Shown piece by piece: positions 1-64,000 of a stretch of 64,000 bases of DNA (position 1 is its first letter; the number at the start of each line of letters is the position of its first letter). The notes beneath the pieces are model-generated. The model did not search any database, had not been told where the DNA came from, and saw only the letters and a program-made list of their open reading frames with translations. The position numbers and the translations under genes are program-made. The stretch comes from Quillaja saponaria (Eukaryota > Streptophyta > Magnoliopsida > Fabales > Quillajaceae), in assembly GCA_029379385.1 (NCBI GenBank), contig CM055612.1, positions 18,662,001-18,726,000 on the forward strand, written 5' to 3'.

Positions 1-1740
1 TCCATACACTTTCTTACCACTTGAAACTTGAGTTATTGGGTAGCTAACCCACTTCCAAAAACAAAGATTTGCAGGAACTTGCTACTTAGCAAGTAGAAGA
101 TACCAACAAGGTTAATACAGGAAGAGTAAAGGAGGAAGAAGCGTTGGTTACCATTCACACTTCACCGGCCAAAACAGAAGGATTAAGGACTGCCTTGATT
201 AACGCCAAGAACAGAGGCAGCAATTCTTGTAAGATTAAGTCAGTGGGCATCTCTATAGGTAAAGTTAGTGAGACAAAGAGAAATCAGAAATCAATCTTTC
301 CTATTTATAGTTTGGCATGTAATATTTTACACCCCATAGCTTCAAGGCACATAGAACTCATGGGAAGGAACCAATTCAGCCAACCCAATTTCTTACCAAA
401 AAAAATAGACGTTGAAATCAAAGTGCGGGGCACCACACTGCTGCCCCCACACCCTAATCCCTATACTCCAACACTTGCGGCAGCTGCGTTAAAGCTTGTA
501 AAAAAAAGAAACCAAGAGCAGGGAAAGCAACAAAAACGACTACAAGTGCTACTAATAACCGAGCACTCCAAGCTAAATTTTAGCTTTTAAATCTTTCCAA
601 TCTCAACTACTGCAACCAGACAACAAAAGAAGAGAAGAAGCTTACCAAGGGAATGAAGATGGCAGCTCACAAGGTAGCAACCCACGGCCACAAAAGAACC
701 AAAACGAAAAGCCATATGCAGAAACAAAGTCAAAGCAAAAATAGAGGATCAAAGTCACGGCAGAGAAGCTTCTCCAAGAAGAAAATATTCAGGCAGTTTT
801 AAAGGAAAGAAAGCAAGTCGGTTAATCAAAAAAAATAAAAATCAAGCCCACGGGTTAGGCATGAATTTGTGGCCGAAAATTTATCTTTAACTATAGTTGA
901 AAATTGGTGGCGGTCCTTAATACTATAAATAAATATATATATAAATATAAGTCATAATAATTTCCTAGTTAATATCTTGCTTTTATTCTAATCTCTCACA
1001 AGATGTACATATCAATACTAGTTGAACAAAATATTATTTACATAACCAATATAATTTACGTGTAACATCCTAAAATATATGTTAGACTACCGGTTTACAA
1101 CTATTTATTTCTTTGCTTATTTCCTTTTTATTTACACTTAGTTGCAAACCTCAAAAATTCACAATGTCGGTTATAACATATTAGTTGACATGACATCAAA
1201 TGTTAGATGACAGTGCTGTGTTGGATTATATGTTCAAATATTAGTTGAATCATTTAGATGTGTTGTCACTAGGGATGGTACTCAAATCAAATAATTCGGA
1301 TTCAAATTAAAATATTTGAATTTGAACGAATTTGATTCACATTATAATTGAATGGAGAAGAATTGAGAGGAAATGATACATATAGTATCAAATCCTTGGT
1401 TTTAGAGGCTTCTTTTTTAAAATAAATAAAATAAAAAGAGTATATACCCTTCAAATCTCTCCAAGACTTAATTTTTTTAATTTTTCTAAATGTGGATTTT
1501 TTGGAGTGAGAGGATAATATACATTATGATTTTTCATGTATTACTTAATATATCCCTATCTTTTTTATTAAATACCCACTAATCGCTCCAAGAAATATAT
1601 CTCTTCATTTAATCTTCTTTCATTTCCTCTTAAACTCCCAAAATAGACCTTAAAGTTATTCTATTTAGGGTGTCAACAACATGGATGATAAGGAATAGTT
1701 ACTTAAGTTGTTCTATTTTGTCAATTTCCTTTCCTACTTA
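1..1740. other. AT-rich stretch without a recognised gene
   Basis: A 148-codon open frame at 144-590 (+) is low-complexity, rich in Lys, Asn and Pro, and resembles nothing I know. I do not call it a gene. Bases 600-830 are purine-rich. From about 900 the DNA is AT-rich intergenic sequence. No transposon ends could be fixed. Confidence 0.5.
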
Positions 1741-1748
1741 AAGTTCTT

Positions 1749-1997
1749 GAGCTCGTTTGGCCATCATATATAATTTTATAGTATAGGATTATATAATTTT
1801 TTAGGTTGTATAATTATATTGTTGTTATACTGTTGTTATCCTTCCTCTTTCTACTATATAACTTTATATTGTAAAATATAATGTAAGATGGGGTCAACGA
1901 TATAAATCTATACTATTATGTTGACCAAACATTATATAAGAACAAATTAAACAGTATTATACTATTGTACTATCTTTATACAATGAGCCAAATGAGC
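1749..1997. mobile_element. candidate MITE with short inverted ends
   Basis: The left end GCTCGTTTGGC (1751-1761) is an inverted match, 10 of 11, to GCCAAATGAGC (1987-1997). The interior is AT-rich and non-coding. A second, similar terminus (gagcttgtttggcacatcg) starts at about 2004, which suggests two related elements lying end to end. No clear target-site duplication was seen, so the call is tentative. Confidence 0.35.
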
Positions 1998-2001
1998 AAT
2001 T

Positions 2002-2604
2002 AAGAGCTTGTTTGGCACATCGTATAAGGATAACAAGATAGTATAAAACTATCCATATGGCTCTTATATAATATTTGACAATAACATGATAGCATAGGCT
2101 TATATAGTTGATTCTAATTTTTTTTTATTTTTTTTTGGGGAAAAGTATAAAAAAATAAAATAAAATCCTACTTTACATTTTAGATTATGAAAAAGTCATA
2201 TAATAAGTTTGCATGATCAATAAGCATTACTTTTATTTATTTATTCTTCAAAATAAGTCCCTTTGCCCATAACAATACATTTAATTACCAAATGTACTCT
2301 TTAGTTAATAAACTATTTAAATTTTAGATTTGGAATGTATAATTATTTTAAAATATAAACAGAAGAGTTCAACTCTTTTTTTTTTTTTTTTATAAACTAT
2401 TTAAATTTTAGATTTGGAGTATAACCCTAATGAAAAATATAATTTCAATAGTGAAAACTTCTTATTTGTTAATATAACAGAACTGAAAAGTATTAATATT
2501 TAAGTTAAATAAAGATAATATAAAATTTATTTCTAATAAAAAAATATATAAAGTTTAAACTAATCTAATCCACTATAAATTAAAATGATATAAGTTATCA
2601 AAAA

Positions 2605-2636
<32 letters not shown>

Positions 2637-2984
2637 ATGAGAGTTACAATTATTTAATAGCACATTAAATAAAGGGTAAAATTGGTACTATATATGGATA
2701 AAAGAACTCATTTTGAAAAACACAAATTTGAAACTTTGAGTAGATATGAGAGGACCTCCCAGTCGCAATAGAGCATTTTTTTTTAAAATTTGATATGTAT
2801 AGCAGGGCTTTTTCTTACATTTCCCTTTGTGTATTTGGATGGGCTCCACACTTTGCCAGATCCTAATATTTCTTGTTTTAGGGATGAGCTCCAAGACTTT
2901 GCTAGACCCTAATATTTCTTCAGATGGTATTTTTCTAGCCAGATTAACCAATTCCAACTTGATTAAGCATTTGATAATTAAAAA
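2002..2984. other. AT-rich stretch with simple and short tandem repeats
   Basis: Contains poly-T near 2117-2135 and 2374-2391 and an (AT)n run at about 2605-2631. Two imperfect tandem copies of a roughly 38-bp unit lie at 2837-2874 and 2882-2920; both contain 'taatatttctt'. Short open frames on both strands here are not convincing genes. Confidence 0.5.
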
Positions 2985-4092
2985 AAGGCTTAATTATACT
3001 TTTGACCTCTATAATTTAATTTTGAATTCAATTTAGTCCCTCATGAATTCCTCCATGATTTCATTTCTTGCAATTAAGACCCTACTGTCAAGTTGTCATT
3101 TAAATTAACGTGAATGATGGTGACGTGGAGCCCATGTAACATAATTGATTAATAAAATATGACCATGTGACTGAGATGTATAAAAATTTAATAAAAATGC
3201 ATTTAAAGAATAAATAATATTATATATATATATATAATTCTTTCTATCTTTTCCTCACCACCACCTTTCCATCCCGATTCCTCCATAGCAACCATACCTC
3301 AACTTTTCCATAACTATTATATTTCCATTCCTCCACAACCAAGATATGCCTTTCACCATCTCACCTTTTATTTCACTTCTCATTTTCTCAGCAATATTAA
3401 TAAAACCCTAGTAAGCAACCTACTTCAAAAATCAAAATCACCCCAAATTCATAAACCCCAAATCAGTAGAAAAGGTTTCTCTAGACTCTCTACAACTAAT
3501 GAAGTCTGCCCAAAATCTCATCATCATCCCACCAAGAAAAACAATTGGTAGGAAAGCAAACAAAAGCTCATAACAAAATTTCAGCAAAAAAGAAAAGAAA
3601 AGAAAAGCTCACAACAACAAAAAAAGATGCAATCTTAAACATATTACATGTGGGAGCTTGATCCAAAACAAAATACTAATTCTATTAGCAAGTATTAATC
3701 CTAACAATTGATTGGCAACTGCTACTTGTTTTCCTTATATAGATCCAGGCTTTTGGGCTAGGTATGTGGAGGAATAGTGGTGGGGAGCGAGAAGAGAGAG
3801 AGAGAGAGAGAAAGGAAGTGTCTTTTTTTTTAAAAAAAATTAAAAAAAAAAATTAATTTTGTTATATAATATGTATAATTTACATGGTTATTTTTGATTC
3901 GTCATATATTAAACATGATAGAAAGTTTCAGTCCACATCAGCTTAATTCGTGTTAATTTAAACGACACTTGATAACAAGGGTTTAATTGTATCAAATTAA
4001 ACCTGATAGGGACTCAATTATAGTAATTGAAACTCGAGAGGCTAAATTAAACTCAAAATTAACTATAAAAATCAAAAGTGTAATTAAGCCTT
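2985..4092. mobile_element. non-autonomous long-TIR DNA transposon, MULE-like
   Basis: The first 130-150 bases, starting AAGGCTTAATTATACTTTTG, reappear inverted at the other end (about 3940-4092, ending aagtgtaattaagcctt). The match continues through the segment around 'catttaaattaacgtgaat' near 3100. Long inverted ends around a non-coding 1.1-kb body are typical of Mutator-like non-autonomous elements. A (GA)n run lies inside at about 3790-3811. No transposase is present. I could not identify a 9-bp target-site duplication, so the superfamily is inferred. Confidence 0.6.
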
Positions 4093-4275
4093 AAAAGAAC
4101 TTACTAGAAATTATCAATAATACAAAAAAAGATAATGATTGATAGGATATGAGCCGCTGATTCATATGTTCCACATATTGGCCGTCCGATCAAAATCCGC
4201 CCTCGATCCTATAAGAGAAGGCAGCTTGCGCCGTATAACCACATTGGTCATAGCTGTCTTTTCTTCTCCGACCAT

Positions 4276-4283
4276 TAGGGTTT
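4276..4283 (-). promoter_or_regulatory. telo box upstream of the snoRNA cluster
   Basis: TAGGGTTT, the reverse complement of the plant telo box AAACCCTA. Telo boxes are typical of promoters of ribosomal-protein and snoRNA genes in plants. Its place about 290 bp before the first snoRNA fits a polycistronic snoRNA promoter. It is a short motif and could occur by chance. Confidence 0.4.
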
Positions 4284-4563
4284 GGTGCTACTCTGTTTTT
4301 CAATACCTAGTCCTAGTCTTTGAATCTTGAGCTATTAGAGAAGCTTCATTATCTGGTCAGTGTGGATTTTTCAATTCCCAATTGACTCGTTCCCTTGAAG
4401 CAACATTAATCGTGTTGTTTTTTCATATCACTCCCTCAACCCTTGTATTGGTGTTTTGGGAGAACACTGAAGCAGCTACACACTTTCTCAGAGAAAGAGA
4501 AAGTTTCTCATGGGTTGTTTTTTTGTCTTTTCGAGTAATGCAATTGGGAGTTTGTTTTTTGCA

Positions 4564-4643
4564 ACAGTGATGAGTCTCTACAGACCTGTAATGATTTGCG
4601 GGTATGATCGCATTTGTTATTGAACATCTAAGGGACTGAGTTT
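4564..4643 (+). ncRNA. C/D box snoRNA, U61-like, copy 1
   Basis: Box C (GTGATGA, 4667-style consensus RUGAUGA) lies at 4567-4573 and box D (CTGA) at 4636-4639. The bases before box D, gaacatctaaggg, are complementary to the conserved 18S rRNA stretch CCCUUAGAUGUUC. By the D+5 rule the target is the first U after CCC. This is the site I recall for human U61 (SNORD61, 18S Um1442). A short AAC/GTT terminal stem is possible. It has a diverged tandem copy 220 bp downstream. The RNA would guide 2'-O-methylation of 18S rRNA in the nucleolus with fibrillarin. Confidence 0.8.
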
Positions 4644-4782
4644 TTTACATACTACTTCTCCCACTCAGATTGTTTTATTTCTCAAATTTTCTGTGAAAGA
4701 TTGAATTTTTTATTCTTCAAGCTTAATATTCTCAAATTGGGTTTGCTTTCTTCTAGTTTATTTTGTTTTTTTTTTTTTTTCC

Positions 4783-4863
4783 AACGGTGATGTGTCTCTA
4801 CAGATCTGTAATGATTTGCAGGTGTAATTGCAATTCTTAATGAACGTCTAAGGGACTGAGTAA
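4783..4863 (+). ncRNA. C/D box snoRNA, U61-like, copy 2
   Basis: A second copy of the snoRNA at 4564, sharing long blocks such as 'tctctacaga' and 'ctgtaatgatttgc'. Box C here is GTGATGT (4787-4793), one base off consensus. Box D CTGA is at 4856-4859. The guide gaacgtctaaggg differs by one base that still allows a G:U pair with the same 18S rRNA target. A poly-T run ends just before it (4765-4780). Confidence 0.75.
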
Positions 4864-5170
4864 ATACCTTTCTCAGGTTTTGTCAATTTTATTCTATGAA
4901 TTTGTTTTTTGATCTTTATTCTTGAATATTAGTTTTCTGAATTGGGTTTTCATTTGAAGGCTTTAAATTCAAAATATGTTTTTGTTCTTACTACATTTGT
5001 TTGACAATGCTTGATTTGAAGCCTGGAAGGATGAAAGATATTTTCCTCGCTATCCAGTTCTGCATTTGTGTAGCTTTGGACGTTGGAAACTAAATTGTAT
5101 ACCTTTTGAAGATTTGGGCAAATGTTAATTTTCTTCTGTGTGTATAGGAAGCTTGGCAAATTGATTGTGT

Positions 5171-5266
5171 ATCATCATGTGATGAAATGTGGAAAAATCT
5201 TAGGACACCTTCCTACACAGCTTTCATAGCTGTGGATGAGAATAATTTTCCATCCTGATGATGATA
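5171..5266 (+). ncRNA. C/D box snoRNA with 25S rRNA guide
   Basis: Box C GTGATGA (5179-5185) and box D CTGA (5255-5258) are enclosed by a perfect terminal stem: ATCATCA before box C pairs with TGATGAT after box D. After box C, the bases atcttaggacacct are complementary over 14 nt to 25S rRNA AGGUGUCCUAAGAU. The guide is followed by CCTA, a plausible degenerate D' box. A C'-like TGGATGAG lies at about 5233. The second guide, before box D, has no target I recognise. It probably shares a precursor with the two U61-like RNAs upstream. Confidence 0.72.
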
Positions 5267-5299
5267 AAGTCTTTTACCTTCTTGTACTTATGGTTGTTG

Positions 5300-8200
5300 T
5301 CACGATTTCATTGAGCCTTGTTCTCAAGCCTTAATTTATGAAGTTTTGAGATTGCAAGGTGGGATAATGCATGGTTCTTTTCTGTGTCTCTGAAGGAAAG
5401 TAATGAGAGGATACAAATCCTAAATGATCATATTGAAATTATGAAAATAAAACTATAAGATAGTGGATTATGTTTCTTTTTGTAATTATGTCAGGTCCTA
5501 TGTAAATTAAAGACAAATAAATTAAAAGAAAGTGATAGCGCAATACCGTGGCTTGGCTACTAAATTGCAACAAAGCAAAATCTCATGTAATTTTTTTAAA
5601 AAAATTTAGCGGTAAGGTGAAGGAACACCTTTTATATAATTTTTTCTAATGCTATTGTGACATAGACCCATTTCTTGTGTTGATTACTTACTCCACAAGT
5701 ACAAGAACAGAGGTCTGCTTAGTACTTTAAAAATTCAAAGTTTAGAAAATCTTAGAAGTCTAACATGTTCTAAACTTTCTTTTAAAAAAAATAAAAAAAA
5801 TACCAGTTTATAGAACGATGTGGAAGCCTTGCTATTGGAGAGAAAGAGTAAGAGTAGTATAAATTTCAACAATATTTATATAAAAGTAAAGAATAAGCAA
5901 AACGGTGCAGCTTGAAAATTTTGACCTAAAATGGTGTGTTTTGTCCCTCTCCATGGAATCCTTTTTCCACAATCTTTTAAAAACTAGACCAATGATAGAC
6001 TTGAAAAAATTATCGGGTTTCGGGACATTGGTTCAAGCTGGATTGGATAGATGGTTGGATGGTTGGACCAGATGGCATTATAAAAATATGTAATTATATA
6101 TTTTAAATATTATACATATTATATATTTTTTTTATTAATTATAAATAATTAATATGAAAGAAAATAAAAAATAATAATTTAATATTTATTAAATAAAAAA
6201 AAAAATTAAATCACAAATAGCCAAACACAATTATTAATAGTTAATACAGCAACTGAATGATTTAATATGCATTATAACATTCAAGTTTTAATTTATGAAT
6301 CAAAATAATAAATGTAATATCAATATAAAATAAAATTGTTTAACTAATCTTTAATATAAAATATAAATATTTCACTAATCTTTAATACAAATAATAGTTT
6401 TTTTATTTTTTATTTTTTTATATTTACATAAAAAAGAAGGTTTGGGTCAATTAACCAGTATCAGTTTTATCGATTCTTTTGGTTCTTACGATTTTTATCG
6501 ATTTTGACTAGTTCAACTACTAAAATAGTTTTTTAGTTTGATCTGGGTAGATTTGCCACCTGGATGAAGGTCCAACCGGTCTGACTGACTATGTCCGTCT
6601 GGTTTTCAATAAATTGGTTCTCCATTTGTTGAAACACGATTACTTGAGAACGGACACTCGATCTACAGAGGAGCAACTTGACTAAGGAGTCTCCTCTTTG
6701 ACCTTAAGATCTATGTGCTCGATCTCAGCGGACTTCTTACAGGGAAGAGCAGTGGGAGTATCTCAAGGTCGAGATGTCTCCCACAAAGCGTGGCCTTTAA
6801 CTTTAACAAGCAAAACAGTAGAATCTCACCATCTTTCTACAGCCTTGCGCAATCTCTGTCTTGCCATCTTTGCATATGATACAAGTCGTATCATTGGCAT
6901 ATTTGCACAAGAATAAAAAGGACAAAGTTATTTCCAAAGTCTACGAAAATAACACTAACGCTTAAAAAGTAGAAGTAATAAGTTTTCAGATCTTCACTAG
7001 TGCTCAGTATGGAAAACCCAACACTCAAAAGTTAAGGGCCATCCAAATAGTACTTTAAATCAAACTTTTGAGTTGGCTAGCAGAATTGCAGAGAACGGAT
7101 TTTCTAAACCTACTTAGCTTGTTGAGCATTAGAGCATGTCGGTAAAGCTTCTCAGTATTCAACTTTCCCTACCTGTGAATACTTCATAAAGAAATAATAA
7201 GGCTCCCACACCTTTTGTTATTGAGAAAAATAGTAAATAACAATCTCCTAGCAGAAATATAGATCTAACCCCCAAAAGTACTTTGAAGGTGAAAAGCTCT
7301 TGAAAAACAGTTAACGAGAAAGGAAGGACATATGGATGACACAAACTAATGTACGCAACCACAAAACTCATGGCATTATGGCAATCTGGATAGGATAAAT
7401 GCCATAAGCATTACAGAGTTGAATGATAAAGGAATGGAACGAAAACCTAAGCCCTACTTTAGAGTGGCTTTCATATAAATAGACAAAGGTAAGTTAGGTA
7501 TTGTTAAAACATGATCTGTTCATATTGACATGACATCACAACTGTCAAGTTTTCCATTGTAAAGTATGTAAAACAATAAACAGGGTGACCAGGTAATACT
7601 CTTGAGACATTCTGATGCTTATATCAAAGTTTGATCAGAATAATAATATTTCTCTAGTCTAAAGAGATTAAGTTTTTTGTTACCTTTTTGAGAATTGTGC
7701 CTTGTCTTATATAATATGTTTCTTCCAGTGATTAGACGCCATATGTCATACTGACTATGCACATGGTTATTTGAGTTGATTCACCATGTGTCATCATATG
7801 ATTGGCTAATATTATATACGGTATTATCAGGTATCATAAGGGAACATTCCTTGAGTAATCTTGGGCACTATCCTTTTGTCACTGATCCACCATCATCAAC
7901 TTTATGCTATCAGGAATATTCCAAGGTTTAGTCTAGATGAACAAAAGATTGGGAAAGGGAGAAGCGAAGTTATCTCCTCATCCTCACTAGACACCTCGGG
8001 ATCCTCACTAGCATTTAGGTCATCCCTATTCTCTTTTCCATCTTCTCCATGAACCTCACCTTCTCATAAACTTCATCACTATTACCCACCTCTTCACACC
8101 TATCCTTCCTAACCAACCCAGAGCCTTGTCTTTCCCTATCTGTATCATTAATATCAAAATCCTCCACATCAACATCAAACTTCCTTTTATCCTAATTAGG

Positions 8201-9050
8201 CAACTTTACAGCTAAAGGCTCGAGCACATACATTAATACAAGATCCAAATTTAAATTAACAAAGCGCTCTCCCTGGGATTTGAAACAATACGAAAAGACG
8301 AAGAACGAGAAGAAGGAGAAACCCCAACATCACAATAAACATGAAGAATCAATTTACAAAAGATAAGAGTCGAGCTTGTACCTAAAATAGAAAGAAGAAA
8401 GGCAATAAAGGATTGACCACTGAACATTGAGTAAGGAACCAAATTCACTCACTTGAGTAGGGAATTGAGAGAAAACTTTGAGCAGAACAAAGCTTTGTTT
8501 CTCAACAAACACAAGTAAGGAAGAAATGAATCAAAACCTTCTTATACCCAAAAACCTTGAGACTTGCATCCAACTACCACCTGCCAAATGGCACAACATG
8601 AACAACAAACCCGAACCCAAAAACCAAAGGTAATAACTAGGGATCATGAAACGACATCCAAAAAAAAAAAAAAAAAGCTCAATCTTCAAGCTTCTTATGC
8701 TTATTTTTCGATGGACTAGTGATAGTAGAGGATTAGGCCTAGACGAATCTCCTCACAACACGTGGCATCTTGCATGAATAACAATTCCGCTACTTTGGAC
8801 ATATGTCACCCATTTACAAGTCAACACTATAACATAAATAGGCAATTACACATACATGTAGAGGCACTGACACACATTATTGCTTACCTCTGATATATTC
8901 CTCAAAACTCTCTTTGTTGACTTAGGCATCAGAGGGGGCTCAAATGCTCACCCTAAGCCTCTTTACTTCGTGATTTTGTGTAGGAAGGTTAGCTTTGACT
9001 TAGACAAAACTCTCAACATGTTCATTAACTACCCTAGGACATAACAACGT
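5300..9050. other. intergenic DNA with dispersed repeat fragments, no gene
   Basis: No open frame is convincing. About 5985-6610 looks like a degenerate dispersed repeat: segments such as 'ggttggatggttggacc' and 'ggtccaaccggtctgac' face each other across an AT-rich core. A segment near 7783-7829 recurs in diverged form near 36057-36100. The 8880-8960 segment ('ttaggcatcagaggg') resembles LTR-retrotransposon terminal DNA. Poly-A runs are present near 8660. Confidence 0.4.
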
Positions 9051-9087
9051 TATTGTTGGGGGAGGAGTCTACTTGGAGTTGGTTTGG

Positions 9088-9212
9088 AATTTGCTTGAAG
9101 TAAGGGGTGGCAGAACATAATTGTGGAGACAAATACGACTGATATGGTGAATGTTATCAACAACAAGAAGTCAGATCAAACCATGAATGAAGCCTTGGTG
9201 AAGGACTGCATT
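9088..9212 (+). pseudogene. RNase H-like fragment of a LINE-type element
   Basis: One frame reads WQNIIVETNTTDMVNVIN and then a segment containing ALVKDC. This fits the RVT_3 RNase H domain common in plant LINEs and LINE-derived open frames, including the VE(T/L)D strand and the ALVxDC motif. There are no upstream catalytic residues and no start. The reading frame is cut off at 9213, exactly where a CACTA-like terminus begins, suggesting later insertion. Call based on a short stretch only. Confidence 0.4.
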
Positions 9213-9213
9213 A

Positions 9214-9515
9214 CACAACAAAAAATTTCTCTATTTGCATATGTTTTTAACTATCTACGTCTGCAAATTTGCGGACTCAGATAAAACACAAAAAAATTTA
9301 AAAGCCGACGCTAAAAATTATAACTTAGATGCAAAATTTGTTTAAATTTGATGCCAAATTTCCTGCGCTTATCTGCGTTTGTGTTGACTTAATTGCATCT
9401 ACGTTGAAATGATAGATGCAGATAGACAATATTTTTTAAATAAAATAGTTGGTATCTCTGCTTGTCACTTAACATATCTACGTCAACAAAGGTAGACGCA
9501 GATACCTTTCCATTT
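9214..9515 (+). mobile_element. CACTA-like terminus with subterminal repeats
   Basis: Starts CACAACAAAAAATTTCTC, close to the CACTACAAGAAA end of plant CACTA (En/Spm) elements. Variants of 'atctacgtctgc' and its inverse recur in the next 300 bases (e.g. 'tatctacgtc' about 9475, 'agacgcagata' about 9494), as expected for subterminal repeats. The opposite end was not found, so the element is either truncated or its other end is too degenerate to see. Confidence 0.4.
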
Positions 9516-11540
9516 TAAATATGCAGAACCCGTTCCCTTTCCTTTTCCTTTTCCTTCTATTCTTTCTTCCATTTCTCTCAAGTTTTGTCTTATACATTCC
9601 CCCTAAAGCAATAGCCATAGAGATTTATCTTGCCACGACCTTCCAGCCTTTCGCTGCCGTCCAACCCCTAAACCTCGTCCATCTCTTCTGGTATTCACTA
9701 CATCAGTACCCAGGTTCCCATAAGCTAGACACTGAAATCTAAATGCATATTTGTGAACCCTTGAAATTGTATGTTTTAAGTGAAGAGCTTACTTTTAGGT
9801 GGAAATGGTGAACAAGAGACTTGAAAATGTAAACTTATATATTTCTTTATTTATTTTTATTATTTTAGAGAGTTATGGAGTTTTAAGTTTAAATAAACTT
9901 AGTGTTTTCACTAATTTTTTACCTAAGAATATTATATTTTCGGTGATTATTATTGATCAAAAAGTGGTATAAAATTGTGGATCCATGTGAGTTTTTCGTA
10001 GACACTATAAACATGTGAAACAAGTTTATATTGAGAGAGAATCAAAGGCTCAAAGAGGCAACCATAAAACTTAAAAATCTGAATTTTAGGGAAGATTATG
10101 AATAGTTCCTTTCGAAACTCACTCTTAGGTTAGAATAAATATAGACAATGTGGCCCACCCCGATGCCTACATTTGTTGAAATTTTGAAAGTAGGCTCTAT
10201 GAATATTTTAAAATTAAATAACCAAATTTCATAAGTTTTGAAACTTTCTACTATTTGTAGGAATTTAACAATGTCATTGAGCATGTTGTACAATTTACAT
10301 TGATATGTTGAAATTTGATATCCTAAAATAGCAATATAATTTCTTTAGAAATGTTTATCGGTACTAAGGTGTGTGGGTTAATTAAACACATTTGAATTAT
10401 TACTTCATATTTATCATACATTTAGCTATGTAATAATAGTTAAGATGTCTTGCAAAATTGTTATGGATGTCCAAAGAGACATACTCACACTTTTAAGTTG
10501 AGTTCAAAGTTATCAAGGTTTATAAATCTTAAATCAAATTATGTTCTCATGGGAGATATTTTTGATTTTAGATAGGTCTTGGAAACAAAGTTTTTGTAAT
10601 TATCCTACATTCTTCTTGCTTCTATTTTCTTCCTTTTTTGGTAGATTGAAACTAATCAAAAAGTGTTGGGGATTGCCTAAGGAATATGCCTTGTTGTGTT
10701 GTAAGATACCTTTGTGTGATTCTAAGTTTGTACTTAGTAGTGGGTTCAATGGATGAGCTGCACATAGATGAAAATTTTTAAGATTAGGAATTAACTTAGA
10801 GTCTGTCACTTTAGAGACATAATTGCAACAAATACCCAAATTAACCCCATGCATGTTGCTTGTAGCCCCTTTTTATTGTTTGGGCTCTGGTTTTGCCAAA
10901 GATATTTGTCTTATGGCTTATTTGGTGAAACTTACAATAGTATGTCGTTTACACTAAGCACAATATCCTTAAACCTTCTCCATCATTACTAAACTTGAGT
11001 TTATTAGCTAATAATTAATTTTAACTTCACTTTTAAAGCGTTTTTTAATTATCTGTTTTGATCAGCTCAAACAAGTATTCAGTTGAGCATTACAAGGAAT
11101 GAGTGGTTATCATGTGGTCATGTGTCAGAATATTAGGAAAGGAAAATGTAATGTAAGATGTATTCTTTAAGAGTGAGTTTTTTTTTTTTTTTTTTTCGAT
11201 GTAACTTGTTTTTAGTTTCTAGATGCTGGTCATTTCCATACTAATATTGATTTTTTTCAATGTAGCTATTAGAAATGATGCGTCATTCAGATTCCATTTT
11301 TTTAGTTCAAACTTAAATCCAGATTCGAATTCCACCCTTAACTATATATTGAGAAGGAGATCCTATTAATTTTATTTTATTTTAAACTTAATTTCATCAT
11401 TATTACTTGAGCAAGGGAGGTTGCATTCTCCAAACAATTAAAATGAATGTTTCACTCTGCAATTGAATACTTACATGGAGTTATCTAATTATTTAGTCCA
11501 TTAATTACTCTCCGCCTATTGACCAAATACAACTGTTTTC
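9516..11540. other. AT-rich stretch, no recognised gene
   Basis: Holds a 73-codon hydrophobic open frame (9521-9742) without recognisable family features, probably chance sequence inside the transposon-like region. No RNA gene or further element was recognised. A poly-T run lies at about 11178-11196. Confidence 0.4.
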
Positions 11541-11626
11541 AACCAAAAATAAGACGAAATCCTCTAAAAAAGGAAATAGCTACAACCAAAAATAAGAAGA
11601 CATCCTCTAAAAAAGGAAATAGCTAC
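11541..11626. repeat. 43-bp tandem duplication upstream of the peptide gene
   Basis: Two adjacent copies (11541-11583 and 11584-11626) of a unit starting aaccaaaaataag, differing by a few bases in the middle. It lies about 330 bp upstream of the start codon of the repeat-peptide gene, so it could be a promoter duplication. Confidence 0.8.
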
Positions 11627-11875
11627 ATTAGATTTTTTACCAAAAAAAATGAAAGGAAATAAACATATCTTCTTCATCAGACCACACTAACAATTAATTA
11701 ACCAAATTAAGAGGGGTGAAATGCATGAATTAAGACTAATTACATGAATTTTGTGGGTTTTAGAAAAGAATGAATGAATTAAAAATTTGGAAATTTTATT
11801 CATTCACAAAATCTAATTCATAGATCAACTTTCTGTTTCAGAAGATATTTATCTATTTCAAATTTCAATCCCTAT

Positions 11876-11883
11876 TATAAATA
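11876..11883 (+). promoter_or_regulatory. TATA box of the repeat-peptide gene
   Basis: TATAAATA lies 76 bp before the ATG at 11952. Transcription would start near 11905-11915, giving a short AC-rich leader typical of plant genes. Confidence 0.6.
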
Positions 11884-11951
11884 TTGAATGGATTTACTCT
11901 CCACAACATGTAACACTCACAATTCACAAATCAATAGAGAAATACAAAGAG

Positions 11952-14065
11952 ATGGCTTCTTCAATAGTATTATGCCTTTGTTTCTTATTTGCTTTTGCAA
12001 CAATGTGTTTTGCTCGTAGCGTTCCCTCAGGTTTGCACCTTTATATTTTTTTCAAGTTCGTTAAATTCTTTGAAACTTTTTCCTTCATTCTTTAGTTTTT
12101 CTTAGAAGTGATTATAGTCAGTTGTTGGATTGATATTATATTATTAGTACGAGAATTTGAATTTGGATTATTGTGTACGTGTAGCATTACTACATTAACT
12201 GATATATTGTAAGAAATTATTATTATTATTATTATTTGCAGAATCTCTTGAAAGGATGTTAGTTGTAGATTATACACCACCACATACACATCCAAGCCCT
12301 CCTTTAATTTCAAAGAAGACACAATTTGAAACAAATGGTATTTACTTGCATTGCAGGCTCTTCTAACAAAGGAAAATCATTAAATAAAAGTATTATTATT
12401 TTTTATTATTTACAATCATAGTAGTATGTTTTTCTATACAAAAAAACATTTATGTAAGAATTCAAATTTAAAATCTATACTTATCAATGAGAACCAATGT
12501 CTTGAGAACAAGAAGTCACCAGCAACTACATTATAGTTTAATGTTATAAACAACTAATTTGTCCTAAGTAATTGATTTAGTTTAGTTTTTATTTATTTTT
12601 ATTTATTTTTATTTATTTTTATTTTTTACAGAATCTCTTGAAAGGATGTTGGCTGTAGATTATACACCACCACATACACATCCAAACCCTCCTCCAAATT
12701 CAAAGAAGACACAATTTGAAACAAATGGTATGTATACGCATTGTGGGCTCTCTACTACATTAGCAAACTCAACAAAGGAAAATCATTAAATAAAGCATTT
12801 TTATATTTTTAACAATCATAGTAGTATGTTTTCCTATATAAAAACATGCATGTCATAATTCGAATTTAAAATCTCTACTCATCAATGAGAATCAATGCCT
12901 CGAGAACAAGAAGTCACCAACTACTACTTTGCATTTTAATACTATGTGATGATATAGTTAACTATTTGTCTTAAGTAATTGGTTTAGTTTTCTTTACAGA
13001 ATCTCTTGAAAGAATGTTGGTTGTAAATTATACACCATCACATACGCATCCAAGCCCTCCTCCAACTACAAAGAAGACACAGTTTGAAACAAATGGTATG
13101 TAAGTAATTGGATTGTGGGCTCTTTACTGCATTAGCAAATGCAATAAAGAAAATAATTAAAATAAATAAAAATTATATGGTTTACAATCGTAGTAGACAC
13201 AATTTGAAACAAATGGTATGTACTTGCATTGCAGGCTCTTTACGACATTAGCAAATGATTCTCATTGATGAAAGTATTATATTTTAATGTGATGATATAA
13301 ATAAACTAATTTGTCTTAAGTAATTGATTTAGCTTTTTTTTTTTTTTTTTTTTTTCACAGAATCTCTTGAAAGGATGTTGGTTGTAGATTATACACCACC
13401 ACACACACATCCAAACCCTCCTCCAACTGCAAAGAAGACACAATTTGAAACAAATGGTATGTAAGTACTCGGATTGTGGGCTCTTTACTACATTAGCAAA
13501 TGCAACAAAGAAAAAAAAATTATATGGTTTACAATCATGGTAGTATGTTTTTCTATATAAAAAAAATGCATGTAAGAATTCGAATTTAAAATCTCTACTC
13601 ATTAATGTCTTGAGAACAAGTCACCAGCAACTACATTATATTTTAATGTGATTATATAAATAAACTAATTTGTCTTAAGTAATTGATATAGCTTTTTTTT
13701 TCTTTTTTTCTTTTTTTTTTTACAGAATCTCTTGAAAGGATGTTGGTTGTAGATTATACACCACCACATACACATCCAAACCCTCCTCCAACTGCAAAGA
13801 AGACACAATTTGAAACAAATGGTATGTAAGTACTCGGATTGTGGGCTCTTTACTACATTAGCAAATGCAACAAAGAAAAAAAATTTATATGGTTTACAAT
13901 CGTGGTAGTATGTTTTTCTATATAAAAAACATGCATGTAAGAATTCAAATTTAAAATCTCTACTCATCAATGAGAATCAATGTCTTGAGAATAACAAGTC
14001 ACCAGTAACTACATTATATTTTAATGTGATGATATAAATAACTAATTTGTCTTAAGTAATTGATT

Positions 14066-14096
<31 letters not shown>

Positions 14097-17000
14097 ACAG
14101 AATCTCTTGAAAGGATGTTGGTTGTAGATTATACGCCACCACATACACATCCAAACCCTCCTCCAACTGCAAAGAAGACACAATTTGAAACAAATGGTAT
14201 GTAAGTACTCGGATTGTGGGCTCTTTACTACATTAGCAAATGCAACAAAGAAAAAAAAATTATATGGTTTACAATCGTGGCAGTATGTTTTTCTATATAA
14301 AAAAAATGCATGTAAGAATTCGAATTTAAAATCTCTACTCATCAATGAGAATCAATGTCTTGAGAATAACAAGTCACCAGTAACTACATTATATTTTAAT
14401 GTGATGATATAAATAACTAATTTGTCTTAAGTAATTGATTTAGCTTTTTTTTTTTTTTTTTTTTTTCTTTTTTTTTTCTTTTTTTTAACAGAATCTCTTG
14501 AAAGGATGTTGGTTGTAGATTATACACCACCACATACACATCCAAACCCTCCTCCAACTGCAAAGAAGACACAATTTGAAACAAATGGTATGTAAGTACT
14601 CGGATTATGGGCTCTTTACTACATTAGCAAATGCAACAAAGAAAAAAAAATTATATAGTTTACAATGGTAGTATGTTTTTCTATATAAAAAAAATGCATG
14701 TAAGAATTCGAATTTAAAATCTCTACTCATCAATGTCTTGAGAACAACAAGTCACCAGCAACTACATTATATTTTAATGTGATTATATAAATAAACTAAT
14801 TTGTCTTAAGTAATTGATTTAGCTTTTTTTTTTTTTTTTTTTTTTACAGAATCTCTTGAAAGGATGTTGGTTGTAGATTATACACCACCACATACACATC
14901 CAAACCCTCCTCCAACTGCAAAGAAGACACAATTTGAAACAAATGGTATGTAAGTACTCGGATTGTGGGCTCTTTACTACATTAGCAAATGCAACAAAGA
15001 AAAAAAATTTATACGGTTTACAATCGTGGTAGTATGTTTTTCTATATAAAAAACATGCATGTAAGAATTCAAATTTAAAATCTCTACTCATCAATGAGAA
15101 TCAATGTCTTAAGAATAACAAGTCACCAGTAACTACATTATATTTTAATGTGATGATATAAATAAACTAATTTGTCTTAAGTAATTGATTTAGCTTTTTC
15201 TTTTTCTTTTTTTTTTCTTTTTTTTTCTTTTTTTTAACAGAATCTCTTGAAAGGATGTTGGTTGTAGATTATACACCACCACATACACATCCAAACCCTC
15301 CTCCAACTGCAAAGAAGACACAATTTGAAACAAATGGTATGTAAGTACTCGCAATATGGGCTCTTTACGACATTAGCAAATGCAACAAAGAAAAAGAATT
15401 TATATGGTTTACAATCGTGGTAGTATGTTTTTCTATATAAAAAACATGCATGTAAGAATTCAAATTTAAAATCTCTACTCATCAATGAGAATCAATGTCT
15501 TGAGAATAACAAGTCACCAGTAACTACATTATATTTTAATGTGATGATATAAATAACTAATTTGTCTTAAGTAATTGATTTAGCTTTTTTTTTTTTTTTT
15601 TTTTTTTTTTACAGAATCTCTTGAAAGGATGTTGGTTGTAGATTATACGCCACCACATACACATCCAAACCCTCCTCCAACTGCAAAGAAGACACAATTT
15701 GAAACAAATGGTATGTAAGTACTCGGATTGTGGGCTCTTTACTACATTAGCAAATGCAACAAAGAAAAAAAAATTATATGGTTTACAATCGTGGCAGTAT
15801 GTTTTTCTATATAAAAAAAATGCATGTAAGAATTCGAATTTAAAATCTCTACTCATCAATGAGAATCAATGTCTTGAGAATAACAAGTCACCAGTAACTA
15901 CATTATATTTTAATGTGATGATATAAATAACTAATTTGTCTTAAGTAATTGATTTAGCTTTTTTTTTTTTTTTTTTTTTTTCACAGAATCTCTTGAAAGG
16001 ATGTTGGTTGTAGATTATACGCCACCACATACACATCCAAACCCTCCTCCAACTGCAAAGAAGACACAATTTGAAACAAATGGTATGTAAGTACTCGGAT
16101 TGTGGGCTCTTTACTACATTAGCAAATGCAACAAAGAAAAAAAAATTATATGGTTTACAATCGTGGCAGTATGTTTTTCTATATAAAAAAAATGCATGTA
16201 AGAATTCGAATTTAAAATCTCTACTCATCAATGAGAATCAATGTCTTGAGAATAACAAGTCACCAGTAACTACATTATATTTTAATGTGATGATATAAAT
16301 AACTAATTTGTCTTAAGTAATTGATTTAGCTTTTTTTTTTTTTTTTTTTTTTTCACAGAATCTCTTGAAAGGATGTTGGTTGTAGATTATACGCCACCAC
16401 ATACACATCCAAACCCTCCTCCAACTGCAAAGAAGACACAATTTGAAACAAATGGTATGTAAGTACTCGGATTGTGGGCTCTTTACTACATTAGCAAATG
16501 CAACAAAGAAAAAAAATTTATATGGTTTACAATCGTGGTAGTATGTTTTTCTATATAAAAAACATGCATTTAAGAATTCGATTTTAAAATCTCTAATCAT
16601 CAATGAGAATCAATGTCTTGAGAACTACAAGTCACCAATAATTACTTTACATTTTAATACTATATGATAATATAATTAACTAATTTGTCTTGAGTAATTG
16701 ATTTAGTTTTCTTTACAGAATCTCTTGAAAGGATGTTGGTTGTTGATTATACACCACCACATACGCATCCAAACCCTCCTCCAACTTCAAAGAAGACACA
16801 ATTTGAAAAAAATGGTTTGTACATACTCGCATTATTGAATAAAACATTTTTATATTTTGTACGAATATAGTAGTATGTTTTTCTATAAAAATAAATAAAT
16901 AAATACATGCATGTAAGAATTTGAATTTAAAATCTCTACTCATCAATGAGAATCAATGTCTTGAGAACAAGTCACCAACTACTTTACATTTTCATACTAT

Positions 17001-17514
17001 GTGATGATTTAATTAACTATTTTGTCTTAAGTAATTGATTTAGTTTTCTTTACAGAGTCTCTTGAAAAAATGTTGGTTTTAGATTATACACCACCACATA
17101 TGCATCCAAGCCCTTCTCCAACTTCAAAGAAGACACAATTTTAAAAAAAATGGTATTTACTTGCATTGTGGGCTCTTTACTGCATTAGCAAATGTAACAA
17201 AGAAAAATCATTAAATAAAACATTTTTATATTTTTTTACAATTGTAGTAGTATGTTTTTATATTGAAAAAAAAATACATGTAAGAATTTGAATTTAAAAT
17301 CTCTACTCATCAATGAGAATTAATGTCTCTAGAACAACAAGTCACCAAAAACTAGTTTACATTTTAATACTATGTGATGATATGATTAATTAATTTATCT
17401 TAAGTAATTGATTTAGTTTTCTTTATAGAATCTCTTGAAAGAATGTTGGTTGTAGATTATACACCACCACATACACACACAAGCCCTCCTCCAAATTCTA
17501 AAGTTAGAATTTAA
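11952..17514 (+). CDS. secreted precursor of repeated DY-motif peptide (RGF/GOLVEN-like), 16 exons
   Basis: Exon 1 (11952-12030) encodes MASSIVLCLCFLFAFATMCF plus ARSVPS, a clear signal peptide cut after CFA. Fifteen repeat exons follow, starting at 12242, 12632, 13000, 13361, 13726, 14101, 14492, 14850, 15241, 15615, 15987, 16359, 16719, 17056 and 17429. The first thirteen are exactly 96 nt and phase 1-1, so each adds 32 residues in frame. A unit begins ESLERML, holds the core DYTPPHTHPNPPP and ends with KKTQFETN. Nine consecutive units (exons 5-13) are identical in protein. Exon 4 has Asn for the core Asp (NY); exon 15 is 97 nt with TAA at 17142-17144; exon 16 ends at TAA 17512-17514. The product is about 470 residues either way. 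Asp-Tyr is the sulfation motif of plant TPST, and the Pro-rich core suggests hydroxyproline. The RGF/GOLVEN/CLEL link is inference: the His-Asn end is absent. Confidence 0.75.
13193..13217 (+). pseudogene. fragment of a repeat exon inside intron 4
   Basis: Between exons 4 and 5 of the repeat-peptide gene, the last bases of a repeat exon (gacacaatttgaaacaaatg) reappear with their donor site gtatgt, but without an acceptor or the 5' part of the exon. It is the scar of a partly deleted repeat unit. Confidence 0.75.
13361..16718 (+). repeat. tandem array of about 372-bp exon-intron units
   Basis: Nine successive units (exons 5-13 with their introns) spaced 365, 375, 391, 358, 391, 374, 372, 372 and 360 bp apart. 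Introns are nearly as alike as exons, including the landmarks 'gtatgtaagtactcgga', 'ctctactcatcaatgag' and 'gtcttaagtaattga'. Each acceptor follows a long pure poly-T tract of variable length. Exons 7, 11, 12 and 13 share a silent change (ACG for ACA after the core Tyr), marking recently copied units. The pattern fits unequal crossing-over. Confidence 0.9.
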
Positions 17515-18700
17515 AACATCTAGTATGTACACATGCTAATTATAAGTTTGTAAATGAGTTTGAGAGAAACTATGTTTTAGTTTTATAGATTTATTTTGGA
17601 CAATTGTTTGCAAAAAAAAAAATTTAAAAGAAAATTATGAAAAAATGTTGGTAGGACTGGATTAAGAACCACAAATGAACCCAGGCCCAAATTGAGCATA
17701 TGTAATATTATTATTATATGAGAATTTTTTATTACATATTATTATATGATTTATTATGTAAAATCAGAATTTAGGGATTTATTTATTATTTTATTTAATA
17801 TTATGTTTTTAGATTTTTATATTATTTATGTTTCTATCTTAGGGTTTATTTAAAACTGTTTAATATATAATTATTTAAGGCTTTTTTGACAAATTAAATA
17901 TTGATTGCATTACAAATTGAGCTTATTTCATTTGTTCTGTTAGTAATTGTTTACACTGTTTTTTCATCCTGGCAGGTGTCACTCTTTTATCGTGAGAAAA
18001 AGACAAGTCAGCAAATATAGAAGTATGCTAATTACAAGTCTTTCATTCGATAAATTCCAAATAAGTTGATTGAAGTTGGTGGTTGAAAACTTAGTCATCT
18101 ATATTGTTTTAATTTTCAGTTTATGATTACTATTTGAATGAACATGTAATCGATTCACTAGTTCAACATTCAATAAAGTACGTTTCATTTAATTGTTTTA
18201 ATCTCGTTCACTATTTATATACTTTATAGTAATATATTTTTTGGATTAACTACTATTTTAGTCATTTAAAATTATTTTAATTTTCAATACAGTACTTTAG
18301 AAGAAAAAAAATTGTCTAAGTTCGTCGTTTAAGATTAAAAAATTTTCAATCAAGTTATATTCTCATGTTAGAAGATGTTATGTGTAGAAAAAATTATTTT
18401 ATATAATTTAAGGATAAATGACTAAATTAAAAAGTTTTTCTACTAATAAAAATTAAATTAAACATGTCAATAACTCTATGTTAAGTATGATTATTTTATC
18501 TATAAATAATAGATGAATGAGAAAATGGAATGTTTTACTAAAAAATTATAAATCATAAAGAAATTGAACTGAATCGAACTTGACTGACCGTATAACTTGG
18601 TTAGTTTGTAAAATTTATCATTGATCATCACATATTTTATTTGGATGAATAAGAGTAGAAAATTATTTCCTATATGAGAATAAGAATAAGATGAGAGACA
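17515..18700. other. AT-rich stretch downstream of the peptide gene
   Basis: No gene recognised. It should contain the 3' untranslated region of the peptide gene; no single poly-A signal could be chosen in such AT-rich DNA. Confidence 0.4.
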
Positions 18701-19493
18701 TGTTAGCATATTTCAATAAATACATAAATAGGCTTTAAATAAATTATGTACCTTTAATCATTTTTGTCCAAGCAATTACATTACACCGCAGAAAATTAGC
18801 AAGCCTATGTATGAGTAATTACTATACACAATGAGTCCTATTTATGTCCATTTAAATTGTTCCTCCCCCTAAAGAAAACAGTTTTCTGAACGGGATAAGA
18901 TTGATATCCTTATTTAGAGACAATTGTGGGTTGTTTCAATCATTTCTTTAATTATTTATATCTATTTGTATTTATCGTCTTAATAATTATCCAGACATGG
19001 AACAATAATTGTAATATGACCATGTAAATTCTCTAGATACAGGAAACTCACGCTCAAATTTAAAAATTTTAATACATAAATCATGGTGGTCCTATCCTAT
19101 AAACTTGAATACATCCTTCAATGTATCACATGTTTCATTCTCTTTAAATGAGCACTTTATGAGTAAATACTCCTTATGGGCACAACAATAGTAATGTTAA
19201 ACTTTATTATAAAAATACTATATGAGATCTCTTTCAAAGATACAAGATCAATTTTTAATTGAACTAATAATCTTGTATGAACCGCATGGCCATATATTTT
19301 AAAGCGCTGGCAATCCTTTAGTCATAGGGTCTTCAATCATTAGTTCAATATGTATATATTGGACATCCACTTTATGTTTTATCCACTTTACGTATCTTGA
19401 AATAGATTTTCTTGAATTTACACATCCATCATGATTCAAACATGAATACTCAATCATCTTTAAGTGATATGAGTGCTTATATGTAAGCCTATA
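18700..19493 (-). mobile_element. Ty1/copia 3' fragment (end of RNase H and possible 3' LTR)
   Basis: On the minus strand, 19493-19299 reads YRLTYKHSYHLKMIEYSC, then GCVNSRKSIS, then IHIELMIEDPMTKGLPA. These match the copia motifs LTYRRSDxLEVIGYSDSDFAGC-DSRKSTSGY and the end (IS)TELMIADPLTKGLPP. About 80 residues between them are deleted. The DNA below 19290 is where the rest of the element and its 3' LTR would lie, but LTR ends could not be fixed. The fragment stops at 19494 where a CACTA element begins and resumes at 23973. Confidence 0.7.
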
Positions 19494-20667
19494 CACTACA
19501 AGAAAATTCAGTATCAGAGATCGCTAAATACAGACTCTGATAGTCCAATTCCGATTTCTAAAAGTTATCAGAGACCCTAGTGTCTAATGCTACGTATCAA
19601 AGACCGCGAATTCTCTGATACTTTTAGAGATTACATTTTTTATTATTAGAGACTGCAATGTGGTCTCTGATATGATCTCCATTGCTTGATATATTTCTAT
19701 TAGAGACCACTTTTGTTGTCACTAGTAATTATAGCGCGGTTTCTAATAATGTTGATTTTTTTCCAAAAAAAAAAAAATCTTTTTTTTTTTAATGATCATT
19801 TAATCAATTGAGTTTTGATTTAATTTAAATATGTATACAAAATGCTGAAGTAAACTAAGAAAACCAAATTTATTATATTAAAATAATTTAAGTGATTACA
19901 TACAATTCAAATAACATTAAACTTACACTTAGTTGTTCTAATTCAAAGACTATACTCTTTCTTAATGCTTCTCCTTTTGAAAATGGCTATCACATCTTGA
20001 AAAAGCATAACTTCTGTTTAGAACTCTAACTTTTTGAGTATCAACATCAATATCGAGTGTAAATCTGAAACCCACGAAAAGAGAAACTATAGTTCTGAGT
20101 TAGCCACAGTCTCATCTACAAAGGAAAAAAATATATATAGAAAGATCCATGCATAGACTGTATATTAAATAAAAAAGTTAAATGCTTAACCAGAAGACCA
20201 AAAGATTAGAGGAAAAATGTAGAGCTTCAAATATATCAAGAAGTGGAAGAGCAAAATGTACAACAAAGGTTAGAATGAAAAAATAATTAGAAGAAAACAT
20301 ACGTGATCTATCTTTGAATCAAAGTGTGTCTGCATATCACAATTTGAACAACTGCCTGTAAATAAGACAGGAAAACCCACTAGAGTGTGTTCAAGTAAGC
20401 CTTTATTTGTTCAATAAGTTTTGTTAAGGAAAGCTTAACTCACAAAATGGTAAGAAGCATAGAAAAAGGAATGAACTATGAAGTTTAACTCACAAAATGT
20501 AAGAAGCATAACTCGCAAATAGTATATAGAAAACAAGAAGAATGACTGAACTACAAAGCTCAACTCACAAAATGTGCATGGAAAAAGGTTCCAGATTAGA
20601 AGTTAGCACCAAATCTCGCCTCAAACATACTACGCGATAACTTTTGTTGATAGACCTGCATTTAGGT

Positions 20668-20699
<32 letters not shown>

Positions 20700-23600
20700 T
20701 AGGAAAGGATTTTCACATAATAACTAAGGACAATGAAAATAAGTGCAAACAAGAGGGAGGATGTAGAAAAGCAAGTTAAGCTACCTTGGTGAATCCTATC
20801 ATAATTATTAAAAATTTCTTGTTTTCCATCTTTTCCGAAATCTTCTTCCTGCATGAAATACACAAAAGCAAAAATGAAGAAGTCTATTATGTCATTTACT
20901 GATTTACCCTTTTTGACATAACATAGGACCCTCTTCTCCCCTTTTATTTTTCTAATCACCAAAGCTTGCTTCTAAGAGCAGCCAAGTAGCTAACAATACA
21001 AACAAAAATATTAAAATCAATGTACATGCATATCTAAACATAAAACTTCTACATAAAGACTAAGACACAACATGATGGAGTGGCCACAACATGATGAAGT
21101 ATTAGTAAGCTTGAGAAACTCATGTTTATATGTTACTGAGAGGTAGGAACACATGATTACGTAGGATCTCCAGAGTTGGAGTTGTGACTTTGCACGTAAA
21201 ATACTAAATTGTGAATAGTATCGAGAATAAAATTGGATATGGAAGACAAATGTGGAGAAAAGGATAAAAAGTATCTCAAAGAACTCCCAAGAAAGTCCAC
21301 ATATATCATTTGATTTAACCTTTTGAGAACAAAATTATGATTGCAAATTAACTACTCAATCTCTTAACTAAAACAACTTTACTAACAGATGAAGAAAATG
21401 GAAGAAAATATATAGATATTCCACTACTCTAGAAAAATAAGAACTATGAAAGTACCAAGTTCGATATTCTACAAACCAAAAACTCATCTTTTATCCACTT
21501 TGTCTTTACTTTGATAGCAACATATAACTAAGTATCCACTTTGTCTTTACTTCATTTAGTGAGCAGAAGCTCTGCCTTGGTGCCCTTCATACTAGAACAA
21601 GTAAGAAAAGAAAGATATTTCAATCAAATTGTACCATTATAAAGTATGCATTCACTTCCAGAAAGTTTTCTTAGACCTATTAAAATCATAATAAAATCAC
21701 TCTCCGATGTCCAAGTTAAATGTAAAATTTTAGGAGAAATACATATGAATATGGGAAACTAATGATACTATGAAAATGCTTACCTAAATTTTCTCTTTTC
21801 TTGCAACTGACTCCTAATCTTTAGCTACAATTCCAGATCTCTAGTCAAGATTGACACTTACATCTCCACCTCCTTGTTGATACCAATCCACCCAGAAACA
21901 TGCGAGCTAATTGCCAGCCTCTTGAGTTGTAAATGCAAATTGACTGTGTTGTATTCTCCTGATGGTGAAGATTGTTCACATATGGTGATGTCACCTGAAG
22001 AAACAATCACCATTAAAAACTGGAATAGAAAATTCAACTGAAAAAAAATTCACTTAAAAGTATATCCTGAGTTGACTTTACTACCCAGATAAGTTTTGCT
22101 GGAGAAGATAAGAACTAAGAAATAATATAAGTAGTCTTCACAACTGTCCTTGCCCAAGCCACATGATTCAAGAAAGGGACTTCTATATAGACATTTAAAA
22201 CTGACTAATATCGGTCGATGATGATAACTTGATCAAGAAGTACTTGCATTTTACCCACCATAAATCAGCATCCACTAACACAGCCTATATAAGCCCCTTT
22301 TATTAAATGAATAAAATGTCCCTACTGTGCTACCAGCCAACTAAGCAAGTTTAGGTAGCCAGGTGACCATGGCCAAACATCTACATGCGAGTCTTAGTGT
22401 GGAGTTGCCGTCTTCATTAGTACAAAGTTGTGTTGGTCTATAGACTGTGTATACAGGGGAAAGCTTAATGATGGAATTGAACACCAATTTTCCCCTATTT
22501 TTAATATGAAGATGACCCCAAAACTGAGGCATCTCACACTGAATTCCTTGACCATTTGATTAATGAAATTATATTTGTTCAAAGTCTACTTAAGGTCTCG
22601 GGAATTATAGTTGTAAATGGCCAACTCAATAACAGTATAGCAGGAGGTGCCAGTAAACATGCATTTAATAAGCACGTGAACATAATAAAACATGTTAGAT
22701 ATAGAGCTCCCAGCATATGACATGAAAAATAAGCCAAGATATGAGATACAACTGACAAAATTTTCACCAGTAATTGTAAACCACCTCAAAAGTGTCCAAA
22801 AAAAAAAAAAACTAGTTTACTATCATCTTTATCCTTCTTTATTTTCATTCTTGCAAAAGATGAAAATCCCTAACTACCTATTTCTCTCATGCATATTGTA
22901 AACCATCCATTGGATCACACATAATTCATCTTTTACAAGACTGCGCATAAAATAACCAGTATATTCCCGATACAAATAAGAATTGACCCAATCTTAGACC
23001 ATGCCAATCATGATTTGGGAAATAAAACCCAATATTGGCCAAAAAGAGAAATTCTACACCAGGCACAGAACAGGCAGGGCATATACAATATACGTGCAGC
23101 ATAGCCATTAACTCGCTATTTAGTATTTACTTTATAAGCCGAACAAATATCTTATACCCACCACCATTCACTATCAAATTTTCCTCATTTTTCATTCATC
23201 AACCAATCTAATACATAATCAAGGAGAAAAATCTACCGTACAATTTGAAACCCTAATAAATTGACAATTTAACAAACCCAGGAAAGGAAATTAGATTGGG
23301 TATCTCAAATGATCGATGAAAAGCTGAAATTCCATACCTTGACTGCAATGGTGGGGTTAGATGAAGGATCATCTGAAACTACAATGTAATCCACCAAAAC
23401 AACGACATTGTTCTGAATTTCTTCGAAAACACACTTGGTCCTGGTGGTCGGTAAGTTGAGCCATATAGCATGAGCTGGTCGTACAAGACTACTGGTGAAG
23501 AAGACTGGGACAACTAAGAATGGCAACCAGAGAGCTCTCTTCCCCATATTCCCTCTCTTCTTTTTCTCTCTATAGAACAAATTTGTATCTCGTGCAAAGA

Positions 23601-23972
23601 ATGAAAGTACTTAAAAACAATGAAGTGCGTACCAAGGCTAGATAGGTTTGGCCTTTGACGTTATTCCAAAAACTTTGGATCTGCCTCACGCCATTGGCTA
23701 AGTTGACCTCACTGTCATCTTTAGTTAATCGCATAAGATAGGAAGGCTTGGGTAAAAGAGATCAACGGCGGCCAAGGCATGGAGGCAGTGGGGAAGGCTT
23801 GCCGGCAGCTGCTAATGAAGAATTAGATCGAGAGAGGAAGAGATGAAAATTAACTATCTTACTCGAGGCACAAAGAAAACAAGTGTGCCCATGTTTTAAT
23901 TTGGGAATTTTACTGTCAGACACCACAAAAAGCCGTTGCTAATACTCTAATAACTTTAAAATAACAAAAAAA
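19494..23972. mobile_element. CACTA element inserted in copia, carrying a p24-delta gene copy
   Basis: Left end CACTACAAGAAAATTCAG at 19494, followed by many subterminal repeats of the type 'tatcagagac' and 'tctctgata' (19511-19740). The right end (23900-23972) is degenerate, but its reverse complement still aligns with the left end over about 30 bases (GTATCAGAGATCGCTAA against GTTATTAGAGTATTAGCAA). Copia pol reads into both edges on the minus strand, and both edges carry ATA (19491-19493 and 23973-23975), the 3-bp duplication expected for CACTA. No transposase was found. The body holds a broken p24-delta gene copy (21784-23547), so this is a Pack-type, non-autonomous element. Confidence 0.7.
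21784..23547 (-). pseudogene. p24-delta (transmembrane emp24 domain) cargo receptor pseudogene fragment
   Basis: Exon 1 (23547-23338, minus) is open: signal peptide MGKRALWLPFLVVPVF through PAHA, then IWLNLP, a TKCVFEEIQNN segment and SDDPSSNPTIAVK. This is the start of the GOLD domain of plant p24-delta proteins, which cycle between ER and Golgi in COPI/COPII vesicles. Exon 2 (21994-21784) begins VTSPY-NNLHH as in the family, then has a frameshift. In the restored family frame there are four stops (after EAGN, VNLD, VAKD and KEKI). The last two family exons (coiled coil, membrane span, dilysine tail) were not found. Splice sites at both exon ends remain, so it came from genomic DNA, probably captured by the surrounding CACTA element. 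Confidence 0.8.
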
Positions 23973-26760
23973 ATATTTACTTATTAGATAAAACGTAACT
24001 TTCTTAGTAACTTTCCAACAATGGAGGCTGTGATTACTTTTTTATCTGTCAAGTATTTGTATAGTAAATTTTATATCAGGCCTTATAAAGACTTGGGCAT
24101 ACATATATAAGGATGCCAACTACAATTGTATAGGAATTTATTTTATATCATCTCTTTTGAACATAACTTTTATGACATTTTCTTAAACTGAATCCATCTA
24201 ATGTTACAATAGGTGCTACTGTATCTGCACAATACTACATTAGAAATTTTTTCAAAATCTTTTTCAATGTAGGCTTTCTAAGATAAATCAAATAACTTTA
24301 TAAATTTATCTCTATGAATATGTATTCATATGACATTGATTTCACCCAGACTCTTATTTCAATATTTTGAAAAATAATCTTTTACCTCTCGTAGAAAACT
24401 TTAGTCACTACTTTGAATTAGAACATTATATATGTATAGGATTAAGAACATAACTTTACTCCAGCTGACTTTAAGGTAATACACAATTATTACCTACATT
24501 TTTTGGTAAAACAATAAGATATAATAACGCTAAAAAAAAAAAATTATACCATTCACAAGAGGTTTCATTTGGTACATAGTGGACATCTTTAACTTGCAAA
24601 CAAAATGATTATCTTTAGATAAACCTTCAGAGTTAACGTCATTTTCATATTCATTTGATGTAACTTTAAGTTAAACTAAGCTTCTGGAGTCACGAACACT
24701 TTAAATGAATTATTCTTTTAAGCTAAAGAGAATTTATCACGGTAATCAATACTATCTTTATGAGTGAATCCTTTCATAACAAGTCTATCTTGTATCTTTG
24801 ATATTACCAGAGGTATCTTTTGGTCACATAGACCTATTTAACCAATGATTTTATAATATCTGGTAATTCAACAATTTGGTAAACTTGACTTTTGATTATG
24901 AATTATGTCTCTTTCTCCAAGGCATCATACCATAGAGTTGAATTTCCTCCATTCATGCCTTATGAAAATGAAGATGGATTATCTTTAGGTTTAACATCAT
25001 AGTCACACTATAATAGGTATACAACTATATCACTAGAAATAACTTATTTTCTAACTCTTGTGGATCTTCTTCGTTCTACTATCCTTTATGGACTTTCAAA
25101 AATTTGATAGCAGACTCAATAGTAACTTATTCTCTAGGATGAGGCTACTCATGTGGAGGTTGTACTTGATTTAGTTATTTTTTTATAAATTCTCTAATGG
25201 AGTATTTTTAAAAACAATCAACCCTCTGTCATGATATTTTAAGCAATTCCTTTATTTTCTCAAATTATCCTCAAAAACCTTCCATTTCTACTTTTGACAA
25301 TTCTAAGTGTGTTTGAGTGACAATACACTCTAAATTCCTTGGAGTTCACTACATAGCCAATGAACTATTCACTAACTATAATTGAGTACAATTTCTTCAT
25401 GTTTAGGTTATAAACCCTCAATTGTACTGGACAAATCAAAATGTGTAAATGTCTTAAACCGAGTTTCCATCTATTCTATAACTAAAAGATAGTTTTAGTA
25501 ACATTTTTTAAATGTAACTCTATTTCAAGCATACATTGTAGTTTTCTTGTTTCACTCCAAAAAGTTGAACAAAGATTAGAACTATTAATCATACAGCTTA
25601 CTATATGTATGTTCATCTTGAATACCTTAAAAATTCCTTTTAGTATCTTTAGTGGACAATGGTTTGCTTCTCATTCATGCAAGTCAAAATTAGTAAATTC
25701 AAAAGCCTGTAAGACTCTATTTTACTAACACTTTCACACTTTTTTTTTTATGGAGATGTGACTTTATCAATCTCCTAGGTCACAACTTAAAGAAATTCTA
25801 ATTGATAATACATTATTTAATTCTAACACCTTTATGTGTAATTACAAAACTACACTCATATTTATAATCTACATGAAATATCCATAAATGGTCAACTTAA
25901 CGTTTAGATTTAACCATGGCTTCATAATCAAAATTTGAAAAACGTAGATCCAAAAATAGGCTTGACCATCCTCAAATAATTTAAATTTAAAATAAAATAT
26001 TAATTTCAAGAAAGAATTGAATGTAAAATTTAAAACCAAGCCATATTTTAACAAAAGTTTGAAAGTTCACATTGCATGTACTTCTGAACACATCTAAGTT
26101 TCTTGAATAGATATTTTTTCACCTCTTTTTGGTTCTTCTATATTTACAAAATCATGTATTGTAGTAGCATCATGGATAGTTGAACCAAATTCCATACATC
26201 ATATACATAAAAGATACTTTTGTACAGTAGAAATAAGCATATCTCTATTTTCAAGCATTTCTTGTACTTGAGGCAATATTTTCACATGACCAATTTTCTT
26301 ACAAAAGAATAATACATATTTGATTTTTATGTGTTTTACCTTCTTTTTCTTTCCACTTATTTTATCTTGAGTTAATAGATTAACAACTAATTTCTCGTTA
26401 ACCAATCACTCTTTCTCTTAGACATTATTACTAAGAGTACATTACAGGATCAATTATTTTTATGTATATTATAAGATATCTTGAATGGTCTGAAGTCGTA
26501 GGAAAGAGAGTTTAAATGTTTCAAGAAATAGTCCAATAATCTCAACTTTCAAAAATTCAATTGAGAAGCATATACCCCTCAACCCACAATCTAGTCATGC
26601 ACATCATTAGAAGTTGTCAAATTTTATTCCTAAAAACTTATTTTATCAAATTGTTAGTCAATCCCATTTCAAATTTTATAAACCAATCCTTAATGGATTT
26701 TAGAAAATACTTGACATTCTTATATTCAAGGATAAAATCCTGAATACTGTACTGGTACAA
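23973..26760 (-). pseudogene. Ty1/copia gag-pol remnant
   Basis: Minus-strand translation, with many stops and shifts, follows copia order. Gag-like FRPFKISYN is at about 26480. A broken zinc knuckle FFCKKIGH is at about 26310, with its first and last Cys lost. An integrase-end segment RHLHILICPVQLRVYN...FIGYVVNSKEFRVYC follows. Reverse transcriptase pieces include HFVCKLKMS (about 24600), APIVTLDGFSLRKC, and YAQVFIRPDIKF (about 24090) just before the CACTA junction. It continues at 19493 on the other side of that insertion. The 5' LTR was not identified; a second CACTA element begins near 27177. Confidence 0.75.
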
Positions 26761-27176
26761 AATTTGAAGAGCATTAGATTTAGGTAAATGGTTGCTCTTA
26801 CCGCTAACTCAAATCTCTCTTAGATGATGTACTTGATTCTGTAGGAATGGGTAGTTTGTTCATATAAAATGCCATATTAAGGTCCAAGCACTCAAGGGTT
26901 AAAAGTGTACTTTTATTTGTGATAAGATAATATCACACAATATTATATTAATAAGATGTTATAATCTGATATCGTAAAGTCAAGTTTTAGATATAATGTG
27001 TAAATTTTAGTTATAAAATAACAAACACATGAACAAATTAAATAAATAATAATATAATTAAGCATGTTATAATTTGATATTTTAGTGGATGTTTAAAAAA
27101 AAAAATTGTAAAATTGTGACTAAGTAAATTAAAGTGATTGAATAATTATTATATATGTATATCAAGATTTAATTTC

Positions 27177-30100
27177 CACCACAAGGTAATGACCCTAAAG
27201 TTGGTTGATAATGATGTTCCAGCAAACATTTAGTTAGTAAATGATGGTTGGCAAAATCATGTTCGCTAATTACCGACAAAAGTTAGTTGGCAAAACTTAC
27301 TAGGAAAAAAGGAAGTTTGTTAGTAATTACCAACCAACCATGTAAGTGTCGGTAAATACCTACCAACCTCATGGTTGGTCGTTAAATACCACTTTTATTT
27401 TAAAAAACTGATCAACCACTTGGTTGGTCGGTAATTACTCAACTTTTTGTATAAAAAAAAAAAAAAAAAGTACAAAATAAGACAAGTTGAAGACACAAAC
27501 TCAAATGAAGTAATGCATATTCTATTAAATAAATCATGACTTATCATTACATAGTAAATAATAATACAAAAGAAATGAACCAAATAATAACAAAAGGAAT
27601 ACAAAGTGTCAATTTTCTAATCTCAAAGCTCATTCTTATTTATGCCCTTTGTAGATCCCTCACTTCCTTTATAAATCTAATCACATTTGTCTACAGTTTA
27701 AAGATATAATTAAGTGAAAAATCAAATAACACATGATGGATTAATATAAGAAACATGAGTATGCATTATAAATATACCTAATCCACAACAATTTCTACTA
27801 CAAACACATCAATAATGAACAAAGATAATATGCCTGAATCTAGAATGTTTGCCAAAAATTCATCATGCTTCCTGTTGAGATACAAATCAAGTTCATAAGC
27901 CTCTCTTCTTCTATGAAAACATGGCCAAAATATAGAAGTTACAAGGATATTTCTAATAAAAACAAAGCACATGCTTTGTTTGCAACATAGAATAGTAATA
28001 AAGTTCAAACAAATTTAATATTTATCCCACCTAACATGTACATATAAATCATTTTATCAGTTTTATATGAATCATCACCCGCAATTTTTTTCATAATGGT
28101 TTCTTTCAATTAAACAAGAAACCATAGCAACAAAGACAAGTTATAAAACACAAAAAGACTAATTATAGCTATATCAATGGTCATGGTTAATAAAGATCAA
28201 GCATAGATTCTGTAGAAGCATAACAATGTACAATGCTATATTACTTTTAAATGTTACAATACACAAAAAGACAAGTTATAGCAAGATACTTGTAAAAGTA
28301 AAATAAAATTGAGTTGAATTATGAACTCCTTTCAGAAAGCAATCAAGTCATATTCAAGGGTCGCATTCAAGTTTTTTATATCCAAGTAAGGAAGGAAAAG
28401 AACTGCAAAGAAAAAAAAAATTAAGATCTAAGTGTCACACTTATACCTTTCTGTATTTTGTGTCAGAGGCTAAAACAATTGATACCTATATGCCAACAAG
28501 CCACATTTCATTTGAACCTACAATAAAGAAAATATATATGAAAAGATAAACAGAAAAAGGGATCGAAAGCAAAAGTTATTATGTTAATAAAGAAGAATTG
28601 ATATGCAAGTATTGGGCTTCCAAGATGTGAAAAGTTAAACAACTCATTCCAAATCAGATTTGACACACTTTTAGCATACAATCTTTCTTAGTATGAAAAT
28701 CTTCAAGATGCAAATAACAAAACTAACTATCAGGTCCATAGATGTAGAATGCTAGGAGATAGAAAACTTCTATAATAATTCTTTTACCTTTACCTTTCAC
28801 ACTTTGCCAAATCAGAGAATTATCTTTTGTCATAAACTGAGGTAAAGCCTTTTGGAACCCGCACCAAAAGATTTAATATATAAAATGAGAGAAATATATG
28901 TCACTCTTACAACCTAATTCTATATCAGCAGTTGGATATGGCAACTAGCCTATAGCTTTACTAACAATAAGACATCTGATATAAAATAAAGTTATATCAT
29001 AGTTAAAGAAAAGGATAACAGAATATGATACATGAGCAAATCAACCAAGTTTGCCTGCAACTCCATTACTGCCTCCTCTTTTATTTTAGCAGCAATCAAT
29101 TATTGTAAACACAAAAAAAAAAAGGAAAGGAGAACCCTAACTCAAGCATCAAAACCCTAATGCAATACACATTCAGAGTCTTCCAAACACTAGCAAGCAA
29201 AATCAAAGCAATAATAGAACACTACTAACTTTGAAATCAATAGCTAAAAAGTATGAATATGAAAATTGAAGGAAAAACTAAAAAAAGTCCAACCTTTCAA
29301 TTACGTACAACCACTATAGAAAAACTCATATACTCCTTAAGAAATACATAGGTCCTGAAAAGTTCAGTGTCTTAAAGTATTCACCTATACTCTGCCTGTC
29401 AAAGTTGCTACCTTCATCATCAATTAATTTAGTCAAAAGAAAAAGAAAAAGAAAAAAAACATTACTTAGTTTATTCTTTAAGAGCAGGAGCAGGGGTAGT
29501 GGCATGAGAAGTATAGTAACAGATGCAAATTTATAAAATTCTTAATAAAAGTCATAAACAAGATAGACCTCGCACATCCTATAATTATAAAACAATAAGT
29601 GTTACAACTTAAAATTTTTAACAATAGTGGCATGGGCATTACTCAGCAAATGTCAGAAAGGACATTTCATATAATGTCAGTTTTATCATTATGTGTAGCA
29701 CTTAAGCAACTACTATAAAATTAATCACTCATAGTAAATGCATAAAAATTTCTAAAAAGAACTTGTAGTTTGATATGAACATTATATTTGTAACATAATT
29801 ACGACAAAACTATTTTCATTAACTATACTTTCCTCCAAAGAAAGAAGGAAGAACAATTGAAGAATTTCAAACACTATAACTTTCAAATATGCACCTAAAC
29901 ATAGACTAGAAATCTGATAAGAAGTTATGAAGAATAAAATAAAAGGCTACACATAAGTTATACTCAATCATGGACACATAATTGCAAGTATCCAAATTTT
30001 TACCTATAATATAGCTAGTATAATGATCTGTAATCAACAAAGAACCCCCAAACTGAAATTTATATACTTATAAATCCTACACAAAAAGGACTTATTACAA

Positions 30101-31976
30101 GTATTAATGTTTTGAAATTTAAATGTATATCTCCTTTGATCCTAAACTAAATAAACTAACAGGTGAATTCAAGTAGAAGACTTTACCCAAGTATATTATC
30201 CCAAGAGGCACATAATCTAGTTTAAAATTTTCATGAATCAAAATTTTCAATGAAGTTGTACTATTTATTACTCTCAGTGAATTATATTAAGATTTATTTT
30301 TAATGACTATATTACCTAAATTATACCAAAAATGACTACAACTCAATTTTTAGTTAGTTATAGAGCTCTGCCAAGAATTTTCAAATAAGAAGCATATGCA
30401 TATAAGAATTATCCCATTTCCAAAAGCACAATCGTACTACAAGTTATTTGATTACTTAAAAAGTTTCATTTGTTACAAGATTCTTCGAAGTCAAGACTAA
30501 AAAAAAGTGCAACTGTAGTTGTGAATTAAGAAACCTTTATGGAAATATGATCAAGAATCTTAATATTCAAACAAACCCTCAAAATAATAATAATAATTTA
30601 TGAATAACACCTTTTCACACCCTCAGACTTCGATCAGTTACAAAATAACACTGGTAAAAAAATATTAATCAACCTTATAGTTTTTACTGCCTTTAATTAA
30701 AAGAAACAACACAATCCAAATAAACCAAATAGTTCTAAATCCCAGTAATTTTATAAATTATAGCCCCCACTATAAAGCTCCCTAATTCTAAAAAAAATCA
30801 TTTTTCACATATCTTGAAAATTCAATCACTTCATTGGCATTGAATTTTGAGCCCCAAATTGTAGTCCCAGATCTTCTTTTTTATCAGATGAATCTTACCT
30901 TACTATTTCAAATCAAATACCTAGCTAGAATCTCCATACATGTATTATATGGGCATTGCAGAAGAATATACTGTTCAACATGCAATTTTAAATTAGCAAG
31001 AAAGAAGCAAAGCAACTGTTCTACTTATTAGTACCAAATCATAAGCAAACTTACAATTGGCTTGTACAACAAGCTAACACAAATTTAAACAGATTAAATA
31101 CAATATACCTAAAACTCCAACAATACCAATAATTGGGTAATATTAAAAACTAGTGCCAAAAGCCACATATACCTATTAGACAAAATGAAAAATATCCTAA
31201 TAACCTTAAAAGGAATATTTTTTTTTTTCAAAGATTTAGCAAACGACATCACTCTAAAACCTAAGATTTTTTGAGTACGATGAATAAATCTTAATAAATT
31301 GGCAAAATAATAAAGAGAGATTTACCAAGAACTCAACAAGAGTCACTATCTAGATATGAAACTTCTCCATTTTCTCTCTTTTCTTTGATCTCAGATTTTG
31401 ATTTGATGGCACTAAATCACTGTCATATGATTTTTTAGAATTCTCCAATGAGACTTTGCTCCATCGAGACTCAAACCAACATAACCTATAAAGAGTGAGA
31501 TGAGATCTAAAATAGTTTAAAATACGAAATCGATCAAGAACTGAAAAAAAACAATAGGAAATGAGATTTGTCAAGAGAGTGGGAGGTGAGAACTATTGAG
31601 AGTGGGAGGTGAGATCGAGACTCTTAAGAAAGTGATGATGAGATGAGAAATGAGTTTAACAATTCAGGGATTATTCAATGACTACTCCATAAAGTGTGTT
31701 GGTAAAAATAAATTAAACATTTGTTTATGGAACTCCAACTAACTTAGCTAGTCAGTAAAATAAAAATAATAATGGTGTGTCGGTAAATAGCTTGTTTAAA
31801 AAAATTAACCATTAATATCGACTCATTTTTACAGTTGGCCATTTTGTTGGTGGGTAAAAATGAAAAAAATTAATTTTTTCAATTGGTTGGTATATTGGTC
31901 GGTATTGATCCTTAGTACCAACTAACTTTAGTTGGTCGATAAAAGTTGGTTAGTACAAATCGAATTTCTTGTAGTG
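27177..31976. mobile_element. second CACTA-type element, non-autonomous
   Basis: The right end is a clean inverted CACTA terminus, cgaatttcttgtagtg (31961-31976). The left end caccacaaggtaatgacc (27177) is a degenerate version. Subterminal repeats built on 'ttggttggtcggtaa' and its inverse crowd both ends (27195-27430 and 31780-31950), supporting one 4.8-kb element. The flanks (ttc and ctt) do not form a matching 3-bp duplication. The interior has several short frames, including 76 codons at 28008-27778 and 74 codons at 31574-31350, both minus, that I do not recognise. No transposase was seen. Confidence 0.6.
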
Positions 31977-34900
31977 CTTTGACCCTATTTTTCTTAAACT
32001 TGTCTTATCCCTTTCTATTCTTTATTATTATTTTTTCGTTTTTTACTTTTTTTTCGTTTTAGTGGTTAAGTATTATTGTCACACCCCACACGGATGTATG
32101 ACTAGTCTAGTGAATAGATAATTAAACCTCTATAACCCTAACTTCAAAACAAAGAGGCAACTATGACTCTTGATTAAACCAATGAATAAAAGTAAAAAAT
32201 TATAAAACAAAAGTTAACTGTAAAAGTTTGTTTACTGAAAATTTTGGCAGAGGTTTCCCGTAAAATGGAACATGTTCAAAAATACAAATATATAATCATG
32301 TTTTTATACAACAATAACAGTAACAACCACTAAAACAACAAGGAGCTCTACTCCATTTCTCATTACAATACAAATAATTAGACTGCTACACAATATAAGA
32401 CCATACACCTCACAAATCTAGTATGACTACAAATTTTCACCCTTTGACTTTAAGATTGAGATTCTGAAAGAATTACCTTGCCGCCAAACACTAGGCAAAA
32501 TTCATTATCGGTAATAGCCATCCTCGAGATCTTGTTACTAAAAAAATTAACCACAAAAGAGGGGTAAGTCTCATGGACTCAGTGAGTGACAAATAGTACC
32601 CAAAAGTTATTAGCATTGTTCAACACAAGTAATATAATATAATATAATATACATAGTTACGAAAACATAACAATTAACAAACACAGTTCAATTAAAACAA
32701 TCGATGCAATCAAAGCATACAAATTATGCAAAGGGCCAACAGAGTAACTCAGCCCCGTGCACCACCTCCCACATTGCAGTTTGAGGTCCGTACACCAAAT
32801 AGAATCAAAAACATAATCATTGAATCTCCTTCTCTGAATCCACTCACCAGGGTTGAGCACTCAATTCTTTAATAACACTGATCAGAAAAATCTTATATCA
32901 TAATTTTAAATTAAAACATCCTAGGTGCACCTGGATTTCATTTCTAGAAATAAAATCATTTTAGAAAAATCATTTCGTTTGCCCTTATCAATCACAAACA
33001 ATTTCAAACATCAAATACAATCCATATAATTCAATCATAGGAATACAATTCTTATTCACCTCTATATAACATATATACAATTATATCAAACAATCAAACG
33101 AACTAATCTAACAACCAAATGGTAACAATTAAGCACTTACCTTTAATAGATTTCATTCATTACTTATACTTGCATTCACGCATTTCATCAGGTCCACATT
33201 AGGATCCGAAACTGAAATTCGTAATTCTAAATAATATCTAGTTCATAAATATTATGGTTATAATATTTTAATTACTAAGCTTATATATCAACTTATATAG
33301 GTTTCTTTATGAAAGTTTTCTATTAAGTCATTACATGTCAAATAGTATGAATTATACTTTATGTGATAAGTTGATAATCTAGAGACATTTTAGATGTCTT
33401 GACAATGCATAGGTTAGAAAGAAACAATTAGAAACGATAGAAAACACTAGTAAGTTAAAAATGTTGAAATTGTCCAAACTTGGGGTTTGAACTAGTGTTC
33501 ATTTTAATTGTCATATCTTCTTTTAGGAAATTTCAAATCCAGTTTCATAAAATTTATTAAATACTAGACACATGTAGCTTTATAATGGTATATTATTTGT
33601 AATTTTTAAATTAATATATCAATACAGTTTATTCTTTGAAGTTGCATTAAATTCCCTAAAATGTAGGATTTTGCCAGCTCTGACTTTACCTTAGTTAATT
33701 GAACATAACTTTCTCTAAAAAAAAGGAAATCCAATTATGTTTATTGGATTTATTAATAGACAAATATATCTTTCTAGATAGGTATCATATGTATTATTTG
33801 GATGTGTATATTAGTATAATTAATTATTTAAGTTTACTCCATTTTAGCATTTTTCCCCTTGGATATATATTTGTTTTCACTTACTTGTTTAACCAAATTT
33901 AATAAAACTAAGTATAAACATTATTTTCAGGACGTTAACTACCTTTCTTATTTAGAAAATTCTCTTAAAACTAGCTTTGAGTTTATTTAATTCTTCACAT
34001 GAACAAAAACAAGGCAGTGTCCAAATTTCTGGTTGTCAACTTACAATTCCGATGCTTATAGAATTTTCATAATTAGGAAATAAATTATGAAATTTTCCAA
34101 TCTAGTTTTTCAAGATGTTAGGAACGTTTCATATTCATCACTCTATTCCTAATTTAACCTTTAAGACCCCTTAACATCAATTTTTCCTAGATAGGTATAG
34201 TTAGGACCTAAAAATCACATCTACGACTTCTAATACCTACAAAATACACACAACATAGAATTAAAACTTGCACCACTCCATATTTACTCTTTATTATCTT
34301 AGGAACAACTTTTAATTAGAGATCCTAGGCTAATTCAAACCACAACCTCTAACAAAGTTCTCCGGACTGATTAAAACTCACTAAAAATCTTACATGGACC
34401 TAGTATCAATGCAATAGCTCTAACTATCAATATACTTGGAACCAGGTTACAAAATTTTGTAGGTACCATCTTAAGACCCTAAGTTAAACTTTCTCTTTAG
34501 AACTCTTAATTTAATTCAGTCCCGAAGACACCCGAAACATAAAAAAAATTTAACCCACAAAATCTAACCCTGGGTCCCTTCAAAACCCCTTACTTCTCAC
34601 TTATTTATTTCATATCCCTAATTAAGTTTAAAGGGATTACCACTTATTCACTTAACTAATTTTTTAACTTTCATCTAAATATAATTTATATAATTTAACA
34701 TCAACATGCATATTGCACTCCCAAAACCTCCTCCTTAATCAAACTATTTTACCACCTACAAGCTAAAGCTTACATCATTCTAACCATCAATTTTACTTTT
34801 CTAGCTAAATTCAAAGGTGCAAAATTTTTATATTTTTTCAAATAGAACTATTGTCTAACATTAATTCAACTCACCAATAAAACTCATGGCAATGGAGAAA

Positions 34901-35640
34901 TTCTTGCACTTTTCCTTCTTGCTATAACACCTTCCAAAGGTTTAAATCACGCTCCAACATACCTTCTAAATCAGCCATAGAAGAGCAAGAAAGTGACCAA
35001 GCTGCTACCCCAAAACATGGGATGACAGCTTGGTACAAAGCTAATAGGAAAATGCCTATTTACTCATACAAACACCTACAAAACACACCAAGGAGACAGC
35101 TAGAACAAGCAAAGATAAAGCTACACTTACATAGCTATTTTGGGGAATGGTCATACAACAGACCCTCCCACAGCTAACGTTAAGGCTGTTTTATCTAGCC
35201 TTTAGCTTCTCATTCTCAACTGAAATTAACTCTTGGATGCAACAACAAACTAGGAGTAAGGCAATTGGACTCCCTCAGTTAACAAGAGGGAAGGAAATTC
35301 AAGAAAGCTAAGGGACATTAGAAGGAAAAAGGAGCAGAGGATATATTAAACTAGCAGCCAAAAATAAACTAAGAAAAAGAGACCAAGACAAGGTCAGTTA
35401 ACTAAAATGAAAACGAGATTATATAAAACAAAATTAAAGAATAAAATAATAGGCATGATTGTCCACTTTCTAAACTAGTGGTGTAGATTAAATCTAGTCA
35501 TAAGTATATATATATATATGTCCACTTATTGTTTTGTACTTTATGAAATACATAAAATAATATTTATTTACTAATATAATTTACATGAAGTGAATTTTAA
35601 GTCCAAGCCAACCCATGATGTGCTGGAAATAAAGTTTCTA
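31977..35640. other. repeat-like non-coding stretch
   Basis: No gene recognised. The segment from about 32078 (tgtcacaccccacacgg) through 'ggactcagtgagtgac' (32576) resembles the starts of plant LTR-type repeats, and 34900-35400 is GC-richer and purine-rich. Matching long terminal repeats were not found. Calling it an LTR element would need a second copy. Confidence 0.35.
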
Positions 35641-35648
35641 ATTACATG

Positions 35649-35652
<4 letters not shown>

Positions 35653-35714
<62 letters not shown>
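35653..35714. repeat. (TA)n microsatellite, about 31 units
   Basis: Uninterrupted TA dinucleotides over 62 bases. A smaller (TA)n run lies at about 35507-35519. The exact length may be unreliable in the assembly. Confidence 0.95.
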
Positions 35715-35716
<2 letters not shown>

Positions 35717-36263
35717 AATGTTTATTCATTTTAATTCTAAATTGCATAAAATTTTATTCATCTACTCGCACAAGTTATATACGAACATTCTAAAACTTAT
35801 GTTAAACTATTGTGTTATAACATAATAATTTGTACGTAAAAGAGAATGAGACATGAAAGGTAACATGCTTTGCATTTAGGGTTTAGCCTCTAATTTATAT
35901 AAAATACAGTGCCAATAAAAATGTGCCACATATCATAATATTAATTAATAAGACAATTATGAAGTCCGTTACAATAATAATAAATTGATTATAAGACAAT
36001 AAATGATATTGAGACGTTAGTTACAATTACGATTAGAATGTTATATTTTGACTATCCCATGTGTTATTTTATGATTGGCTAATACAATATAGTATTATCA
36101 TTAGTCCCCTCAAAACAAGTTCCATGACAGTAGAGATTTGAACTAGATGTTGAAGTAATCTAGATCAAAACAAGTGCTAAGTGAATGGATTATTTACCCG
36201 GCCTGTGTATCTCGTTTGTGATGTGCAGTTTATTGAAATTACCATGATAATGTAATTGTGAAA

Positions 36264-36384
36264 CTTATCACTGTTGTGATATTTTTTTGGATAGCTTTAT
36301 CACTGCTGTGATGTTTTTCAGAATAGTTTTGTTGTTATTGTGATGTTTTCGAGGATAGCTTTATTACTGTTGTGATGTTTTTAG
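36264..36384. repeat. short minisatellite, four units of about 31 bp
   Basis: Four diverged copies of a unit around 'tatcactgttgtgatgttttt' with 'ggatagcttt' between copies. It is AT-rich and non-coding. Confidence 0.75.
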
Positions 36385-37905
36385 TTTTGTCGGTGGAAGA
36401 TTATCACCATATTTTTGAAAATAAATGTAAGCACTCTATTCCCATAATTTTGCAAAATATGCACACCTTATAAGTACTCTACTCCATCTTATAACTGCCT
36501 TATCCCAACATTTTCGAGAGCAAACTGAAAAATTTGAGCTTAATAGGATCAAAGTTATACTGAATTCTATGTTTTATGTGACGGGATACTAACAAGTAGT
36601 TGTATTAAACTGTTGATATTTGTACAAAGTAAATTGAATACCATGCTTCGAGGTTGATTGTTTTGGATGCAAACTCGAGATTGATGATGTGATCATTAGA
36701 GGATTTTAGGCAAAAACTCGAGAACATTGATGATATGTGCATTATAGCTTTCTAGGTCAAAACCCATATTTGTTGATGTTGTATGCCCTTGTGGAGTGTG
36801 ACTTTTGGTGGAAAAGCAAATTTGTCAACGTTACAGGCTTTCTCTCCAAGTCAAGTGAAAACCCAGGACTTTTAGCAATTTAGGATCCTATAGGACTCTA
36901 TTAAAAAATTGTTTATGCTGCGCCTCGGGTCAAATTATTTGTTCAATATGGATCTTTATAGTCGTGAGGGTGAAGTATAAAAGATGCATGCATTCTCAAG
37001 GACTATTATCTGAAAATTCATATATTAGCTCGGGGAGCTATTTGGTGGGTTTATAATGGTGGGCAAGCCACTTTCGAGTTGAAAGACGATGAGCTCATCT
37101 GATGTGGTAACATGTGTAAGAAGATTGTCCAGTAACAGTTTATAATTATGACTAAATAGTCAATTTCAAAAAAAGATTCGTTATATCGGAATATGTAAAA
37201 ACATAATCTAATCTTGTTGAAAGAATAATCATGCAATAGACAATCTCTAGATTGAAAACTTCTACACCATATAAAATTATTAGTAATATGCCATATAAGC
37301 CAATATTATTAGATGCACATGGCATATTACAATTAATATATTCTTATTCAATTATTAATAAAGTGAAGTTAGTTGATAACTATATGACACTATTATTTAT
37401 CATGCACTTTAGTTACTAACATGATTGTGAGATACATTTCCTTAAACTTCATTATTAAACACTCTCAATGTTGATCACTTATCTACTAAGACTCTTTCTC
37501 GTGAAGAGGACACTATTGTATTGATTTATTTGATATTATAACAAATATATAGGTGCTTGTTAGAGAATAAGTTTATTGAATTAACTTAATCATAAAATAC
37601 TCATATGGACTTTTATATAACTGTTAATAAGTGTTTTTAGTTGCAATAATACAAATAATCTTTAGAATTAAGGCATCATAGATACCTTATACATAGGCTA
37701 TTGTACTTTGATGTTATCTATGTGTAATTTGACATAAGTTATACATGTTTAGATTTTGGGTATGACTATTTATGTATGAAGGTATATGAGTACACAATAA
37801 AGAATCTATCACTCTTAGTAAAGAGAAAGAGTGTTCTATATTAAGATAAGAAAATTTTCTAATGCTTCATGAGTTTGGGAACATTTTTTGCATGTTAAGT
37901 GAAAT
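36385..37905. other. AT-rich intergenic stretch
   Basis: No convincing gene. The 37390-37850 segment, with 'cactcttagtaaagagaaagagtg', might be old LTR sequence, but this rests on style alone. Confidence 0.35.
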
Positions 37906-37908
37906 AGT

Positions 37909-39800
37909 GGAAAAGAAAGAAAGCTACTTATAATTGGTGTTGTGTTGACTACGCTAGTAATTTATCTATTAGAACAACCAATTTAAGTAATCATTTGAAA
38001 TTTCAATGTAAGAAGGTCCCTGAATTTTATTTTTATTGCCTTATACTGATTCTAATTAAACTATATTGGAGTTTCAACCTATTATAAAAGATGAATTAGG
38101 ACAATATGATTCTAAGCCTCATGGTGTGAATGTTATTTATTATAAGTATAATGAAAAGGCTGCTAGAGAGGCACTGGCCAAATACATCATAATTGATGAA
38201 TTACCCTTTAGGCTTATTGGGGGTGAAGGGTTTTGTTTGCTTCTTAGTGTAGTGTGCTTAAGGATGATTGTTCTTCTAGAAGGATAGTTGCTAGAGATAT
38301 TATTCATTTGTATATGGATGAAAAGGGAAAACTTAAGAATGGTTGGTACATAATAAGCAAAGGGTCTCACTCACCACTGTTTGTTGGACTTTAGTCCAAA
38401 ATCAGAGATATCTATGCCTCACTGCTCACTTCATTGTTATTGGTTGGAAGTTAAATAAAAAAATCATTATTTTTTGTAAAATCCTTGATCATAATGGCGA
38501 GATAATTGGTAAGTTGATTGAGAGTTGCTTGTTAAAGTGGGGAATAGATGAAATCTTTGGTATGATCATTGACAATACAGCAGTTAATGATGAAGCAGTT
38601 TGTTATGTTTATGAAAAAAGTACATGATTGGAATGAGACTGTTTTGAAGGGTAAGATGATACATGTGAGATTTTGCGCTCACATTTTAAATCTAATTGTA
38701 AGTGATGGTTTAAAGGACATTGATCCATCTATGTTAAAAATTAGAAAGTTATGAAGTCACCTAGTAGACTACTTAAGTTTAAAAAAAGTGTGGAGGCTAT
38801 GAAGTTTTCTACTAAGGCACTTCATTTTTTAGAAGTAGCTATTAGGTGGAACTTTACTAATCAAATGTTAGAATCAACTATAAAGAATCAAAAGCATTTG
38901 ATAGGATAACTTTACATGATTCTAATTATAAGGTGGAGTTTAAGATTAGTACGAATTTGGAAGAGCATCCTTTAACTTGTGATTGTGAAGTTGCAAATGT
39001 GTTTGTGAAAATTTTAAAGGTGTTTTATGATGTAACAAAAAAAAAAAAAAAAAAAAAATTCAGGTTCTAACTATGTTACATCAAATTCCTACTTTCATGA
39101 TTATTGTTCAATCCTTAGTAAGTTGGATTATTGGTGTAACAAAAAAGAAAAAGAAAATGACCTTCTTTCTTCTATTGCCTTCAATATGAAGTTCAAAAAT
39201 GATAAATATTAGGCTGATATTGACAAAATCAATCATTCACTTCATTGGTGTAGTGCTTGACCTAAGATATAAACTGAAATTTGTCATTTGGAGCTTTAAG
39301 AAATTACTTGATAATGTTATGGCTACAATCTTAGGAGATTAAGTGAAGCACACTTTGTGCAAAATGTATGATCATTATTGTATTTATGAGCTAAAAACTG
39401 ATGAGGCATTTGATTATAATATTAGGGATACACCTTCACATAATGCAACTAATTCTAGACATGAAGAGAATGTTGATGAATCAGATCAGTTTGCAAGTGA
39501 AATTGATAAAGAAATGAATGAAGAAGACAACTTGGCCAGAAAGTCAAAATTGGAAAGGTATCTAATAAAGTCCATTGAGCCTAAGCTTCCAAATTTTGAC
39601 ATTCTAGATTAGTGGATAGTTAATTCAAGTAAATATCTAATTTAGCTTTGTTAGCTAAGGATGTCATGGTTGTTCCTATTACCACAATTCTATCAAAGTC
39701 GACTTTTCAACTAGAGGTTGTACACTTAATCCATACTAAAGTTCACTACTTCCTAAAACAGTAGAGGCCCTTCTTTGTTGAATTGAAAGAATCACAAGAC
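37909..39800 (+). pseudogene. hAT transposase relic (BED finger, RICESLEEPER type)
   Basis: Pieces appear in family order. A degraded BED zinc finger reads TTNLSNHLKFQCKKVPE (about 37975-38025). Then come a segment ending AKYIIIDELPFRLIGGEGF (38160-38232), RRIVARDIIHLYMDEKGKL, the core with YLCLTAHF and LIESCLLKWGIDEIFGMIID, then FCAHILNLIVSDGLKDID (38672-38730). The C-terminal dimerisation region begins around LPNFDILD (39590) with KDVMVVPITT. These match plant ZBED/RICESLEEPER-like hAT proteins, which cut and paste DNA or are domesticated. At least four frame changes and many stops mean it cannot work. Terminal inverted repeats and the 8-bp duplication were not located. Confidence 0.8.
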
Positions 39801-41008
39801 AAAGTTGAAAACCTTGAAAGTGGTAATAGTAAATTTGTGATGCTAAATGTTAATAAATTTTATACTTTTATTACTGCTTTAGCATGTATTTTAACTGTTA
39901 ACAATATTGTGTTATATAGGTAAGGTGCAAACTTAGAGTTGTGGATTCCAGTAGTGTGGATTGATTTGCATGGTTGTGGACTTACAGTGGAAAAGAGGTG
40001 AAATTTTATTTAATAGTTCACTAATTTTTATGCTAGTATTCTTTTTCTAGTTGCTAGTTAGTCTATTTAACGATTCACTAATTTTAACTTGTTGAAAACT
40101 ACATCCCTGAATGCAAACAGTTTTTTAAGTTGTGTGTTTTTCTTGAATACTTATTTTGTTTTATAGTAACTGCCACTAACTGGAGAAAGAAAGATGCACA
40201 CCATAGATCATACTCATGGTAAGGGCAAATGAATTGTTAAGCATAATGAAATTGTTAATACTCTGCACATGATAATCTTTTTTTTTTTTTTTTTAGTCTT
40301 TTGTTGTAAGTCATTATTAAGGCTTTTCAATGATATTTAATTTCAAACATGATAGGATGTTACTTCTAATTATGTTTTTTTTTTAATAATTCCAAGTTGT
40401 TTGGTGTTGAGACTTGGAAGGATTTAAGAACATTGAAAAATACATAAAAGATGACGAAGATGTATTTTGACTTTGTAATGATAATTTTTTATTTTTAATA
40501 ATGTTTTGTGATATTGAAAACCTGAAATTTATGTTTGTTTTAGTAAAACATTCAATAATATAGCTTCTTCTTTTTTATATATTATGGGCCTTAATATTTA
40601 TGAAAAAAATCTCCCATTGAACACCCAATTTTCAAACTTAGGAGGTATATGGCATTTACCTGGATCGAACTGTCTAGTTGCACAACCTTAGTCACGTGGT
40701 GTCTAGTTTTCATAAATATCGTGAAAATATCCACCATATTAATTGACGGAGGACTCAAACTTAGAACCTCGTAGTCCCGACACCTCTGTTTTAACAATTT
40801 AAACTAAAGCCACATCGACTCTAAGACCTTAGCAGCCTCTACTTATATTTATCATCATCATTATCTAATTTCACATGTTTAAAATTTTCTTTCACTTTTT
40901 TTAATACAGGACTAATTGATCATTAAATATCCTTCTCCAAGAAAATAATTAACTGTAAAAAACCCTTTTGCATAAATTATTGGTTTGCCATTTCAGCTAC
41001 ATTATTAC
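39801..41008. other. AT-rich stretch, no gene
   Basis: A segment at about 40610-40830, with 'ggaggactcaaacttagaacctcg', resembles tRNA-derived repeat DNA read from the minus strand. The remainder is featureless. Confidence 0.35.
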
Positions 41009-42040
41009 CACAATTCAGATGTTGTTGGGTATGTTGGCTATGATGTCAGTTGCGAGGTTGCAACGACGTCGTATTGAAATTTGCACATGGAGTACTTACA
41101 AGGTGGCACCGCTGCTGACTTAGCATATCTAATTGGCGGGAAGGATGATGACGTGGACTAGAGGGTTGTAAGATACAATACCTGGTGTGTGGTTAAGGAC
41201 TCAGTTGCGTACAGTCGCGGGGCATCGCGTATTGTGACGTTAAAGGAAAGAACATTCTAGTGGGACCTAATTCCATTATAGCCAAACTCACTAATTTTGG
41301 CTCGGCCATGGAATATTCAAAAGACACGAGGAGAGATGTCATTGTACCACGTGGGAGCCCTGTAAGGATGTGCCAGAAGTAATTCGCCTGGAATTACAAA
41401 GTCCGGAGCCAAATTTTTGGTCCTTGGGCTGCACGATCATCAAGATGATAACCGGAAAATCGACATGGAAGGGTCATAGCATTGACACGCTAAGTCTGAT
41501 TGCGTATTCCAATTCATTGCCAGAGTTTTTGGCTCAATTATCAGAAATTAGCTAAGATTTGGTTGAGAAATGTTTACATAAAGACCCGACCTGACTGTGG
41601 AGCTAGGATCAACTACTGCAGCATCCATTTTTATCTTCGGCTTCGCCTAATAAAGTGGTCGATTTGTCTCTCGTTGTGTGCTCGACTGGATGAACTCCAA
41701 TTTCAAACAAAAAAGACGACGATGAAATTAATTTTGATTTGAGTTTGAAGAATATGAAAATTATGGTAAAGGAAGGATTGGTAAATTAGCTTCAAGCATA
41801 GGAGTAAATTGGGAATCGAACGGTTAGGTGAAGATATTAAGTTTGGCATGTGAGACTAAAGCTGTAGGAAGAGAAGAAGGGGAAAGGACAAGTTCGGAAT
41901 ATCCAGATTTGATCGGGGTAGAAGAGGAAATAATATTGAAAATTAGCAAGGAATATTGCGGATTCATGAATAAAAGCAATTGTGGGAGTTGGGTGCAGAG
42001 TTGGTTGGGGCTGTCGGTATGGTTCACAAAAAGTGGATAA
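41009..42040 (+). pseudogene. MAPKKK17/18-like protein kinase pseudogene, 5'-truncated
   Basis: Without introns, the reading order follows the single-exon plant MEKK-type kinases (MAPKKK17/18 group). It runs SDVVGYVGYDVS, HMEYLQGGTAADLA, AYCDVKGKNILVGPNS, LTNFGSAMEYSKD, VPRGSPV, PEVIRLE, FWSLGCTIIKMITGKSTWK and a C-terminal EYPDLIG segment. The Gly-rich loop and catalytic Lys are missing at the 5' end. HRD has become AYCD, and the metal-binding DFG is NFG. The Asp of the D-x-W-S-x-G motif is also lost (PNFWSLG). Frame changes occur near 41100, 41220 and 41365, with stops at 41553 and beyond. It is catalytically dead and untranslatable as one protein. The GC level is higher than its surroundings, suggesting a fairly recent gene copy. 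Confidence 0.75.
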
Positions 42041-43950
42041 ATTAATGATGTGGGAGGGAAAAATAAATATTAACATTTTTTTGTAAATTATTATTATTAT
42101 CATTAATATACATTACCAATTCAATTGAATAATCTAAGAATCGGTCAAGTTTGATATCAAAATTTAACTTAAGTTTGATTTATTAACACGTCTGCATAGA
42201 ATCTTAAAAGTTTAACATAAATCATAATGAGAATATGGGATGTAATTGACATTTGTTTTGGAAATTTATATCAAAAACAAAAATTAATTAGTTCTAACGT
42301 TGACTATGTATGATTTGAGGCCAATGCAAGGGAGACATAATTAATAAACTTCACATGCAGCTAACTAGTAATTAATAGCAATATTGTTTTCCTAGGGAGG
42401 AGGATGAGGAATTTAAAGAAAATGTGTGATTTGAGGCTACAAAAAGGTGTCTGACAATAAAAGATTTTAGATGTCACTTCTGACATGGTAATATGATTTT
42501 GTTTATTTTTTTTTAAATACAAATAAAGCACTTGACCACTTGACATGGTAAAAATGATTGACCTAAGAACAAGATATGTACATAAAAGAAAAGTAGTTCA
42601 TGAATTATAATTTAGTTGAAACTTCAAATTAGTAACTAATTAGACGAGACAGCCAACCAGTTATTATTTTGTAATTTTAAAAAAAAGATCTTGCTAACCA
42701 GTATCTTAATTAAGAATTAATTATAGCTGTTGGAAATTTAATAAATTACAAATCTCAATAATAATTAATGGTTAGTTTTGAAAGTCTAATAAATTTTAAA
42801 TTTTATTATAATTAATTATTTTGTTTGATAGATAAAATTACCCCTTACCCTAACCCTAAATCCCAATCCTAACACTATCCCTATCCTAATCTTGGAATAA
42901 TTTTGTCTATCAAATAAAAAATAAAAAAATAATTATTAATTATTATCTTCTCATTAATTATAATGAGATTTGTAATTTATTAGGTTTCCAACACTAACAA
43001 TTAATTTTTTTTAATGAAATTTATAAATTATTACATTTTCAATACCCATAATTAATCCTTAACTAGTGACTAGGCACTGGTTAACAAATTCCTTTTAAAA
43101 AAAGTTGAGTTTAAGTTTATGAAAATTTTATTTTGGAGTTGTCCTAAGAAATTATCTCTTACTCTCTCTCTTTCCCATATAACCTCCGAATAAAGTCCAA
43201 AATGTTTTTTTTCCTCAATTATATGTAAAGTTAGATAACATGAGCAAATCTGTGAAGAATGAAAGTTGTTATTCTCACACAGCCTTTTGGTTACTTTCAC
43301 ATTATTTAAGACAAAATAAGTGAGTTTCATATGACATTGTGAGTTATGAAATGTGTGAAAGCAGCAATTAAATTGTACAAAAAAAAGCAACCATTCACTA
43401 TTAGAATGGATAGCAGCCCAGACAAGAGAACCAAAAACTATGATGATTATTTTATACATATCACATTGTCAAATTAGTTTTTTTTTTTTTTTTTAAGAAA
43501 TATATTAATTTAAATGTGGGTATCTGTTTTTATTTACAGTTATTCCTTTTAAGAAAACCGATTTGCTCGAGTCAGTTGGTTGAAGGCTCAAAACTGAGCC
43601 GAACCGACTTGATGCACTAATGCTTCATTAGGTAGAGACTTTTAATAAAACGAGGCTGAGAGAAATAGATGAAGTTTCAGCCCCAAGTTCTAAAAGCCCA
43701 ACCTGAAATGAGAATAAACCGAATTGGGTTGGGCTACTGGGATTTATAATTTTATAAAGAACGAGAGGCCCAAACTTCATACACCACCGCTTTGTAGGTG
43801 ATACACTTGGATTGCTGTTATTCAATGAACAACTATCTGTGCTTTCCTTTTTTACCCACCGTTGCTCTTCCACTCTCCATCTTCCTTCTATTTTCTCTCT
43901 CTGTTGCTGGAGTTCCAGCTCTAGATCTCGCAGCGTTCCAAACATTTTCG
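42041..43950. other. intergenic stretch and clathrin promoter region
   Basis: AT-rich, no gene recognised up to about 43750. Bases 42842-42900 are a run of 'ccctaa'-like degenerate units. The last 250 bases before the clathrin start hold pyrimidine-rich leader-like sequence. Open frames of 119 and 90 codons here overlap on opposite strands and have no family resemblance. Confidence 0.4.
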
Positions 43951-44010
43951 TGGACTTGAACAATTTTTTCATATTGGGGTTTCTCATTTTGAAGATTCGA
44001 CCCAGTCACC

Positions 44011-47000
44011 ATGGCTGCAAATGCTCCCATCACCATGAAAGAGGCTGTGACGGTGAGTTTTCCTATCTCTACCTCAATTCATAATCACCTATTTTTGTAT
44101 TACATTGGAGCTAATTTCATCAAGATTTTTTGTTTTCGCTGTAAATTTCACCCAAATTAGCTGTATGTATTCAGATCCCATCATTAGACAGCATTTTCAC
44201 TATGCCTTCTCAGTGACCCAATTTCGGATTGTTATTGATTTTTTATTCTATTAGTGAGTAAATGAGGTCTCGTTATGTCTGTTCTTTTGTTTGATTTCAT
44301 TTGCTCTGTCTGCAGTTATCGAGTGTTGGGATTAACCCGCAATTTATTACATTTAATCACGTGACGATGGAATCGGATAAGTACATTTGTGTTAGGGAAA
44401 CCGCACCTCAGAATAGTATCGTTATCGTCGATATGTCATTGCCCATGCAGCCTCTAAGACGCCCCATTACTGCCGATTCGGCCTTGATGAACCCTAATTC
44501 CAGAATTCTTGCTCTTAAAGGTAGAACTTTGATTTGCATTTTCAGTACTAATGAACTAATGATATTTTTCATTCGGGAAAAAATTTAATAAAAGGGTAAT
44601 CACTTTCCAATTCACTTGATGTATAAGTTTTCTTAATCTTAAGCGTCACAGCACATCTGACTGCATTTTAATCCATAAGAATGCTATCTTGCTCACAAAT
44701 GGATACATTAAATTTGCAGCTCAAGTTCAAGGAACCACTCAGGATCATTTACAAATATTCAACATTGAAACGAAGACAAAGTTAAAAACACATCAGATGC
44801 CTGAGCAGGTGATAACTTTTTCTGAATAATTTGAATTCAAAGAAGCTAATGTGACCTTTAAACTTTTTATTATGGTATGTAAGTTTCAATAGCATTAAGT
44901 GTTACTGATATCTGTATTTTGGTCTTTGTATAGATTGTCTTTTGGAAGTGGATAACCCCAAAGATGCTAGGTTTGGTCACTCAGACCTCAGTGTATCATT
45001 GGTCAATTGAAGGTAAGGCTTCTATACTTTTCCATATATTAACAATTTACTGGTTCCTTTTTTATGTACTATCTCTGCCTTTGAAATTTTGTGCTACCTT
45101 TTTCTTATTTTGCTTCTTTTTTTTTGGGCATACATATAATGTTTCACTTTATCTGTACTCAGGTGACAGTGAGCCTGTGAAGATGTTTGAGCGGACAGCT
45201 AACCTTGCAAGTAACCAAATCATCAACTATCGGTGTGATCCTACTGAGAAGTGGTTGGTTTTGGTTGGTATTGCTCCTGGTTCGCCAGAGGTATGCCATT
45301 TCCTTTTATCTCTTTCTTGTTTATTTTCCAAAGGCCATATCATCCTTGAGGTCTTGATAATTCACCTTCCCTTTCTTGCTAACTTATGTTTCTTTATTTT
45401 TGGGCTAACAAGTTTCAGATATCACTGGTTGATTGTGTTTCAATCATGCGAAATGCATATCAGTTTTTGGATTTGAAATACGTGACATGTCTACCATTAA
45501 TCTATAATTTTCATTTTGAATATACACATGTGGATATCTGGTTTTATTTAGAGTCATTCCTTTTGCAGAGGCCACAGCTAGTCAAAGGAAACATGCAACT
45601 TTTCTCTGTGGATCAGCAACGTAGTCAGGCTCTTGAGGCACATGCTGCATCATTTGCCACATTTAAAGTAAATTAACTGTTGATTTTGATTCATTTGATA
45701 AGGTTTTGATTAATGTCTTAATAGTTATTTTGCTGATTGATTTCTACTTACTGATCAATTTTGTGTTAAATACAGGTCCCTGGGAATGAGAAAGATTCAA
45801 TTCTTATCGCTTTTGCCTCCAAGACTGTCAATGCTGGACAAGTTGCGTCGAAGATGCATGTTATTGAACTTGGAGCCCAGCCAGGTTCACTTATTTGTTA
45901 TTGTCATGCTTCTTTACATGCAATGTAACCAACACATGACGATATAGTTAAATTCTCTTTTTTTTCCTTTTGTTTCTTAGTTGTTTTCCCTTAAAATTGT
46001 TAATTTCGTGGTATATGAAACTAAAATCACTTTCTGAAGCTTTTCCCAAAGTCAGATTGCTGTTTTGTATGACAACTTCTGTTTTCCTTGCTGTATTCTG
46101 GTAGTGATTTTATTTAATTCATTAACAGGCAAACCATCATTTACTAAGAAACAGGCAGACTTATTTTTTCCCCCTGACTTCGCTGATGACTTTCCCGTGT
46201 CAATGCAGGTATCAGTATAACCTATCAATATCTGTTGTCCTTTTAAGTTCGTGATGCATTAATCTGTTTTCTTTTATGTCACAGATATCACACAAGTATG
46301 GCTTGATATATGTTATCACGAAGCTTGGACTTCTATTTGTATATGATCTGGAGACAGCCACCGCAGTTTACAGAAATCGAATCAGTCCAGATCCAATATT
46401 TTTGACATCAGAGGCTTCATCAATTGGAGGCTTTTATGCCATCAACAGGCGTGGCCAGGTGTTGCTTGCAACTGTAAATGAGGCAACAATTGTACCTTTC
46501 GTTAGTGGCCAGGTATTTTTAAGGATCTTTCATTTTTCTTACGGGGAAGATTTATTTCAAACTTGCCTCTAATTCTAGATGGTTATTTGGCTACGTTTCA
46601 GTTAAACAATCTGGAACTTGCTGTTAATCTTGCAAAAAGAGGAAACCTTCCTGGTGCAGAAGAGCTGGTAAATCTTATTGTTGGTTTTGATTAATTTATT
46701 GGACATGTTATGGTGGGCTGTAGCTAAGTCTAGAATTCTTGTCTAAAAGAATTGATGAGATTTGATTTGACTTGATGGTGTATATATTTCCCAAAGTATT
46801 ATGAGATCTGCTTTCACTAAACTCAATTTAATAATCAACAATATTACAACTTCACATAAAGGAGAAAATAACTACACATTTATAGATGGTAGGATTTGAA
46901 CCTGGGATAGCCAACCACCCCCCCCCCCCCCAGCATCCCCCGTCTTAGCCAGTTGAACTAAGATATTGAGGGTTTGGCAACACTTAGACCAATGACCTTT

Positions 47001-50000
47001 ACACTACCCTGTTAGATTAACAATTATTCTAAAAGCTTAAGCTTATTGAAAATGGTTCCTATTATAAATTAAGCATAGTACTACTACTCAAACTAGCATC
47101 CCCACTCAACTAATAAGCAAGCCAAGCTCCTTTATCTTGGTTATGGTTAAGCTTATTTAGCAGCACAGTTTGCCTTATCACACCTCATTTATAGGTTATT
47201 TCATTCTAATTGGTGCAGGGTTCTAGATTTTGATTATTGAGTCATATTTTTGGGTTAAGTGAAACTAAGTCTAAAATATGTAGGTTACAACAGTTCACTT
47301 AAAAAATTAGTAGAGGTGAGGGGAACATATTAGTGGTCAAAAAAGGGGGGAAATATGAAGTTGTTATCATGTTGACGGACAGACCAAGGAGGTTGTGTAC
47401 CATCTAAATTTTGGTGGGTTCATGGCTAGAGTGATCTGTGATCGTAATATACTTTTGAAGTTACAGTATAATTGTGTTGCTGTGTTTTATGTTAGAAGAT
47501 GCAAGGGTCTTGGGAAACCTTACATCCAAGGGTTTGTTTGGACATTGGTAATATGGTATGTTTCACAAATAAAGGGTAGATGTCTACAGTCATAGGGGTT
47601 AGTTGCAGATGGGTGTGGTTCTGGAGACAAAAAGTTTTGTTAGATGAAATGAACTCTGGTCTCAGTCTGCAATAGAGCAAGAAGTAAAATTGAGCAAGGG
47701 AAACAAGATATTTTTTGTTGTAGGCCTTCTAGGCGTATGACCTTCATGCAGAGAATCCTCATTGTAAATATTTTGATTGTCTTGTGGGACTTGCTTGCAG
47801 TGTTATTAAAGGGGCTCCTGAGGCGCGCCTTAGGCGCAAGGTGTAGACCCCCTTGCCTCTGCACCTCTAAAGGCGGGCGCTAACACTAAGGCGCTAGGTG
47901 CGCGTCTTTTTCATGTTTTGAGGTGCACTTAAGGCGTTGCAAGTTATTTTGTTTTGAAAAAATTCTTCAGTTTTTCAGTTTCCTCATAAATAGAAAAAGT
48001 CAAATATTGGGAATAATCCTAATAGAAACCTGAAAGGTTGCTAAAGCATTAAAAGAAAAACCCTAACACAACAGCTGAACCAAAATCCTAATACTAAGCA
48101 GCCTACTGAGTCTAAGTTTCCTGGCCAAAAAACAAAGCATATTTTCAGTGTAAGTCTGCCTGTTATCTATCATGTTTTTTAGTTACTAAGTCTTCTTTTT
48201 CATCTTCTGCTTAGTCTAATCTCTGCTATTGTACACAAAAAGCAAAGCATTTGTGTGGCTTAAACTTTAACTATCTCTGCCCTGTTTTGTACCTGAAAAA
48301 CAGAGGATACTCAGCAGAAATAATCAGCATTAAACCTTAGTTATCTCTGACATCTTTAAGAAAGAAGTATAAATTCAATTTTTACTTGTTAGCTTAGTGG
48401 ACTACTTGCTTAACATATTTACTTTACCTAGATTGTTTTTATCAACCTTGACTTTCTACTTGCTGGATTTCTTGCCTGTGGATACTTTTTTCTATGTCAT
48501 AACTTAATGGTGTTAATTTTTACTTGTTGTAAGCTTGGAATTATTGTATGTATATTTTTTTCATGGCATGCGCCTAACTTTGCTAAGGCGCGCACCTGCA
48601 ACCTGCCCCTGGCTCCTAGGCTCCAGGGACCCTAGCTCCTAGGTGCGCCTAGAGCCTTTGATAACACTTTGCTTGTGTGGATGGTTCACCAATCCGAGCT
48701 AGATGCATTAAAGATTTGAAGCTCGGTTTTATGTTGAAATACTTTTCTCACAAAACAGAAAGTATAGTAGGTAGAATTAATACCCACATGACTTGGCCAC
48801 TAAAGATTTAATTCTGTTTACTGAAAATTCTAGTTATGTTGATCAAATTTTCTTTAGTACCACGGGAGTAATTGGCATTTCTTTAATTTCTGTAATTTTC
48901 TCAGGTTGTCCAGAGGTTCCAAGAATTGTTTGCTCAAACCAAGTACAAAGAAGCTGCAGAGCTTGCTGCAGAGTCTCCAAAGGGGATACTCCGTACTCCT
49001 GACACTGTTGCTAAATTTCAGGTATATCATTGTGTTGCATTCCTTTGCCAATTTCATGTTGCTCCTTCCTGGTAATTTCCTGCTTCCAGTTATTGATGTC
49101 CTTCGTAAGATCTTGGGAGTGTGAGAGCTTAATGTACTCTTTGGTTCTAGACTCTAATTTGAATGTGCTGTTAATTTGTTGCAGAGTGTTCCTGTGCAAG
49201 CTGGGCAGACGCCGCCCTTGTTGCAGTACTTTGGCACTTTGTTAACCAGAGGAAAACTAAATGCTTATGAATCATTGGAACTATCCCGGCTTGTTGTAAA
49301 TCAGAACAAAAAGAATCTTTTGGAGAATTGGTTAGCAGAGGACAAGCTTGAATGTAGCGAGGAGCTTGGTGACCTTGTCAAGGTCTGATGAAAAATAAAA
49401 TTGTTTATTCTCTCTCTCCCTCCTCCCTCTCCCCCTCCCTCCCTTTGTCTCTCTCTCCCGTAGTTGTTCAATTTCTTCATAGAGAAATAAATGAAAAAAG
49501 CTGTGATTCCCTTTCTTTCTTCTAACATACAAATTTCAAATCATCTTGGACTAGCTGACTTTATTCTGTCAGGTTGGAAAAGTGACCTTAATCAAGAGAT
49601 ATAGATATTTTTCTTTTTTCTTTTTCTTGAATGCTGGGAATATGGGTTTTGGGCAAATTAGCCTCTTATTTATAGTTATTTGCGGTGAAAAATTGTCCAA
49701 TTTTTTTTTCCTTTGTTTCCCCCTTTAAAAGTAGTTCAACTATGTTAAATTAATTATATTTTCTATAATGTTATTGTTGAAATCTCATTTATGTCAGTTT
49801 TCTTAATTTAAAGTTTCTGCTACATTAATTATCTTTGCTTTTTTCTTTTCTTTTTATCTTCCTAACATTATGTACATGGTTACAATGAAGACGGTGGATA
49901 ATGACCTTGCTTTAAAGATATATATAAAAGCTAGGGCCACCCCAAAAGTTGTTGCTGCTTTTGCTGAAAGGAGGGAATTTGACAAGATTCTGATTTACTC

Positions 50001-53000
50001 AAAGCAGGTAAAAACCCAAATCTTTTTATGAAGCTCTATGACTTTCATTAGAATGATATTTGTTAGTTTTTTTTTTGACAAACCCGGGAATATTACTTGT
50101 CAAGTAGTAGAAACTAAGAAAAATAAAGCCAAACAGGAATTTACCTTGGTTCAGCTATGCCTACATCAACAGGCAGACACAATCAAGAAATTCACTTTGA
50201 GAATCAACAAGAAATCACAGCAGAGTATTACTCAACCACCCAATCTCCTACTCCCACTCCTTCACATACTTTCTTGTGAAGGAACCCCCAAATAGCTTTC
50301 TCTCTTACCTTTTATATTTTCTGCACTCTATGTGAGACAAGTAGATTGGTGGCTACTCTCTTTTCCTTAATAAAATTTCTTTTTTTATCGGGAAAAAAAT
50401 ATCGGTGGCTACTCCAGCAAAGGCCTTTACTTGGCTTATTGTAAACCAAGTACCAAGGTTGAGTAATAAGACTTCATAGGCAAGGGAAGCATTGGTGTGC
50501 TCAGCAAGCTAAGAGACTTAGCTTCCAAAGTAACCACTGAGTCCCACAATCAAGCCACTCACATAATAGTTATTAGTCATAACTTTCATTTGTCTCTTTG
50601 CTTTTTATGCTAGTTTTTGTAATCATTCTTTCTTTGTTGCTAATATTCAACGTATTCTTTGTCTTCTTTTATTAATGCAGGTTGGGTATACACCTGATTA
50701 TCTGTTCCTTCTTCAAACAATTTTAAGGACAGATCCCCAGGTCTGTAATTTCTTTCACATCAGAAATTTGAAGTGGTTACCTATTTTATGATTTCTCTTC
50801 TAATAACTTTTTAAATTTGTATGGAGACTAATATTTCTCTAGATAAAAACTTTTATTTTGCTTAAGCCTTAAAGTAGCATATATCAAGTTATATGCTTCC
50901 ACATGGAAATGAACTTTTGTTGATGCGCTGGACACCCTTATTATTGTCTTTTATTAGTGTCTACCACTAGCAAATGACAATATGTTCGTGAAATCATATT
51001 CTTCTAGTGATTGAGTTGAATCCTTTGGTGTAGTATGACTTCAACTTTTTTCCTTGCAGGGAGCTGTTAATTTTGCTTTAATGATGTCACAAATGGAAGA
51101 AGGTTGCCCAGTGGACTATAACACAATAACAGATCTTTTCCTTCAGGTTTATTTTGGAGTACTCCCTTTTATTTTTTATCATTGCAGTCGTGATGCAGAT
51201 TGAGCTGAAGTTGGCACCATCCTAATCATATGCATCTTGTTTGTATTGCACATTAGTGTCTTAGTGACTGCTCATTGGTATTCTGTCTTGATAACCGTAC
51301 TCTTGCTTATTTCTTTTATGCTTACTGTCAGAGGAACCTAATCCGTGAGGCAACAGCCTTTTTGTTGGATGTACTGAAGCCAAACCTACCTGAACATGGA
51401 TATCTTCAAACAAAGGTTCTTTTTCTAGTCTTGTCTCTTATGTATTAAGTACTTTACTATGTCATGTTTTATTACCAATGTTGTATTCTATCCTGTTCAG
51501 GTTTTGGAAATTAATCTTGTGACATTCCCAAATGTCGCTGATGCCATACTAGCCAATGGCATGTTCAGCCATTATGACCGGCCACGTATAGCACAACTTT
51601 GTGAAAAGGCGGGGCTTTATCTGCGTGCACTTCAGGTTTGTTAATTCTTGAATTTTGATCAATGATGTCATGATTTCTTATCAGGATGATTCATGTACTG
51701 AAAGATCCTCTTATTGTGCAGCATTATACAGAGTTGCCTGACATCAAACGTATCATTGTGAATACACATGCCATTGAGCCACAGGTTTGAAATTCAAATG
51801 CTCAAATATATTGGTCCATTACAAAGTTGGTGTATTTTCTAACCACGTGGTGCATTTCAGTCCCTTGTTGAGTTCTTTGGAACCCTTTCCAGAGAATGGG
51901 CTCTTGAGTGCATGAAAGACCTTCTACTTGTTAACCTTAGGGGGAATCTTCAGATTATTGTTCAGGTGAAGTATTTGATCAATAGAAGAGATGTTGCTTC
52001 TCTACCAAATTTTAGAAGTTGGTCTTACTAGTATATGATGTGCAGACGGCTAAAGAATATTCTGAGCAGCTGGGTGTTGATGCATGTATTAAACTTTTTG
52101 AGCAATTCAAGTCCTATGAAGGATTATACTTCTTCCTAGGAGCATACCTGAGCTCCAGGTAATCTTTTCTTCTCATTGAAAATGAAAAAGAATCAGTTCT
52201 TCTGAAGTGGATGCAGTGGATTTGTTTTCTTCTGATTTCTCTAAACTTGGTTGATGCTTCTGCTTGTATAGTGAGGATCCTGATATTCACTTCAAGTACA
52301 TTGAAGCAGCTGCTAAAACTGGACAAATTAAAGAGGTGGAACGTGTGACACGAGAATCTAACTTTTACGATGCTGAAAAAACAAAGAATTTTCTAATGGA
52401 GGCCAAGCTTCCAGATGCCCGCCCCTTGATTAATGTCTGTGATCGTTTTGGCTTTGTTCCGGACCTCACCCATTATCTTTATATCAATAACATGCTTCGA
52501 TATATTGAAGGATATGTTCAAAAGGTAATACTATCCGAGTAGTCTATTAAATTTTAAGTTTATGTTTCTATATTCTCAACAGTCAATGTTTAATTGCTTA
52601 AAGTAAGTTGATTAACTGCAACTGAAGCATTATACTTCTTCCTTGCTCCAATAGGTGAATCCTGGGAATGCCCCCCTAGTTGTAGGGCAGCTATTAGATG
52701 ATGAATGCCCTGAAGATTTTATTAAAGGACTTATACTTTCAGTTCGTTCTCTTCTTCCAGTTGAGCCTTTAGTTGACGAATGCGAGAAGAGGTGTGTTAA
52801 AACTTAGTTTCTCCCTACCTGACATCCCGTTTGACATTTTTTTTAAAATCTTTTTCTCTTCGCTTTCTATCTGCAGGAATCGTCTCCGCTTACTAACTCA
52901 GTTCTTGGAGCATCTTGTGAGTGAAGGAAGCCAAGATGTACACGTCCACAATGCTCTTGGTAAAATCATCATAGACAGCAACAATAATCCAGAGCACTTC

Positions 53001-56000
53001 CTCACAACCAACCCATATTATGATTCTCGCGTTGTTGGTAAATATTGTGAAAAACGAGATCCCACCCTTGCTGTTGTTGCTTACCGTAGAGGGCAATGTG
53101 ATGATGAACTTGTCACTGTTACAAATAAAAATTCGTTGTTTAAACTTCAGGCCAGGTGTGTACATTGTTCTTCATTACTGAGATATTGTTTTATGCCTTG
53201 AATGTTTATTTTGGCACACTAATGTTATTTTCCTTATTTCTGTTATTTTTTTCCTATTTACTGTGAATCAGATATGTTGTGGAGAGGATGGATGCTGACC
53301 TGTGGGAGAAAGTTCTTAATCCAGATAATGAATATAGAAGACAGCTGATTGATCAAGTTGTATCCACTGCTTTGCCTGAAAGCAAGAGTCCGGAGCAAGT
53401 TTCAGCAGCAGTTAAGGCTTTTATGACTGCTGATCTTCCACACGAACTGATTGAGCTTCTTGAAAAGATTGTGCTCCAAAATTCTGCTTTCAGTGGTAAT
53501 TTCAATCTGCAGAATTTGCTGATCCTGACTGCAATTAAGGCTGATCCATCAAGAGTTATGGATTACATTAATCGGCTAGACAATTTTGATGGACCTGCGG
53601 TTGGGGAGGTGGCAGTGGAAGCGCAATTATATGAAGAAGCTTTTGCAATCTTCAAAAAGTTCAATTTGAATGTTCAAGCTGTTAATGTTCTATTGGACAA
53701 CATACGGAGCATTGAACGAGCAGTAGAGTTTGCATTCCGTGTTGAAGAAGATGCTGTTTGGAGCCAGGTGGCAAAGGCTCAGTTACAGGAGGGCTTAGTC
53801 AGTGATGCAATTGAGTCATTCATTCGTGCAGATGATGCCACTCAGTTTCTAGATGTCATTCGTGCTTCTGAAGATGCAGATGTATATCATGACTTGGTGA
53901 GATATCTTCTCATGGTTAGGCAAAAGACAAAAGAGCCCAAGGTGGACAGTGAGCTCATTTATGCATATGCGAAGACTGATCGGCTGGGTGACATTGAGGA
54001 GTTTATTCTGATGCCAAATGTTGCTAACCTGCAAAATGTTGGAGATCGCTTGTATGATGAGGCACTGTATGAGGCAGCAAAGATCATATATGCATTTATT
54101 TCTAACTGGGCTAAGCTAGCAGTCACCCTAGTGAAGCTTCAACAGTTCCAAGGCGCTGTTGATGCAGCTAGGAAAGCTAACAGTTCAAAAACATGGAAGG
54201 AAGTGTGCTTTGCTTGTGTTGATGCTGAGGAATTCCGCTTGGCTCAGATCTGTGGTCTCAACATCATCATTCAGGTTGCATCTGTTAATATATTTTTTTT
54301 AATTGTTTCTTGTCTGGATTTGGGTTATAAATATTTCAGTTTCTAATAACCTTTGAATCCTCAAGTGCAACTTTTCCTCTTATAAATTCTTTACATGTGT
54401 GACATTTTTCATGCTGGTAGAGTGGAGAATGCTTTATTGCTGATTTCTCCACTTAGTGCTTGCTGTTGTTTGACTTTTTTTTCCTTTGCTTTCGTGTTTC
54501 TGTTTTGTTTGCTGAAGGTTGATGATTTGGAAGAGGTGAGTGAGTACTATCAGAACCGGGGATGCTTCAATGAACTTATATCTCTTATGGAGAGTGGATT
54601 AGGGTTGGAGCGAGCACATATGGGCATCTTTACTGAACTGGGAGTTCTGTATGCAAGATATCGTACTGAGAAGCTAATGGAGCACATCAAATTGTTCTCA
54701 ACCCGTCTCAACATTCCGAAACTTATCCGAGCTTGTGATGAACAGCAGCACTGGAAGGAACTAACTTATCTATATATCCAATATGATGAATTTGACAATG
54801 CTGCAAGCACTGTAATGAACCATTCACCAGAAGCATGGGATCACATGCAATTCAAAGATATAATTGTTAAAGTTGCAAGTGTTGAGCTCTACTACAAGGC
54901 TGTGCACTTCTACTTGCAAGAACATCCTGATCTTATCAATGATCTTCTTAATGTGCTTGCCCTTCGTGTGGACCATACTCGGGTGGTGGACATAATGCGA
55001 AAGGTATGCATGTTTCTTAATATTTCTCGTAGCCTTCTTCTTTGTTTTGATTTAGTGAAATAATTAACGTTGTGAAAAAGGGTGACCCAGGTTCGATCCC
55101 AGCAAAGGTGTTAAGTTTTCTTTTCTTTTCTTTTTTTAAATCATTACTTATCAAAAAATTAATAATTAAGGTTGTGAAAAAGCCTTTTCTTACAGTCTTG
55201 TTTCTGGTTGCAAATTTCTGGGTTTTAGGCTGGCCACCTCCGGTTGGTGAAGCCATACATGGTCGCAGTTCAAAGCAACAATGTTGCTGCTGTAAATGAA
55301 GCTCTGAATGAAATTTACATAGAGGAAGAGGACTATGACAGACTTCGTGAATCAATAGATTTGCATGATAATTTCGATCAGATAGGTCTTGCACAAAAGG
55401 TGAGCTTTTCACTTTTAATTCTCGGGCCATGCACTTGAGCTGATGTTGGAATTTCTTAATGACCGGATATTTTAAGTTTGAACTTATATTTACTGATATT
55501 AATGATGTGCACAAACAGATTGAGAAACACGAGCTCCTTGAGATGAGGCGTGTAGCTGCTTATATTTATAAAAAAGCAGGAAGATGGAAGCAGTCGATTG
55601 CTTTGTCAAAGAAGGATAATCTTTACAAGGATTGTATGGAAACATGTGCCCAATCTGGTGATCGTGAACTTGCAGAAGAGTTGCTAGTCTATTTTATTGA
55701 GCAGGTCAGTATTTGCTAATGCTTTTACTTGGAAAACAAAATGCACATACAAATTAGCAATTCCATGATGTAGATAGTATTGTCCTTGCCTCTCTTTTCC
55801 CTTAAAACCATTTGGTTTTCTTTTCTTTTCGAAAGTCTTTTAGACTGAGTAGACATTTGTAAAATGAAATTTAACGCTAGTAATTATTCTTGAGCTTCAT
55901 CAGGCTTTTCCCTTTGAGAAGATGCTATTTGGTGGTTGTGCTTTGGCTAGAGTCATTGTCTTAAACCTTCATTCTATTAAAAATGGGGTGGGGCTTACCT

Positions 56001-56811
56001 CCCCCCATGTTCCACCCCCGCTTCTGTGATGCGGGTTTTGTATTTCCCGTTCTGATGTATCATGCTTGATGTGTTCGGTATATTTAGGCCTTAACCAATA
56101 GCGTATTTGTGTGCCTTTGTTTACCTTTTTTTTTTTTTAAATATACGTGCAGGGAAAGAAAGAGTGTTTTGCATCATGCCTCTTTGTCTGTTATGATGTA
56201 ATACGTCCGGATGTTGCGCTTGAGTTGGCATGGATGAACAATATGATTGATTTTGCCTTCCCATATCTGTTGCAGGTAACTTGTTTTCTGCTTTTAGCAT
56301 TATGACATTATCACTGAATGAACAATTTTCTTCCTCTTTTCCTAACCATTGGTTTTCTGTTTTGCGTAAAGTTTATTCGAGAATACACAGGCAAGGTGGA
56401 TGAGCTTATCAAGGATAAAATTGAGTCGCAAAATGAGGAGAAAGCTAAAGAGAAGGAGGAGAAGGACATGGTTGCACAGCAGGTACTACATGGACTTTAG
56501 ATTCACTTAATCGATGATGTTGGAGTGTGGTGTTGAGTTCAGCTTCAGCTTATTATGCACAGGTGTCCGTCCACAAGAGGAAAAGAAAAGGAAGATCATT
56601 ATTTATGTGTTTTAAATTAACTAATTCTTAATTCTTATGTCATCTCCAGAATATGTATGCCCAGTTGCTACCGCTTGCTTTGCCTGCACCACCAATACCA
56701 GGGATGGGTGGAGGTTTTGGTGCCTCCCAACCACCACCTATGCCAGGAATGGGTGGAATTGGAATGCCTCCAATGCCGCCTTTTGGCATGCCACAGACGG
56801 GTCCCTACTGA
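44011..56811 (+). CDS. CHC: clathrin heavy chain
   Basis: Coats vesicles in endocytosis and trans-Golgi traffic as the trimeric clathrin leg. Thirty coding exons join in frame to 1704 residues, against about 1705 in Arabidopsis CHC1/CHC2. They are: 44011-44052, 44316-44520, 44720-44808, 44934-45012, 45163-45290, 45569-45667, 45776-45884, 46129-46208, 46285-46512, 46602-46667, 48905-49021, 49185-49382, 49891-50007, 50681-50740, 51060-51146, 51332-51415, 51501-51635, 51722-51784, 51861-51965, 52046-52158, 52272-52524, 52655-52791, 52877-53155, 53272-54274, 54518-55003, 55229-55399, 55519-55704, 56153-56275, 56372-56482, 56650-56811. All introns are GT-AG. The start [14 protein letters not shown] matches the family N-terminus. 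The beta-propeller (about residues 1-330), the leg repeats and the plant-type Gly/Pro/Met-rich tail ending FGMPQTGPY are all present. No stop or frameshift was found. Intron 10 is 2.2 kb because of transposon insertions. Confidence 0.97.
46840..46975 (-). mobile_element. tRNA-derived SINE fragment in clathrin intron 10
   Basis: Read from the minus strand it has an A box TAGTTCAACTGG (46960-46949) and a B box GGTTCAAATCC (46902-46892), the two parts of an RNA polymerase III promoter. They are separated by a G-run, seen as C14 at about 46918-46931 on the + strand. It is not a working tRNA, because no acceptor stem closes it. The boundaries are approximate. Confidence 0.6.
47798..48668. mobile_element. 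hAT-type non-autonomous element in clathrin intron 10
   Basis: The left end CAGTGTTATTAAAGGGGCTC is mirrored by the right end, whose reverse complement reads GTGTTATCAAAGGCTCTAGG. The GC-rich subterminal parts are palindromic variants of AGGCGCxCCTAGG. TTGCTTG flanks both sides (47791-47797 and 48669-48675), consistent with the 8-bp duplication of hAT elements with one base changed. The interior is AT-rich and non-coding. Confidence 0.7.
50030..50420. other. probable retroelement-derived insert in clathrin intron 13
   Basis: The segment includes 'aatttaccttggttcagc' and a following 'cctacatcaacaggcag', which resemble LTR-type repeats, and a short 85-codon chance frame. Ends and duplications were not found. 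It explains why this intron is 673 bp long. Confidence 0.3.
55059..55182 (+). mobile_element. 5'-truncated SINE-like insertion with 22-bp duplication in clathrin intron 25
   Basis: An 80-bp insert (55081-55160) contains a pol III B box, GGTTCGATCC, and a T-rich tail. It is flanked by two 22-bp direct repeats (55059-55080 and 55161-55182), identical except for one base, each beginning aataattaa. Such long duplications are left by LINE-machinery retrotransposition. The insert lies about 70 bp before the exon 26 acceptor. Confidence 0.7.
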
Positions 56812-57755
56812 TCAACCGGACAACAGACATGAGAACTTTGTCCTAATTTTTACTTCTGAAGCTAGATACACAGGACGACCAATGCTTTGAAGGTGAGTTC
56901 CTAGGGGCCTGAGAACTTGATGATGTCGCACCCACCAACCTTTTAGCCCTTTTCCCTATAGTTGTAGCATAGGTTGGGTTAGGTTTTTTTGGGAGGCTTC
57001 GTGAACCATGTTGTGTTTGACCAATTCTGAGAGCTAGGAACAGCTGACAAATCTTGCTTGTCATTTTGTAGATGTGGCCAGGTTGCCACGTGTATAGCAT
57101 ATTTCTTTCGTTACACTTTTTATTAGTTGTCAAGTCACACTAGTTCCAGTTAGGGTTCTACACATCTTGTTCTTGATATCTTTTTTGGTCTATACATACG
57201 AGTTCTCTTTTATCCATTGTTCAAATGATAATTTATAGCTGACTATTCAATATTCATGAACAAGTTATTTTAAGGCCTGAAAAAATATTCTGAATTATGG
57301 TGAATATAGTAAAATGAGAAATATTCTGAATTATGGTGTCTGGGATTGAGTGTTCTGTGACACTTGTTAAGGAGCATTTATAAAATGCTCTCACTTGTGA
57401 CAGAACTAACCTTGCTAAATTAGAACTTTTTCCATAAGAAAAAAATGAACCCATAATATTAAACAGAAATTTACTATAAAAGATAAAATATAAACTGTTA
57501 AACATCTATTATTAAATTTGACAAAAAGGTCTGTTAAATAGCTACAGCATTTGTATATAAAGCATAATCTAATAAAATGACTATCATACTGATTAAAACC
57601 CGAAAAGCTTGTTGTGATACAAATTGGGAAGAACCAATCATTTCCATAAAACTTGAGACGTTTTCAATACTTGCGTCACACTCTATTGCCAAATATGGAA
57701 AAGGGGTCTTCAACAAGAAACATCATCTGCTCATCTCACGTTCAGATAGAATTGC
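56812..57755. other. clathrin 3' untranslated region and spacer
   Basis: Starts directly after the clathrin TGA. The first 350-400 bases look like an expressed plant 3' UTR (mixed composition); after that it is AT-rich. No other gene was seen. A near-repeat of 'atattctgaattatggtg' occurs twice (about 57284 and 57322). Confidence 0.5.
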
Positions 57756-57765
57756 CTATATATAG
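57756..57765 (+). promoter_or_regulatory. TATA box of the pyruvate decarboxylase pseudogene
   Basis: CTATATATAG lies about 130 bp before the ATG at 57887, followed by a CT-rich leader. Its survival suggests that the whole gene with promoter was duplicated. Confidence 0.5.
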
Positions 57766-57886
57766 GGACACGTACACTCTCTCCCTTTTTCTCAATCTCT
57801 CTCTATACTTCTCTAGAGATCCGTTTCTCTCTGCAATCAATACTGTATACGGACACCGTGCTTGGTTCACTAGACTCGTGCAAACA

Positions 57887-60319
57887 ATGCAACAAGAATG
57901 TGGGCTTCCCTCGCTAAATGGCTCTGTTAATTCAGTCCATTATTCTCACCCTCCTTCAACACTTGCCTCCACTGATGCCACATTGGGTCGCCACCTTGCT
58001 CACCGTCTCGTTGAAATCGGGGTTTAACTTAACGATGTGTTCTCTGAGCATGGTGACTTCAATCTTACGCTTCTTGATCGCCTAATTGCTGACCCTGGAC
58101 TTAACAATATTGGGTGCTGCAATGAACTCAATGCTGGCTATGCGGCTGATGGGTATGCCAGGTCCCGTGGGGTTGGGGCTTGTGTTGTTACTTTTACTGT
58201 GGGTGGACTTAGTGTTCTCAATGCTATTGCTGGGGCTTCTAGTGAGAATCTTCCAGTCATTTTTATTGTGGGGGACCAACAATAAAAACAATGATTATGG
58301 GACTAATAGAATTCTCCATCATACTATTGGATTACCAGACTTCAGTCAAGAAATCAGATGCTTCCAACCCGTCACTTGTTTTCAGGTCAGTACTTCTTTA
58401 TCTGTCTTGTATCAGTTTATATGCTTTATGCAAGGTTTATTGGGTTTTTAGCTTGTCCTTGATGCCATTCTTGCGTTTTTAGCTTGTGGTTTGTCTTTTT
58501 TCTTTTTTTACTTGGGTTGATATGGTGTCACAAATTCTAGTTTTCTTTCTTTATTTTTTTTTTTCCAGCTTTTTTTTTTCTTTTTTTTGAATCATTTTGG
58601 CAATATGGTTTCTTTCTATAATCTGTTTGTAGGCTTTGATAAATAATTTGGAAGATGCACATGAACTGATCGATACAGCTATTTCTAATGCATTGAAAGA
58701 AAGCAAGCCTGTTTATATTAGCATTAGTTGTAATTTGCAGGGGATCCCTCATCCAACTTTTAGCAGAGAGCCCATTCCATTTTCTCTGTCACCAAGGTAT
58801 TAGTTTCTTGGTCCAAACTCTGGTTTCCAGAATTTAGTCCTTCAAGAGAGTATTGATTTTGGTATAATGGTATGGTGATTACAGATTAAGCAACAAGATG
58901 GGGCTAGATGCTGCTGTAGAGGCAACAGTTGCTTTCTTGAACAAGGCAGTGAAGCCAGTCATGGTGGGTGGATGAAAACTCAGAGTGGCTAAAGCTTGTG
59001 AGGCCTTTGTTGAATTGGAAGATGCTTGTGGCTATGCTCTTGCTGAGAGGCCATCTGCAAAAGGGCTGGTTCCTGAGCACCACCTTCACTTCATTGGGAC
59101 ATTCTGGGGAGCTGTATGCACTGCCTTTTGTGCTGAGATTGTTGAATCTGCTGATGCATACTTGTTTGCTGGGCCAAGTTTTATTGGATACAGCTCTGTC
59201 GTTTACTAATTGCTCCTTCAGAAGGAGAAGGCAATTATTGTGCAGCCTGATCGTGTGGTAGTTGCTAATGGCCCTGCTTTTGGTTGTGTACTAATGAAGG
59301 ACTTTCTTCCAGCACTTGCGAAAAGGCTTAACCGGAATACCACTGCTTATGAAAATTATCACAGAATCTACGTCCCAGAGGGGAAACCTCTCAAAGGTGA
59401 ACCTAAAGAGCCTTTGAGGGTAATGTTCTCTGTCAGTATATTCAGAAGATGCTTTCAGGTGAGACAGCTGTTATAGCAGAGACAGGAAATTCCTGGTTTA
59501 TTGTCAGAAACTTAAATTACCAGGACATAATCAGCTTTTGGTGTTTGTCTTAATTGATTTTAAGAACATAAGAGAAAAAAATAATCAAAAGTTGGTGTTG
59601 CAGGTATGAGTTCCAAATGCATTACAGTTCAATTGGGTAGTCTGTTGGTGCCACACTTGGATATGCCCAGTCAGAACCAAAAAAACATGTGATTGCTTGC
59701 ATGGTGATAGGAGCTTCCAGGTGAAAATAGTCTCTATAAAATCCTGAAGCATAGGTCTTACAAGCTTTTTCCAAAATTTAAATGTTTTAATTTGCAAACA
59801 TTATCAAATCTCTCAATACTGTGAAATATAAATCGACTGATGAATAGCTAATATACATTTTGACTTGCTGGTGACTGCACAAGATATCTCAACAATGATA
59901 CCATGCGGGCAAAAGAGCATCATCTTTCTTATAAACAATGGTGGACACACCATAGAAGTTGAAATCCATGATGGTCCTTATAATGTCATCAAGAAACACT
60001 GGCTTAATGGATGCAATCCACAACGGTGAAGGGATGTGCTGGACAACAAAGGTTGGTTTGGTTTACTTGTTGGAATTGAATGGTAGGCTAGGAAATCAAT
60101 AGCAAGAAAATTTTATATATGATTCTTTCTTACTGTTTTTTTGAACCACAGGTCCGCATTGAAGTAGAGCTTGCCGGAGCAATTGAAACAGCAACAGGTG
60201 AGAACAATGATTGCTTGTGCTTCATTAAAGTGATTGTTCACAAGGACGATACCATAACTGCTTGAATGGGGATCTCAAGGGTTTCTGCTGCTAATAGCCG
60301 GTCACCAAATCCGCAATGA
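57887..60319 (+). pseudogene. PDC: pyruvate decarboxylase pseudogene
   Basis: The parent enzyme is thiamine diphosphate-dependent and turns pyruvate into acetaldehyde in fermentation. Nearly the whole protein is traceable, from MQQECGLPSLNGSVNS through [52 protein letters not shown] and YGTNRILHHTIGLPDFSQE to SAANSRSPNPQ followed by TGA. Introns with GT-AG ends remain (for example after 58385), so it is a duplicated, not a processed, copy. Lesions include TAA 58025-58027 with two extra codons, a frameshift near 58265-58290, TGA 58973-58975 and TAA 59207-59209. Near 59695 a base is lost and the cofactor motif GDGS reads GDRS. Further shifts occur near 59990 and a stop near 60263. It cannot make the enzyme. 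Confidence 0.93.
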
Positions 60320-61452
60320 AGAAGCTACTTATTATAGAACATTACAACTCCAGAAAAAGTTTCAGAGAAAATTTTCAGTCTTAGCTGTTTCTCTTAAATT
60401 GGCATTCTTCATTAATGCCCAAACATTGAGTTTTAGTTTTGCAGTTTATGGTTTCTTCTTATCAAAATTTCCAGGATGTTAAACCACATGGTTTTTCTCT
60501 CAAGCATTTTACACTTCATTGAAAGCTCTTGTTCATTGAGAGACACATTGTTTGATCAAATTGGACATGCAAATGGGCCAAAAACCAAAACTGGGCCTTC
60601 TTAGACATATTTGGTATCTGTAACAATCCAAATACTCTATCCTAGTGTGCCAAGCCTTCCTTTCAATATTGAATCTTTATATCTTAGAATCTTCCACGGT
60701 GTTAAACCTTCCTTTCATTTGTAATCAATTGTTCATGACCAAAAGATATCTACTAGTTGCCCTGCAACAAATGCTGCAATAAATATGCACAACCGGGCAT
60801 GAGGGGAACTTTATAAATGGAACACTAAAAGATAGATCTTTGGCTGATTACTTCCCTGTGTCTTGGGGCATGTATTTGAAGTAGACAGATTTTTGCTTCT
60901 TTATTGTCAAGAAACCTAGTCTTATACCCTCTCAACTGTTCCTCGTTCAATCCTCATTAATGCAATTAAAATACAAGAATTTGATAAGATTGCAAAGACC
61001 ATGGACCCTAAACCGAGTATAAAGACAGAAATGTTTACGATGGAGAGAAGAGTGTTTTAAGAGTCGATGTCATTCACTGAGAAGAATTCGTCGCCTTATA
61101 TAGAGAGTCTTCAAAAGCTAAAAAATTAAATTTCTTATCATAACAAAGTACTCTAAAATGTAATCTAAAGAGATAAGATTTCTTATCTTATTTAAATTTA
61201 TTACAATAGTACAATTCTATCGTAGTTTCATCATATTTTTAAAAATTTTTAATGTTATGTTCTGCGACAAAATCATTTCTGAATACATCTTCCATATAAT
61301 CATGTGATGATTGATTATAGGAATTCATTGCTTCTCCATTAGAATCTTGTCTAATTCAGCAGACTCAATTAGTGAGCTTGGTCCTTTAAGGCTTCAACTC
61401 TAAAGAACAATAATCTGGTAATTAAATCCTTAACTGACTTTCTCTCTCTCTC

Positions 61453-61486
<34 letters not shown>

Positions 61487-63353
61487 TTTTTCTGTTTTTC
61501 AAAAATTTCATAACTACAAAGAGATAAGTGACAGAAATTTGCCTTCCAATGTTATAGAGATCCTTGATGATAGCAAATTTCCCATGCTTTTTGAGATACT
61601 TGTCTTAACTCTTAAGCTCTTCACGTAATGATCGCTTGAGGTTTTCCCAATAGTTGAAATCACTAAATAGTCTACTATGGAATCACATGTGACTTTAATT
61701 TTTGCTAATTCTCATATTTGATATGGATGACAAAAGTTTTCTCTTGCCAACATTCCTTCATATTGTTAATAGTGATTGTATACTGATCAAGGAACTAATG
61801 TCCCACCGTATGTGAAATGATTGATTTGATAATTACTAGAAACTGGGTTAGTTTGTGCAGGACAATGTCTTGAAAAAAATAATATTTTGAATCAAATTCG
61901 ATACTTTTTATATCGAAACTAGAATATTGTCCAACAAAAATAATATTTGAAATATTATCCTTCACTTCAAGGCACTTCTCTCGAAAATACTGACACGGGT
62001 TTCCCATTCTTGGTACCCTAGTAATTGCACCTCCATTTTAGTTGGAATAATAATGTCTTTCAAATCATTGGCATAACTTCTTTTTTTATGCAAAGAACCC
62101 CCAACCTAATTGCTAGTGTAGTCTGACAGTAAATGATGATGTGAGAAACTGGTTCAACTTGCACCAAAAAAATAATTGAATCTGGTCCAACAACCATAGA
62201 CAACTAAATCACACCATCTAACAAGTGATCATTCTTCTTGCCAATTAAAAGGCACATTAGCTTTTGTTGTCCATCAGATTTCCAACCATGGGGTTTTTGA
62301 TAAAGATATTATCATCCAGTCCCTTTTCCCAAAACCTAAAGAGCTGTTGTCCCCGAGTGAAGTATGAACCAGAAGATTGATTGGGAAAAGGAAGGAAAGA
62401 GAGGGCAGGGGGGGCATACAAATCAATACTAACATCGGAAGGATCTTATTTGGTAGGAAGTAAGCATCAATTCTTTTATCTTTCTCTTTAATTTTTCACT
62501 GTTAGAAACCTCAGAATAATAATACCATTTGCTCGCCTCTTTTGCTTTTTTTATTTTATTCATTGCTTCGCAAGCAAAGAATATCACAAAGTAATTCAAC
62601 TACAAGAACATGGTAGATGAAAAGAGGCCATCGTAATGAAGCTAGATGGGCCTAATAACTCCCAACATCCCATTCCAAAGATTACACTTGGACAATAAGT
62701 ATTTGCAAGGGAAGTACCATAAGATGGAGGTTACAAATTTTCAATCTACTTCTCTGGCAATGCTTTACATACAGTAAATAAAATGTCACTTTTCCCCGAC
62801 AACTTGAATAACAAAAAAAGAAATCTGAGAAAGGAAGAGGGAAATGGCGCATTTACACCCACTTGGGCCACATGATCACAACAACATAAAGCTATTGCAA
62901 TGAGAATGTACCAATCTTACCCAAAATGAAAAGGTAAGCTATCAGAATGAAAAATTAGAAACCCACAAGAGTAAATGTAAAATTTGACAATAATACATAA
63001 GGTAAATTTGACCAAAAAATTTAAAGTTGTACCTAACATCACTTAATAGAGACAGCTATCGAATACTAGCAACTTTATGCCAGCAACCCCAAGTAATCTC
63101 TCGTCTACGATACAATCTGCAGTAATAAATATCATGATGATATACATGAATGAAATTGCAAATGTCCAAAGCATCCTTGTCAATGCACATACTTTGAGTA
63201 GGTGTCTTGCCATTCCTACCATAATCAGGGGCATTGTCTCAGATATCACTCCAATCCAGTACAATGCAACCTTACTTTTAAGGTAAGACCTCATATATAA
63301 GAAGTATAATCAAGACTTCAATGTGATAACCATTTTGTGTAGCCATCCTTCTA
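60320..63353. other. intergenic stretch
   Basis: No gene recognised. It contains a (TC)n(TA)n(T)n simple-sequence tract at about 61441-61490. The last few hundred bases before 63354 may be 5' untranslated sequence or an intron of the gene that follows. Confidence 0.5.
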
Positions 63354-64000
63354 ATGAAGGCAGAACAAGAGGATTCGCTAAAAGAAAAAGATGACCTTGA
63401 GTTCATCTCCTTGAAGAAAGAACTTAAACTCCAACTGGTAAGGAATGAATTGCTGGTGAAAGAAAACCAGCAACTCAGGCAAGAGGTAGCCAACCTAAAA
63501 ACACAGATAACTTCTCTTAAAGCACACAACAATGAGCGGAAATCTATTCTCTGGAAGAAGATGCAGAACTGCATTGACAACAACAATTCAGATGCCATTC
63601 AACAGAAACCAGTAGTCCCAATCAGGGCACTGGAACAGGGTCCAGCATTTCAGAATTGGCATTCAAAGTCAGATTTCCAAGAATCAGCAAACAGAAAGGA
63701 AACACCAATAAAAGTACCAACCCCTCCGCCAAGGCCTACTTCCGCTGCTCCCTCTTTGTGCAAGGAAGAAAAGGGAGATAAAATGTCGTTAATAGCAGCA
63801 CCACCACCTCCTCCAGCACCAACAAAATCAAGAGTTGGGTCAAAAGCAGTGCGACGTGTGCCGGAAGTAATTGAACTGTACCGTTCACTTACAAGGAAAG
63901 ACACCCACATGGAAAACAGAACCAGTCCTAATGGACTCCCAACAGTTGCATTTACAAGGAACATGATTGGAGAAATTGAAAATCGCTCAACTTATCTTTC
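63354..64000 (+). CDS. CHUP1/IPGA1-like coiled-coil protein, 5' part
   Basis: Open from ATG 63354 to the window edge (215 codons plus two bases), with a stop in frame upstream (63327-63329). Residues 1-65 are charged heptad-like coiled coil (EKDDLEFISLKKELKLQL, then LRQEVANLKTQITSLK). A proline-rich stretch follows, with APPPPPAPTK at about 149-158. Then comes VRRVPEVIELYRSLTRKD (166-183), the signature that opens the conserved C-terminal domain of CHUP1-like proteins. CHUP1 links chloroplasts to actin; smaller relatives such as IPGA1 act on microtubules and cell expansion. The short N-terminus, without a long outer-envelope anchor region, favours a small CHUP1-like member over CHUP1 itself. 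The ATG could also be an internal Met if an exon starts at the AG near 63341. Confidence 0.8.
   Translation, partial: MKAEQEDSLKEKDDLEFISLKKELKLQLVRNELLVKENQQLRQEVANLKTQITSLKAHNNERKSILWKKMQNCIDNNNSDAIQQKPVVPIRALEQGPAFQNWHSKSDFQESANRKETPIKVPTPPPRPTSAAPSLCKEEKGDKMSLIAAPPPPPAPTKSRVGSKAVRRVPEVIELYRSLTRKDTHMENRTSPNGLPTVAFTRNMIGEIENRSTYL

What the first reader, a model, noticed from the sequence alone, without database searches (positions are those of the whole stretch)
11952..17514. Secreted precursor with 15 tandem exons each encoding one DY-motif peptide
Seen: a signal-peptide exon, then repeat exons, 13 of them exactly 96 nt and phase 1-1, each carrying the core DYTPPHTHPNPPP or a variant; the exact 13-mer occurs 11 times. 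Known: an Asp-Tyr start followed by Pro/His is typical of plant tyrosine-sulfated peptides (RGF/GOLVEN/CLEL, PSY, CIF). Inference: one transcript would deliver many copies of one sulfated, probably hydroxyprolinated ligand. A one-exon-per-peptide array of this size is unlike the classical single-copy precursors of these families.
Basis: partly seen in the sequence, partly recalled or inferred. Interest (0 to 1): 0.93.

Follow-up and report, generated by a model that had tools for sequence, protein, structure and literature searches.

The report
Plant gene with repeated secreted-peptide exons
A plant gene appears to string together about fourteen nearly identical copies of one short proline- and histidine-rich peptide, one copy per exon, behind a secretion signal, which could let one transcript release many copies of a possible peptide signal that fits none of the families it was compared with.

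Summary
The array is real. A signal-peptide exon (11952-12030) is followed by 15 repeat exons; 13 are exactly 96 nt and phase 1-1, and the 13-mer DYTPPHTHPNPPP occurs 11 times. One correction: repeat exon 14 is 97 nt and carries an in-frame TAA (17142-17144), so a fully spliced transcript gives 14 units (471 aa); exon 15 is coding only if exon 14 is skipped. Unit 3 has NY instead of DY.
Exons are conserved against their own introns: no exon gaps among full units, against 9-17 distinct intron gaps, and about 3-4 times fewer changes (2 times with unit 14). pN/pS alone (0.50) is not significant. The unit matches nowhere else in its 352-Mb genome at E <= 0.001. No homologous protein was found.
Membership in RGF/GLV/CLEL, PSY or CIF is not supported: beyond DY, the core is no closer to them than its own shuffles. 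Likeliest reading: a recently amplified multi-core secreted-peptide precursor, cut before each DY and possibly Tyr-sulfated. Expression, cutting, sulfation and receptor are inferred. New variant of a known kind.

The parts
11876..11882 (+). TATA-box-like TATAAAT, 76 nt upstream of the ATG
   Evidence: a motif match only
11952..12030 (+). Exon 1: signal peptide, MASSIVLCLCFLFAFATMCFARSVPS, ends in phase 1 before GTTTGC
   Evidence: hydropathy up to 3.2 over 11 residues
12242..12337 (+). Repeat exon 1, 96 nt, core DYTPPHTHPSPPL
12632..12727 (+). Repeat exon 2, 96 nt, exact core
13000..13095 (+). Repeat exon 3, 96 nt, NYTPSHTHPSPPP (no DY)
13197..13215 (+). 3' end of a repeat exon followed by GTATGT, stranded inside intron 3: trace of a lost unit
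13361..13456 (+). Repeat exon 4, 96 nt, exact core
13726..13821 (+). Repeat exon 5, 96 nt, exact core
14101..14196 (+). Repeat exon 6, 96 nt, exact core
14492..14587 (+). Repeat exon 7, 96 nt, exact core
14850..14945 (+). Repeat exon 8, 96 nt, exact core
15241..15336 (+). Repeat exon 9, 96 nt, exact core
15615..15710 (+). Repeat exon 10, 96 nt, exact core; exon plus intron identical to unit 11 over 372 nt
15987..16082 (+). Repeat exon 11, 96 nt, exact core
16359..16454 (+). Repeat exon 12, 96 nt, exact core; its unit is 20-26 substitutions from units 4-11
16719..16814 (+). Repeat exon 13, 96 nt, exact core
17056..17152 (+). Repeat exon 14, 97 nt, DYTPPHMHPSPSP, in-frame TAA at 17142-17144
17429..17514 (+). 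Repeat exon 15, terminal, DYTPPHTHTSPPPNSKVRI then stop; coding only if exon 14 is skipped

Best explanation
A plant multi-core precursor of a secreted peptide. One transcript is spliced through the symmetric repeat exons, giving a signal peptide followed by 14 units of about 32 residues (ESLERMLVV-DYTPPHTHPNPPP-TAKKTQFETN), ending at the TAA in repeat exon 14. In the secretory pathway the chain would be cut before each Asp-Tyr, perhaps by an Asp-dependent subtilase as for CLEL6, and near the KK after each core, releasing about 11-13 copies of nearly one peptide. Tyr sulfation, Pro hydroxylation and arabinosylation are plausible. Because each of the 13 full exons is 96 nt and phase 1-1, units can be gained, lost or skipped without breaking the frame; unequal crossing-over has probably expanded units 4-11 recently. 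Shown: gene anatomy, unit identity, exon conservation against introns, recent amplification, no other match in the assembly at E <= 0.001. Inferred: expression, splicing, cleavage, modification, receptor, signalling role.
For: Exact anatomy. Exons against their own introns: units 1, 2, 5, 13 show 11 changes over 96 exon columns against 50 over 148 intron columns (Fisher p 0.0003), 0 exon gaps against 13 distinct intron gaps; units 4-10 and 12 show 4 over 96 against 33 over 182 (p 0.0014), 0 against 9 gaps. Pooled pS 0.139 (units 1, 2, 3, 5, 13, 14, 15) is close to the intron divergence of 0.154 (introns 1, 2, 5, 13, 14), pN is 0.068. KKTQF in 14 of 14 translated units; the N-glycosylation sequon NES at 13 of 13 unit joints. 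TATA-like motif 76 nt upstream. The CLEL6 precedent: SBT6.1, then Asp-dependent SBT3.8 cutting of GEEVVVM-DYPQPHRKPPIHNE (PMC7162652, passages). Multi-core plant precursors are an established kind (PMC11253845 section 2.1).
Against: No RNA or peptide data could be consulted. pN/pS by itself is not significant (0.50; 23% of neutral simulations are as low), and in the same simulations 66% had no stop codon, so open exons alone prove little. The end of the core (NPPP) varies more at amino-acid-changing than at silent sites. Exon 14 is broken and unit 3 has lost DY, so edge units decay. No homologue found, so nothing shows conservation between species. A paper reports that switchgrass genes with multiple TDIFL domains gave no greater activity in Arabidopsis (PMC9532867, passages, citing other work), which weakens the dose argument. 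ERMLV is not a classical RRxL subtilase site (recalled).
Confidence: 0.58

Rival explanations
1. A secreted, uncut, proline-rich repetitive glycoprotein of the cell wall or of defence, whose repeats matter as a chain and not as released peptides.
For: 18.2% Pro, 14.8% Thr and 6.3% His after the first 26 residues; an NES sequon at 13 of 13 joints; the ESLERMLVV stretch is at least as constrained as the core.
Against: The unit is not an extensin or PRP pattern (recalled); Asp-Tyr, charged spacers and a KK in every translated unit look like a spaced precursor.
Confidence: 0.2
2. A decaying or unexpressed tandem duplication: an old gene whose exon-intron unit has amplified by unequal crossing-over and is no longer used.
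For: Exon 14 stop and frameshift; unit 3 without DY; stranded exon piece in intron 3; pN/pS not significant and absence of stops expected in 66% of neutral simulations; no homologues.
Against: 13 of 13 full exons keep exactly 96 nt and an open frame while introns gained gaps; 15 acceptors and 14 donors of the repeat exons keep AG and GT.
Confidence: 0.14
3. A true, highly diverged RGF/GLV/CLEL gene with tandem domains.
For: Pfam GLV1-2 (PF21529) aligns in register with DY: 14.4 bits on the signal peptide plus four units, 13.0 on two units, 31.9 on the whole precursor against a cut-off of 28.1. RGF10 (DYMQPTTHPPHHN) shares 6 of 13 residues.
Against: One unit alone gives no match. The whole-precursor score is a sum over repeats, with 0 stretches passing alone; WRKY (27.3 bits, cut-off 21, 0 stretches) and DUF4734 (53.8 bits, cut-off 25, 6 stretches) also rise above their cut-offs. 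The C-terminal [HN]N is absent. Positions 3-13 match no better than shuffles. None of 203 RGFs surveyed has more than one domain.
Confidence: 0.06

Closest known systems
RGF/GLV/CLEL peptides
   Same: Secreted precursor; Asp-Tyr start; Pro/His-rich 13-mer; CLEL6 context VVVM-DYPQPH resembles LVV-DYTPPH
   Different: No [HN]N C-terminus; 14 domains instead of one; no similarity beyond DY above shuffles
PSY and CIF peptides
   Same: Asp-Tyr start and prolines; DY to unit end is 23 residues ending in N, a length and last residue also seen among CIF peptides
   Different: PSY H11 (9 of 9) and N8 (8 of 9) are absent; no CIF similarity above shuffles (table in PMC11534595)
Wheat 'DYY family' (candidate)
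   Same: A proposed new peptide family whose domain starts with DY, not found in Arabidopsis (PMC9532867, passages)
   Different: Its sequences were not seen, so no comparison was possible
Multi-domain CLE precursors (rice CLE75, six motifs; CLE76, four)
   Same: Several near-identical signal peptides in one precursor, proposed to amplify the signal (PMC2254619, passages)
   Different: Motifs of CLE75 and CLE76 come from a single exon and number two to six in the five proteins reported; here one exon per unit, 14 units, other sequence
Wheat secreted proteins with seven and eight peptide domains
   Same: Many peptide domains in one secreted protein (PMC9532867, passages)
   Different: Placed in the IDA and CLE families there; domains differ; exon layout not seen
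PSK7 and PROSCOOP precursors
   Same: More than one copy of a peptide in a precursor (PSK7 two; 3 of 14 PROSCOOP two)
   Different: Two copies only, unrelated sequences
Flax linusorb (orbitide) precursors
   Same: Long tandem-repeat precursors grown by duplication, 336 repeats in 30 proteins (PMC13365257, passages)
   Different: Cyclic peptides with other flanks and other chemistry

Membership tests
RGF/GLV/CLEL | Signal peptide on the precursor | tested here: met
   Hydrophobic N-terminus by sequence and hydropathy; no trained predictor was used
RGF/GLV/CLEL | Asp-Tyr at the start of the peptide | tested here: met
   13 of 14 translated units; that cutting occurs there is not shown
RGF/GLV/CLEL | C-terminal [HN]N (13 of 13 Arabidopsis entries of the table in PMC11534595; a monocot form ends HH) | tested here: not met
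   Cores end in PPP, PPL or PSP
RGF/GLV/CLEL | Similarity beyond DY | tested here: not met
   Mean BLOSUM62 score 2.0 at positions 3-13 against 16.0-30.4 within the family; 45% of shuffles as good (10 of 13 Arabidopsis entries plus one eudicot form; RGF4, GLV8 and GLV9 left out because not 13 long)
RGF/GLV/CLEL | Pfam GLV1-2 score | tested here: inconclusive
   No match on one unit; 14.4 and 13.0 bits on a few units; 31.9 on the whole precursor by summing repeats, beside WRKY and DUF4734; the 21-residue eCLEL6 control itself scores 27.4; cut-off 28.1
RGF/GLV/CLEL | Single domain per precursor | tested here: not met
   14 domains; each of 203 surveyed RGFs has one, PMC8708909
RGF/GLV/CLEL | Perception by RGI receptors | not testable with these tools
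   Needs binding or a bioassay
PSY | N8, H11, P13 of the motif | tested here: not met
   Core has H8, P11, P13: only P13 fits
CIF | 21-23 residues ending in N or H, P before it in 4 of 5 | tested here: inconclusive
   DY to unit end is 23 residues and ends TN: length and last residue fit, P does not
CIF | Similarity beyond DY | tested here: not met
   82% of 13-mer shuffles as good; for the 23-mer 406 to 1719 of 2000 shuffles as good, by peptide. Weak yardstick: CIF members are themselves diverse
Multi-core secreted peptide precursor | Repeated core with repeated recognition flanks, here behind a signal peptide | tested here: met
   definition from PMC11253845. That the flanks are recognised is not shown
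Multi-core secreted peptide precursor | Cores are released | not testable with these tools
   Needs mass spectrometry
Tyrosine-sulfated peptides | Sulfated Tyr | not testable with these tools
   Only the adjacent Asp is seen

The most novel reading that the evidence does not exclude
A new, lineage-restricted family of Asp-Tyr peptide signals in which ligand dose is set by the number of frame-neutral exons: unequal crossing-over changes the number of copies between individuals, and exon skipping changes it between tissues.
Probability: 0.27. Interest if true: 0.82.

Novelty: new variant of a known kind. Interest (0 to 1): 0.58.

Why it matters
If expressed and cut, it would be a plant counterpart of multi-copy neuropeptide or mating-factor precursors (recalled comparison) for a probable DY peptide, with more copies than the two to six motifs reported for CLE or the seven and eight domains of two wheat proteins, and with each copy on its own exon. 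That would make ligand dose heritable as a copy-number trait, open to direct test by long-read sequencing of accessions.

Tried and rejected
Homologues: two protein searches gave none with E <= 10: 7993 candidates (those sharing most words) scored for the 470-residue query and 6 for the 86-residue query. Lengths of about 151-258 residues were covered by neither, and the third search went to a clathrin exon as a control, which showed that named plant proteins are in that database (120 of 663 hits listed). No PDB match for the unit at E <= 10; one weak NCBIfam match, E 0.12, to an unrelated family.

DUF4734 scores above its Pfam cut-off on the whole precursor (53.8 bits, six stretches), 20.7 on the signal peptide plus four units, 13 on two units and nothing on one. 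I take this as summing over repeats and did not pursue it.

Reverse-strand ORFs recurring through the array were set aside by inspection: they run through introns and A runs, and over the edge units the listed frames differ in sequence (12092-12376, 16713-16952) or none of 75 aa is listed.

pN/pS as proof of coding was tried and is not significant.

Second copy elsewhere: no blastn match in the rest of the window at E <= 0.01 and only weak tblastn matches, E 0.7 or worse; E 2 or worse in 10 kb on either side of the window; none in the genome at E <= 0.001. A looser genome search, a search for classical GLV genes and a DNA search did not complete.

Literature: searches for the core or unit letters found no paper on it (three unrelated letter matches). 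Searches for multi-copy or one-exon-per-peptide plant precursors (listed: 8 of 8; 2 of 2; 25 of 40; 15 of 121; 55, none; 1 of 1; 15 of 23) showed no multi-copy DY precursor, apart from PSK7 with its two YIYTQ copies, in titles, abstract starts or the passages that I opened; (30 of 38) was a general GOLVEN search. Only open-licence PMC papers are covered.

The species was not determined; clathrin hits and snoRNA families (plant origin recalled) point to a flowering plant.
Full report
What is there. Window 11952-17514 (+) holds a signal-peptide exon (11952-12030) and 15 repeat exons, each after AG and, for the first 14, before a GT donor. Thirteen are exactly 96 nt and phase 1-1; each codes (E)SLERMLVV-DYTPPHTHPNPPP-TAKKTQFETN or a variant. 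The exact 13-mer occurs 11 times, in units 2 and 4-13. Tandem Repeats Finder reports most of the array by itself (13276-17424, 372-nt period).

What was missed. Repeat exon 14 is 97 nt with an in-frame TAA at 17142-17144. A fully spliced transcript therefore gives 471 residues with 14 units; unit 15 is translated only if exon 14 is skipped, which the flanking phases allow. The stop lies 8 nt before the end of exon 14, close enough to the last exon joint that nonsense-mediated decay is not expected (general knowledge). Unit 3 has Asn-Tyr, not Asp-Tyr. Of 14 translated units 13 have DYTPPH, 12 DYTPPHTHP and 11 the exact core.

Is it coding? Exons were compared with their own introns, which share their duplication history. 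For units 1, 2, 5, 13 there are 11 changes in 96 exon columns and 50 in 148 intron columns (Fisher p 0.0003), with 0 exon gaps against 13 distinct intron gaps (8.4 expected at the intron rate). With unit 14 added: 21 against 69 changes (p 0.001), 1 exon gap against 14. With unit 3 instead: 18 in 96 against 101 in 126, 0 against 17 gaps, but intron 3 is chimeric. Among the recent units 4-10 and 12: 4 against 33, 0 against 9 gaps (unit 11 is identical to unit 10). The first 6 and last 60 nt of each intron, with the T-tract, were left out. Introns are AT-rich, which probably raises their indel rate, so the gap contrast may be overstated. Representative units (1, 2, 3, 5, 13, 14, 15) give pS 0.139, near the intron divergence of 0.154 (introns 1, 2, 5, 13, 14; 0.211 with intron 3), and pN 0.068. 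On units 1, 2, 3, 5, 13 the ratio is 0.50, but 23% of neutral simulations reach that and 66% show no stop, so these tests alone decide nothing. By segment, ESLERMLVV (pN 0.042, pS 0.238) is at least as constrained as DYTPPHTHP (0.059, 0.123), while NPPP (0.148, 0.043) and TAKKTQF (0.071, 0.080) show no constraint.

History of the array. Units 4-11 differ among themselves by 0-15 substitutions; units 10 and 11 are identical over 372 nt; unit 12 is 20-26 from these; units 1, 2, 3, 13, 14 differ from all others by 37-94. Intron 3 keeps the 3' end of a repeat exon without its 5' part (13197-13215). This is the pattern expected of unequal crossing-over with a homogenised centre and older edges.

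How rare. The genome (351.8 Mb, 213 contigs; window at C8:18662001-18726000) gives 15 matches at E <= 0.001 to the unit, all in this array. Protein searches gave no relatives, although the database holds plant proteins. Proteins of about 151-258 residues were not covered, so absence is provisional.

Mechanism. The nearest worked example is CLEL6: signal peptide removal, SBT6.1 cut, sulfation and Pro hydroxylation, then an Asp-dependent cut by SBT3.8 directly before DYPQPHRKPPIHN (PMC7162652, passages read). The context here, LVV-DYTPPH, could be cut alike, and each translated unit has KK after the core. Sulfation is plausible because TPST depends on an adjacent Asp (same source). An NES sequon arises at each of the 13 unit joints, an observation without known meaning. 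All of this is inference. Against a simple dose effect: multiple TDIFL domains did not raise activity in another case (PMC9532867, passages).

Family. With DY set aside, the core's mean score against 11 RGF peptides is 2.0, while family members score 16.0-30.4 among themselves; 45% of shuffles do as well. For PSY it is 27%, for CIF 82% (sequences from PMC11534595 Table 1, and one from PMC8708909). The 23 residues from DY to the unit's end, which share length and a final N with some CIF peptides, score no better than shuffles against any of the five. The C-terminal [HN]N of RGF and N8/H11 of PSY are absent. Pfam GLV1-2 aligns in register at 13-14 bits and reaches 31.9 on the whole precursor only as a sum over repeats; WRKY and DUF4734 also pass their cut-offs there. 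So it may work like these peptides, but it is not shown to be one of them.

Known kinds. Multi-core precursors are widespread in plants (PMC11253845 section 2.1). CLE proteins with two to six motifs are closest in idea, with the motifs of rice CLE75 and CLE76 in one exon (PMC2254619, passages); 59 multi-CLE genes from 27 species and two wheat proteins with seven and eight domains are also on record, and a wheat candidate family whose domain starts with DY (PMC9532867, passages). PSK7 has two copies and three PROSCOOP proteins have two. RGFs have one domain in all 203 surveyed. New here, as far as these sources go: 14 units, one exon each, around a DY core.

Noticed in passing
[not shown]
   Followed up: no
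window 44.3-56 kb (+): Clathrin heavy chain gene; one exon matches Pfam Clathrin at E 1.8e-68 and plant clathrins in the database. The outer limits are read from open frames.
   Followed up: partly
window 57650-59476 (+): Pyruvate-decarboxylase-like frame (TPP_enzyme_N E 1.3e-21; enzyme name recalled) with a same-frame stop at 58025-58027 and further apparently homologous stretches in another frame: possibly a pseudogene.
   Followed up: partly
window 23308-23610 (-): Possible first exon of a p24/emp24-like gene (below the Pfam cut-off).
   Followed up: no
window 41295-41552 (+): Piece of a protein kinase domain, below the Pfam cut-off.
   Followed up: no
window 11540-11627 (+): 43-nt direct duplication, 95% matches, ending about 325 nt upstream of the ATG, possibly in the promoter.
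   Followed up: no
window 12242-17152: An N-glycosylation sequon NES is formed at each of the 13 joints between translated units, split between two exons.
   Followed up: partly
window 11952-17144, spliced: The whole precursor scores 53.8 bits against Pfam DUF4734 (cut-off 25, six stretches), probably a sum of weak matches over repeats.
   Followed up: partly
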